Source: Chlorobiota bacterium (lineage in GTDB: Bacteria > Bacteroidota > Bacteroidia > JAADEI01). From it: a stretch of DNA of 49,446 bases. The stretch lies in contig JAADEI010000009.1 of the NCBI GenBank assembly GCA_013153515.1, positions 1-49,446 on the forward strand, written 5' to 3'. A program made the position numbers and the translations under genes. Positions 1 to 49,446 of the stretch are shown piece by piece. Position 1 is the first letter of the stretch; the number at the start of each line of letters is the position of its first letter. Below the pieces are notes generated by a model. That model worked only from the letters and a program-made list of their open reading frames with translations. It was not told the DNA's origin and did not search any database.

Positions 1-120
1 TATCTTCAGCGTCTTGACAACGGCTTTGTTGTTTTTCAGAAACAATATCTTCAAAAAGTTTATAACATTTTGGAATCTGCCCAACAGGATGTTGACTACA
101 AAGCATTTCTTGAAGGTTAA
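1..120 (+). CDS. C-terminal fragment of an unidentified protein (5' end outside window)
   Basis: Frame 1 is open from the first base to a TAA at 118-120 and encodes 39 residues with ordinary protein-like composition, ending in DYKAFLEG. The N-terminal part lies outside the window, so no family can be assigned. Between this stop and the end of the convergent phosphatase gene at 310 there are about 190 bp with no convincing gene. The same frame reopens after several stops (about 193-333) and again reads protein-like, but it has no normal start codon. Low confidence because the fragment is so short. Confidence 0.4.
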   Translation, partial: YLQRLDNGFVVFQKQYLQKVYNILESAQQDVDYKAFLEG

Positions 121-309
121 GTTTACTTATCCCAAAAGCCTTTCCAGAGCTTGTGCCAGGTATTATGATGATCAGGAAAAAGAAGGATATAAGGAGGATT
201 TTTCATCATTGCCCTTATTGACTTGTTTAGTCATTGGCTTTGTCAGGCATTGCAAGAGGACAAGAAAACAGGATTGATAAGAAATCTTTCGGAGTTTATC
301 TTCGAATCT

Positions 310-2001
310 CTATTCCACTTTCCACAGTGCGGATAATCCGAGGAGGTTGACGAGATGTTGTGCAATGAAGCGTATTGATTTCTTTTCGTGATAGATAGCA
401 TGCTGAGTGTTAAATCCATAGAAGACGACCGGGACCCGCTGGTCATAGGCGTAAGGAGTTCCGTGAGTTGTTCCTGTTTCTGCATAGCCTTCATACCAAC
501 CGGGTTTCAATAAGAACCATATATCGCCGCATCTTTCGGGGTCAAAGGACCTGATGAGGTAAGGAGGAGCCTGACGGAGAAGTATTTCTTTTCGGGTCCA
601 TGCGTTTAGGACCTGTGGTTTATTAACCAACCATTGGCGGGCTGCTTCCAAGGCTATATCATAGAAATCGCCTAACTTCTGGCGGTCTAAATATACCCAT
701 TGGTTCATTATTGCCAAAACATTTTTAGGATACTTCTTTCGTCTTTTCCTTTTAGAACGGGAGGGTTTTGACTCAACTTCCTGAAGTAATACAGGCATAG
801 GCTTTATTATCTCTTCCAGTATTTTTTTGTGTATAAAAGCGTTTAATTCTTCTTGCCATATTTTGAATGAGTCTTGCGTGAGTAGTCCGGCGTCTATGGA
901 AAGGCTATCTCTTGCAAATTTCCAATTTTCCGCTACGCCGTGGTCGGAAGTTATGATAAGCAAATAGTTTTCAGGACCTATGGACTCATCAAGGAAATCA
1001 ATAAAGTTTCCGATGAGGCTGTCCAGTCGGACATACACGTCCAAGAGTTCAAGGGACCGTGGACCAAAGTAGTGTCCCACTATGTCTGTTGAAGAAAGAC
1101 TTATAGCAAGAAGGTCGGTGATAGAATCTTTACCGAGTTTCATTTGTTTAACTGCCTGTTTGGCGAAATCAAGGGTTATAGCATTTCCCCAAGGTGTTGA
1201 ACCAATTGTGCCGGGTATTGACGATATGGCATCCATTATGTCATAAGGGAACTCAGGCACTTCTTTAAAGGGAGACCTTTCATAAGGGCTGGGGTCGTAT
1301 TTATCACGCAGATGGTGGAGTTTAGGATGGAGACGCCATTTTTCAGGGACGAAGTATGCGGCGTGTGCCTTTTGATTGTAGTCTTTTACCCATTGGGGGA
1401 GGTCTGGTGCGTAATAGGAACTGGTTGTCCACTGTCCTTGAATGAAGTCGTACCAGAATGCGAAGTCTGCTTTTTTACCGCCGGATAGTATAGCACTTCT
1501 GTCTTTTAGGGAGATGGCGACCACTTTGGACTGTGGATTTCGCAATTTAAGCAGGTCGCCCACTGTTGGAACCCTTAGATTAGCAGGGCTATAGCCCTTG
1601 TCATCTGGTTCGCCCCACACTTTTTTATGGATGGAATCATCCACTGCATAGACCTTTGTTTTTCTGATGGGGTCAAACCATTTGTTTGCAACTATTCCAT
1701 GTATTGCAGGAGAGGTTCCGGTGAAGATTGTGGCGTGACCTACTGCTGTGAAGGTTGGCACATGGTCGTGATATACGTTATCATAAACCATTCCTTTCTC
1801 AAGCAGTTTCTTGAATCCGTGTTGCCACAGGTGTTGCCATCGCCATAAATAATCGGCTCTCATCTGGTCAATGACCATCACTACAACCAGTCGTGGCTTG
1901 TCGTGCGAAACAGAATTAACTTTTTCCACGTAATTTTTGTTATGATTACAGGAAACAAGATAAACCAGAGCCGTGACCAGTAAAACAAAACCCAATCTCA
2001 T
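310..2001 (-). CDS. PafA-like alkaline phosphatase / type I phosphodiesterase lipoprotein
   Basis: Alkaline phosphatase superfamily hydrolase, expected to act on phosphate esters outside the inner membrane. With the start at 2001 it has 563 residues and opens with a hydrophobic segment and lipobox (LVSC, Cys18), so it is a predicted lipoprotein. Asp45 in VIDQMRADYL, Thr85 in PTFTAVGHAT (the nucleophile by analogy with Bacteroidota PafA), STDIVGHYFG, TSDHG and a final THGTPYAYDQ supply the expected catalytic and two-zinc ligands. The length fits PafA (about 550). The frame is open further upstream to 2130, but that would bury the signal peptide and overlap the opposite gene by 158 bp, so 2001 is preferred. 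An exact TATCTTTG box lies 5 nt before this ATG. The start overlaps the divergent rel gene by 29 bp. Family call firm; exact substrate not known. Confidence 0.87.
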   Translation of the reverse strand: MRLGFVLLVTALVYLVSCNHNKNYVEKVNSVSHDKPRLVVVMVIDQMRADYLWRWQHLWQHGFKKLLEKGMVYDNVYHDHVPTFTAVGHATIFTGTSPAIHGIVANKWFDPIRKTKVYAVDDSIHKKVWGEPDDKGYSPANLRVPTVGDLLKLRNPQSKVVAISLKDRSAILSGGKKADFAFWYDFIQGQWTTSSYYAPDLPQWVKDYNQKAHAAYFVPEKWRLHPKLHHLRDKYDPSPYERSPFKEVPEFPYDIMDAISSIPGTIGSTPWGNAITLDFAKQAVKQMKLGKDSITDLLAISLSSTDIVGHYFGPRSLELLDVYVRLDSLIGNFIDFLDESIGPENYLLIITSDHGVAENWKFARDSLSIDAGLLTQDSFKIWQEELNAFIHKKILEEIIKPMPVLLQEVESKPSRSKRKRRKKYPKNVLAIMNQWVYLDRQKLGDFYDIALEAARQWLVNKPQVLNAWTRKEILLRQAPPYLIRSFDPERCGDIWFLLKPGWYEGYAETGTTHGTPYAYDQRVPVVFYGFNTQHAIYHEKKSIRFIAQHLVNLLGLSALWKVE

Positions 2002-4231
2002 AGGTACAAAGATAACACTAAAAGAGGCAGAGGAGCATCTGAGTGAGGAGGAGCGTCGTGAAGTCCGCAAGCGATACAGGGCATTGCTTAAAGCAATAAA
2101 GAAATCGGGTAATAATACGGACATACGCACTGTTGGGAAGGCTTTGCGGGTGGCTATGAAAGCCCACAGGCATCAACGCCGTAAAAGTGGAGAGCCATAC
2201 ATATACCATCCCTTGCAGGTGGCAACCATAGTCGCTGAAATAGGGCTTACGGACACAACATCTATTGTTGCTGCTCTCCTGCACGATGTGGTTGAAGACA
2301 CTGACCTGACCCTTGAAGACATATCTCAAATGTTCGGCACAACAGTTGCCGAGTTGGTGGATGGGCTGACAAAAGTTAGTAAGTTATCGCACAGTGCAGT
2401 AATTATGCCACATTTGGAAACGTATCGTAAAATTTTGCTTGCATTAGCCAAAGATGTCCGAGTGGTTATTATTAAAATAGCCGACCGTTTGGACAATATG
2501 CGGTCTCTGGATGCATTGCCCGAACATAAAAGGGTCAGGATTGCTATGGAAACAAGATATTTATATGCTCCATTAGCCCATCGGCTGGGACTCTATTCCA
2601 TAAAAACAGAACTTGAAGACTTGGCACTGAAACACTTAAATCCCAAACAGTATTACGAAATAGAAAAATGGGTTAAGAAAAACAAAGAGAAATGGGAGAA
2701 AATTCTAAATCGGTTCGTCAGACAGTTAAGGATTTATCTACGCAAGGCTGGATATAACAATTTTACTATTGAAAAACGCATAAAGGCGATTTCTTCCATA
2801 TATGACAAACTGGTTCGTAAAAAGGACGAAGGAATAACACTAAACGAGATTTATGATGTGCTGGCGGTAAGAATAGTTTTAGATGTCCCGCCTGAAACGG
2901 AAGATGTTGCCTGTTACGATGTTCTGAGAGTGGTTCATAAACATTTTCCTCATATCCCAGACAGGGTGCGAGATTGGATTTCCCATCCCAAAGCAAATGG
3001 TTATCAATCGTTGCATACCACGGTTATTGGTCCTGAAGGAAAACACATTGAGGTTCAGATTAGGTCTGTCCGGATGCACGAAGTTGCAGAAAAAGGCATT
3101 GCCGCCCATTGGAAATATAAGCAAGGTGTTTTGAGTGACAAGGTATTAGAAGAGTGGTTTGCACGTGTCAGGGAAATCCTTGCCCATCCGGAAAAGGACC
3201 CGCACCTGTTCCTTGAGGATATGAAACTTAACCTGTTTGACAATGAGATTCACGTGTTCACTCCCAAGGGGGAAATAATAACCCTGCCGAAAGGTGCCAC
3301 GGTGCTGGACTTCGCTTTCCATATACACACACAATTGGGCTATCATTGCATTGGGGCTAAAGTGAACAACAAGGTCGTTGAACCCACTCATGTTTTAAAC
3401 GATGGGGACCAAGTGGAGGTGTTGACTGCCCAGAGCCAGACGCCACAACCTGAATGGCTAACAGTGGTCAAGACCGCCATAGCCAGAAGGGCTCTGAGGA
3501 GATATTTCAGACGGGCAAAGAAAGAACTGATAAATAAAGGGAAAGAGAAGGTAAAGAAATTTTTCGCTGAGAACAATATAAAATTTGTGCCTTCAAATCT
3601 GAAAACTCTTGTTAAATATTTGGGATTTAAAGACGTGAAGGAGTTATACTATGCTGTGGGGCGAGGGGATCTGTCGCTCAAGATGCGAGATGGCTGGAAA
3701 GTGGAAGATGGAAAGTTGATTATAGAAAAACCGTTGACGCTTGAAGAACAACTCAGGATTCAGTTGCACAGTAGCACAATCCAGGAATTTGAAGGAAAAT
3801 CATTTCAAAAATGTTGTACGCCCTTGCCGGGGGATAATATAGTCATTTTTCAACGTGAAGATGGTGCCTTAGAAATCCATCATTCCAGTTGCGAAAAGGC
3901 TGCTGAGTTGCTTGCCCACTATGGAGCACAGATAATCAAGACCAAATGGGAGCCCGATGGAAAAATATCATTTATGATAAGGATTAGGGTTAAAGGCACG
4001 GACAGAAAAGGAGTTGTTTATGACCTGTCCCGAATCATATCAAAAGAATTGGATATGAACATGCAGGGAATTTCCATTGAAAGCGACAGAGGTCAATTCT
4101 CTGGATACATAGACGTTTTTGTATCAAATAGGGAGCAATTAGACAATTTAATCAAACGATTAGAAAAAGTTCCATATCTGCATTCTGTGGAAGTGGCTGA
4201 GGGGCAACTTCTTTGGGCATCAGAGAATTAA
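1973..4231 (+). CDS. rel: bifunctional (p)ppGpp synthetase/hydrolase (RelA/SpoT family, Rel)
   Basis: Makes and degrades the stringent-response alarmone (p)ppGpp. The 752 residues carry an HD hydrolase domain with intact HDVVEDTD (His104-Asp105), a synthetase domain with KRIKAISSIYDKL, NGYQSLHTTV and the catalytic EVQIR, a TGS domain (IHVFTPKGE...), and a C-terminal ACT domain. Both HD and synthetase motifs look complete, so both activities are plausible. The start is a GTG at 1973, overlapping the start of the divergent phosphatase gene by 29 bp. A near-match box AATTTTTG at 1932-1939 could drive it. No in-frame ATG exists before Met62, so a later non-ATG start (for example the CTG before SEEERREV) cannot be excluded. 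Cytoplasmic. Function firm; start uncertain. Confidence 0.93.
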   Translation: MTSKTKPNLIGTKITLKEAEEHLSEEERREVRKRYRALLKAIKKSGNNTDIRTVGKALRVAMKAHRHQRRKSGEPYIYHPLQVATIVAEIGLTDTTSIVAALLHDVVEDTDLTLEDISQMFGTTVAELVDGLTKVSKLSHSAVIMPHLETYRKILLALAKDVRVVIIKIADRLDNMRSLDALPEHKRVRIAMETRYLYAPLAHRLGLYSIKTELEDLALKHLNPKQYYEIEKWVKKNKEKWEKILNRFVRQLRIYLRKAGYNNFTIEKRIKAISSIYDKLVRKKDEGITLNEIYDVLAVRIVLDVPPETEDVACYDVLRVVHKHFPHIPDRVRDWISHPKANGYQSLHTTVIGPEGKHIEVQIRSVRMHEVAEKGIAAHWKYKQGVLSDKVLEEWFARVREILAHPEKDPHLFLEDMKLNLFDNEIHVFTPKGEIITLPKGATVLDFAFHIHTQLGYHCIGAKVNNKVVEPTHVLNDGDQVEVLTAQSQTPQPEWLTVVKTAIARRALRRYFRRAKKELINKGKEKVKKFFAENNIKFVPSNLKTLVKYLGFKDVKELYYAVGRGDLSLKMRDGWKVEDGKLIIEKPLTLEEQLRIQLHSSTIQEFEGKSFQKCCTPLPGDNIVIFQREDGALEIHHSSCEKAAELLAHYGAQIIKTKWEPDGKISFMIRIRVKGTDRKGVVYDLSRIISKELDMNMQGISIESDRGQFSGYIDVFVSNREQLDNLIKRLEKVPYLHSVEVAEGQLLWASEN
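2007..2014 (-). promoter_or_regulatory. -7 promoter box of the PafA-like gene, leaderless arrangement
   Basis: On the minus strand this reads TATCTTTG, an exact match to the Bacteroidota -7 consensus TAnnTTTG. Only five bases (TACCT) separate it from the ATG at 2001, so transcription should start at or next to the start codon. No clear -33 TTTG is visible at the usual distance. The box lies inside the opening codons of the divergent rel gene. Confidence 0.55.
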
Positions 4232-4270
4232 ATTCACTTTACACTAACCTTCCATTTAAATCAGGAAATA

Positions 4271-4278
4271 TAATTTTG
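4271..4278 (+). promoter_or_regulatory. -7 promoter box of the fur-family gene, leaderless arrangement
   Basis: TAATTTTG, an exact TAnnTTTG match, followed by only CAGA before the GTG at 4283. The spacing places the expected transcription start at or beside the GTG, which supports both that unusual start codon and a leaderless mRNA. No good -33 TTTG is seen at the standard distance. Confidence 0.6.
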
Positions 4279-4282
4279 CAGA

Positions 4283-4753
4283 GTGAAACCGAAATTTGAT
4301 TTTGAGGAGGTTAAACAGGTAGTGGAAGATTGTTTGAGAAGGAAGGGTCTTCGTAAAACATCCGAGAGATTTCACATCTTAAAGCACATTTACGAAAGAG
4401 GCGGACACTTTGACGCAGACACTCTCTACGTTGAACTGAGGAACAAAGGGATTAATGTTAGCCGAGCAACCGTATATAATACTCTTGATTTGTTTACTAA
4501 ATGTGGCATTTTAACTTCCCTCTTTTTTACGCCCCATCACATTGTTTACGATTTCAGTTATAAAGCTAAGCAACATGAACATCTCTATTGCGAAGTGTGT
4601 GGGAAAATAGAAGAATTCTGTGATCCAAGGCTTAGTATCATAGAAGAAGACGTTCAGAAACTCACGGGATTTAAGATAATTAAGAGAAATGTCGTTTTTA
4701 GAGGAATCTGTTCGGAATGCCAGAAAAAGATGCAAGAGAAATCAGAGAAGTGA
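4283..4753 (+). CDS. Fur/PerR-family metal-responsive transcriptional regulator
   Basis: A 156-residue ferric-uptake-regulator family repressor: an N-terminal winged helix (about 1-90, with the recognition region SRATVYNTLDLF) and a C-terminal metal-binding dimerisation domain containing HEHLYCEVCGKIEEF and CSEC. The HxH plus CxxC pairs are the usual structural and sensing metal sites. Sequence alone does not separate Fur, PerR, Zur or Nur. The only reasonable start is GTG at 4283, right behind a TAATTTTG promoter box. It follows rel by about 50 bp and has its own promoter. Regulated genes cannot be named; the downstream asparaginase has a separate promoter box. Confidence 0.93.
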   Translation: MKPKFDFEEVKQVVEDCLRRKGLRKTSERFHILKHIYERGGHFDADTLYVELRNKGINVSRATVYNTLDLFTKCGILTSLFFTPHHIVYDFSYKAKQHEHLYCEVCGKIEEFCDPRLSIIEEDVQKLTGFKIIKRNVVFRGICSECQKKMQEKSEK

Positions 4754-4857
4754 TTTTTTTTAACACAACGTTGCACAAAGTTTAGTCGGAAGCTACAGAG
4801 TGACCGTATAGATTCTATGGGCTGTTTTTCTTCTGCCTTATTTGTATCAATCATTCC

Positions 4858-4865
4858 TATGTTTG
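4858..4865 (+). promoter_or_regulatory. -7 promoter box of the asparaginase gene, leaderless arrangement
   Basis: TATGTTTG matches TAnnTTTG exactly and is followed by CAAT and then the ATG at 4870, a 4-nt gap. A TTTG lies at 4841-4844, closer than the usual -33 spacing. The arrangement predicts a transcript beginning at the start codon. Confidence 0.6.
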
Positions 4866-4869
4866 CAAT

Positions 4870-5793
4870 ATGAGTTGGAAGATTGTTATTCATGGAGGGG
4901 CGGGAAATATAACGCCCGAGCGGATTGGGGACAGGGAAGAGGCTTATAGGCAAGCGTTGACGGAATGTGTTATGGCTGGTGCCGAAGTTCTCAAACAAGG
5001 GGGCAGTGCTATTGATGCTGTCGTGGTGTCTGTAAAAGCCCTTGAGGACAACCCTTTATTTAATGCTGGAAAAGGCTCCGTTCCCAATGAAAAAGGCATT
5101 GTTGAGATGGATGCCGCTGTAATGGACGGCAAAACGTTGAATGCGGGAGCTGTAACGATGGTAAAACATATTAAAAATCCTATTCTTCTGGCTCTGAAAG
5201 TTATGCAAGAAAGTGAACACGTACTATTGGGTGGGGAGGGTGCTGAAGAATTCGCTCTGGAACAGGGCTTTGAATTGGTTGAGAACAGATATTTTATCAC
5301 CGAAGAAAGATGGAAGCAATATGTAAAAAAATTCCTATCCGAACACAAAAAAGTTGTAGAGATTAATTCCCTTGGGACAGTTGGCTCTGTTGCAGTTGAT
5401 AAAGATGGAAATGTTGCAGCAGCCACAAGCACAGGAGGGCTTTTGTTTAAGCACATGGGACGGATTGGCGACACGCCACTGATAGGGGCAGGCACTTATG
5501 CCGACAACGAAGGGGCTGCTGTTTCTACAACCGGCTTGGGAGAATTCTTTATTCGCACCACCACCGCTTTTCAAATCAATATACTAACCAAATTTGGAAC
5601 GCCAATCGCTGAAGCAGTCAGGAAAGTGCTGCAACAAGTTAAGACACTTGGTGGCACAGGGGGTGTCATTGCTATCAATAAAAACGGCGAACATGTGATT
5701 GACTGCGTGAGCCCGGGGATTTTTTCTGCTGTGGCGAAAGAAGTAGGCAACTATATTGAATCTAAAACCTTCTTATATAAACACGATTTATAA
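4870..5793 (+). CDS. Thr-type isoaspartyl peptidase / L-asparaginase (Ntn hydrolase, family T2)
   Basis: A 307-residue plant-type asparaginase: it cleaves isoaspartyl peptides and/or L-asparagine after autoproteolysis into alpha and beta subunits. Visible marks are the N-terminal IHGGAG, the FNAGKGS glycine loop, the GTVGSVAVD segment whose Thr would become the beta-subunit N-terminal nucleophile, TSTGG, and GDTPLIGAGTYAD near the substrate site. There is no clear signal peptide, so it is probably cytoplasmic, whereas some Bacteroidota homologues are exported. The start is fixed by a TATGTTTG box four bases upstream. It is transcribed alone; about 180 bp separate it from trxB. Substrate preference cannot be read from the sequence. 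Confidence 0.92.
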   Translation: MSWKIVIHGGAGNITPERIGDREEAYRQALTECVMAGAEVLKQGGSAIDAVVVSVKALEDNPLFNAGKGSVPNEKGIVEMDAAVMDGKTLNAGAVTMVKHIKNPILLALKVMQESEHVLLGGEGAEEFALEQGFELVENRYFITEERWKQYVKKFLSEHKKVVEINSLGTVGSVAVDKDGNVAAATSTGGLLFKHMGRIGDTPLIGAGTYADNEGAAVSTTGLGEFFIRTTTAFQINILTKFGTPIAEAVRKVLQQVKTLGGTGGVIAINKNGEHVIDCVSPGIFSAVAKEVGNYIESKTFLYKHDL

Positions 5794-5973
5794 TTGTCAA
5801 CCGCTATAAACTTGTTATAAACACGTTCGTGCATTTCTTTTGACTTGCCAGATAAGATGTAGCACAGGCACTTATGTTAATGAAACAATATCCCACTTGT
5901 TTAGTGTTGTAAATAACAAATGTTGAACTTATGCGATATGAAAAGCAAGAAAACGACTTAAAATCCACGAGCC

Positions 5974-6966
5974 ATGAATGAAGAGAAACAAACGCCTGAG
6001 AGGGTTCGCTGCTTAATACTTGGAGGAGGGCCTGCTGGCTACACTGCCGCTATCTATGCAGCCCGGGCTGGCTTGGAACCTGTTGTGTATGAGGGTCCGC
6101 AACCTGGCGGGCAATTAATGCTAACCACTGACGTGGAGAACTATCCGGGCTACCCGGAAGGGGTTCAAGGTCCTCAAATGATGCAGGATTTCAGGAAACA
6201 AGCAGAGAGGATGGGTGCCGACCTTAGGTATGGGATGGCTACGGAAGTTGACTTTAGTGGACCACCGCATAAAGTCATTATTGATAAGACGAAGGAGATT
6301 GTTGCCGATGTGGTCATCATAGCCACCGGGGCAACCGCCAAGAAGCTGGGCTTGGAATCCGAGGAGCGTCTGTCAGGCAAAGGGGTTTCCTATTGTGCTG
6401 TTTGCGATGGATTCTTTTTCAAGGGTCAGGAGGTTGCCGTCATTGGTGGTGGCGACACTGCTTGCGAAGATGCTCTTTATTTATCACGGATCTGCCCAAC
6501 TGTCCACATGCTCGTGCGTAGGGACCAAATGAGGGCATCTAAGGTGATGCAAAAACGGGTGTTTAATACGCCGAACATAAAGGTTCACTGGAACACCGTG
6601 GTTGAGGAATTCCTTGGGGAAAACGAGTTGGAAGGCATCAAGGCAAGAAACGTTAAAACAGGCGAAACATTTATTTTGCCGGTGAAAGGGGCATTTATTG
6701 CCATTGGACACAAGCCTAACTCAGAAATTTTCAAGGGTTGGGTTGAGATGGACGAAGACGGATACATTAAAACAACACCTGGCAGAACATTCACTAACGT
6801 GGAGGGGGTTTTTGCCGCTGGAGATGTCCAAGACAAGATCTATAGGCAGGCTGTAACGGCTGCCGCCACTGGTTGCATGGCTGCCCTTGACGCTGATAGG
6901 TATCTGGCTGCTAAGGAGGCGGAAGAAAGCGAGGAAGTTGAGGCACAACAAGAAGGAAACGCTTAA
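5974..6966 (+). CDS. trxB: thioredoxin-disulfide reductase
   Basis: FAD-dependent, NADPH-using enzyme that reduces thioredoxin. The 330 residues show the FAD-binding GGGPAGYTAAIYAARAG near residue 17, the redox-active CAVC at about 141-144, the NADPH-binding GGGDTACEDA, and the C-terminal FAD contact GVFAAGDVQD. The last 20 or so residues are an acidic tail beyond the usual end of the enzyme. It opens a tightly packed plus-strand block reaching to 12320 that also holds a TlpA-like thioredoxin lipoprotein, although a functional link is only inferred. In the 180 bp upstream I see no exact TAnnTTTG; TAGTGTTG differs by one base. Confidence 0.96.
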   Translation: MNEEKQTPERVRCLILGGGPAGYTAAIYAARAGLEPVVYEGPQPGGQLMLTTDVENYPGYPEGVQGPQMMQDFRKQAERMGADLRYGMATEVDFSGPPHKVIIDKTKEIVADVVIIATGATAKKLGLESEERLSGKGVSYCAVCDGFFFKGQEVAVIGGGDTACEDALYLSRICPTVHMLVRRDQMRASKVMQKRVFNTPNIKVHWNTVVEEFLGENELEGIKARNVKTGETFILPVKGAFIAIGHKPNSEIFKGWVEMDEDGYIKTTPGRTFTNVEGVFAAGDVQDKIYRQAVTAAATGCMAALDADRYLAAKEAEESEEVEAQQEGNA

Positions 6967-6984
6967 TTTATACTACGACAAACT

Positions 6985-7686
6985 ATGCATTTAGAATACT
7001 TTTTAAAACAACAACTAATTATTCTGAGCGATCAGATTAAGTATCCTGAGGATTTATGGATGTATTGCACGGAAGACCATCCAACTTCTTTTCTTGTTCA
7101 TTGGTGGGAGGGGCCGGGCAATCCTCTGCTCAAATGGGTTGAGGAGCTGGAGTCCCTCCCGCTTATTGATTCCCTACAATTAATATATTATGACTTGGAC
7201 ACACTGAAAAAGTTTTTTGAGAACCATTTTGAATATGTTGAAGCGGCAGGGGCAATAGTTGCTATAAAAAATCAGGACTACTTCTTAGCGATTTATAGGA
7301 GAGGGTTCTGGGACTTACCAAAGGGCAAGTTAGAGAAGGGGGAGGACCCTGTGGAATGTGCTTTGCGGGAGGTGCTGGAGGAGACGGGCGTTAAAATAAC
7401 CAACAGAAAAGCGATTCCTCTGACGACGACCAAACATCTTTTCCGTCAACAGGGCAGGTGGCACATAAAAAAAACACATTGGTTTGTTTTTGAAGTTGAT
7501 AGTGCCTTGCCCACAAAACCGGAATCTCGAGAAGGCATTAAAGAAGCGAGATGGCTATCACTAACTGAATGGAAACATAGACGAAAAAGGTCCTACCTAT
7601 CTGTTTGTCATGTGGTTTCAAAATTTGTACAGAGATATTTAAAAAAGCATGAGCGAGGAACCCTTAAAAGTGCAGGACACAGGTAA
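6985..7686 (+). CDS. Nudix hydrolase with an N-terminal extension
   Basis: The Nudix box is perfect at residues 114-136, with the pattern GX5EX7REVLEETGV, the Mg-binding helix that hydrolyses a nucleoside diphosphate linked to another moiety. Residues 1-85 precede the Nudix fold, are rich in Trp, Leu and Tyr, and match no domain I recognise. In total 233 residues. It starts 18 bp after trxB and its end overlaps the next gene by 38 bp, so it is probably co-transcribed. The substrate is unknown; the fold is certain, the biological role is not. Confidence 0.88.
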   Translation: MHLEYFLKQQLIILSDQIKYPEDLWMYCTEDHPTSFLVHWWEGPGNPLLKWVEELESLPLIDSLQLIYYDLDTLKKFFENHFEYVEAAGAIVAIKNQDYFLAIYRRGFWDLPKGKLEKGEDPVECALREVLEETGVKITNRKAIPLTTTKHLFRQQGRWHIKKTHWFVFEVDSALPTKPESREGIKEARWLSLTEWKHRRKRSYLSVCHVVSKFVQRYLKKHERGTLKSAGHR

Positions 7687-8428
7687 AGCAATAATACTCA
7701 CGCTAAATGATCCTTCAACCAAAAATGCTTTGTCACTTAACATATTGAAACTATTGCGTGAAACTATAGTGAGCATATCTCAATCTGATTCACCCAAACT
7801 ATTAGTGATTACAGGGGAAGGTGATTCGTTTAGTGCGGGGGCAGACCTCACATATCTTTCGCAATTGCCTCAAACTTCACTAAAAGAACGCGTTAGTAAC
7901 TGTCAATTAGTTGTAGATTTAATTAGAGAGTTGTACTTGTATCCTTATCCGGTCATTACGGCGGTCAATGGCTCAGTAATTGGTGCGGCAACCATCTTTT
8001 TGGCTCTTGCTGATTTTGTTATTGCTAAGGAAGGAATAGTGATAGGAAATCCAGAATTATCAATTGGTTTCGCTCCTTTTGTTACGTTTACAGCCATGGC
8101 CTTGAGAACAGGATTTGAAACGTCTCTAAGAATTATTGCTAACGGGGTTATGCCAATTCAAAAAGACAAAGGACATATTTTAATAGACCAGATAACACAT
8201 TCAAAATCATTCCTTGAAGAGGTTGAAAAAGTGATTAGCAAGTTTTACAACATTAATTTAAGGGCATTTAGCAAATTGAAGTTGTTTGCCAGAGAGAAAA
8301 GGTGGCAGGAATTTGAATCCATTTTTGAGGAAGCAATTGAATTAAACGCACGTGAATATGGAACTTCCGATTTTTCCTCCGGACTGAACAAATTACTTGA
8401 AAAAATCAGACCTGGACATCGGCTCTGA
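7649..8428 (+). CDS. divergent enoyl-CoA hydratase/isomerase (crotonase) family protein
   Basis: A 259-residue crotonase-fold protein. The first oxyanion-hole loop FSAGADLTYL and the segment GNPELSIGFAP, which holds the second catalytic Glu position, are recognisable. The second oxyanion loop, normally GGG(x)EL, reads IGAATIFLALAD, so the first catalytic Glu and the glycine run are missing. It starts inside the end of the Nudix gene (38 bp overlap) and is followed by a better-conserved paralogue at 8508, so this is a tandem pair. It could be a hydratase with altered chemistry, a binding partner of its neighbour, or a decaying duplicate. Cytoplasmic. Confidence 0.82.
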   Translation: MSEEPLKVQDTGKAIILTLNDPSTKNALSLNILKLLRETIVSISQSDSPKLLVITGEGDSFSAGADLTYLSQLPQTSLKERVSNCQLVVDLIRELYLYPYPVITAVNGSVIGAATIFLALADFVIAKEGIVIGNPELSIGFAPFVTFTAMALRTGFETSLRIIANGVMPIQKDKGHILIDQITHSKSFLEEVEKVISKFYNINLRAFSKLKLFAREKRWQEFESIFEEAIELNAREYGTSDFSSGLNKLLEKIRPGHRL

Positions 8429-8507
8429 TACACAATGCCCTTCTTAGCCTCGTCAAAGTTGATAACAGTAAATTGCCCTAATTTTAGCCTTGAAAACAAC
8501 GTTTAGA

Positions 8508-9299
8508 ATGGCTTTTAAATGGAATTGGGAGTTAATCAAATATGAAGTTCAAGACAGAACAGTAATTATCACAATGAACAGACCAGAGAAACGAAACGCT
8601 TTAAATCCCCAATTAGTTAGGGAATTGTCTGAGGCATTTACAAGAGCGGAGAATGACCGCAAAGCTCGGGTTGTTGTTCTCACTGGCGAAGGAAAAGCCT
8701 TTAGTGCCGGAGCTGATTTAGAATACATTAAACAAATGCAAGATGCTTCCTATGAGGACAATCTTGCCGACTCGTTAAGACTAATGGAACTATTCAAACT
8801 CATCTATACTTTAAACAAGCCTGTTATAGCGGCTTTGAATGGTCATGCTATTGCTGGGGGCTGTGGGTTAGCCACCGTTTGCGATTTTATCTTTTCTGTG
8901 CCGGAAGCCAAATTGGGTTACACTGAAGTGAGGATTGGCTTCATTCCCGCTATTGTGTCGACTTTTTTAATACGACGGATTGGGGAAGGGAAAGCCCGGG
9001 AACTTCTCTTAACAGGAAAACTAATTACTGCCGAAGAGGCTTTAAAAATCAACTTAATAAATCGTATTGTTCCGGCTGACAAGCTTTTGAGCGAAACATT
9101 AGAATTTGCTCGCCAGTTAGCGGAAACAACATCCGGGGAGGCTGTTGCACGAACCAAATGGTTAATAGCTAACATCTATAACTTCCCATTCCCTCAAAAT
9201 ATGGAATTCGCCGCCGAGCAAAACGCTAAAGCCCGTCAAACAAGGGATTGCAAAATCGGCATTTCTCGTTTCCTTAAAAAAGAAGAACAAAAATGGTAG
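8508..9299 (+). CDS. enoyl-CoA hydratase/isomerase family protein (methylglutaconyl-CoA hydratase-like)
   Basis: A crotonase-fold acyl-CoA hydratase, about 263 residues from the ATG at 8508; a TTG at 8490 would add six residues. It has MNRPEKRNALN, the oxyanion loop FSAGADLEYI, HAIAGGCGLATVCDF and YTEVRIGFIPA. The Glu equivalent to crotonase Glu164 is kept, while the Glu144 position is Gly. That pattern resembles what I recall of the LiuC/methylglutaconyl-like branch in Bacteroidota, but the substrate is not settled by it. It overlaps gatB by 7 bp and sits behind its divergent paralogue. TAATTTTA at 8479-8486 is a one-mismatch promoter box just before the TTG. Confidence 0.85.
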   Translation: MAFKWNWELIKYEVQDRTVIITMNRPEKRNALNPQLVRELSEAFTRAENDRKARVVVLTGEGKAFSAGADLEYIKQMQDASYEDNLADSLRLMELFKLIYTLNKPVIAALNGHAIAGGCGLATVCDFIFSVPEAKLGYTEVRIGFIPAIVSTFLIRRIGEGKARELLLTGKLITAEEALKINLINRIVPADKLLSETLEFARQLAETTSGEAVARTKWLIANIYNFPFPQNMEFAAEQNAKARQTRDCKIGISRFLKKEEQKW

Positions 9300-10741
9300 G
9301 AGATTGGAAGCCCGTTATTGGACTTGAGATACATATCCAATTAAAGACACGAAGTAAGAATTTCTCGCCCGAGGGATATGAATATGGTGCTGAACCCAAC
9401 ACTTTAACGCATCCCGTGAGCCTTGCTTACCCGGGCACATTGCCTGTGGTAAACAAGAAAGTAGTGGAATATGCCACTTTGTTGGCACTGGCTCTGAATG
9501 CTGAAATAAGAAAAACTTTCCATTTCTCAAGGAAAAACTATTTCTATCCTGATTTGCCTAAGGGTTATCAGATAACTCAATATGACACACCGATTTGCGA
9601 AAATGGATATCTGCATTTCAAAATAGGCAAAACCTGGAAAAAAGTAAGAATCCTGAGAGTTCAAATTGAAGAAGACACGGGGAAAAGCATTCACGACATT
9701 GATCCCTTTTATACCTTACTGGATTTCAATCGGGCTGGCGTGCCACTGTTGGAACTGGTCACTGCTCCAGACATTAACTCTCCCGAGGAGGCACAGGCTT
9801 TTTTAGTGGCGGTTAGACAATTGGTTAGGCACCTTGGCATTAGTGATGGGAACATGGAGGAGGGTTCCTTGCGTTGCGACGCCAACATTTCACTTATCCC
9901 TCCTGGTGAGGACAAACCAGGCAACAGGGTTGAAGTTAAGAATCTTAACTCATTCCGATTTTTGAGGAAAGCCCTTGAATATGAGATTGAACGACAGAGA
10001 CAAATTTATGAATCTGGGGGAACCGTTGAACGAGAGACCCGTGGATTTGATGCGGTTAAAGGCGTTACGTTCCCTATGCGAACCAAAGAAGAATTGCATG
10101 ATTATAGGTATTTCCCGGAACCAGACATGCCGCCCTATGAACTATCGCAAGAACTCTTAGAAGGATTAAAACACAAGATGCCTCCTCTACCCTTCCAATT
10201 ATGGAAAAGATATACAGAGGAACTTAACCTTTCCGAAAAGGAGGCGGAGTTTCTGATTGAGGACCTTGATATTAGCCGATTTTTTGAGGAAGCTCTTAAA
10301 TCATATAATTCACCTAAAAGCATTTTGAAATGGTTGATGGGTCCTGTGCGAGCCTCCCTTAACCAAAACTCAATCTCCATTGAACAGTTTCCGCTGTCGC
10401 CACAAATAATAGCGAAGCTGGCTCAGATAGCCGATAAAGAGATTGTTCATTTCACAGTAGCCAGTCAAAAACTATTCCGGGAATTGTTAAAGGACCCTTC
10501 AAAGGACCCTGAAAAATTAATTAAAGAACTTTCCCTTGACCAAAAAGCCGACGACTCCTCCATTGAAGATGTGGTTAGAAGCGTCCTGCAAGCATTCCCT
10601 GAAAAAATAGAACAATACCACAAAGGTAAAACCGGGTTATTAGGTCTGTTCATTGGCGAATCAATGAAAAAACTGAAAGGCAAAGCTGATCCCAGAAAAG
10701 TCAAAGAAACGGTTCTGAAACTCTTAAATAAGGAACAATGA
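9293..10741 (+). CDS. gatB: Asp-tRNA(Asn)/Glu-tRNA(Gln) amidotransferase subunit B
   Basis: GatB forms with GatA and GatC the amidotransferase that turns Glu-tRNA(Gln) and/or Asp-tRNA(Asn) into the amidated forms. The 482 residues begin with the family hallmark PVIGLEIHIQLKT, followed by HPVSLAYPGTLPVVNKK, FYPDLPKGYQITQYDTPI, RVEVKNLNSF and DYRYFPEPDMPP, then the helical C-terminal GatB/YqeY domain that holds tRNA. Length is normal. gatA and gatC are not in the window. Translationally coupled on both sides: it overlaps the preceding hydratase by 7 bp and the following lipoprotein gene by 4 bp (ATGA). Confidence 0.97.
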   Translation: MVGDWKPVIGLEIHIQLKTRSKNFSPEGYEYGAEPNTLTHPVSLAYPGTLPVVNKKVVEYATLLALALNAEIRKTFHFSRKNYFYPDLPKGYQITQYDTPICENGYLHFKIGKTWKKVRILRVQIEEDTGKSIHDIDPFYTLLDFNRAGVPLLELVTAPDINSPEEAQAFLVAVRQLVRHLGISDGNMEEGSLRCDANISLIPPGEDKPGNRVEVKNLNSFRFLRKALEYEIERQRQIYESGGTVERETRGFDAVKGVTFPMRTKEELHDYRYFPEPDMPPYELSQELLEGLKHKMPPLPFQLWKRYTEELNLSEKEAEFLIEDLDISRFFEEALKSYNSPKSILKWLMGPVRASLNQNSISIEQFPLSPQIIAKLAQIADKEIVHFTVASQKLFRELLKDPSKDPEKLIKELSLDQKADDSSIEDVVRSVLQAFPEKIEQYHKGKTGLLGLFIGESMKKLKGKADPRKVKETVLKLLNKEQ

Positions 10742-11871
10742 AGGCACGGAGAGTACTCACCCTTCTTTATCTCACGGCAATATACGTGTTAACACTATCA
10801 TACAGTTGTCAGTCTAAAAAAGAGGAAACGGCGGGGAAAGAAATTCCAGAGACAGTAGTAACAGGACAAATAATGGGCTTAGACAAGGCATTAGTGATTT
10901 TGCAGGAGTTTGAATACCCAAGGAGCAGATTGCTTGACACTGTCCGCACCGATGAGACCGGACACTTCACATTTAGAATACACATAGATAGTCCCATCAT
11001 TGCTTTTGTTAGAGCTTCCCGAGGATTCCTCCCTATTTACTTGGAGCCCGGTGATTCAGTTACCGTCTATGGACGCTTTGATAACTGGTCATATTACAAG
11101 GCAGTGGGTAATAGGGGTAGTGAACTATTATACAGGCAAATTGGTTTATTGTCCGCCACCGCAGAGGAATACTTTGGCACCTCAAATCTGTTCGGTCTAT
11201 CGCTATTGCTTAAAAGGAAACCTATAGAGGACCCAAACGTACAAGCCTACTATAAGCAATTGTTCCAATTTATGGACACAACCAACCACCCTGTGGCGAT
11301 GTGGTTCCTGTTTTTTGTTGACACGGACCGCTTCACCGACTCAGTGAGGAAATACGCCCAAAAGTTTAAAACTAAATATGGGGACCATCCACTATACCGA
11401 GAAGTTCGCAAGATGATAACTGATAAACTCAGGACGGCACCGGGCAGTGAAGCTCCTGATTTCGCCGCTCCCAACCCAAATGGTAAAATAATTAGGCTTT
11501 CTGAATTAAGAGGGAATGTTGTGTTATTGCAATTCTGGGCTAGCTGGTGCAGACCCTGCCGAATGAACAATCCCAAATTGGTTGCACTATACGACCAATA
11601 TCACGACAAAGGTTTTGAGATATTTAGTTTTTCCTTGGACACGGACAGAGGGAAATGGGTTCAAGCCATCAAAGCAGACAATCTCAAATGGCAATATCAC
11701 GCCAGCGACCTAAAAGGCTGGAAATCTCCCATCGCACAACTATACAAAATAAATCACACACCCACTTATATACTTATTTCGCCTACAGGACACATAATTG
11801 CTTATGACATTCATCCAAATTTGCTTGAGCAGGAAGTGGCTAAGGCAATGCAGGAATATGGACAGAAATAG
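10738..11871 (+). CDS. TlpA-like thioredoxin lipoprotein with N-terminal DUF4369-type domain
   Basis: A 377-residue thiol-disulfide oxidoreductase, predicted to be a lipoprotein facing the periplasm: a hydrophobic start followed by SYSC (Cys24). The middle part (about 40-230) looks like the DUF4369 beta-rich domain common in Bacteroidota, and the C-terminal third is a TlpA/ResA-like thioredoxin domain with WCRPC near residue 271 and the cis-proline region HTPTYILI. It should reduce disulfides or support cytochrome maturation or detoxification; the partner is not evident. The ATG overlaps the stop of gatB (ATGA). Trp-Cys-Arg-Pro-Cys is a typical TlpA motif. Confidence 0.9.
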   Translation: MKARRVLTLLYLTAIYVLTLSYSCQSKKEETAGKEIPETVVTGQIMGLDKALVILQEFEYPRSRLLDTVRTDETGHFTFRIHIDSPIIAFVRASRGFLPIYLEPGDSVTVYGRFDNWSYYKAVGNRGSELLYRQIGLLSATAEEYFGTSNLFGLSLLLKRKPIEDPNVQAYYKQLFQFMDTTNHPVAMWFLFFVDTDRFTDSVRKYAQKFKTKYGDHPLYREVRKMITDKLRTAPGSEAPDFAAPNPNGKIIRLSELRGNVVLLQFWASWCRPCRMNNPKLVALYDQYHDKGFEIFSFSLDTDRGKWVQAIKADNLKWQYHASDLKGWKSPIAQLYKINHTPTYILISPTGHIIAYDIHPNLLEQEVAKAMQEYGQK

Positions 11872-11879
11872 GTCGCTTT

Positions 11880-12320
11880 ATGAGATGTGTTATCCAGAGA
11901 GTTTCGGAAGCTGTTGTCTCCGTGGACGGCAGGGAGGTGAGTCGGATAGGCAAAGGATTATTAGTTCTTGTTGGTTTCAAAGCAGACGACTCACATGATC
12001 AAATCAAATGGATGGCGAAAAAAATCTCTGTCCTCCGTGTTTTTAATGACCCAGATGGCAAAATGAATCTATCTGTTGAGGACATAGATGGCGAGATCCT
12101 TGTAGTAAGCCAATTTACGCTATATGGCGAGTTAAAGAAGGGAACGCGTCCCTCCTATAGCAAGGCTGCCCCTCCCAATGTCGCTGAAAAATTATACTAC
12201 GACTTCATAAATGCGTTGGAGGAAAGTACTAAGTGCCCCGTTAAGACAGGCATTTTCAGAGCATATATGCAGGTGAGCCTCATCAATGATGGTCCGGTTA
12301 CTATCATTTTAGAACGTTGA
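11880..12320 (+). CDS. dtd: D-aminoacyl-tRNA deacylase
   Basis: DTD hydrolyses D-amino acids mischarged onto tRNA and so protects translation. The 146 residues start with MRCVIQRVSEA and contain both active-site signatures, SQFTLYG and the C-terminal NDGPVT (the cross-subunit Gly-cisPro motif). Length and motifs are standard for the family. It begins 8 bp after the thioredoxin lipoprotein gene and ends the long plus-strand block. Only 6 bp separate its stop from the stop of the convergent mgtE. Confidence 0.97.
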   Translation: MRCVIQRVSEAVVSVDGREVSRIGKGLLVLVGFKADDSHDQIKWMAKKISVLRVFNDPDGKMNLSVEDIDGEILVVSQFTLYGELKKGTRPSYSKAAPPNVAEKLYYDFINALEESTKCPVKTGIFRAYMQVSLINDGPVTIILER

Positions 12321-12326
12321 TGCTTA

Positions 12327-13748
12327 TCAACCATTAAGGTTCACATCTAATAGCCACATAGCAACGGTGAAATAGATAGCCACTCCCGTTACGTCAACCA
12401 ATGTAGCCAAGAATGGGCTAGATGCTAATGCCGGGTCCTTGCCCAAAGCATGAATAATCAATGGAATAAGTGAACCCATTAGAGTAGCAAACACTATCTG
12501 CACAGATAGAGATATTCCTACAACCCACGCAATCTTAATCAGTTCAAAGCCCGGGCCCAATTGTGAAGGGTCAACAACCAGAAACACTTCAACCATACCG
12601 AGCAAGCCAAGGGTGAGCCCGAGGATTATTCCCACCCTTGCTTCATTCCACACAATTCGGAGCCAATCCGAGACGGATACCTGTCCCAAAGCCAGTGCCC
12701 TTATGATTTGAGCTGCTGCCTGAGAGCCTGAGTTCCCACCCATACCAGTAACGAGGGGCAGGAAGAAGGCAAGTACCGCCACTTTGGAAATTAGTCCCTC
12801 AAAGAATTGTATCACAGTAGCTGTTCCCATAGCCATCAGTGCGAGGATAACAAGCCACACAACACGCCTCCTATAATGATCCCAGATGGAAAGTTCTTTA
12901 TATTCAAAAGTTTCCTCAGGAACAATACCCATCATCTTTTCTAAATCTTCTGTTTGTTCCTCACGCAACACATCCATTGCTTCATCGTAGGTAACTATCC
13001 CGACCAGTTGCCCTAAATCATTCACCACCGGGATGGCTATCAATTCATATTTCTCAATTTTATTAACCACATCTTCCCGGTCCTCATTAACGTGAGCATA
13101 CACGAAGTCTTTCAACATTAGGTCATCAATCTTCTGGTCCGGTTCCGCAAGCACTAACTTCCTAAGAGTTAATACCCCCTTTAACTTTTGGTCATCATCA
13201 ACAACATAAGTATAGTAAATCATTTTTCGTGGGGCATCCCTACGCACCTTCTCAAGAGCTTCTTTGGCTGTCATGCCTTCATATAGAGTGGCGAAGTCAG
13301 TGCTCATTATCCCGCCTGCCGTATCTTCTGGATAAGCACTGAGTTTAATAACCTCTTCGCGAACTGGCTTAGGCAGATAAGGTAATAAGAGGGATTGCTC
13401 TTCCGGGGAGAGGTCCTTAAAGAAGTCCACTCGTTCCGCCGAATCGGCTAACTCAAAGATCTCAGCAAATTTTCTTGGTCCCAGATGTGTAAGTAGCTTT
13501 TTCTGAAACTCTCTGTCTAACTCATTAAAAATGAGAGCTTGTTGCTCAAGGGAAAATTTTTCAAAGAAATCAAAGAAAAGATGTTCGGGAAGGTTCTGTA
13601 AAATCTCTGCTACTTCAACAGGAGGCTTTTGTTGAAGAACACTACCCCACTTGCTCCAATCTGGGTCAGCCTTGATTTCCTCAATGAGCCGTTCCAACTC
13701 CTCCTCCCTTTCCCCCTCTTCCATCAACGTTACCTTTGCCTCCTGCAC
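12327..13748 (-). CDS. mgtE: magnesium transporter MgtE
   Basis: MgtE-family Mg2+ channel/transporter of the inner membrane, 473 residues. It has the helical N-domain (about 20-145, ending in SAYPEDTAGGIMS), two CBS domains (about 150-270) that sense cytosolic Mg2+, and a C-terminal membrane domain with about five helices and the pore region LVTGMGGNSGSQAAAQIIRA. All three parts are intact. The start is GTG at 13748, supported by a TAAGTTTG box 5 nt upstream; a later ATG lies eight codons in. With such a short or absent leader there is no room for an Mg2+ riboswitch, so regulation is likely through the protein itself. Confidence 0.96.
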   Translation of the reverse strand: MQEAKVTLMEEGEREEELERLIEEIKADPDWSKWGSVLQQKPPVEVAEILQNLPEHLFFDFFEKFSLEQQALIFNELDREFQKKLLTHLGPRKFAEIFELADSAERVDFFKDLSPEEQSLLLPYLPKPVREEVIKLSAYPEDTAGGIMSTDFATLYEGMTAKEALEKVRRDAPRKMIYYTYVVDDDQKLKGVLTLRKLVLAEPDQKIDDLMLKDFVYAHVNEDREDVVNKIEKYELIAIPVVNDLGQLVGIVTYDEAMDVLREEQTEDLEKMMGIVPEETFEYKELSIWDHYRRRVVWLVILALMAMGTATVIQFFEGLISKVAVLAFFLPLVTGMGGNSGSQAAAQIIRALALGQVSVSDWLRIVWNEARVGIILGLTLGLLGMVEVFLVVDPSQLGPGFELIKIAWVVGISLSVQIVFATLMGSLIPLIIHALGKDPALASSPFLATLVDVTGVAIYFTVAMWLLDVNLNG

Positions 13749-13753
13749 AACTA

Positions 13754-13761
13754 CAAACTTA
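13754..13761 (-). promoter_or_regulatory. -7 promoter box of mgtE, leaderless arrangement
   Basis: On the minus strand TAAGTTTG, an exact TAnnTTTG match, followed by TAGTT and then the GTG start at 13748. A TTG sits about 22 bases farther upstream and could be a weak -33 element. It supports the GTG start and a leaderless transcript. Confidence 0.55.
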
Positions 13762-13855
13762 CTGTGGATTTAACTGTTAAAAACAACGTTAGGTTTCATT
13801 AAATTGATTTGCTTTAATTTTATACGGCTGTTAAACACCTAAAAACCAAAGTGCC

Positions 13856-14047
13856 ATGTGTAACGTAGGAGGCATAGACAGATGGTTGAGGATAATTCTC
13901 GGATTGATCTTAATTGGTGTTGGATACTATTTAGAAAAGAATTGGATCGTAATTGGGATTGGAGTCATTTTACTGCTTACTGGAATTATCAAATTTTGCT
14001 TGATTTACAAGATTTTAGGGATATCTACTTGCCCAAATAAGAGCTAA
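13856..14047 (+). CDS. small DUF2892 (YgaP-like transmembrane) protein
   Basis: Only 63 residues: MCNVGGIDRWLRIILG, then two hydrophobic helices (about 10-26 and 30-46) and a short Cys-containing tail ending TCPNKS. This is the layout of the DUF2892 inner-membrane family related to the membrane part of YgaP, here without the rhodanese domain. The function is unknown; relatives are often near sulfur or thiol metabolism genes, which is not the case here. It stands alone between mgtE and the M43 peptidase gene. Confidence 0.8.
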   Translation: MCNVGGIDRWLRIILGLILIGVGYYLEKNWIVIGIGVILLLTGIIKFCLIYKILGISTCPNKS

Positions 14048-14060
14048 CGTTTCCTTGCTT

Positions 14061-14092
14061 TTTGGTAGGTGAATAACTTTCCGCTATCTTTG
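14061..14092 (+). promoter_or_regulatory. promoter of the M43 peptidase gene (-33 TTTG / -7 TATCTTTG)
   Basis: TTTG at 14061-14064, a 20-bp spacer, then TATCTTTG at 14085-14092. Both match the Bacteroidota housekeeping promoter. The ATG at 14113 lies 20 nt past the box, so this transcript has a short leader, unlike the leaderless set. Confidence 0.65.
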
Positions 14093-14112
14093 TAATAAAC
14101 TTACAGCTAAAC

Positions 14113-16023
14113 ATGAGGTCTTTTTTCTTTCTTGTGGGGGGAATCGTTCTATATTCAACTGTTCTGTTTGCTCAACAAGATGGTAATAGAGGGTGCGGAA
14201 CAATCCTACCACCTCCTTTCATTGATTTCCTCAAAGAAAAACCCTATAAACACCTAAGAAACTTTGATTTAACAACAACATATTGGGTTCCAACAACCGT
14301 ACACATAATCTGTAAAGATGATTCCTCTGGCTGCTATCCATTAATTCCTTTCTTTCAGAATATGTGTGAAGCTCAAGCTTCTTTTCAACCTGCAAATATC
14401 CAATTCTTCTTCCCCAATTTTTTTCAAGATATTAAATATCACTATTCTACTGATGCATGGTCCAACAATAACAATGCCTTAGGGACCCTAATTGATAATG
14501 CTATGGTTCCAGAAAGGATGGACATGTTTATAATGGGTAATGGAGATGCTTGCGGCGTTACGGTTTGCGGTTGTGTTAACTGTTGTGTCTTTGATGCCAT
14601 AACCTTGAATCCTGCGTGTGTGGGACCCAATAACACCACTATTCAGCATGAGGTGGGACACTGGCTTGGGCTCCCCCATCCTTTTGATGAAGGGTTCTCT
14701 GGATGTAGAGAGTGTGTTGACCGTTCCAATTGTGAGGTTTGTGGTGATATGTTTTGCGATACAGAAGCCGACTATTTGAACTACCGATGGCAATGCCCTT
14801 ACACAGGCAACATGACTGAACCCACCAATTGCCCTGCCCCAATAGAAACGATAAACCCGGACCCCACTCTCTACATGTCCTATGCCTCAGACCACTGCAC
14901 AAACAGATTCACCGGAGAACAGATTCTCCACATGAGAGCACTCATCCAAACCGGACTTAACTCCTCTCAATATGGGAATTGGTATAGCAGAACATGGATT
15001 CAAAACTATTCACCCTCTATCTCAGACACTATCATTTGGAATGATACAGTTCTTTACAGTGGCAATACACGCCACATTGCTACTTCAGGACATATGTTAG
15101 TTTGGCGAAAAGTAAAAAATGCTTCTCATTACTTGGTAGAGGCAATCGGTTCAAGCTTTATCAGGGATTGGATCGTGGCTGATACTATCACTTTCATTCC
15201 TCAGCTGCCCGCCAATGACATAGTTACCATTTATGTCAAACCACTTAACTCCGCATATTTCTGCAGTCCTGCAAAACAATTTCAGGTAAGAACATCATTT
15301 ATGGGAATAAGGTTTTCAATAGACACACCCCGATGCAGTGGGAAAGCCACGATCAATTTCACTGTACTGAATGATACCTCTAAGGGTCAATTGATGATTT
15401 CCAATATTGCTACGCAAAACTTTAGCATTTTAAAACCTATAGAGGTTGATTCGGAAGGTTTCCATAAATTCTGGATTTTCAATGTTTATGCAGACAGCGT
15501 GTTCGCATGGGTTTACGTACCACACATCAGCACCAAAGTGGAAATAACCAATATCCAAGACCAGAACGACTCCCTAAAAGCAAACATTGCTCTTTTGCCG
15601 GCAGATTCTAATGAACAAATAACCTACACATGGATACTGCCTTCCGGCAAAGAAATATCCAGTTCAGATGCATTAGCAATACCAAAAACTGAATCAGGAA
15701 CATACACACTAATTGTAACAACATCAGAAGGATGCTCAGACACCCTACAAAGCTTTTACCAACTGCCTGCAAACTCAAGTCCACCCAGAGCATGGGTTAA
15801 ACAATCGGAGGATGGTCAATTGGAGCTCATTATAAAAGGTTCAGAATCCTTCTCTTTTGAAGCAAAAATCTTCTCTAACGACGGAAAACTGGTATATCAA
15901 TTTTCAGGGACATACCCCGAAAACAACACAATGGCTTTACCCCACTTAGCACCGGGAGTATATACCTTAAGCTTCACGTCCACAAACAAGCCTGAATTTA
16001 GAAGTAAATTTATAGTAAAGTAA
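14113..16023 (+). CDS. secreted pappalysin-type (M43) zinc metallopeptidase with T9SS-like C-terminal domain
   Basis: A secreted zinc protease of 636 residues. A signal peptide (first 20 or so residues, ending LFAQQ) is followed by a metzincin catalytic domain with HEVGHWLGLPH and the Met-turn YMSYASD, and many Cys residues that suggest disulfides. A middle region of beta-sandwich-like segments comes next, and the last 80 residues have the look of a type IX secretion sorting domain (HLAPGVYTLSF...KFIVK). It should cross the outer membrane by T9SS and be anchored or released outside the cell. The T9SS machinery is not in the window. It has its own promoter with a leader and is followed by another secreted protein gene. 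Confidence 0.9.
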   Translation: MRSFFFLVGGIVLYSTVLFAQQDGNRGCGTILPPPFIDFLKEKPYKHLRNFDLTTTYWVPTTVHIICKDDSSGCYPLIPFFQNMCEAQASFQPANIQFFFPNFFQDIKYHYSTDAWSNNNNALGTLIDNAMVPERMDMFIMGNGDACGVTVCGCVNCCVFDAITLNPACVGPNNTTIQHEVGHWLGLPHPFDEGFSGCRECVDRSNCEVCGDMFCDTEADYLNYRWQCPYTGNMTEPTNCPAPIETINPDPTLYMSYASDHCTNRFTGEQILHMRALIQTGLNSSQYGNWYSRTWIQNYSPSISDTIIWNDTVLYSGNTRHIATSGHMLVWRKVKNASHYLVEAIGSSFIRDWIVADTITFIPQLPANDIVTIYVKPLNSAYFCSPAKQFQVRTSFMGIRFSIDTPRCSGKATINFTVLNDTSKGQLMISNIATQNFSILKPIEVDSEGFHKFWIFNVYADSVFAWVYVPHISTKVEITNIQDQNDSLKANIALLPADSNEQITYTWILPSGKEISSSDALAIPKTESGTYTLIVTTSEGCSDTLQSFYQLPANSSPPRAWVKQSEDGQLELIIKGSESFSFEAKIFSNDGKLVYQFSGTYPENNTMALPHLAPGVYTLSFTSTNKPEFRSKFIVK

Positions 16024-16123
16024 TGTAACACACACACCGTCCCAAACCCACACAAATACTAATTTGGCACATGTTTTGCATTGCCTATGACCCGAACATA
16101 GAAAATAATAATGCGATGAGACC

Positions 16124-16131
16124 TATCTTTG
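16124..16131 (+). promoter_or_regulatory. -7 promoter box of the secreted repeat-protein gene
   Basis: TATCTTTG, exact TAnnTTTG, located inside the open frame upstream of the likely true ATG at 16155 (23 nt later). It argues that translation starts at 16155 and not at the upstream in-frame ATGs at 16071 or 16116. Confidence 0.5.
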
Positions 16132-16154
16132 TTAAAAAAGGAAAATATCCTTTG

Positions 16155-17567
16155 ATGAAAGTGATGAAAGCGATAGTAAGTGTTATTTGCGTGGTTGCCA
16201 TTACGATTAGTGCCATGGGTCAAACCAAGGGTCGTCGTCCTAAAGCTAAACGAATCAATTCACAATTTTCCATAAAAATTGAAGGATATGATGCTTTCGT
16301 AAACAAATTAATTGCCACGAGGGATGGCGGAGCCCTACTCTTAGGCTACATCCAGAAGGAAGGCGGTCAACAAAAAGCAATAGCGATCAAAACCCTTGGG
16401 AACGGTCGGATTCTTTGGGCGAAAGAAATTAGCACTGGCGGGAATGCCCAATTGTGGGATGCCGGCTTGACCAGAGAGGGCTATCTTCTCTGCGGATTCA
16501 CTCAATCAGGTAACAACTCAGATGCTCTGCTTGTCCTGCTTGATTTCCGAGGAAATCCCAGATGGGTCAAAACAATTGGATCTTCTGCCGACGAAAAGAT
16601 TTTTGATATGTTCATTACCCGAACTCTTGATTTTATATTGCTTGGCATGACGAGCAGTGGCGTTGGGAAAGGAGACGTCTTAGCCATCAAAATCAATTCC
16701 AAAGGCGAACTACAATGGGCTAAGGCATTGGGCTCAACAGAACTGGATATAGCATATAATGGAGTTCAATTGCCAGACAGAGGATTCTTGTTTGCAGGAT
16801 ATACACGCAGCTTTACAGACAACGGCAATTGGGACGTGATGCTTCTCAAAACAGATCCGAACGGCTTGGTTGAATGGATTCAAACGTTTGGCACCGACAA
16901 AAATGAAACAGCAAGATCCATTGCTTTAACGAAAGATGGAGAGATAATTCTTTCTGGATTCACCCTCGGAGGAGGACACGGTTTCTGGGATGGATTCCTT
17001 GCAGTGACAGATCTTAATGGCAATTTGAAATGGGCAAAAAGTATAGGAACTTCCGGAGATGATAGGCTTTACGACGTAACTCTAACATCTTCGGGAGAAA
17101 TAGCACTTGCGGGACAAATGAGTGGCTTGAGCCCCATCGGATCAGCATCCCTACTTTTGATGGACAGGCAAGGCAACTTGGAATGGGCTAATGTGTATGC
17201 CGGTAACTCATTCCTTGGCGTCGGGACATATAAAGACAGTGCCCTCACCGGAGCAGGAGATGTCTATTCAACCGGACGAACCTACACACTATGGGCTCGG
17301 GTTCCTTACAAAGGCAAACTTAAGTGTCAAAACGATTCCATTCAGCCATCAGTAAAAGACCTAAACTTCAATTCCTTGCTTGGGCTCTTTGAAGCCACAC
17401 CTCTAACCCTCACAGAACGTCCATTGTCTGTCCAACCAGAAGACCTCACTGTCAAGATAGAAGACCTATGTGCCGAAAAATCTAAAACAGGCAAAAAAAC
17501 CAAAACAAGAACTTCATCGCAACGCGGAACTACCGATAAGAAAACCACCGTTCCAGTTAAAAAGTAA
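16155..17567 (+). CDS. secreted beta-propeller-like repeat protein
   Basis: About 470 residues. From the ATG at 16155 it begins with a classic signal peptide (MKVMKAIVSVICVVAITISA, then MGQ). It then has six or so repeats of roughly 50-55 residues, each with a pattern like G(N)LxWAKxxG, a D/E-rich loop and GGFLLAGxT, suggesting a beta-propeller exposed outside the cytoplasm. The last 30 residues are strongly basic and rich in Lys, Thr and Ser (PVKK end). No catalytic motif is seen. It follows the M43 peptidase and its stop overlaps the start of the ABC exporter gene by 1 bp, so the two are probably co-translated. Function unknown. Confidence 0.82.
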   Translation: MKVMKAIVSVICVVAITISAMGQTKGRRPKAKRINSQFSIKIEGYDAFVNKLIATRDGGALLLGYIQKEGGQQKAIAIKTLGNGRILWAKEISTGGNAQLWDAGLTREGYLLCGFTQSGNNSDALLVLLDFRGNPRWVKTIGSSADEKIFDMFITRTLDFILLGMTSSGVGKGDVLAIKINSKGELQWAKALGSTELDIAYNGVQLPDRGFLFAGYTRSFTDNGNWDVMLLKTDPNGLVEWIQTFGTDKNETARSIALTKDGEIILSGFTLGGGHGFWDGFLAVTDLNGNLKWAKSIGTSGDDRLYDVTLTSSGEIALAGQMSGLSPIGSASLLLMDRQGNLEWANVYAGNSFLGVGTYKDSALTGAGDVYSTGRTYTLWARVPYKGKLKCQNDSIQPSVKDLNFNSLLGLFEATPLTLTERPLSVQPEDLTVKIEDLCAEKSKTGKKTKTRTSSQRGTTDKKTTVPVKK

Positions 17568-19408
17568 TGAAGACCTACATTGCTATACTACGTTATGCAC
17601 TGAGATACAAAACAAGCCTCTCTCTAAGCATATTTTTCAACGTTATTTCCATTTTTTTCTCTGCCGTTTCCCTGACTATGCTTATTCCTTTCCTACAAGT
17701 CCTTTTCAACAGGACTAATCCAATAACTGAACTGCCCCCATTCTCTCTTTCCGCCCAATGGATGCTCGCTTTTTTTAATTATCATATTGGACAGATAATG
17801 CTTAATGAGGGACCGATCGCTGCCCTTCTTTGGGTTTGCATCATCGTAATCGTCATGTTTTTCTTAAAGAATCTAACCAGATACCTCGGGCAATTCTTTA
17901 TGGCTAAGGTCAGAAATGGCTTATTACGCGATTTGCGACAGGACTTATATGATAAAGTCATTTCCCTACCAGTTAGCTTCTTCACCTACCGAAGGCAAGG
18001 AGACTTAATCTCAAGAATAACCACCGACGTTCAGGAAATTGAATGGTCAATAGTAAACATGATTGAAGTCGTAATCAAAGAACCCCTAACCATTCTTGCC
18101 TATCTTACCTTACTGTTAATTATGAGTCCCGAATTAACTTTATTTATCCTACTTCTTCTTCCAATAACTGGCTTTATTATTGGTCAAATAGGCAAAAGCC
18201 TCAAAAAGGAATCTGTGGAAGCCCAGAACTTAACGGGACGCCTTGCAGCCCTCGTAGAGGAAACAATTCGTGGAATAACCATTGTAAAAATTTTTACTGC
18301 CGAACAACTTCTCAGGAACATATTTCAATCTGTGAATCAGAGGCTCTACAAAGCCCGCCTTAGCTCACTTAGAAAAAGAGAGTTGTCATCGCCCCTTTCA
18401 GAATTTCTAGGAATAGTTATCGTGGTAGTTGTGTTATGGTTCGGCGGCAAGATGGTTTTGAGTGGTTCATCATCTTTAACGCCAGAGACATTTATCACTT
18501 TTGTAGTAATTTTCTCACAAATAATTAATCCAGCTAAAAGTTTTGCTACTGCCTTCTATCATATCCAGCGAGGGATGGCAGCCGCAGAAAGGGTTATGGA
18601 GATTCTAAATACGGAGGATAGTGTTCCACAACCTAAAAACCCTATTTTCATAAAAGAGTTTAAAGACAGAATTAAGTTTGAAAACGTTTGGTTTGCCTAT
18701 GACCGAAAAAATTTCGTTTTAAAAGACATAAACTTAGACATTCCCCGAGGAGAAAAACTAGCTATCGTAGGACCTTCCGGATCAGGGAAAACAACACTGG
18801 TATATTTAATTCCAAGATTCTATGACCCCACGAAAGGAAGAATAACTCTTGATGGGCACGACCTCAGAACTTTGGATATATATTCCCTAAGAAAACTGAT
18901 TGCAATGGTTCCTCAAGAACCCATTATTTTTCACGACACTATCCTAAACAACATAAAACTTGGCAAGCCAGAAGCCAATATGGAGGAAGTGATTGCAGCA
19001 GCTAGGGCAGCCCACGCTCATGAATTCATAATAAAACTGCCTGAGGGATACAACACCATCGTTGGAGAAAGAGGTTTAAGGCTTTCGGGAGGGCAACGCC
19101 AACGCATTGCAATAGCACGAGCATTGCTTAAAAATGCCCCCATCCTCATCCTTGATGAAGCAACCAGCAATCTGGACGCCGAATCAGAAGAACTGGTACA
19201 AAAAGGCTTGGAGAACTTGATGAAAGGCAGGACAGCAATCATCATAGCACATAGGTTAGCCACTATAAAAGAAGCAGATAGAATAATTGTTTTAAGCGAA
19301 GGGCGAATTGTTGAACAAGGCACTCATGAAGAACTGCTACGAATCAAAGGAATCTACGCATCATTAGTAACAAAGCAAAATCTCACAAACGTAAGTCCTC
19401 TTCCCTGA
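17567..19408 (+). CDS. MsbA-type ABC exporter (fused membrane and ATPase domains)
   Basis: A half-transporter of 613 residues: a six-helix exporter membrane domain (about 1-340), then an ATPase domain with Walker A GPSGSGKTT, Q-loop MVPQEP, signature LSGGQRQR, Walker B ILILDEATSNLD and the His switch AHRLAT. It would work as a homodimer exporting lipids, drugs or peptides; resemblance to MsbA suggests lipid A/LPS flipping but does not prove it. The N-terminus lacks a C39 peptidase domain. Its ATG overlaps the previous stop by 1 bp, and its end overlaps the convergent rimM by 26 bp. Confidence 0.92.
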   Translation: MKTYIAILRYALRYKTSLSLSIFFNVISIFFSAVSLTMLIPFLQVLFNRTNPITELPPFSLSAQWMLAFFNYHIGQIMLNEGPIAALLWVCIIVIVMFFLKNLTRYLGQFFMAKVRNGLLRDLRQDLYDKVISLPVSFFTYRRQGDLISRITTDVQEIEWSIVNMIEVVIKEPLTILAYLTLLLIMSPELTLFILLLLPITGFIIGQIGKSLKKESVEAQNLTGRLAALVEETIRGITIVKIFTAEQLLRNIFQSVNQRLYKARLSSLRKRELSSPLSEFLGIVIVVVVLWFGGKMVLSGSSSLTPETFITFVVIFSQIINPAKSFATAFYHIQRGMAAAERVMEILNTEDSVPQPKNPIFIKEFKDRIKFENVWFAYDRKNFVLKDINLDIPRGEKLAIVGPSGSGKTTLVYLIPRFYDPTKGRITLDGHDLRTLDIYSLRKLIAMVPQEPIIFHDTILNNIKLGKPEANMEEVIAAARAAHAHEFIIKLPEGYNTIVGERGLRLSGGQRQRIAIARALLKNAPILILDEATSNLDAESEELVQKGLENLMKGRTAIIIAHRLATIKEADRIIVLSEGRIVEQGTHEELLRIKGIYASLVTKQNLTNVSPLP

Positions 19409-19943
19409 TGCCAAGATATATGGTCTGATTATCGTGTGAAATCTTTGATATTACTGGCTTTTGGAGGGAAACGACTAGTTCTGGCTCATTATCAACAAAT
19501 AAAAGGATCTGCTTATTGGGAGCGAATTTGACTTCCTTCACCCGACCAACTTCCTCACCTTTGGAATCAATGACAACATAGTCAAGCAGGAGGGAAGCGG
19601 GAACATACGGCTTATTCTCATAGAATTTCCTTATCTGATCTTCAAGCACAAGGACTTTCTGGTTAATCAACTTATGCGTTTCCTCTGGAACAGTAATCCC
19701 ATCCAATTGAACAAGGAGTTTATCATAATTCTCACGATACCTATCCAACACTCTGAACGGAACGGGCTTCTCATCTATGGTTATAAACAAAAATTCCCTA
19801 CTATCAAGAAAATCTTGAATATCGGGAAGATGCAGTATTTTTAAATATGGATTATGCAAGCCACGGCGTCCAACCACCTCGCCGACGTAGAAAAACGGGT
19901 CAAGAGAATTCCAAACCCTTCCCTTTAGAGGCTTCTTAATCAC
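19383..19943 (-). CDS. rimM: ribosome maturation factor RimM
   Basis: RimM helps assemble the head of the 30S subunit and binds S19. The 186 residues show the N-terminal RimM barrel (YVGEVVGRRGLHNPYLKI, then DFLDSREFLFI) and the C-terminal PRC-barrel (about residues 90-186, with LLLDYVVIDSKGEEVGRVKEV). It lies 10 bp behind rpsP, the usual partnership. Its last 26 bp overlap the 3' end of the convergent ABC exporter gene. The sequence is rather divergent, but domain order and context make the call safe. Confidence 0.93.
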   Translation of the reverse strand: MIKKPLKGRVWNSLDPFFYVGEVVGRRGLHNPYLKILHLPDIQDFLDSREFLFITIDEKPVPFRVLDRYRENYDKLLVQLDGITVPEETHKLINQKVLVLEDQIRKFYENKPYVPASLLLDYVVIDSKGEEVGRVKEVKFAPNKQILLFVDNEPELVVSLQKPVISKISHDNQTIYLGIREEDLRL

Positions 19944-19953
19944 CTATAGCCCT

Positions 19954-20532
19954 CTACTCTTGCTTTCCTTCGCCTTCCTCTGAGGCTTGTGGCTCTTGTG
20001 ATTCCTGTTCTTTGGGAGCCTCGGAAGGTTCAGAGGAGGGTTCCTCTTGAACTTCGTTTGGAAATTCCTGAGCCACCTCTTGCATTTCATCTACCTGCTC
20101 AGCACTTTCTACCGATGCTTCCGCTTCCTCTACAATAACCGTGGCTTCAACCTTTTCGGGAACATACTTCTCTTTCTCAACAACCAAAGGTCTAAACTTC
20201 TTCTGAGTTTTAAGCCACTCGCTAAACTTCTTAAAGGCTTCTTCCCTTGTGTGAACACCTTTTTCAACACCTCTGAGCAGGAACATAAGATGATAGACCC
20301 CCGCTCGTCGCATAATGTGTTCAGCGGTTTCCGACGGTTGAGCCCCTTTTTTGAGCCACTCAATCGCTTTTTCGTGGTCTATTTCTATGATTGGAATTTC
20401 CGTGTTTGGGTCATAAACACCCAATTTCTCAATAAACCTGCCATCTCGTGGAGCCCGTGAATTAGCAACCACAATCCAGTAGAAGGGTCTTTTCCGTCTT
20501 CCGTGCCTCTGTAATCTAATCCTTACTGGCAT
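19954..20532 (-). CDS. rpsP: 30S ribosomal protein S16 with long acidic C-terminal extension
   Basis: Residues 1-80 are a standard S16: [34 protein letters not shown] and the GAQPSETA helix. The other half (about 115-192) is an extension that becomes very rich in Glu, Ser, Pro and Gln. Long S16 proteins with such tails occur in Bacteroidota, so this is a lineage marker and not an error. It has its own promoter box (TAACTTTG) in the gap after the TauE gene and is followed at once by rimM. Confidence 0.97.
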
Positions 20533-20556
20533 ATTGCTTCTTCCGTTTTTGTTCTA

Positions 20557-20564
20557 CAAAGTTA
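20557..20564 (-). promoter_or_regulatory. -7 promoter box of rpsP-rimM
   Basis: Minus-strand TAACTTTG, exact TAnnTTTG, 24 nt before the rpsP ATG. A CTTG about 16 nt farther upstream, at the very end of the TauE gene, may be the -33 element. It makes rpsP-rimM an internal transcription unit within the longer minus-strand cluster. Confidence 0.55.
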
Positions 20565-20578
20565 AGCAACAATTATTA

Positions 20579-21394
20579 TCAAGTTATGAGTTCCAGAACA
20601 CCCATTCGTTGAGCCATCCTAATTATCAGCAGAACAATTATAGTGAAATAAGCCATCTTAACAAATTTGACAGGGAGAATCTTATGGAGCAGGATTCCCA
20701 GCCACACCCCCGGGAAAACACCAAGCAAAATTAAAGCAATGCTCAAAGGCATAAATTCACCGCACCCACTTATAATGCATTCCACACCGATGACCAACAC
20801 ACTGGCTATAGCCACGCCAAGCGTAACACCAATGGAAATAATTGCCGTTTGTTTAAAAGGCATCTTCATAAACCACACAAGCAACGGAATGATTATCAGT
20901 CCACCACCCACGCCAGCCAGTGCCGCTAACGCCCCGGAAACAAAAGCCATCCATGTTAGCATGCCCTTCTTCAAATCATCTTCTGAAATGAATTGGGAAT
21001 TATTGGTTTCTTTCTTGAAAAGCACCGCTATTGACCCAACAACCACAATAACACTAAACACAGTGAGAAATATTCCCGGACTGAGTCCGAAAATGTGCAT
21101 TGCAGTTCTGACAAGCAGGGAAGCGACGAACGACGGAATTAGAAGAATTCTAAGAAGCCCCCATGAAATGGTTTTGTTTCTGAACCTATTGAAAATTGTC
21201 CAGAGGCTTGTGAGGAATATGATTGCAAGGCTATGGGCAGTGAGCACCACCGAAAGCCTGTGTTGCGGAACATCATCCATCACGGTCATTAGGGAATAAA
21301 TGTAGAATGGACCGCCCCCCAAGCCCAGCAAACCAGCAGTAATGCCACCTATTAAACCACCACCTATCAGGGTTAGCACCTCAATAGCATCCAT
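20579..21394 (-). CDS. TauE/SafE family membrane permease (anion exporter)
   Basis: An inner-membrane protein of 271 residues with about eight hydrophobic helices in two halves. Each half carries the family's glycine signature, GLLGLGGGPFY near residue 22 and AGVGGGLIIIPLL near 160. The family moves sulfite, sulfoacetate or similar organosulfur anions out of the cell, but specificity here is unknown. It sits 23 bp behind the S41 peptidase gene and is probably in the same transcript. No sulfur-metabolism gene is adjacent. Confidence 0.88.
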   Translation of the reverse strand: MDAIEVLTLIGGGLIGGITAGLLGLGGGPFYIYSLMTVMDDVPQHRLSVVLTAHSLAIIFLTSLWTIFNRFRNKTISWGLLRILLIPSFVASLLVRTAMHIFGLSPGIFLTVFSVIVVVGSIAVLFKKETNNSQFISEDDLKKGMLTWMAFVSGALAALAGVGGGLIIIPLLVWFMKMPFKQTAIISIGVTLGVAIASVLVIGVECIISGCGEFMPLSIALILLGVFPGVWLGILLHKILPVKFVKMAYFTIIVLLIIRMAQRMGVLELIT

Positions 21395-21417
21395 TGTCTA
21401 ATAGAGATTTCGCTTTC

Positions 21418-23124
21418 TTAGGGAGATAAAACCTTTTTATAACGCTCTGTGTCTTTAAGTATTACCAAAGCACTATCTAAGTATATGTCTTTTTCAAGGA
21501 ATGCTTCAATAGCACCTTTCTGTCCGTAGTATCGCCTCACTATTTCCTGTTCCAATTGCCACTTGATCAAGTCCGCTTCGTCGTATATGTCCCGTTCCTT
21601 TTCTTTTTCAAGGAATTCTTTCAAGCCTGAAACATACTTTTCTGCTTCTTCGTTCCAGAATTTGTCTTTCTTGAGCTGTTCTTTGAGTTGTTTCAATTTC
21701 TTGTCAGAAGGAGTTTCATATTTGAAGTTCCTGCTCTTCACAAATTGCACAAATTCTTCATAGATGTCTTTGGTTATCTGAAAAGCCACCGGAGGCGGAA
21801 TAGTATCATGTTCATGATAGAACTTAGTTGCAAAATCAAATATAATGTTCTCACGAATCAAAGCCCTTAGAATATGAGGCATTTCAGGCAGTTCAATTTT
21901 AACATCGGGCTCAATGCCATTGCCTGAATACACTGTTCTGCCAGCATCTGTCTTGAATTCTTCTCTCAATGAATCAGGAACTTCAATAGCCTTTTTCCCT
22001 GTATGCTTATGCGTATAGATCAAGGCTTGGATGGACCGACCGCTTGGCGTATAATATCTTGCAATGGTTAGTTTAAGTTTAGCGTTATATGGCAAGTTCC
22101 GTGTTGTCTGCACCAGCCCTTTCCCAAAGGTTGTTTCGCCAATCACAACCCCCCTATCCCAATCTTGAATAGCACCGGCAACTATTTCAGACGCCGAAGC
22201 GGAACTGCCATTGACAAGCACAGCCAATGGAGTGGACGTGTCCACAGCGGAGAGCGGAGCCCTATACACACGTTCCCACTCAGGAATTCGCCCTTTGGTC
22301 GTAACAATTATTTTTCCTTGTGGAATGAACACATTGGCAACAAGAATCGCTTCATTAAGCAACCCACCGGGATTGCCCCTTAAATCAAGGATTATGCCTT
22401 CCGGCTTATGTTCTTCTAATGCCTTCCTGAGAGTTTGTCTTAATTCCCTGCCCAACCCCTGCGTAAAACTTCTGAGTTTGATGTAATAAATTGAACTATC
22501 CCTAAACAGGACATTAGCATAAGTGATCGGGTCAATCTTAATTTCCGCCCGGGTTATAACAACGTCAAAAGTATCGTTAACAAACGGTCTGTAGACAGTT
22601 ACGGTAACCTTACTTCCGGGAGTGCCCCTCAACAGGTCTGTTACGTCCTCTAACTTCCACCCAACAACACTTCTGCCATTTATCTTCAAGATATAGTCGC
22701 CAGCCCGAAGCCCCGCCTTATACGCCGGGAACCCAATGTATGGATCGGCAATCATAACAAGGGAGTCCCGTTTGCTCACCACAGCACCAATGCCACCATA
22801 CTTTCCAGTGCTTTGCATCCTGAACTCATCCATCTTCTCTTCTGGAATGAACTCAGTGTATGGGTCAAGGATTTCGGTCATCCCCTCAATAGCGTTCTTG
22901 ACCAGTTTTTCTGGAGGCACAGGGTCAACATAATATGTAATCAATTCCTTAACCGAAGCACTATAAATCTCAATCCACTTAACTATCTGAAAATAGGTCT
23001 CTTGCACTTCTTCCTCTGTAAGAGCAAGGAACGAAAAAGCCGATAAGAAAACGGTTACAATGACAATGCTAACTCTTCTGTTCATCACCTTCGCCTTTTT
23101 CCTGAACCATTTGAACCAATTCAT
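21418..23124 (-). CDS. S41 family C-terminal processing peptidase (CtpA/Prc-like)
   Basis: Serine peptidase expected in the periplasm, anchored or processed at an N-terminal hydrophobic segment ([18 protein letters not shown]). Order: N-terminal helical part, PDZ domain (about 90-170, GIGAVVSK...[17 protein letters not shown]), then the S41 core with [12 protein letters not shown], the nucleophile Ser in [17 protein letters not shown] and the general-base Lys in [11 protein letters not shown], and a C-terminal helical, Lys/Glu-rich region. Up to 568 residues. The start is open: ATG 23124 or ATG 23085, the latter placing the signal segment at the very N-terminus. It overlaps the end of yidD by 56 or 17 bp. 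Confidence 0.93.
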
Positions 23125-23386
23125 ACTGTGCTTGTTTATGTGGTTTTAGAAATACAAATTTACGAGGGACTGGGTCATACCCACCTTCATTAAACGGATT
23201 ACACCTAACAATTCTGTGTATGGTCAACCAAAGCCCTTTAAGAGCACCGTGTCTCTGGATGGCTTCCAACCCATAGGTTGAACAAGAGGGATGGAATCTG
23301 CAGGAGGGCGGTAGCATTGGAGATATGAATCGCTTGTAAAACTTAATAAGCCCTATAAGTAACTTTGACAGCATCTTAAAATGCAT
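23069..23386 (-). CDS. yidD: membrane protein insertion efficiency factor YidD
   Basis: A small protein (105 residues from 23386) thought to help YidC insert membrane proteins. It has an amphipathic N-terminus ([19 protein letters not shown]) and the hallmark [19 protein letters not shown] followed by [14 protein letters not shown]. The open frame runs farther upstream, but that part reads backwards through the divergent DUF4159 gene, so ATG 23386 (or 23374) is the real start. It is not next to rnpA or yidC; instead it is the first gene of a cluster with an S41 peptidase. Confidence 0.93.
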
Positions 23387-23393
23387 AATTTTG
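23364..23393 (+). promoter_or_regulatory. promoter of the DUF4159 gene (-33 TTTG / -7 TAATTTTG)
   Basis: TTTG at 23364-23367, an 18-bp spacer and TAATTTTG at 23386-23393, with the ATG at 23412 another 18 nt on. The promoter lies within the first codons of the divergent yidD gene. Confidence 0.6.
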
Positions 23394-23411
23394 TTATTAA
23401 CAATAACGCAA

Positions 23412-24059
23412 ATGAGTCGGATATTTATTCCCCTATTGGCTATTTTGTTCCTTTCACTACAAGAACCAACAGTCCGAATAGCCCGCCTTAAATATGGAGG
23501 AGGAGGAGATTGGTATGTTAGCCCCACTGCACTGCCAAACCTAATTAAATTCTGCAATGAAACAATTAACACAAACATCTATCCACAAGAAGACATCGTT
23601 GAACCTTCAAGCCCAGAAGTGTTCTATTATCCACTACTCTACATGACAGGGCACGGACGTGTGTTCTTTACTGAATCTGACGTTGCCAATCTAAGAAAAT
23701 ATCTCTTAGGAGGCGGATTCCTGCTTATCAACGACAGTTACGGCATGGATCCATACATCAGACCAGAACTGAAAAAACTGTTTCCAGACAGGGAACTGCA
23801 ACCTGTCCCCATCACTCACCCCATCTTTAACGAACCATTCAAATTCCCAAACGGTCTGCCCAAAATACACAAACACTCAGGGAAACCACCCCAAGCACTG
23901 GGAATCTTTGACGGCAACAGACTTATGGTTCTCTACGTCTATGAATCAGACATTGGAGACGGTTGGGAAGACCCCCTTGTCCACAACGACCCACCACACC
24001 TTAGGGAACAAGCGCTCAAAATGGGAGCAAACATTATCCACTATGTATTTACCCATTGA
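23412..24059 (+). CDS. exported DUF4159 domain protein
   Basis: A 215-residue protein with an N-terminal hydrophobic signal ([19 protein letters not shown]) and one DUF4159 domain: [20 protein letters not shown] at the front, [26 protein letters not shown], and the end [17 protein letters not shown]. The fold is thought to be related to glutamine amidotransferase-like domains, but no function is established. Such genes are often found near MoxR/BatA-type operons, none of which is present here. The TTG at 23391 is an upstream alternative start; ATG 23412 gives the better signal peptide and fits the promoter. Confidence 0.87.
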
Positions 24060-24148
24060 GCCCCAAGTTTTTTTCCCCCTGCACTTCCAGTTAAAACCCC
24101 GCAGACCCAGAATGATTCTGTTGAACTTTTCGTTAAATCATTTTAACA

Positions 24149-24156
24149 TATTTTTG
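24149..24156 (+). promoter_or_regulatory. -7 promoter box of the YceI-like lipoprotein gene
   Basis: TATTTTTG, exact TAnnTTTG, 17 nt before the ATG at 24174. The -33 position holds only a run of T (TTTTCG), so that element is weak. Confidence 0.5.
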
Positions 24157-24173
24157 CAATAAAGAAACAAGGA

Positions 24174-24818
24174 ATGATAAGATGGTATGTGCTAACTCTG
24201 GGCATCTCATTTCTCTTATGGAACTGCACGCCCTCTCAGGAAAACGACACAGAACCCACAACTCAAACAACAAGCGAACCATCCACTTGCTACTATGAAC
24301 TGGACACACAATCCCCACAAGTGAAATGGACTGCTTTCAAAACAACAGAGAAAATCGGCGTTGGCGGAACTTTTGACAGCGTCCTTTTTTCTTTTCCCAC
24401 AACAGAAGCAGAATCAATTGCACAATTAATCCAAGACATCGAAGCAACTATCTACACAGTCAGCATCAACAGTGGAGACACAGGCAGAGATGCCCGAATC
24501 AGACAATTCTTCTTCGGCATAATGAACGCCCCAGATGTCATAAGCGGTAAAATCCTTGAAGTGTCCAACGACACAGTATTCATAGACATTGAGATGAATG
24601 GCATCAGCAAAAAAGTCCCCTTCTCTCTACAATATGAAAATGACACACTTGTCCTAACAAGCACAATCAACCTTGCCGATTGGGAAGCACAGGAATCAGT
24701 CAAATCGCTTAACCAAGCCTGCTACGACCTGCATAAAGGAGCAGATGGCATTAGCAAACTATGGGAAGAGGTAGACATCTCAATAATTGCAGTCATTAGA
24801 AAAAATTGCAATGTATAA
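24174..24818 (+). CDS. YceI-like domain lipoprotein
   Basis: A 214-residue protein with lipobox LLWNC (Cys18), a low-complexity Thr/Glu linker (about 20-40), and a domain resembling YceI lipocalin-like proteins: VKWTAFKTTEKIGVGGTFDS, a middle containing DTGRDARIRQFFF, and FSLQYENDTLVLTSTINL. YceI proteins bind isoprenoid or other lipids in the periplasm. The match is by pattern and not by strict motif, so a related but distinct lipid-binding role is possible. It has its own promoter and ends before a strong terminator hairpin. Confidence 0.78.
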   Translation: MIRWYVLTLGISFLLWNCTPSQENDTEPTTQTTSEPSTCYYELDTQSPQVKWTAFKTTEKIGVGGTFDSVLFSFPTTEAESIAQLIQDIEATIYTVSINSGDTGRDARIRQFFFGIMNAPDVISGKILEVSNDTVFIDIEMNGISKKVPFSLQYENDTLVLTSTINLADWEAQESVKSLNQACYDLHKGADGISKLWEEVDISIIAVIRKNCNV

Positions 24819-24915
24819 TGTTAACACCCGCACATCAAATATCTATTCCACTCTTCTTACAACCCTAAATATCAAGACCCGTTTCTTACCGTTATTATTA
24901 AAACCCGAGAGGGAG

Positions 24916-24940
24916 GGGGGAAGGGCAAACACCTTCCCCC
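24916..24940 (+). terminator. rho-independent-type hairpin between two convergent genes
   Basis: GGGGGAAGG at 24916-24924 pairs perfectly with CCTTCCCCC at 24932-24940 around a 7-nt loop, a 9-bp GC-rich stem. It is followed by a T-rich stretch (TTATTCTTAT) rather than a clean T run. It lies in the 178-bp gap between the YceI-like gene (+) and the metallophosphoesterase gene (-), so it could stop transcription from either side. Confidence 0.65.
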
Positions 24941-24996
24941 TTATTCTTATACGGGCATCCTCATAAAGTAGAGAACACCAGCCCTCTCTCTTAACC

Positions 24997-26196
24997 CTAC
25001 ACAAACTCAATTATCGCAACTTCTGGCAGAACACCCGCCCTTCCTAAATACCCAATTGAACCAACCCCCGTGGAAACATAATGATATGTGCCTTTGACAT
25101 TATATAACCCAGCCCAGTGCCTATACATAAATTGAGCAGGAGAAAACCTAAATCCATCAATCATTATTCCCATCTGGAACCCGTGTGTGTGTCCCGACAA
25201 AACAAGGTCAATAGGATACTTATCCAACCTGTGAACCATGTTTTCCGTGAAGTGGTCTGGGTCGTGAGTAAGTAAAATTTTATAGTCTGCATGACTGATT
25301 GCTTCAAATGTTTTATCAAGTCTGGCGGGTTTTATCCTTAATGCCTTGCCCCAGTATTCCACCCCACCTATGCCCACACGAACACCATTGTGATTTATTA
25401 CCACACCTTCGTTTTCCAGAACTATAAAACCTGAATCACGCAACAAACTCTTCAACCGACCCATTTCTCTTAGCCTGTCTTCTTCTGAATCCCAAGGGTA
25501 ATACATACTGTAATCGTGATTTCCCCAGCAAGAAAATTTGCCATATCGGGCATTTATCTTAGCGAGCAATGGGATGAAAGGCTCTAATTCGTCGGCAAAG
25601 TGATTAATCCAGTCACCACCGAATAGCACAACATCAACATTCGCATTGTTTATCTCTGATACCAAATCTTCCATCAGGGTTCGGGACAGCGTCCCACCAT
25701 GCAAATCAGAAAAAAAGGCTATTTTAAAACCCTTTAAGCCTTCCCGCTCAGTGTGAATCTTTATCACATTAGCTCTCAAAGCCTTTCTGCCACGAATAAT
25801 GCCATAAATCAAATAAAATCCTGTGATTGCGGAAAGGAAAGTTCCCACTTGAAGAAGGAACCCACGACGCCCAAAACTAAACGAACCAGATGAACCTGCC
25901 AACAGACCAACAATTCCCAAAAGCCAATCAACAATAATGAAAGCAGTTATTAACAACTGTGGGACATATTTGATAATCAGGTATGTAAGCGTGTAATATG
26001 GAAGCCAAATGTGAGTAAAATTTTTCCTGCCAATGAGAAAAACAAGGGCTATTAAGAGATATGCCAACAGAGACAGAAAAAGAAAGGCATAGGGAATAAA
26101 TTTTCGGGAGGATGCCGATTTTAGTTTATAAAAGATGATGAAGTCAGAGACAATGAACAACAGAAGGCTAAATATCATAAACAGGAGGCGATGCAT
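24997..26196 (-). CDS. membrane-anchored metallophosphoesterase
   Basis: A 399-residue protein. The first 140 or so residues form four or five membrane helices; the rest is a calcineurin-like phosphoesterase of the YaeI/YkuE type with all metal motifs: FFSDLHGG, FGGDW, CWGNHDY, LLTHDPDHF and SGHTHGFQMG. Similar proteins act on UDP-diacylglucosamine (LpxG/YaeI-like) or other phospholipid-type phosphoesters, but the substrate here is not determined. It is transcribed alone; the short gap to the divergent exonuclease gene shows no exact TAnnTTTG. Confidence 0.9.
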   Translation of the reverse strand: MHRLLFMIFSLLLFIVSDFIIFYKLKSASSRKFIPYAFLFLSLLAYLLIALVFLIGRKNFTHIWLPYYTLTYLIIKYVPQLLITAFIIVDWLLGIVGLLAGSSGSFSFGRRGFLLQVGTFLSAITGFYLIYGIIRGRKALRANVIKIHTEREGLKGFKIAFFSDLHGGTLSRTLMEDLVSEINNANVDVVLFGGDWINHFADELEPFIPLLAKINARYGKFSCWGNHDYSMYYPWDSEEDRLREMGRLKSLLRDSGFIVLENEGVVINHNGVRVGIGGVEYWGKALRIKPARLDKTFEAISHADYKILLTHDPDHFTENMVHRLDKYPIDLVLSGHTHGFQMGIMIDGFRFSPAQFMYRHWAGLYNVKGTYHYVSTGVGSIGYLGRAGVLPEVAIIEFV

Positions 26197-26254
26197 CCTT
26201 GCACTCAGATTTCTTTAATTTAACTTTATGGAATAATATAAAAATTCCACAACC

Positions 26255-27184
26255 ATGCCAAGACACGGAAACGAATACTACAAAAGTCCTTATCAACTCA
26301 TAACGGAGATTTCACCTTCTTCTATCATATTCTTAGACATTGAGACCGTCCCCGCAATATATCCATACGAAAACCTTGACCAGAGAATGAGGGATTTGTG
26401 GCATAAGAAGTCAAAGAACAAAAAGGAATACTCAGAATCGGCTATATTCCCTGAATTCGGCAAAGTCGTGGTCATTTCTCTGGGCGTCTTTGTTAAGCAC
26501 CCAGACGACGACTCTCTCTCTTTCAGAACAATTTCCTTCGGTTCAGATGACGAATCCCTATTGCTCACTGTTTTTAAGAAAATGATTGAATATGGTTCCT
26601 TTGGCAACTTGTGGAGCAAGTGGGAAAGTAGCACAGCATGGAAGAAACTTGTTAAAGATGCCCTTTATTTTATGGGACATAACATTAAAGAGTTTGATAT
26701 CCCTTTCCTTGCCCGCAGAATGATTGTCAACAATATCCCTTTGCCCGCACCTCTCAGACTATTCGGATTAAAAAGTTGGGATGTGATGCATTTGATAGAC
26801 AGCCTTGAACTGTGGAAGTTAGGAGACCAGCGTTCATTCATAACTCTTGAATTGTTGGCGTCAATCCTTGGAATCCCTTCACCCAAGGAATCCCTCTCTG
26901 GCTCAGAAGTCTATAAATACTACTATGGAGTTTACAATACCCTTGATGGCAGAGAAGTGATTGTTGGACGAACTAAGGAAGACATAAAGGCGATTTTAAC
27001 GTATTGTCAAGGAGACGTCGTAACGGTCGCTCAAATTTTTAGGAGGTTGCGAGGGGAACCTCTCTTGGAGAAAGAACAAATCAAGCCCAGCAACTGGATC
27101 CCTGCGATAAACAACGATGAGGAACTGGCTCAGTGCCAAGTGGAACAACTGGATAAAGGCTTGTTCTGGCTTAGCAGAAGTTAA
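26255..27184 (+). CDS. predicted 3'-5' exonuclease (PolB-like DnaQ fold)
   Basis: A DEDD-type exonuclease, 309 residues, resembling the 'predicted 3'-5' exonuclease related to the DNA polymerase B exonuclease domain' family. Motif I is IFLDIETVP (Asp and Glu), motif II GHNIKEFDIPFL (Asp), motif III YCQGDVVTVAQIFRRL (Tyr...Asp). There is no polymerase domain, so it is a stand-alone nuclease acting on DNA or RNA ends. A segment of about 50 residues between motifs I and II (LWHKKSKNKKE...) is Lys-rich. Role unknown; it stands alone. Confidence 0.87.
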   Translation: MPRHGNEYYKSPYQLITEISPSSIIFLDIETVPAIYPYENLDQRMRDLWHKKSKNKKEYSESAIFPEFGKVVVISLGVFVKHPDDDSLSFRTISFGSDDESLLLTVFKKMIEYGSFGNLWSKWESSTAWKKLVKDALYFMGHNIKEFDIPFLARRMIVNNIPLPAPLRLFGLKSWDVMHLIDSLELWKLGDQRSFITLELLASILGIPSPKESLSGSEVYKYYYGVYNTLDGREVIVGRTKEDIKAILTYCQGDVVTVAQIFRRLRGEPLLEKEQIKPSNWIPAINNDEELAQCQVEQLDKGLFWLSRS

Positions 27185-27202
27185 CGTTTTTCAAATGTTA
27201 AG

Positions 27203-27210
27203 TAAATTTG
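27203..27210 (+). promoter_or_regulatory. -7 promoter box of the dppD-dppF fusion gene
   Basis: TAAATTTG, exact TAnnTTTG, 33 nt before the ATG at 27244, the longest leader among the boxes found. The -33 site is a T-rich stretch without a clear TTTG. Confidence 0.5.
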
Positions 27211-27243
27211 CCTCTGAACATTTAAATTGAGAAATAAAAAGAT

Positions 27244-29019
27244 ATGGATCAGAAGCCTTTGTTAGTAGTTAGAGATTTACACATACACTTCCACACGGAA
27301 GACGAAACAGTTATTGCAGTAAACGGAATCTCTTTCTCTGTTAAGGAAGGGGAAAGTGTTGGGATAGTGGGGGAATCGGGCAGTGGCAAAACAGTTACTG
27401 CTCTGGCTATCATGAGACTCATCCCATCACCACCAGGATTCATCCCAAGGGGAGAAATCATCTTCCAATCAAGGGAATTCGGGGAAGTTAATCTATTGGA
27501 ACTGCCTTTGTCCGACCTTAGGAAAATTCGGGGGGCAGAAATCTCTATGATTTTTCAGGAGCCCATGACCAGTTTGAACCCAGTGTTCAAGTGTGGAGAC
27601 CAAGTGATGGAGGCAATCCTCGTCCACGAAAACGTTTCCAAGAAAGAGGCAAAACAACGTGTTCTGGAACTGTTCAGACAAGTGGGTTTGCGAGAACCAG
27701 AAAGAATATTCAATTCCTATCCTCACCAATTGTCTGGCGGGCAGAAGCAAAGGGTCATGATCGCTATGGCTCTGGCGTGCAACCCACGACTCATTATATG
27801 CGATGAGCCCACCACCGCTCTGGACGTTACTGTTCAAAAGAAAATTCTTGACTTGCTAAGAGATTTGCAGGAGAAACGCAATATGGCTTTGTTGTTCATC
27901 ACCCACGACCTTGGCGTAATCGCCGAAATATCCGACAGAGTAATAGTGATGTATCGTGGCAATATAGTTGAAGACAATGATATTTGCACCATTTTCCATA
28001 ATCCAGAGCACCCTTACACCCGTGGATTGTTGGCGTGCCGTCCACCTCTGGACGTTAGGCTCAGGGAATTACCCACTCTGGATATGTTCATGAGAGTGAC
28101 GCCTGATGGGAAGATAGAGAGCACTGGGTTGACCGTTGAGGAAGCCATCAAAGAACGAATCGTTCCACCCGAGGAGATAAAGCGTCGTTTAGAGGAATTA
28201 ATGAAGCAGGAACCTCTGATCAGGGTTGTCAACCTCAAAAAATGGTTCCCTAAGAAAAAGAACTTTTTTGGCAAAGTGCTTGACTGGACGAAGGCGGTTG
28301 ACAACGTCTCTTTTGAAGTCTATCCGGGCGAGACACTGGGTTTAGTGGGAGAATCAGGAAGTGGGAAAACAACTCTTAGTAGAACAATCCTAAGACTCAT
28401 TGACCCAGATGACGGAGACATTATCTACGATGGCGTTAACATAGCCCGTTTGGAACAAAAGAAACTAAGGGAATACAGGAAACGAATGCAAATCATATTC
28501 CAAGACCCTTATTCTTCACTTAACCCACGGCTCACCGTTGGATATGCTATCACTGAACCAATGAAAGTTCATGGGATATGCACCGATGATAAGGAATGTC
28601 GGGAGAGGGCAATGGAACTACTGAAAAGAGTCAAACTAAAACCAGAGCATTACTATCGCTATCCTCACGAGTTCTCTGGCGGACAAAGACAAAGAATCGT
28701 CATAGCCCGGGCATTGGCAGTGGAACCCGAATTCATCATTTGCGACGAGGCAGTTTCGGCTCTTGACGTCTCTGTCCAAGCAGAAATCCTAAACCTGCTC
28801 AATGAGTTAAAGCGAGATTTGGGACTTACATATATCTTCATATCCCACGATCTGTCAGTGGTCAAATTCATGTCCGACAGAATAATGGTTATGGAACATG
28901 GCAAACTAAAGGAAATTGGACCGGCAGATGAAATTTATTATAATCCAAAGGATCCATACACTCAAACCCTCATCTCTGCAATCCCAAAAGGAGAGAGGCT
29001 TCAACAAATATGTTCTTAA
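27244..29019 (+). CDS. fused oligopeptide/dipeptide ABC transporter ATPase (DppD-DppF type)
   Basis: A 591-residue cytoplasmic protein with two complete ATPase domains. The first (about 1-270) has GESGSGKT, FQEPMTSLNP, LSGGQKQR, LIICDEPTTALD; the second (about 335-591) has GESGSGKTT, FQDPYSSLNP, FSGGQRQR, FIICDEAVSALD. Each is followed by the oligopeptide-specific HPYTRGLL or DPYTQTL motif. Together they should power an Opp/Dpp permease. The permease and binding-protein genes are not next to it, as is common in Bacteroidota. A linker rich in charged residues (about 275-330) joins the halves. Confidence 0.92.
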   Translation: MDQKPLLVVRDLHIHFHTEDETVIAVNGISFSVKEGESVGIVGESGSGKTVTALAIMRLIPSPPGFIPRGEIIFQSREFGEVNLLELPLSDLRKIRGAEISMIFQEPMTSLNPVFKCGDQVMEAILVHENVSKKEAKQRVLELFRQVGLREPERIFNSYPHQLSGGQKQRVMIAMALACNPRLIICDEPTTALDVTVQKKILDLLRDLQEKRNMALLFITHDLGVIAEISDRVIVMYRGNIVEDNDICTIFHNPEHPYTRGLLACRPPLDVRLRELPTLDMFMRVTPDGKIESTGLTVEEAIKERIVPPEEIKRRLEELMKQEPLIRVVNLKKWFPKKKNFFGKVLDWTKAVDNVSFEVYPGETLGLVGESGSGKTTLSRTILRLIDPDDGDIIYDGVNIARLEQKKLREYRKRMQIIFQDPYSSLNPRLTVGYAITEPMKVHGICTDDKECRERAMELLKRVKLKPEHYYRYPHEFSGGQRQRIVIARALAVEPEFIICDEAVSALDVSVQAEILNLLNELKRDLGLTYIFISHDLSVVKFMSDRIMVMEHGKLKEIGPADEIYYNPKDPYTQTLISAIPKGERLQQICS

Positions 29020-29065
29020 CCAGTCCAATGCATAACCCTTCTGTAAAATTCCCTATCAGGAAAAA

Positions 29066-31162
29066 ATGAAAGAGAAACACCTAAGGTCAAAAATTATTAA
29101 GTTTTTACAGGAGCATCCGAAGGATTCATTTAATTATAAGCAAATTGCCAAAGCCCTACGGATCACCGACGAAAACCAAAAGGCTCTCATCAGACTCATA
29201 TTAGAAGACTTAGCCAATGCCCAACAGATTGAAGAGGTCAGACCCGGCAAATTCAAAGCCAAAGAACAATTTGTGGAAGGCATAATGGACATCACCCTGT
29301 CAGGAGCCGGATTCCTCATAACAGACAAGTTCAAAGAAGACATATACATCCCGCCTGAATACGTTCATAATGCCCTCGACGGAGATGAGGTAAAAGTCAA
29401 GATTATAGGCTACTCACGAGGCAGGTTCGTCGGAGAAGTCCACGAAATCCTAAAACGCAACAGAACGATTTTTGTTGGCACGGCAGACCTACGCTCTAAC
29501 TACTTTCTGGTCTATCCACAACAAAAAACCATCCCGCCGTTCATTGTTCCATTTGAAAACGTGGAAACACAAGAAAAAATAAAGCCGGGAGACAAAGTTG
29601 TCGTGGAACTGATTAGATGGAAGAAGCGAGATGCTAACCCATTAGGCAAAATAGTTCGTGTGCTACGACATGATGACCCACACAAACTACGAAATGAAAT
29701 AATCCTAATAGAAAACGGATTTCCAACTCAATTCCCTCAGGAAGCCCTTGAAGAAGCCAACCAATTCCCAGAACAGATTCCAGAGGAGGAATATGCCAAC
29801 CGCCTTGACCTACGACACATCCCTGTCTTCACCATTGACCCAGCAGATGCCAGAGATTTTGATGATGCCCTATCTATCCAACAACTGCCTGATGGAAACT
29901 TTGAAGTGGGCATTCACATCGCCGACGTGTCCCACTATGTAAGACCGGGCAGTGCACTGGACAGGGAGGCGAGGCGTCGTGGAACTTCCGTCTATTTAGT
30001 TGATGCAGTCAACCCAATGCTTCCAGAACGACTCTCTTCCCACTTGTGCTCATTAGTACCTCATCAGGACAGACTGGCTTTCTCTGTAATTGCCACAATC
30101 AGTCCAGAAGGGAAAGTTATCAAATGGTTTCCTGCCCGAACAGTCATCAGGTCAAGAAAAAGGTTCACTTACGACGAGGCTCAGGAAACACTTGAAAAAG
30201 GAGAAGGGCAATTCTTCCAAGAACTCAACTGGCTCAACAATCTGGCTAAGATTTGGCGGGAGGAACGCTTCAAACGTGGTTCCCTTAACCTTGAATCGCC
30301 AGAACTAAAATTCCATCTGGATATAGAGGGAGTCCCTATAGGAGTGTATATGTATGAGCGGAAAGATGCCCACTTCCTAATTGAAGAATTCATGCTATTG
30401 GCAAACAGGCTCGTGGCGGAAAAAATGGCTAAGACAAAACACAAAAAACAACCCTTCCCATCAGTGTTTAGAATCCACGATTCACCACCAGAAGACAAAT
30501 TAAAAGAATTCGCAACATTTGTAAAATCTTTGGGATATAAATTTAGAATAACTAAACCTGAAAACATCGCCAAACAATTCCAGAAACTGCTTGCCGAAGT
30601 GGAGGGAAAGCCAGAACAATACATCATTGAACAAATGGCTATCCGAACAATGGCTAAGGCAGAATACTCACCCAAGAACATAGGTCACTATGGGTTGAAA
30701 TTTAAGTATTACACTCACTTCACTTCACCAATCAGACGCTATCCAGACATACTGGTTCACCGAATCCTTTGGGCGGCTATGAATAAGAAAAAACCACCCT
30801 ACTCTCTTGACCAACTGTCCAGACTTTGCAAGCATGCCACCCTGCAAGAAATACAATCCCTTGACGCAGAACGACTGTCCTTGAAATTCATGCAAGCAGA
30901 ATTTATGAAACAAAACATTGGGAAAATCTACGATGGGCTTATAGTGGCAATAATTAAAAAGGGCATCTTCGTTGAAATAACAGACTTGTTTATTGAAGGC
31001 TTCATTCCCTCAGAACACTTACCAGAACCATACGTTCCAGACCCTGATAACTTTAAAGCACGGGCAGGAGACTTTGCTTTCAAAGTGGGGGATGCCGTGA
31101 GAGTGAGGGTTGCCGAAGCCAACGATGAAGATGGAACCATCACATTGGAATTGGCAGAATGA
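29066..31162 (+). CDS. rnr: ribonuclease R
   Basis: Processive 3'-5' exoribonuclease of the RNB family, 698 residues. A winged-helix N-terminus (about 1-65) precedes cold-shock-type OB domains (about 70-210), the RNB catalytic domain with TIDPADARDFDDALS (the Mg-binding Asp cluster), HYVRPGSALDREARRRGTSV and SPIRRYPDILVHR, and a C-terminal S1 domain (about 620-698). The usual Lys-rich tail of E. coli RNase R is missing, so it is on the short side but complete. It degrades structured RNA and takes part in RNA quality control. It ends 12 bp from the convergent wecA-like gene. Confidence 0.95.
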   Translation: MKEKHLRSKIIKFLQEHPKDSFNYKQIAKALRITDENQKALIRLILEDLANAQQIEEVRPGKFKAKEQFVEGIMDITLSGAGFLITDKFKEDIYIPPEYVHNALDGDEVKVKIIGYSRGRFVGEVHEILKRNRTIFVGTADLRSNYFLVYPQQKTIPPFIVPFENVETQEKIKPGDKVVVELIRWKKRDANPLGKIVRVLRHDDPHKLRNEIILIENGFPTQFPQEALEEANQFPEQIPEEEYANRLDLRHIPVFTIDPADARDFDDALSIQQLPDGNFEVGIHIADVSHYVRPGSALDREARRRGTSVYLVDAVNPMLPERLSSHLCSLVPHQDRLAFSVIATISPEGKVIKWFPARTVIRSRKRFTYDEAQETLEKGEGQFFQELNWLNNLAKIWREERFKRGSLNLESPELKFHLDIEGVPIGVYMYERKDAHFLIEEFMLLANRLVAEKMAKTKHKKQPFPSVFRIHDSPPEDKLKEFATFVKSLGYKFRITKPENIAKQFQKLLAEVEGKPEQYIIEQMAIRTMAKAEYSPKNIGHYGLKFKYYTHFTSPIRRYPDILVHRILWAAMNKKKPPYSLDQLSRLCKHATLQEIQSLDAERLSLKFMQAEFMKQNIGKIYDGLIVAIIKKGIFVEITDLFIEGFIPSEHLPEPYVPDPDNFKARAGDFAFKVGDAVRVRVAEANDEDGTITLELAE

Positions 31163-31174
31163 AAAAGCCTATCA

Positions 31175-32278
31175 TCAAGCAGGATGCCCTCGCCCTTCAC
31201 ACCTCATTAAAAGCCTTCTTAATAGCGGAGGCAACTTCCCTGAGGTATGTTTATAGCAAAGGGAATTATAGGGTTCGGGGACATATCGCCAATGAACAAC
31301 AAACAAAACCAAGAACATAAACAACCATATCACCACAGTGCCCACACTAAGAATAAAGTTCCCAAACCGTAAGGAAATCCCTGCCGAAGCAACAAATAAA
31401 ACTTGCAAGATAGCAAATATGATAACAACCTTACGCTCTGAGCCCAACAAAGAATGAAACGAATGAGAGAGATGGTCTGTGCCACCCACCCACGGAGGAG
31501 TTTTCCTACAAAGTCTGTGAATGACAACAAGAATTATATCAATAACAGGCAGACCAACAAATGAAGTGAATAAGAAAAATTTCTCTATCCAATTTAAATG
31601 TGCACATCCAGACTGACAAAGAAGCATGGGAGTTATTGATGCCACTGTCCCAAGAAGTAGAGAACCCTTGTCGCCCATATAAATTCGGGATGGGGGGAAA
31701 TTATGGAACAGGAATCCTAAGAGAGCAACAGAAAGGAAAAGAAACAAAAATTTATAAATAAAACCTATTGGAACGAATATCATGAACAAAAACAATATAA
31801 TGGCTACTGTTCCCGCAACACCATCCATATTATCAAAGAAATTATATGCGTTTTGTAGTGCAACAATCCATATTAGCGTAAATGTTGAATCAATTAAGGG
31901 AATTCCCGACAAAGGCAAAATCCATCCACCAGAAAGCAAGACAGTGGCGACAAAGACTTGTCCCAAGAGTTTGGGGAATGGAGCAGTTCCAAACCGATCG
32001 TCTATGAATCCAACAAGGAATGCCAAGGCAGAGGCAATAGCCACGGATAACAAATGAAACTTGTCCTGTTTGGAATCCATAACCAATAAAGACCATATAG
32101 CCCAAACAATGACTGCTATTAGAAAAAATGTTCCACCAATAGTAGGTTTAACTATTTTGTTCCACCGATGTTCAAAAGTTTGGTAGGTTGGTTTTGAAAT
32201 GATTACAGGATAAATTAGTGCTATTATAAATATCAACCCTGCAAGCATCATCGGAATCATTATAAATCCTGCCATCAT
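31175..32278 (-). CDS. WecA/MraY-family undecaprenyl-phosphate sugar-1-phosphate transferase
   Basis: Polytopic membrane protein (367 residues, ten or eleven helices) that transfers a sugar-1-phosphate from a UDP-sugar to undecaprenyl phosphate, the first step of a glycan. Family motifs are VGFIDDRFGT, NAYNFFDNMDGVAG (the NxxNxxDG catalytic loop), SRIYMGDKGSLLLG and GGTDHLSHSF. It overlaps the start of the tyrosine-kinase gene by 4 bp (ATGA) and so belongs to the polysaccharide operon 31175-35392. The sugar donor (GlcNAc, MurNAc-like or other) cannot be told from the sequence. Confidence 0.9.
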   Translation of the reverse strand: MMAGFIMIPMMLAGLIFIIALIYPVIISKPTYQTFEHRWNKIVKPTIGGTFFLIAVIVWAIWSLLVMDSKQDKFHLLSVAIASALAFLVGFIDDRFGTAPFPKLLGQVFVATVLLSGGWILPLSGIPLIDSTFTLIWIVALQNAYNFFDNMDGVAGTVAIILFLFMIFVPIGFIYKFLFLFLSVALLGFLFHNFPPSRIYMGDKGSLLLGTVASITPMLLCQSGCAHLNWIEKFFLFTSFVGLPVIDIILVVIHRLCRKTPPWVGGTDHLSHSFHSLLGSERKVVIIFAILQVLFVASAGISLRFGNFILSVGTVVIWLFMFLVLFVVHWRYVPEPYNSLCYKHTSGKLPPLLRRLLMRCEGRGHPA

Positions 32279-34638
32279 CCCTTTCTTTTATGCATGTGTG
32301 TATAGTAGCGATGATATATGTAGTAACCCTTCTTCCCATAGTAGTATGACCCATAACCATATCGTTTGGAACTGGCAACAACGCCGTTTGCCACCAATGC
32401 AACGAAGGGGATGCCCAGTTCCTCTTTTAGCCATTCGGCGGTTTTTATGGATTGATAATGGCTGTAGGAGATCCTGACTGTAAAGAGGACGCCGTCGCTC
32501 AATTGAATTAGAGGCATGGCATCAACAACCGTTCCCACAGGGGCAGTATCAATAATTACAATATCATACTGTGAAGTAAGGTTTCTCATTACCTCTTCTG
32601 TGTTCGGCGAACCCAACAATTCGGCAGTGTATAGGATTGGGCGTCCTGTGGGGATGAAATCAAAATTTGCTTGGGAGTCGCCTATAGTGAACTGTTGGGG
32701 TCTTATCACCTGCTCAAGCGTTGCACTTCCTTCCAACAACTCAATAAATCCGGGTTTGATGTCCTCACTGAATGTTCTGCTTAGGTCTGCTTTACGCAAG
32801 TCGGCATCTATCAACAACACCTTCTTCCTGCCTATGCTGGAGGCGAGAGCCAGATGACTGGCTATGAATGTCTTCCCTTCTTTGGGAACATTGGAAGTTA
32901 TGCATAGGGCAACGTTTCTGGACTTGCCTATGAGCATTGTTGCAGTGAGATGGACAGAACGGAAACTTTCCAATAGTTCAGGAGGGATTTTTTCCGGGTT
33001 GAAGCCTTGATATGACTTAACATAAGGGATTGTTCCTATAATAGGCAATTTGGTTTGTTTGGTTATTTCGTCTAATGTGGTTATAGTGCTTTGAGATAGA
33101 TAAGAAAGAACAATTATCAGAGTGGCAAGGAGAAACCAAGTTCCACCAGCCAAAATATATGTTCTCATTTTGTTTGGAGATATAGGAGATTGAGGGATAA
33201 CGGGGGATTTAATAACTACGAAAGGAGACACATATCCCGCCAGTTTCATCTCAAGTTCAAAAATTGTTTGAGTGAGGAAAGAATAGAGTTTTTCCTTAGT
33301 GTTAAGTTCCCTTTCTAAGCGATAGAGTTCGGCTACTGGCGAGGCGGTCATCGTTCTTCCCTTGGCAACTGAATTTATTTTATTTTCCAATTCTTTTATT
33401 CGTTCCGATAGCATCTCTTTCATCAAATTAATTGATTCTTGGAGTTCGGAGACCAGTTCTGCCAATTGTTGTTTTTTGAGTATGTAGTCTGGATGAGATG
33501 GGCTATACATTGTTTTTAGTCTGAGCAGTTCTGTTTTCAGAGAGACAAGCCTGTCAAAATCCCTTTGCATAGAGGTCATGGCATCGGGCAGGAACGGAAT
33601 CAAGGATGTTGAAATAACTGAATCTTCTTGAAGTTGCTTTTCCATTTCGCCAATTATCCTAAGTTGGAATTTCAGGTTCCATAGTTCCTCTGTCCACTCT
33701 TGAAGTTCTTTCAGGTCGTCTTGGGACAGTCCAGTGGATGTTTGAGTTAGGAGCGACTTAGCCTGCAATTCCGCTATTCTTCGCTGGAGTTGAACAATGT
33801 CTTTGTATAGCCTATTGAGTTGGGAACGGGCGAAAGAGAGTGTTTTCTGAGTCTCTTCCATCTGCTTATCTCTATCAAAATCTTTGAGTGCTTCAACCGT
33901 TGCCTGAACAAATTGATGTGCTTTGGTTCTATTGTTTGTTGTTGCAGAGATTGAGAACAATCCATTTGCGGGGTCAATGAGCGAACTCTGAACTGTTGAA
34001 AGGAAATTGGCTATCGCCGATTGTCGGGAGTTAATAGTTATCACATAGTCATATTCAAGGTCTGAATCGCTAAACGTGGTTCCTTTTTTTAGCACAATGG
34101 TATGTCCATCAATTGAAAAGGGAGTTTCCCATCTCACCACCCTAACTGGACTTCTCATATCAGGGTCAAGATAAATAACAATGCTATCCTGTGAAACGTC
34201 CAGATACAACGTTACAGATTTGCTTTGCGTTGGCTTGGATAGGATTTCCACTTTAATAACACGTTGGGGGGGGAACACCTCAGTGTTTAGGAAGACGCCT
34301 TTCCGCCACAGGGAGTATTCCCAAGGGAAATACTTGAGGAAGTATTCGCCCAACTGTTCTGAATGGATAATAAAGGAAAGTCTTTGAACATCTCTTTTCA
34401 CCTGACGGGGCACGAATTCTTGTTCTGAGAGGATGGAGGGTTCCTTCGGTTCATAGAGAAGCCATGCTTCGGAGAGGAACAGTGGGGGCGTATATCGGAG
34501 ATAGAGGTAAGCGAGGGCAAAGAGGACTAAGCCAGTGAGGGCAACAAGGGGCAATGCTTTGAAAAGTGCTTTTTTAAGCCTTTCCCAACTGAAGAAGGAA
34601 GCCGACATTATGAGTGTCTCAAACATCTCAACCGCCAA
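32275..34638 (-). CDS. Wzc-like polysaccharide co-polymerase / bacterial tyrosine autokinase
   Basis: A 787-residue inner-membrane protein. It has a first helix at about 25-48, a Wzz-like periplasmic domain with long coiled-coil helices (about 230-440), a second helix (about 485-510), then a cytoplasmic BY-kinase domain with Walker A VPKEGKTFIA, Walker A' VLLIDADLRK and Walker B VIIDTAPVG. The C-terminus is a tyrosine cluster, ten Tyr in about 20 residues, the autophosphorylation site. Such kinases control chain length and export of capsule or exopolysaccharide. The start overlaps the end of the Wza-like gene by 11 bp; ATG 34638, 34626 or 34608 are all possible. Confidence 0.94.
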   Translation of the reverse strand: MAVEMFETLIMSASFFSWERLKKALFKALPLVALTGLVLFALAYLYLRYTPPLFLSEAWLLYEPKEPSILSEQEFVPRQVKRDVQRLSFIIHSEQLGEYFLKYFPWEYSLWRKGVFLNTEVFPPQRVIKVEILSKPTQSKSVTLYLDVSQDSIVIYLDPDMRSPVRVVRWETPFSIDGHTIVLKKGTTFSDSDLEYDYVITINSRQSAIANFLSTVQSSLIDPANGLFSISATTNNRTKAHQFVQATVEALKDFDRDKQMEETQKTLSFARSQLNRLYKDIVQLQRRIAELQAKSLLTQTSTGLSQDDLKELQEWTEELWNLKFQLRIIGEMEKQLQEDSVISTSLIPFLPDAMTSMQRDFDRLVSLKTELLRLKTMYSPSHPDYILKKQQLAELVSELQESINLMKEMLSERIKELENKINSVAKGRTMTASPVAELYRLERELNTKEKLYSFLTQTIFELEMKLAGYVSPFVVIKSPVIPQSPISPNKMRTYILAGGTWFLLATLIIVLSYLSQSTITTLDEITKQTKLPIIGTIPYVKSYQGFNPEKIPPELLESFRSVHLTATMLIGKSRNVALCITSNVPKEGKTFIASHLALASSIGRKKVLLIDADLRKADLSRTFSEDIKPGFIELLEGSATLEQVIRPQQFTIGDSQANFDFIPTGRPILYTAELLGSPNTEEVMRNLTSQYDIVIIDTAPVGTVVDAMPLIQLSDGVLFTVRISYSHYQSIKTAEWLKEELGIPFVALVANGVVASSKRYGYGSYYYGKKGYYIYHRYYTHMHKRKG

Positions 34639-35392
34639 GGTTTTGTTGCAAAAGAAGGATAGTTAATATAAGGGACGTGAATGAGGAGACAAGGGTTAAA
34701 AGGGGCGTTATTTCCCTGAGGACTGCTGGGGCGACCCGTCGGGTTGGTTCCACATATACTATATCGTTTGCTTGGAGGACAACCTGAGCGTTGGGCAGTT
34801 GGCTCACATCTCTCAGATTCACCTGTTTAACCATTGGCTTTCCACCTACCATCCTGATTATCTTGATTTTATACGCCTTATGCATTTGTGGAATCCCGCC
34901 TGCTTTGGCGAGGGCTTCAAAGAGCGTCATGTTATTACGGGGCATTTCAACCGCCTGTGCCTTGTCTTGATAGAAGACGTAAACAAACCTGTTTGTTACT
35001 TCAAGATAGACGTATGGGTCTTTATATAATTGTGAATAGAGTTCAGTGAGCAGTTTGCGAGCCTGAGCGACAGTGTATCCCGCCAAGCGAACAGAGTCAA
35101 TTATAGGCAGATAGACATATCCATTTGGCATTATTTCATACGAGAGGAGTCGTGTTGTTTGCATATTGGTCGCCACATCAACGAGTTGCTGACCTTTCCT
35201 GGGCTGAACGAGGATTTTCAATTTGTCGCCACTGGACAGGACATATTCCTGAGGCACGAGGCTATCCACAAGGAAGGGGTCAACATTTTCAATAAACATC
35301 ACTTCTGGATAAAAAACCTTACATCCAGACATAACTAATGCTATCGCAAGTGTTTGCATCCTTTTTATTGCCCTGTTCTTTCCTGTCATCAC
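34628..35392 (-). CDS. Wza-like polysaccharide export lipoprotein
   Basis: Outer-membrane export channel component of 254 residues. A lipobox (VMSGC, Cys24) is followed by the polysaccharide export (PES) domain beginning at about 48 (YVLSSGDKLKILV...MPNGYVYLPIIDSVRLAG) and a SLBB-type domain (about 130-225, ...LQANDIVYVEP). There is a hydrophobic C-terminal helix (VSSFTSLILTILLL) as the probable membrane pass. It is the first gene of the operon with the BY-kinase and WecA-like transferase. The start is GTG at 35392, set by a TAATTTTG box four bases upstream. Confidence 0.93.
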   Translation of the reverse strand: MMTGKNRAIKRMQTLAIALVMSGCKVFYPEVMFIENVDPFLVDSLVPQEYVLSSGDKLKILVQPRKGQQLVDVATNMQTTRLLSYEIMPNGYVYLPIIDSVRLAGYTVAQARKLLTELYSQLYKDPYVYLEVTNRFVYVFYQDKAQAVEMPRNNMTLFEALAKAGGIPQMHKAYKIKIIRMVGGKPMVKQVNLRDVSQLPNAQVVLQANDIVYVEPTRRVAPAVLREITPLLTLVSSFTSLILTILLLQQNLGG

Positions 35393-35396
35393 AAAG

Positions 35397-35426
35397 CAAA
35401 ATTAAACTTTTTGTTATAAGGGCAAA
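35397..35426 (-). promoter_or_regulatory. promoter of the polysaccharide operon, leaderless arrangement
   Basis: On the minus strand TTTG (35426-35423), an 18-bp spacer, TAATTTTG (35404-35397), then CTTT and the GTG start at 35392. Both promoter elements match the Bacteroidota consensus, and the start codon sits where transcription should begin. The -33 element lies within the last codons of the upstream methyltransferase gene. Confidence 0.62.
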
Positions 35427-36790
35427 GAACGTTTGAGTCTAAAAGTTTGAGGAATAGGATTTTTTGTTCTGGGGGGCGTCCCACTCTTATAGAGCCATCC
35501 AAGGGGAACACCGAGATATTCCACAAGGGCATACTTATCAGAGATTTCCCGAGGAACATTTCCTTTGAGGTATTTCATTGCGTCATCGTAGGAAAGGGGA
35601 ATTCGTTCTGTCAGTGGGGGGTTAGTGAGCAGAGCCGTTGCATGGGCTGGCTTGTTCGTCTCGCAGGCTACTTCCTGACCTATGTATTTAATGGGCAATT
35701 TCCTGACCATCGCTTCAATTTTGTCAAACCATTCTGGAACGATGAATTGCTTGTTTTGGGATTCAATGACCCTATGTTCAAAAGGCAGTTGGTAAGGCAT
35801 TTGGCAATCAAGGGGTTTGAAATCAAATCCACGATATGCATTGACCTGTTTCTCTGGGTTGATGACATCTGTTTTTTGGAACAGAGCGAGGAAGAATCCT
35901 TCACCTTTAACTCTGTGTGGATAGAACCTGTATGTGTGTGCGGAGATTTTAATTCCGTCCCATTCATCAAGCCCTTCCACTATGTTCCATTGGGTCAGTT
36001 CAGGCAGTGGAATTGAACGGACTGCCGAGCCAAACGTATCAATCACCCATTGGGCATTCAGTTCGTTCTCTTCAGGATTGAAAGTGCAGGTTGTGTAAAG
36101 GAAATACCCACCCACTTTGGTTGAGATGAGAGCGTTGGTTATTATTTGACGCTGGATGGCTTGCAGTTTCTTTCCAGTGTTTGGTTTCCAAAACCGCACC
36201 GATTTAGGTTCTTTCCTGAACATTCCTTCGCCAGAACAGGGAACGTCAGAAAGAACGAAGTCAAACTGATTGGGCAAAGTGGCGAATGCACGGCTGTCGG
36301 CACGCATCAATGCTTGGTTGACCTTTCCCCATCGGATAATGTTTTCTTCAAGGGCTGGGTATCGTGCCGGGACTGGTTCGGCAGACACTAAAAATCCTGT
36401 GTCGTTTAACAAACTCAACAGTTGGATGGATTTACCGCCGGGGGCACCACACACATCGGCAACTAACCCGTCTGGCTTGCCAAACCGCTTAAAAACATGA
36501 GACACTATTAGTCCTGAGGGTTCCTGAACATAATAGGCACCACCGAAGAATAGAGGGTCACGCCAAAATTCAGGCTTTTCTTTCAACACAACGGCGTCTG
36601 GGAACCACGGCACCCGACCTTCAACGGAGAAGTGTTCTTCAAGGCTTCTTTGCGTCCACGACCATTTTATGGGATGGGGTCTTATCGCTGTTCTGGGAGA
36701 TTCGTTTAAGGCATCAAGGAAACCTTTGAATTCTTCGCCTAATATCTTCTGCATTCTTTTCAAAAACTGGGAAGGTAAGGGAATAGGCAT
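35414..36790 (-). CDS. RsmF-like RNA (cytosine-C5)-methyltransferase (NOL1/NOP2/Sun family)
   Basis: A 458-residue SAM-dependent methyltransferase that makes 5-methylcytosine in rRNA or tRNA. SAM-binding ADVCGAPGGKSIQL is followed by DVPCSGEG and TTCTFNPEENE, which hold the two catalytic cysteines. The C-terminal 150 residues form a PUA/RsmF-type RNA-binding region (IPLSYDDAMKYLKG...LGWLYKSG). It lies 2 bp behind the trmH-type gene, so the two RNA-modifying enzymes are likely co-expressed. Exact target (for example C1407 of 16S rRNA for RsmF) is inferred from the family only. Confidence 0.93.
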   Translation of the reverse strand: MPIPLPSQFLKRMQKILGEEFKGFLDALNESPRTAIRPHPIKWSWTQRSLEEHFSVEGRVPWFPDAVVLKEKPEFWRDPLFFGGAYYVQEPSGLIVSHVFKRFGKPDGLVADVCGAPGGKSIQLLSLLNDTGFLVSAEPVPARYPALEENIIRWGKVNQALMRADSRAFATLPNQFDFVLSDVPCSGEGMFRKEPKSVRFWKPNTGKKLQAIQRQIITNALISTKVGGYFLYTTCTFNPEENELNAQWVIDTFGSAVRSIPLPELTQWNIVEGLDEWDGIKISAHTYRFYPHRVKGEGFFLALFQKTDVINPEKQVNAYRGFDFKPLDCQMPYQLPFEHRVIESQNKQFIVPEWFDKIEAMVRKLPIKYIGQEVACETNKPAHATALLTNPPLTERIPLSYDDAMKYLKGNVPREISDKYALVEYLGVPLGWLYKSGTPPRTKNPIPQTFRLKRSLPL

Positions 36791-36792
36791 AA

Positions 36793-37629
36793 CTACTTTC
36801 TTTTAGAAAGAAACTTTTCAATTATCAGTTTGGAATTGCTAACATCTCTGACCAACCATTTGAGCAAAAGGTCTGTTTTCTGCTCAGGAGTGAGTTGCCA
36901 CGGCAATTTACTATTATGCAATTGATGAACCAACTGGTAGAGAGTTATGGCAACGCTAACCGAAATGTTATAACTGGTTGTGAACCCATACATCGGGATT
37001 TTAATTGTAAGGTCTGCTGATTCAAAGGCTTCATCAGTTAAACCATCTTTTTCTGTGCCGAACAATAGGGCGACAGGCTCTGTCAGTTCAAAATCGTTTA
37101 GCGAGACAGTGGCATAAGGACTTGTGGCAACAACTTTATAACCATTTTCTTTGAGTTGTTTTGCTACGAAAGAGGGGCTTTCATTAATATGTCTGTGTAT
37201 GTCCACCCACTGCTCTGCACCGAGGGTTACGCCACGAGACACTTCAAACCTGTTCCTGTTTTCAATAGTGTGGATGGTCTGAATTCCCAAGCAATCGCAA
37301 GTTCTAACAGTGGCACTGGCATTCTGCGGTTGATAAATGTCTTCCAGAACGAGAGTGATAAAATAGGTTCGCCATTTGAGGACTTCAATCATCCTGTTGA
37401 ACCTGTCTTCCGTAACGAATTCTTTTAAGTGGTCAATAATCAACTTCTTCTTTTCTATTGATAAGTCTTGCAAAGTTTTTAATATGTCCACTTCTGTTTT
37501 TATGTCAAAACTATTACACAACAGGCAATGCAGAAAGTAGCCAAATTGTCTTTTGTCTTGGGGTAATCTGGCAGTGTTGTAATAAAAATTTTTCAGTTGT
37601 TGTGGCAAAGTGTCGTCACAAATTGACAA
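36793..37629 (-). CDS. TrmH-like SPOUT RNA 2'-O-methyltransferase
   Basis: About 278 residues: an N-terminal helical part of some 95 residues, then a SpoU/TrmH methyltransferase domain with QPQNASATVRTCD (motif 1), ALLFGTEKDGLTDEA (motif 2, SAM knot) and PMYGFTTSYNISVSVAITLY (motif 3). The domain resembles tRNA Gm18 methyltransferase TrmH more than the rRNA enzyme RlmB. The frame starts with TTG at 37629; no in-frame ATG is available near, so the true start is uncertain. It is followed closely by the RsmF-like gene. Confidence 0.9.
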   Translation of the reverse strand: MSICDDTLPQQLKNFYYNTARLPQDKRQFGYFLHCLLCNSFDIKTEVDILKTLQDLSIEKKKLIIDHLKEFVTEDRFNRMIEVLKWRTYFITLVLEDIYQPQNASATVRTCDCLGIQTIHTIENRNRFEVSRGVTLGAEQWVDIHRHINESPSFVAKQLKENGYKVVATSPYATVSLNDFELTEPVALLFGTEKDGLTDEAFESADLTIKIPMYGFTTSYNISVSVAITLYQLVHQLHNSKLPWQLTPEQKTDLLLKWLVRDVSNSKLIIEKFLSKRK

Positions 37630-37729
37630 TGGTTCATAAAACTTGACAAATTTTAATAACTTTTATTTGTGGAATGGCTTTTGTCTATGTGTGTAGCGAA
37701 CAAAACAAAAAACCTAAAATAAGATAGCC

Positions 37730-38158
37730 ATGACGAGAGGATTACCAATGACTTCTGGAAACATTTGGGACGAATTAAACCAAGTGTTGGAAACATTCTT
37801 TGGGAACAAGGACGTGGAGGTCTATAGCGTCCCTGCTGTTAATATAAAGGAATTGCCTGACAGGTTCGTCCTTGAAATGGCAGTTCCGGGATTCAACAAA
37901 GAAGACATTAAGATTGAAGTTGACGACGGCATTTTGGTCGTCAGGGGAGAGAAGAAGGAAGAGGACAAGCAAGAGGAGAAGGGCAGATGGATGAGACGTG
38001 AGTTTCATATCGTCAAGTTCCAAAGGGCATTCACATTGCCCGACATGGTAGATGCCGATAACATCACTGCTAAGTATGAAAACGGCATCTTAATAATCAA
38101 TCTGCCCAAGATCCCAGAGGCTCAGGAGAAGCCTGCCCGTTTAATTAAAGTGGAATAA
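37730..38158 (+). CDS. small heat shock protein (Hsp20/alpha-crystallin family)
   Basis: ATP-independent holdase chaperone of 142 residues. The alpha-crystallin domain covers about 38-142: PAVNIKELPDRFVLEMAVPG, FNKEDIKIEVDDG, FQRAFTLPDMVDAD and the conserved AKYENGILIINLPK near the end. The C-terminal anchoring I-x-I/V motif is short (LIKVE). A possible promoter, TTTG (37666-37669) with TATGTGTG (37686-37693), is one mismatch off the consensus. A GC-rich hairpin with a T run follows the stop. The end overlaps the convergent PPTase gene by 14 bp. Confidence 0.95.
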   Translation: MTRGLPMTSGNIWDELNQVLETFFGNKDVEVYSVPAVNIKELPDRFVLEMAVPGFNKEDIKIEVDDGILVVRGEKKEEDKQEEKGRWMRREFHIVKFQRAFTLPDMVDADNITAKYENGILIINLPKIPEAQEKPARLIKVE

Positions 38159-38849
38159 TTTTGCAGTAGCCCCAACCACCCGCTACAGTGCCGGGGTTGT
38201 TCCCTTCATGTGGGGGACGCCCCGGCTTTTTTATTAATATGGATAGATACATTTGCGAATCGTGTAATAAGGCGGTATAGCCGACAAATCGGTCATTGTC
38301 CACAAGGACAGAGGAAGTCCAGAGTTTCCGCACAATGTCTTTAAAACTTTCAGGAACCTTTGTTTCTTGGATAGACAAACACAACACTTTAAAGAACGAC
38401 TTAGGAATTCCACGAGCCAGAAGTATTTTCAAGCCTGCTTCTTTAAGAGACCAGAGGATAGTGAGGCTTTGAAGGAATGGGGCATCGGCAACTGAATCAA
38501 GGGGATGCATAAATCGTCTTCTCACCCTTGCTATTGCGGGATATGGTCTTTGGAGGTCTATCCCAACGGGGTTATGTTGGCTTGTTGCCACCGCACATAA
38601 TCCGTCATCGTGAGTAAAGGAGATTTGAACATTATTTCCGAGTATTGGGCATCCGTTGGCATAGCGAAGTTTGTATATTGAACCGGGATACATCTTATCC
38701 AATAGGGAGAGGCACGTGGCGTGTTGCAACCGCCGTCTATGGTTGGAAATTATGTTTATTTTGCCCAAGCCTTCATATTCGGCAGGTATTTCATTAAGCA
38801 GTTGTGAAATGCCCACCTTGAACAATCCACAATCAATTATTTTCTTCAC
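38145..38849 (-). CDS. 4'-phosphopantetheinyl transferase superfamily protein
   Basis: Transfers phosphopantetheine from CoA to acyl/peptidyl carrier proteins. Conserved parts are VQISFTHDDGLCAVA, NPVGIDLQRPYP and TILWSLKEAGLKI, corresponding to the Sfp/AcpS motifs (S)HS, GxDxE and WxxKEA. The Glu of GxDxE is Gln here; the Asp and the KEA Glu are kept. The preferred start is GTG at 38849 (234 residues, KKIIDCGLFKVG), because a TATATTCG box lies five bases upstream; the open frame runs to 38939 but into the divergent M28 gene. The last 25 or so residues are encoded through the hsp20 terminator and look non-domain-like. Confidence 0.8.
   Translation of the reverse strand: MKKIIDCGLFKVGISQLLNEIPAEYEGLGKINIISNHRRRLQHATCLSLLDKMYPGSIYKLRYANGCPILGNNVQISFTHDDGLCAVATSQHNPVGIDLQRPYPAIARVRRRFMHPLDSVADAPFLQSLTILWSLKEAGLKILLARGIPKSFFKVLCLSIQETKVPESFKDIVRKLWTSSVLVDNDRFVGYTALLHDSQMYLSILIKKPGRPPHEGNNPGTVAGGWGYCKIIPL
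38190..38232 (+). terminator. rho-independent terminator of hsp20, inside the opposing PPTase gene
   Basis: GCCGGGG (38190-38196) pairs with CCCCGGC (38220-38226), directly followed by six T (38227-38232). The loop of 23 nt is long. The T run is on the plus strand, so it serves hsp20. On the minus strand the same bases encode residues near the C-terminus of the phosphopantetheinyl transferase. Confidence 0.6.
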
Positions 38850-38854
38850 TTCTG

Positions 38855-38872
38855 CGAATATACGTATATTAG
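38855..38872. promoter_or_regulatory. divergent promoter region with a 14-bp perfect palindrome
   Basis: AATATACGTATATT (38857-38870) is its own reverse complement. Read minus, it contributes TATATTCG (38862-38855, one mismatch to TAnnTTTG), 5 nt from the PPTase GTG. Read plus, it gives TATATTAG (38865-38872, one mismatch), 7 nt from the M28 gene's GTG at 38880. The two -7 boxes therefore overlap back to back. It may be a shared promoter, a dyad operator, or both. Confidence 0.4.
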
Positions 38873-38885
38873 CCAAAAAGTGATT

Positions 38886-40166
38886 ATGCATCGCATTATT
38901 GCCCTGATGGTTATTTATTCCATTGCCTTTTTGACACATGGGCAGGTTTTGAGGAGCGAGGTCATTGAGATGGTTCGTGTGCTAAGCGATTCGTTTGATG
39001 GCAGGGGCTATCAGAATGATGGGGCTATGCGTTCGGCACAGTGGATAAAAGCAAAGATGAAAGAGATCGGATTGTATCCTGCCTTTGAGAATGGGTATTT
39101 CCAAACGTTCCACTTCCCTTTTAACGTCATTGAAGATTTCAATGTTAACAAGTCGTGGCAAGTGGGCGAGGATTTCTGGTTGCATAACAAGAGCCCAAAC
39201 GGGTCTTTTGAAGGCAAAATTTATGAAGTCCCAGAGAAACTATTAAAAGAAAACCCTGAGAACAGTGTTTCTGAAATCAAAGGAATAATCAAGAAAAATC
39301 AGGGGAAATGGTTTCTTTTCCACATCCACGACGACGCAAACACAGAATGGGAGGGTCTGGCACTGGCTCTGGCTCAAATGTCAACACCAATAGCGGGAAC
39401 TATTATTTGCAAAGGGAAAGAGTTGCCACCATACGGAATACCGGAAGGAGAACCTTTTAAGAAACCTGTATTAACTATAACACACGAAGCAAGCCAATCC
39501 ATATCAAAAAAGGACATACTTAAAGTTACCGTAAGAAGTCAATTCAAGGAGAACCAAGAGGCTGTCAATATAGGAGGATGCTTAAAACCTATTGATTCAG
39601 TGCAGAAAATGGTTCTTCTCACCGCTCATTATGACCATCTGGGACGACTCAAAGATGCTGTGTTTCATGGGGCACACGACAATGCATCTGGAACGGCTTT
39701 TATGCTTGCTCTCATAGACACAATGAAAACTCTTAATCTGCCTATTAATGTGTGTGCTGTGGCTACGGGGGGCGAAGAGACCGGTCTCAACGGGGCTATT
39801 CACCTTTCTGAAAACTTTCCTGTGTCTCTGGATAGCATTGTTTTCTTGATAAATCTTGACTTATGGGGCACTGGCGACGAAGGAATTATGGTAGTGAACG
39901 GGAAGATTGACACTGTTGCATTTGCGATTTTGGACTCTCTGAATGAGGAATGCGATTGCCTGCCACAGATTAAAGCCCGGGGTATTTCAAGGGCGAGCGA
40001 CCACTGGGCATTTCAGGAGAAAGGCGTGAGAACGTTTTTTATCTACACTCTTGGCGGGAATCCCGGCTATCACGTCCCTGATGACACCATAGACAGGCTG
40101 TCTTTCAAAGCGATCAATGGCGGGCTGAGACTTCTTACTGGTTTCATAAAGGCAATTTCGCAATAA
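38886..40166 (+). CDS. M28 family zinc aminopeptidase/carboxypeptidase, exported
   Basis: About 426 residues from ATG 38886 (a GTG at 38880 is the alternative). A signal peptide ([20 protein letters not shown]) is followed by an M28 catalytic domain with inserted PA-like region. Metal ligands: [32 protein letters not shown] and [22 protein letters not shown] precedes the last His. It should remove residues from peptides in the periplasm or outside. It begins about 35 bp from the divergent PPTase gene and shares its control region with it. Confidence 0.92.
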
Positions 40167-40176
40167 AAAATGTTTT

Positions 40177-40184
40177 TACTTTTG
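40177..40184 (+). promoter_or_regulatory. -7 promoter box of glyA
   Basis: TACTTTTG, exact TAnnTTTG, 16 nt before the ATG at 40201; TTTC at 40156-40159 may stand in for the -33 TTTG. glyA thus has its own promoter after the M28 gene. Confidence 0.55.
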
Positions 40185-40200
40185 CTTAAAGGCATTTGCT

Positions 40201-41505
40201 ATGCTTGATAAAGAAATGTTTGCCATTCTAAGCAGGGAATTAGACAGGCAACGAAGGGGGCTTGAACTGATTGCATCTGAAAATTTTGTAAGCCTACAGG
40301 TTCTCAAAGTGATGGGTTCGTGGCTAACTAATAAATATGCTGAGGGGCTTCCCGGAAAGAGATACTATGGGGGCTGTCAACACGTGGATGAAGCAGAAGA
40401 ACTGACGAGGCAACGGGCAAAAGAACTGTTTGGGGCAGAATGGGTTAATGTGCAACCACATTCGGGAGCCCAAGCCAACATGGCTGTTTTCTTTGCTGTC
40501 CTGAAACCCGGAGACACCTTCCTTGGTTTGAACTTAGCCCATGGGGGGCACCTAACCCACGGGGCACCAGTCAACTTCTCTGGTAAGTATTTCAATCCTG
40601 TGTATTATTCCCTTGACCCTGAAACTGGTCTAATCAACTATGATGAGATAGAACGGCTTGCCCGGGAACATAAACCCAAATTGATTATTGCCGGTGCATC
40701 GGCATATTCAAGGGATTGGGACTATGCCCGAATGAGGCAGATTGCCGATGAAGTGGGGGCGGTTCTGATGGCTGACATTGCCCATCCGGCTGGACTAATA
40801 GCAAAGAAACTACTCAACGACCCGTTGAAGCATTGCCATGTGGTAACCACAACAACACACAAGACTTTACGGGGACCACGGGGCGGAATGATTATGATAG
40901 GTAAGGACTTTCCCAACCCGATGGGCATCACCACCAAGAAGGGAACAGTTCGCAAGATGAGTTCTGTCCTTGACAGTGCTGTGTTTCCCGGAATTCAGGG
41001 GGGACCTTTGGAACACGTCATTGCTGCCAAAGGAGTGGCATTTTATGAAGCATTGCAACCATCCTTTGAAGAATATGCCCGGCAGGTAATTGCCAACGCC
41101 AAAGCGATGGTTAAAGCCTTTCAGGAACTTGATTATCACATTGTTTCAGGGGGCACCGACAACCACCTATTTCTTATAGACCTGCGGAACAAGGGAATCA
41201 CTGGAAAAGAAGCGGAAGAAACCCTTGAGAAAGTTGACATTACGCTAAACAAGAACATGGTTCCGGGAGACGACAAGTCGCCGATGATAACTTCCGGCAT
41301 CCGAATTGGAACACCTGCAATCACAACAAGGGGAATCACCACTGAACATATTCCTAAGATAGTTGAATGGATAGACCGGGCTTTGACATATAGGGATAAT
41401 GAAACAGAACTAAGGCAAATCAAGAGGGAGGTAAACGAATTCATGAGGCAATTCCCGTTATATCCAGAGGTTGACACCGACCCGTTCTTCGCTGAATTGC
41501 TTTGA
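40201..41505 (+). CDS. glyA: serine hydroxymethyltransferase
   Basis: PLP enzyme that interconverts serine and glycine and charges tetrahydrofolate with a one-carbon unit. The 434 residues show [57 protein letters not shown] and [13 protein letters not shown], with the PLP lysine at about residue 221. Length and motifs are typical. It has its own promoter box 16 nt upstream and is followed 5 bp later by a lipoprotein gene that probably shares its transcript. Confidence 0.98.
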
Positions 41506-41510
41506 AAATA

Positions 41511-42044
41511 ATGAGAAAGATGCGGCTGGTAATCATAATAGCACTGATGCTAAGTGTCGTGGCATGCACTTCAAAAAGAGAGAAATACCTTGAAGAAATC
41601 AGGCAAGTGGAACAACAAGTTTTTGATACAACCAAGATTCCCACTGCCAAAGAGATGGAAATGCTTGCCGAAATGTATCTTGAATATGCCAAAGAGTTTC
41701 CCGAAGACACCATTAGTCCATTGTTTATGCTTCGTAGTGCTGAACTGTTCAAACTTTCCGGGAAGCCTGCCAAGGGATTTGCTCTTCTGGATTCCATCTA
41801 TGTTAAGTATCCCGATAGCAGATGGGCACCGGCTGCTCTACTCACTGCCGCAATCTGGTATGACCAAGAGGCGAGGGACATAGCCCGAGCCCGCCAGAAA
41901 CTGCTAACCATAATAGAAAAATATCCCGATTCTGAATTTGCCGACGACGCCCAGAAAATGCTTGACCTGCTGGACAAGTCGCCAGAGGAGATTTTGGAGA
42001 TGCTGGAGGGGGAAAGCAAGCCTATACAAGGTTCTGGCTCTTAG
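41511..42044 (+). CDS. TPR-like tetratricopeptide lipoprotein
   Basis: A 177-residue predicted lipoprotein (signal MRLVIIIALMLSVVAC, lipobox SVVAC). Two or three TPR-like helical hairpins (AELFKLSGKPAKGFALLDSIYVKYPDSRW, ...RQKLLTIIEKYPDSEFADDAQKML) recall BamD/YbgF-type scaffold proteins of the cell envelope. A third of the chain is Glu/Lys-rich helix. The specific partner is unknown. It starts 5 bp after glyA (ATG 41511; TTG 41502 is an alternative). Confidence 0.82.
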   Translation: MRKMRLVIIIALMLSVVACTSKREKYLEEIRQVEQQVFDTTKIPTAKEMEMLAEMYLEYAKEFPEDTISPLFMLRSAELFKLSGKPAKGFALLDSIYVKYPDSRWAPAALLTAAIWYDQEARDIARARQKLLTIIEKYPDSEFADDAQKMLDLLDKSPEEILEMLEGESKPIQGSGS

Positions 42045-42104
42045 GAATATAAAGGGGTATTGAGATAGAATTTTCTAATTTCGTTATGAGGGAAAAATGT
42101 GTTT

Positions 42105-45100
42105 ATGATGAAGCTGGGGGATATGTTAAAAACATACATAAAACATATTTTTGATTTATGGCATCGTGATGCCCGTGAAGAAAGCCTGTATCCTGCATTA
42201 AAGGAATTACTTGAGAATATGGCAGAGATTCTTGGTCATAGAGAAATTGACATAACTGTTTTGCCGAAGAAGACGGATGCTGGTAACCCAGACTTTCGTG
42301 TTTGGGATGGACACGCAAAAGTCATCGGGTATTTAGAAGCAAAGAGTCCAAATGTGCAAAGCCTTGATTATATCGCTAATTCTGAACAATTAGAAAGATA
42401 TAAAAACACCTTCCCTAATCTGATTTTAACCGATTTCCTTAATTTCTATCTGTTCCGCAATGGCGTTTTAATAAAAACAGTATTGATTGCCCGAAAAGAG
42501 CTTTTTCTAAATAAGGTTCTACCACCTATTGAAAATGAAGAAACGTTTAAGGATTTACTTGAGGATTTTCTTTCTTTTTCAACACCCGCTTACACTTCTG
42601 CCCGCCAATTGGCAAAGGCGTTGGCACATAAAACTAAGTTTCTAAGGGATGAGATTCTTGAAACAGAATTAGAGAACAATTCTTACTTAAAGGGCTTAAA
42701 AGAAGTCATAGAAAAGGATTTAGTTCATGGACTTACGAATAAGCAATTCGTTGACATGTATGCTCAAACTATCACCTATGGTTTGTTCGCTGCACGAATG
42801 AGGGCTCAAAATCCAGAACAATTCACACGAATAACCGCAATTCAATATATTCCTAAGTCAATAGGCGTTCTCTACGAGCTGTTTAAGTTTATTTCTGTAA
42901 TGTCCGAACTGCCTGCCAATTTACAAGTCATAATTGATGACATAGTTGATGTTCTTCGCAACACAGACATTAACGCTATTTTAAGCCAATACAAGAAATC
43001 GCGAGGGGACGACGACCCAATAATCCACTTCTATGAAACTTTTCTGGAAGAATTTGACCCGGAGTTAAGGGAGCATCGTGGAATATACTACACACCGTTG
43101 CCTGTAGTTAAATATATCGTTTCTGCTGTGGACTATCTTCTGAAAAATAAATTTCAAAAGGGGGATGGGCTTGCCAACCAATCTGTTAAAATTTTAGACC
43201 CTGCCGCAGGAACAATTACATTCTTAGCCCAAGCTATTCATAAAGCACTTAGAAATGTTAAAGAGACATATGGTTCGGGCTTTATACGTAAGACCATAAA
43301 AGACCATATTTTGAATAATTTTTATGGGTTTGAATTAATGATGGCACCTTACACTATTGGACATATTAAGGCAGGCTTCACCTTAGAAGAATACAACTAC
43401 ACCCTTAGTGAAAATGAAAGGTTCCCATTATACTTAACTAACACATTGGAAATGCATCCACCGGAGAAAAACCTTTTATTGCCACTACTGAGTAAAGAAG
43501 GCGAAGAAGCTTTGAAAATAAAGCGAGAAACTCCCATCTTAGTGATTATGGGAAATCCACCATATAGTGGGCACTCCGCCAATCAGAATGAATGGATAAA
43601 TCAACTAATCAAAGAAGACATAAATAATTTACAGAGCTATTTCAAGTGTGATGGTAAACCTTTGGAAGAGAAAAATCCCAAGTGGCTACAGGACGACTAT
43701 GTTAAATTTTTACGCTTTGCCCAGTGGAAAATTTCCAAACACGGAATGGGAATAGTGGCGATGATTACTAATCACAGTTATTTAGATAATCCTACTTTTC
43801 GGGGGATGCGACAAAGTCTTATGAAAACGTTTGACGAAATTTATATTCTTGATCTACATGGAAATTCCCTAAAAAAGGAGAAGACGCCTGATGGCAGACC
43901 AGATGAAAATGTTTTTGACATTAGGCAGGGAGTTGCCATAGGAATTTTTGTAAAACTTGGGCGTAACAAAAAAACGTCTTATGCCAAGGTATATCATGCT
44001 GACTTGTATGGAACAAGAGAGGAAAAGTATCAATGGCTTTCTAAAAGGAAGTTTAGTCCAAGGCAATTTAAACGTATTAACCCAGAGAGTCCATTCTACT
44101 TTTTTTTTATTCCACGAGATACTACATTAGGCAAGCAATACAGAAAATGGAAAAGCATTAATGAAATTTTCCCATTGCATAGCGTGGGGATAGTTACAGG
44201 AAGGGACGAAGTAACGATAAAAGAGAATCCAGAACAGATGTGGAATGCCGTACTGACATATAATAGAGCAGAACACAATGTTCTCAAGCAACTCACTGGA
44301 ATCAAGAAGGACGAAAGATTAGAACAGTTCAGAAAAGATATAGCCAATCCAGATAAGAAAAAAATTGTTCCTGTCTTATACAGGCCATTTGACGTGAGAT
44401 ACACTTACTATACAGGCACATCCAATGGGTTTCACGAGCGTCCAAGGAAAGAAGTGATGAGGCATATGTTACAAGTAGATAATTTGGCTTTAATAACACA
44501 CAAGCGAGAAGAGGTAAAAGTGCCTTGGTCACACGCTCTGATTACAGACAAGATTAGCGAACATGGTTGTTTGTCTCCCAAAACAACTTCCTATCATTTT
44601 CCTTTATACAAGTCTCTCCAAAATGACTTATTCAACAATGGCTTTACAAAGAATAATGGAACGAATGGGCATAAGCCTAATATTGATGAGAAGGTTTGGC
44701 AAAAGCTCAAAAAGACGTACGGCTCTGTGAGTCCAGAAGATATTTTATATTACATATATGCAGTGTTGTATAGTAATGTCTACAGGAGACGTTATAGCGA
44801 ATTCCTAAAATATGATTTTCCAAGAGTCCCATATCCAAGGGATGTAAAGTTATTTAGGGAATTATCCAATTTAGGCAGGGAGTTAGCAGAATTACATTTA
44901 TTAAAGAGTCCTAAATTGCGTCGTCCTATGGCTAAATATGAAGGATCTGGAAGCGACAAGATAGATAAAATTTCATATGATGAAGAAAACCAAAGGATAT
45001 ATATAAATGAGAGCCAATACTTTGAGCCTGTTCCTGCTGAAGTATGGAATTACCATATCGGCGGCTACCAAGTTCTGAAAAAATGGCTAAAGGACAGGAA

Positions 45101-45224
45101 AAGCGAAACAATAGACCCTTTGCACTATTTAAAAATCATCACTGCTATAAAAGAAACCATTGCGATACAAAAGCAAATAGATAAGTTATATCCAAAAACT
45201 GAAAAAAATCCACTTGTTTTTTAG
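42105..45224 (+). CDS. single-polypeptide restriction-modification enzyme (Type IIG-like, with Type ISP-like C-terminus)
   Basis: About 1039 residues (ATG 42105; GTG 42099 also possible) combining nuclease and methyltransferase. N-terminal PD-(D/E)xK-like site NPDFRVWD...GYLEAK (Asp near 64, Glu-Ala-Lys near 78-80). Central N6-adenine methyltransferase: REHRGIYYTPLPVVKYI, SAM loop ILDPAAGTITFLAQA (about 363) and catalytic NPPY (about 482). The C-terminal third, including RPFDVRYTYYTG and PRKEVMRHML, looks like the Type ISP specificity region. There is no helicase domain, unlike true Type ISP enzymes. No separate R, M or S gene is adjacent. By eye it is more AT-rich than its neighbours, which would fit horizontal transfer. 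Recognition site unknown. Confidence 0.88.
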   Translation: MMKLGDMLKTYIKHIFDLWHRDAREESLYPALKELLENMAEILGHREIDITVLPKKTDAGNPDFRVWDGHAKVIGYLEAKSPNVQSLDYIANSEQLERYKNTFPNLILTDFLNFYLFRNGVLIKTVLIARKELFLNKVLPPIENEETFKDLLEDFLSFSTPAYTSARQLAKALAHKTKFLRDEILETELENNSYLKGLKEVIEKDLVHGLTNKQFVDMYAQTITYGLFAARMRAQNPEQFTRITAIQYIPKSIGVLYELFKFISVMSELPANLQVIIDDIVDVLRNTDINAILSQYKKSRGDDDPIIHFYETFLEEFDPELREHRGIYYTPLPVVKYIVSAVDYLLKNKFQKGDGLANQSVKILDPAAGTITFLAQAIHKALRNVKETYGSGFIRKTIKDHILNNFYGFELMMAPYTIGHIKAGFTLEEYNYTLSENERFPLYLTNTLEMHPPEKNLLLPLLSKEGEEALKIKRETPILVIMGNPPYSGHSANQNEWINQLIKEDINNLQSYFKCDGKPLEEKNPKWLQDDYVKFLRFAQWKISKHGMGIVAMITNHSYLDNPTFRGMRQSLMKTFDEIYILDLHGNSLKKEKTPDGRPDENVFDIRQGVAIGIFVKLGRNKKTSYAKVYHADLYGTREEKYQWLSKRKFSPRQFKRINPESPFYFFFIPRDTTLGKQYRKWKSINEIFPLHSVGIVTGRDEVTIKENPEQMWNAVLTYNRAEHNVLKQLTGIKKDERLEQFRKDIANPDKKKIVPVLYRPFDVRYTYYTGTSNGFHERPRKEVMRHMLQVDNLALITHKREEVKVPWSHALITDKISEHGCLSPKTTSYHFPLYKSLQNDLFNNGFTKNNGTNGHKPNIDEKVWQKLKKTYGSVSPEDILYYIYAVLYSNVYRRRYSEFLKYDFPRVPYPRDVKLFRELSNLGRELAELHLLKSPKLRRPMAKYEGSGSDKIDKISYDEENQRIYINESQYFEPVPAEVWNYHIGGYQVLKKWLKDRKSETIDPLHYLKIITAIKETIAIQKQIDKLYPKTEKNPLVF

Positions 45225-45260
45225 AGACTGTCCCGGTGAACCACAACTTTAGTATTGGGT

Positions 45261-45276
45261 ATAAACACTTGTTTAT
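45261..45276. repeat. short perfect inverted repeat between convergent genes
   Basis: ATAAACA and TGTTTAT flank a 2-nt centre, in the 56-bp gap between the convergent restriction-modification and polX genes. AT-rich and with a very tight loop, so a weak hairpin. It may be a minor terminator or a protein site, or chance. Confidence 0.3.
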
Positions 45277-45280
45277 GTAA

Positions 45281-47041
45281 TTATGTTTTTATTAATTTAA
45301 GTTTTCTTTCTTTCCATTCTTCAATTTCGTGCCATGAGCGAGTGTTGAGGATGTTTTCAGGCGTGCACCAGGCTCGTCTGGCTATTTTAACGGCTATTTC
45401 CATGAAGAAGAAGTTGCTGTTGTAGTGTGCGTCTGTTGCGAGGGTTAGCATGACTCCTGCTTGTCTGGCTTCAAAGGCGAGGTTGTCAGGAAGGTCCATT
45501 CTGTCTGGTTGCCCGTTTATTTCAAGAGCGGTTCCTGTTTTCAAGCAGGTTTCAATAATTTGGGGAAAGTTCAAAGGATAGGGGTCTCGTTGCCCTATTA
45601 TTCTGCCTGTTGGATGTCCAATCACGTGCACATAGGGGTTTTGACAGGCTTTAATTATTCTGTCTGTGTTATCTCTGTTGAAATGGGAGTGTATAGAAGC
45701 GACGACGAAGTCCAGTTTAGCAAGTATTTCATCTGGGAGGTCAAGTGTTCCATCTGGGAGAATATCCACTTCGGCACCTGCTTTGACGAAGTCTGTTCCC
45801 AATTCGGCGTTTATTTTCTTGATTTCTTCAATTTGTTTAAGAAATCGTTCTGGGGTTAGCCCGTTTGCTACGCGCACTGCCTGCGAATGGTCAGTTAGGA
45901 CAAAATACTCATAATTGAAGTTTTTCATAAGGAAATCTGCTATTTTGATTATCGGTAGGGACCCATCGCTCCATTCAGAGTGAGATTGCATATCTCCTTT
46001 AATGTCATCAAGAGAGACAAGATTGGGTATTTTATGTTGAAGAGCCAGTTCCACCTCTCCTCTGTTTTCACGCATTTCAGGAGGAATCCATTGCATTCCG
46101 ATTGCGGAATATACTTCTTCTTCTGTGGAACCTGCTATTTTTTCGTTTGAATCTATTTTAAAAACTCCGTATTCATTAATTTTTAAGCCCTTTTCTCTGG
46201 CTATTTCTCTAACTCTGACGTTGTGGTCTTTGCTTCCAGTGAAGTATTGCAACGCAGCGCCCCATTGATCGGGAACTATTACTCTGAGGTCCACTTGTCT
46301 GTCTTCTTCGTCGGAAATAATGCTGGCTTTAGTGGTGCCTGCGAGAATTACTTCTTTGACGGAAGGTAGTTTTGTAAATGCTTCAATTATCTCATGATGA
46401 TGTTCCCTATTTGCACTGACAAGGATGTCTATGTCGCCAATTGTTTCCTTGCCTCTTCTAAGGCTTCCGGCAACTTCAATGTTCAAAATTTTGTCTCCTG
46501 CCTTTTCTTTCAATTCAGAAACTAAACCTCGTGATATTTGTAGTGCTTTCCAGTATAGGATTCGTTCTTTTGATTGTTGTAGGAGTTCCAATCCATGTAA
46601 AATTTTTTCTATCTTTTTTGGACCGAAGCCTTTTAGTTGGGCTGCTTTTCCGCTTTTGAGAATTTCAATCAATTCTTCCTTTGTGGTTATTCCGAAAGCA
46701 TCGTGGAGTGTTTTAAGTGTTTTTGGACCCAGTCCAGGAACTTCCATTAGTTCAATGAAGTCTGGGGGCACTTGCTGTTTGAGTTCTTCATATTTTTTAA
46801 TTGTTCCTGTTTCAATGAATTCTTTAATTTTCTCAACTGTTCGTTTCCCTATGCCGTGAACCTTTGTCAAATCGTGATCTTTCATGTATTCTTCTATGTC
46901 CACGGGCAGGCTACTTATTATCTGTGCTGCTTTTTCATAGACCCGTGCTCTGAACATATTTCCTGTTCCGCCGAGATATTCGCTCATTGCCGCCATTTCT
47001 TTAAAAATTCTTGCCAATCTTCTGTTTCGTGGTGTTGACAT
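45281..47041 (-). CDS. polX: DNA polymerase/3'-5' exonuclease PolX
   Basis: Family X DNA polymerase for gap filling in base-excision repair, 586 residues. An N-terminal lyase-like 8-kDa region with helix-hairpin-helix motifs (KVHGIGKRTVEKI, VPGLGPKTLKTL, KGFGPKKIEKI) comes first. The nucleotidyltransferase domain has GSLRRGKETIGDIDILV and a third Asp in DRQVDLRVI. The C-terminal PHP domain (about 335-575) has DMQSHSEWSDG, VLTDHS, GAEVDIL, VVASIHSHFN, GHPTGR and DAHYN, consistent with 3'-5' exonuclease and AP-endonuclease activity. The first PHP motif is QxH in place of HxH, which I believe is common in bacterial PolX. Stands alone, convergent with the restriction-modification gene. Confidence 0.95.
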   Translation of the reverse strand: MSTPRNRRLARIFKEMAAMSEYLGGTGNMFRARVYEKAAQIISSLPVDIEEYMKDHDLTKVHGIGKRTVEKIKEFIETGTIKKYEELKQQVPPDFIELMEVPGLGPKTLKTLHDAFGITTKEELIEILKSGKAAQLKGFGPKKIEKILHGLELLQQSKERILYWKALQISRGLVSELKEKAGDKILNIEVAGSLRRGKETIGDIDILVSANREHHHEIIEAFTKLPSVKEVILAGTTKASIISDEEDRQVDLRVIVPDQWGAALQYFTGSKDHNVRVREIAREKGLKINEYGVFKIDSNEKIAGSTEEEVYSAIGMQWIPPEMRENRGEVELALQHKIPNLVSLDDIKGDMQSHSEWSDGSLPIIKIADFLMKNFNYEYFVLTDHSQAVRVANGLTPERFLKQIEEIKKINAELGTDFVKAGAEVDILPDGTLDLPDEILAKLDFVVASIHSHFNRDNTDRIIKACQNPYVHVIGHPTGRIIGQRDPYPLNFPQIIETCLKTGTALEINGQPDRMDLPDNLAFEARQAGVMLTLATDAHYNSNFFFMEIAVKIARRAWCTPENILNTRSWHEIEEWKERKLKLIKT

Positions 47042-47137
47042 ATCACATCTATTTTTTCACTAATTTATCTTATCTTGATGAAAGAACCGACGGCATCTTG
47101 GTGTCGTTTAAATTAAATAGGCAAAAACCATGGACTT

Positions 47138-48211
47138 ATGGCAAAAGTTAAAGAACAAGAAGCAATTGTTCCACACGAGGCGATACTTTACAAGAAGTTA
47201 AAAAAGAACTATGTTCAATGCACTGCTTGCCATCACTGGTGTGCTATTAAGCCCGGGGAGAACGGCAAATGCGGAGTGAGAGTGAACATTAACGGAAAGT
47301 TATATCTTGCTGTTTATGGCTATCCGGCGGCGATAAACGTTGACCCAGTGGAGAAAAAGCCTCTTTTCCATTTTCTTCCTGGTGAATTAATCTTGAGCCT
47401 TGGAACTGTTGGATGCAACTTCTTCTGTGCTTTTTGTCAGAACTGGGACATTAGCCAATGGCGACAGATTAAGGTTAGGGAAGACGGGAAGGTGACGGGC
47501 GTGAGAGGTGTTTATGTTCCGCCTGAGGGCATTGTAGCACTGGCGAAAAGATATAATTCACGATTGATTGCATACACTTACAATGAACCCACTGTGTGGG
47601 TGGAATATGCTTACGACATAGCAAGATTGGCTGTTCAGGAAGGGATGCGAAATGTGTTTGTATCCAGTGGGTTTGAAACTCATCATGTGTGGGACTTAAT
47701 AGGGGATTATTTACATGCCATCAATGTGGACCTGAAATCTTTCTCAGACAAGTTTTACAAAGAGATATGTGGCACGAGGTTAAAGCCAGTTCTTGAAAAC
47801 ATTGAGTTTCTGGGCACTAAGATGAGAGATAAAATTTGGATGGAGATAACAACGCTTATAATTGATGGATACAACGACTCAGAGGAGGAACTTCGTGAGA
47901 TTGCCCGGTTTATTGCTTCGGTTAACAAAGACATTCCGTGGCACATCACGGCTGCCCATCCGGCGTATAAGATGACAGATATTAAACGGACTCCTCCCGA
48001 TTCGCTGCTAAGGGCGTATGAGATAGGGAAGGAGGAAGGCTTGAACTATGTGTATGTTGGCAATGTTTCAGACCCAAAGCATTCTTCAACTTATTGTCCT
48101 AATTGTGGGGAATTGCTTATCTGGCGGGATTGGTATCGTGTTCTTGAATTATGGAAGGAGCGGGGCAAGTGTCATAAGTGTGGAACTCAAATCCCGGGAG
48201 TATGGCAATAA
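47138..48211 (+). CDS. amrS: AmmeMemoRadiSam system radical SAM enzyme AmrS
   Basis: Radical SAM protein of the AmmeMemoRadiSam system (PflA-like), 357 residues. The 4Fe-4S site is GTVGCNFFCAFCQNWDIS, with Cys93, Cys97 and Cys100. A first Cys cluster (Cys28, 31, 35 and 45 in CTACHHWC...GKC) and a C-terminal zinc-ribbon-like quartet (Cys320, 323, 345, 348) are also present. It should make a 5'-deoxyadenosyl radical, but the natural substrate and product are not known. It overlaps the AmrB gene by 10 bp, so the two are translationally coupled. AmrA (AMMECR1) is not in the window. No exact TAnnTTTG is seen in the gap to polX. Confidence 0.94.
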   Translation: MAKVKEQEAIVPHEAILYKKLKKNYVQCTACHHWCAIKPGENGKCGVRVNINGKLYLAVYGYPAAINVDPVEKKPLFHFLPGELILSLGTVGCNFFCAFCQNWDISQWRQIKVREDGKVTGVRGVYVPPEGIVALAKRYNSRLIAYTYNEPTVWVEYAYDIARLAVQEGMRNVFVSSGFETHHVWDLIGDYLHAINVDLKSFSDKFYKEICGTRLKPVLENIEFLGTKMRDKIWMEITTLIIDGYNDSEEELREIARFIASVNKDIPWHITAAHPAYKMTDIKRTPPDSLLRAYEIGKEEGLNYVYVGNVSDPKHSSTYCPNCGELLIWRDWYRVLELWKERGKCHKCGTQIPGVWQ

Positions 48212-48990
48212 GGAAACCTGCTGTGGCTGGATATTTTTATCCTGCTGACCCGCAGGAGTTGCTTGCTATGCTTGACACATTGGTTCCCAAATTAAGCGGT
48301 GATGTTAAACCGCCTGTTGCCCTTGTTGTTCCGCATGCTGGGTACATCTACTCTGGACCGTTTGCTGGACAGGGCTATGCGTTGTTAAAGCCCTATGGCA
48401 AGCGAGGTGTTCCGCCTACCGTGTGGGTCCTTGCCCCCTCACACTTCTATCCTTTTCCGGGGGTTAGCGTGGGGCCATACACGCATTGGGAGACGCCACT
48501 GGGAATGGTTCCTGTGTCTCCGAAGGCTCAGAAACTGCTTCAGTCTGCCCCGGGCTTGATAACTGATGACCCTCTTCCGCACGTGCGTGAACATTCTCTT
48601 GAAGTCCAGTTGCCCTTTTTACAATATGTTTTGGGAGATTTCTACTTAGTGCCTTTGAGTTTCGGAGATGTTGGTATTCCCTCAATTGCCGAGGTGATAA
48701 TGCAACATCTGGACCCGGAAGACATTATTATTGTGTCCACAGACCTGAGCCACTATTATCCAGACCACATTGCCCGACAACTGGATAGCAAAACCCTTGA
48801 AATAGCATTATCAGGGGACTGGCAAGGCTTGCTTGGTAGGGAAGCCTGCGGTAGGTATCCATGGGCAACGGGAGTGTACATAGCCAATAAGAAAGGGTGG
48901 ACTCCCAAATTGATTGCTTACGGAACCAGTGCCGACACTGCTGGGGACAAGGATTCTGTGGTGGGGTATGCGACGGTGGGGTATTGGTGA
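48202..48990 (+). CDS. amrB: AmmeMemoRadiSam system protein B (AmrB, MEMO1 family)
   Basis: Homologue of human MEMO1, 262 residues from ATG 48202; the frame could open at GTG 48178, but the family starts at IRKPAVAGYFYPADP. Conserved residues are VPHAGYIYSG, PSHFYPF (usually PSHH), REHSLEVQLPFLQY, STDLSHYYPD and the metal-ligand Cys in EACGRYPW, matching the MEMO1 iron/metal site (His, His, Cys). It resembles extradiol dioxygenases but enzymatic activity is not established. The start overlaps the end of amrS by 10 bp. Confidence 0.94.
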   Translation: MAIRKPAVAGYFYPADPQELLAMLDTLVPKLSGDVKPPVALVVPHAGYIYSGPFAGQGYALLKPYGKRGVPPTVWVLAPSHFYPFPGVSVGPYTHWETPLGMVPVSPKAQKLLQSAPGLITDDPLPHVREHSLEVQLPFLQYVLGDFYLVPLSFGDVGIPSIAEVIMQHLDPEDIIIVSTDLSHYYPDHIARQLDSKTLEIALSGDWQGLLGREACGRYPWATGVYIANKKGWTPKLIAYGTSADTAGDKDSVVGYATVGYW

Positions 48991-49026
48991 GTATATAAGT
49001 AAAGTATAAAGTATATATTCTAAAAT

Positions 49027-49446
49027 TTAGCCCATTCTTCCAGTTACGTAGCTTTCAGTGAGCGGATGCGAAGGTGCGGTGAGAAGTTTTTTGGTGTCGC
49101 TGTATTCAACGAGGTATCCGAGGAAGAAGAAGGCGGCGAAGTGGCTAACACGTCCTGCTTGGTGGATGTTATGAGTGACGAGGACGACGGTCATTTCTTT
49201 GCCCAGATCAGAGATGAGTTTTTCAATTTTGGTTGTAGCGATGGGGTCCAGGGCACTGGTTGGCTCGTCCATTAGGATAACTTCTGGTTTAGTGGCTAGG
49301 GCTCGGGCTATACACAGTCTTTGTTGCTGTCCTCCTGAAAGGGAATATGCGTTGTCTTTGAGGCGGTCTTTGACTTCGTCCCATAGGGCTGCTTGTTGCA
49401 ATGCCCACTCAACTGTTTCGTCCAAAATGCTTTTTTTCTTTATTCC
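49027..49446 (-). CDS. pstB: phosphate ABC transporter ATP-binding protein PstB (N-terminus outside window)
   Basis: Partial: 139 codons remain, reading in frame to the window edge, so the N-terminal half with Walker A is beyond 49446. What remains has [20 protein letters not shown] (signature), [16 protein letters not shown] (Walker B and D-loop), [13 protein letters not shown] (His switch) and ...[11 protein letters not shown], the typical PstB end. It energises high-affinity phosphate uptake with PstSCA. The visible part is intact. Confidence 0.95.

Follow-up and report, generated by a model that had tools for sequence, protein, structure and literature searches.

Promoter boxes abutting start codons predict leaderless mRNAs for a conserved minority of genes in an uncultured Bacteroidota lineage

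The stretch of DNA considered here (the window, 49,446 nucleotides) is one contig, C76, of an assembly of 2.2 Mb in 146 contigs that is 94.6% complete, and along it lie five genes whose start codons are closely preceded by an exact copy of the box TAnnTTTG (Table 1). The first-pass annotation had placed these boxes, each on its strand, 4–5 nt before the starts, and all five are present: the gap is 4 nt in fur (TAATTTTGcagaGTG), the asparaginase gene (TATGTTTGcaatATG) and the Wza-like gene (TAATTTTGctttGTG), and 5 nt in the gene of the PafA-like phosphatase (TATCTTTGtacctATG) and in mgtE (TAAGTTTGtagttGTG). The identities proposed for the genes agree with their Pfam families (FUR, Asparaginase_2, MgtE with CBS and MgtE_N, Poly_export and Phosphodiest); the nearest named record is Bacteroidetes bacterium MAG Dive100_bin10, with 80% identity in the asparaginase, and no RNA element was found in the window by Rfam. 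A sixth gene, for a PPTase, does carry the one-mismatch box that had been suggested for it (TATATTCG, 5 nt before a GTG); the Pfam support for this gene (ACPS) is marginal and its GTG start is unsure, because a longer in-frame ORF runs from an upstream ATG, and this weak and doubtful case is not counted among the box-abutting genes.

Table 1. Boxes and genes of the window, with the predicted state of the transcripts
Feature	Position	Strand	Remarks
fur promoter box TAATTTTG	4271..4278	+	box, CAGA spacer and GTG identical in G001 and G002
fur (PF01475), predicted leaderless, GTG start	4283..4753	+	Pfam E 5e-27
asparaginase promoter box TATGTTTG, 4 nt before ATG	4858..4865	+	conserved in G001 and G002
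isoaspartyl peptidase/asparaginase (PF01112), predicted leaderless, ATG start	4870..5793	+	Pfam E 8e-104
mgtE promoter box TAAGTTTG, 5 nt before GTG	13754..13761	-	conserved in G001 and G002
mgtE magnesium transporter (PF01769, CBS, PF03448), predicted leaderless or 1-nt leader, GTG start	12327..13748	-	Pfam
Wza-like operon box TAATTTTG, 4 nt before GTG, within 21-nt gap 3′ of the upstream gene	35397..35404	-	
Wza-like polysaccharide export lipoprotein (PF02563), predicted leaderless, GTG start	34628..35392	-	Pfam
PafA-like phosphatase box TATCTTTG, 5 nt before ATG, inside opposite-strand relA/spoT-type ORF	2007..2014	-	
type I phosphodiesterase / PafA-like phosphatase (PF01663), predicted leaderless or 1-nt leader, ATG start	310..2001	-	Pfam E 2.5e-44
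PPTase doubtful one-mismatch box TATATTCG, 5 nt before GTG	38855..38862	-	start codon uncertain, ORF open from 38939

In fur, the TAA of the box doubles as an in-frame stop, four codons ahead of the GTG, and the same relation is seen at the 4-nt sites whose box begins with TAA or TAG (4271–4285 and others), so that there the promoter also bounds the reading frame on its 5′ side. The start of the PafA-like gene and its box are overlapped, at 1973–2014, by the divergent relA/spoT-type ORF, which is open from a GTG at 1973. In the interval from mgtE to the gene at 14113 there is a short unlisted ORF on the forward strand (~13856–14047, MCNVGGIDRWLRIILGLILIGVGYYLE..., ~63 aa), which, by eye, we take to resemble the small membrane proteins of the DUF2892 type. 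Counted on both strands, the window has 34 copies of the box where dinucleotide shuffles give 46, if anything a depletion, and yet five of the 34 sit 4–5 nt before a gene start.

That TAnnTTTG is a promoter box, as had been supposed, is borne out in the genome of the window (G000), where it is the most enriched gapped 6-mer of 366 intergenic upstream regions (in 102 regions against 25 expected), which supports it as the main promoter box of this genome. Together with the base preferences and the upstream TTG given below, it matches the sigma-ABfr promoter of Flavobacterium and Bacteroides (PMC6847099, PMC9723704, PMC7366714) and, as in the TAHHTTTG of F. johnsoniae (PMC6847099), G is avoided at the first unspecified base, where leadered boxes have it in 3% of cases (9% at the second). 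The bases after the box are mostly C or T, A peaks at the sixth base past it, and a TTG, a candidate for the −33 element (TTTG/TTG) of such promoters, lies 17–22 nt upstream in 21 cases against 2.1 expected over the whole set, a signal not visible among the 15 leaderless-type sites alone. For comparison, two sister species of the same genus (G001 and G002), one genome of the same family (G003) and one of the same order (G004) were used. The more distant G004 (52% GC) retains the box, in 14 of 56 upstream regions against 1.5. In G003 (54% GC) there is no enrichment, with the box in 1 of 124 upstream regions against 3.8 by shuffle; no sigma-70-like signal was found upstream of its genes either, and words similar to AAATCC and GTTCnnnAA are enriched.

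The distances from box to start were surveyed in 40 contigs of G000 and 37 of G002, picked regardless of the box pattern and comprising 530 genes with upstream DNA. Excluded from the statistics were the first 20 stretches, drawn mostly from contigs that match the GTG pattern at 4 nt, and three contigs of G002 selected for the five genes. Genes were called with a simple codon model, the distance was taken from the end of the intergenic box to the first in-frame ATG or GTG, an automatic choice of start that is imperfect, and chance expectations came from dinucleotide shuffles (200 for the distance counts). The distances are bimodal, with a sharp peak at 4 nt and a broad leadered mode at 14–30 nt (73 boxes against 5.1 expected). 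At 4 nt there are 11 boxes against 0.47 expected, a number reached in none of the 200 shuffles, which never exceed 3, and at 5 nt there are 3 against 0.28 (also 0 of 200 shuffles), while 12 boxes lie at 6–9 nt and 4 at 10–13 nt. Thus, the sharp peak predicted at 4–5 nt does exist as an excess over shuffled sequence, although its mode is at 4 nt and the fifth position is only a small shoulder. Other motifs of equal composition show no peak at 4 nt, and in the same sample there is no significant excess at 0–3 nt (3 boxes, distributed as 1, 0, 1 and 1, against 1.45), an absence that is informative, because a start codon so close to the box would precede the start of transcription. In mapped Bacteroidota promoters transcription begins 4–5 nt past the box (PMC6847099), and the genes of the 4-nt peak would therefore be those whose start codon falls on +1. 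At 66–69% of the 4-nt sites a T directly precedes the start codon, against 40% with T at the corresponding position of leadered promoters, which fits an initiator with a pyrimidine at −1 and a purine at +1. A smaller excess of boxes is also seen 7–8 nt before ATG in the G000 sample, and predicts leaders of only ~2–4 nt.

At a quantitative level the class is a small one: some 14 of the 126 boxes that lie no more than 60 nt from a start in the unbiased set, about a tenth, lie at 4–5 nt. Over the whole genome, the exact pattern followed by ATG at 4 nt occurs 44 times against 19 for a reversed-pattern control, and among the 30 of these 44 matches with readable surroundings ~17 begin real-looking ORFs; for 5-nt sites the genome-wide counts lack gene context, which comes from the sampled stretches. 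The same pattern with GTG shows no excess over the control in the whole genome (16 against 21), since the majority of the matches do not begin a gene, 6 of the 16 looking like one against roughly 25 of the ATG matches. Among the other members of the class are a D-Ala-D-Ala ligase, an LptD-like protein, an NqrB/RnfD-type protein, a glycosyltransferase, an MgtC/DUF4010 protein and a Cas6-type protein. The earlier suggestion that these genes often begin with GTG does not extend beyond the window: GTG is used by three of its five genes and by about one in five members overall, all eight starts at 4–5 nt in the unbiased set of G000 are ATG, and the GTG share of the class (~6 of 31) is not significantly different from that of leadered genes (7 of 54; Fisher p 0.53). 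A leaderless class with a preference for GTG is rejected on this comparison, and the GTG theme is a local accident of the window.

The five boxes, their gaps and their start codons, the GTGs included, are unchanged in both sister species, and the persistence of the start codons is consistent with initiation at a 5′-terminal RTG. In fur, box and spacer are identical at 12 of 12 positions in G001 and G002, and the 48 nt upstream match, ungapped, at only 15–20; similarly, the asparaginase box is conserved despite scrambled upstream DNA, and in mgtE the box, the gap and the GTG are kept and the spacer and early codons vary. The conservation of the PafA-like box is confounded by the relA-type coding sequence on the other strand, and that of the Wza-like region in part, by its partial overlap with other coding sequence. 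The exact spacing is kept in six of six testable 4–5 nt sites against 14 of 21 leadered ones; a greater fixity of spacing in leaderless promoters is thus suggested, although the difference is not significant (p 0.13). The arrangement is conserved within one genus and is not clearly shown by G003 and G004. In other Bacteroidota the box of the asparaginase homologues lies at a leadered distance or is missing from the nearest 150 nt, and the predicted leaderless state of this gene is therefore probably not ancestral.

If we accept these data together, the boxes would be the −7 elements of ordinary promoters of the primary sigma factor (sigma-ABfr type) that abut the start codon. RNA polymerase would begin 4–5 nt past the box, on the first base (A or G) of the start codon or on the base before, the mRNA would be leaderless or carry a leader of 1 nt, and the ribosome would recognise the 5′-terminal AUG or GUG directly, and not the A-rich leader element of the other genes. 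The identity of the promoter, the excess at 4 nt and the conservation are established in this lineage; the exact start of transcription and the leaderless translation we infer from mapped relatives, and it is because the mapped Bacteroidota starts lie 4–5 nt past the box that leaders of 0–1 nt are the best prediction for the five genes. That ordinary promoters here abut the start codon and give transcripts with such leaders, initiated on a terminal AUG or GUG, is in our judgement highly probable.

Alternative explanations would accept the boxes and place the weight elsewhere. Read-through, or a second promoter upstream, might dominate, with the proximal box giving only a minor leaderless transcript: relA, fur and the asparaginase gene follow one another on one strand, and the Wza-like gene starts 21 nt past a methyltransferase-like gene. 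However, for pafA and mgtE the box is the sole close promoter candidate noted, the gene upstream of mgtE being divergent, and in fur and the asparaginase gene selection keeps box and spacer while the rest of the gap drifts, so that this explanation appears unlikely for the set, even though read-through could add leadered copies of fur, asparaginase and the Wza-like gene, each downstream of a gene on the same strand. Alternatively, the boxes could be true promoters of messengers with ordinary short leaders, translated from start codons further downstream, as the imperfect automatic choice of starts and the other in-frame starts of mgtE and PPTase would allow. Against this, the substitutions in fur are biased towards the third codon position from right after the GTG (identities of 27–28, 26–27 and 17–19 of 30 at positions 1, 2 and 3), and no Met follows until the C-terminal end; in the Wza-like gene, where box and GTG are conserved and the downstream codons have diverged, the GTG at 4 nt is the only start codon common to the three species; the asparaginase begins its MxWKIVIHGGAG at the box-proximal ATG; and downstream starts would not predict a peak at exactly 4 nt, all of which makes this possibility very unlikely. 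Finally, chance matches to a short, picked motif, compatible with a density of 4–5 nt sites ~5 times that of the genome (P of about 0.003 for five when 0.9 are expected), which reflects that the window was picked, can practically be discarded, and are refuted for the set, by the recurrence of the 4-nt peak in contigs picked regardless of pattern and by the conservation of five of five sites in two sister species, while single sites such as that of PPTase could be chance. The first-pass estimate of one box per 4 kb per strand was somewhat low for AT-rich DNA, but its view that sites so close to starts are hardly accidents stood.

Promoters that abut the start codon would also have consequences for translation. 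No enrichment of Shine-Dalgarno sequences was found before the gene starts of G000 and G002, where leadered genes are A-rich at −14 to −11 (50–60% A); the starts of G003 follow a comparable A-rich run from −16 to −12 and have C at −2 and −1. With the box at −12 to −5, the mRNA cannot carry this A-rich element, and since the leadered genes have the A-rich stretch and lack a Shine-Dalgarno, leaderless genes would have to use another way in. It could even be supposed that, in this genus, selection has kept a fixed and conserved gene set (including fur, mgtE, asparaginase and polysaccharide export) leaderless, as a class translated without recourse to the A-rich leader on which other mRNAs of Bacteroidota rely, and whose GUG-led members are tuned for low or stress-dependent output; we regard this further step as unlikely. 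The ribosomes of Bacteroidota rarely use Shine-Dalgarno pairing, and leaderless mRNAs are one alternative route of initiation. The class can be read from the sequence alone, in such a way that the abrupt edge of the distances at 4 nt places the predicted start of transcription, points to probable genuine starts, GTG in several cases, where gene finders could go wrong, and supplies a list of conserved genes for testing.

Among known systems the closest is that of Flavobacterium psychrophilum and F. johnsoniae, with the same sigma-A box TAnnTTTG, transcription starting at 4–5 nt, mostly leadered genes and no Shine-Dalgarno (PMC9723704, PMC6847099); in F. psychrophilum 5.5% are leaderless (PMC9723704) and in F. 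johnsoniae ~13% have leaders of 10 nt or less (PMC6847099). The Flavobacterium leaderless genes have been mapped, whereas in the uncultured lineage of G000 they are deduced from sequence and conservation. Bacteroides thetaiotaomicron shares with G000 the phylum, the type of box and the low share, with ~3.7% of its transcripts having leaders under 10 nt, although its short-leader genes are different, namely transposases, sensor kinases and transporters (PMC7366714). Actinobacteria and Deinococcus-Thermus show the same twin peaks, with a start at +1 far favoured over +2 to +5, a separate leadered class and both ATG and GTG (PMC4633059, PMC3160421), a geometry seen in the mycobacterial data (PMC4633059); in contrast, their −10 box is TANNNT, and more than 20% of their genes are leaderless, against about a tenth of the box-bearing genes in G000. 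This share of ~10% is similar to the 4–13% reported in Bacteroides and Flavobacterium. In summary, the box-abutting starts are real and conserved but ordinary: similar cases have been described before in the phylum, and they leave unchanged the accepted picture in which leaderless genes are a minority there.
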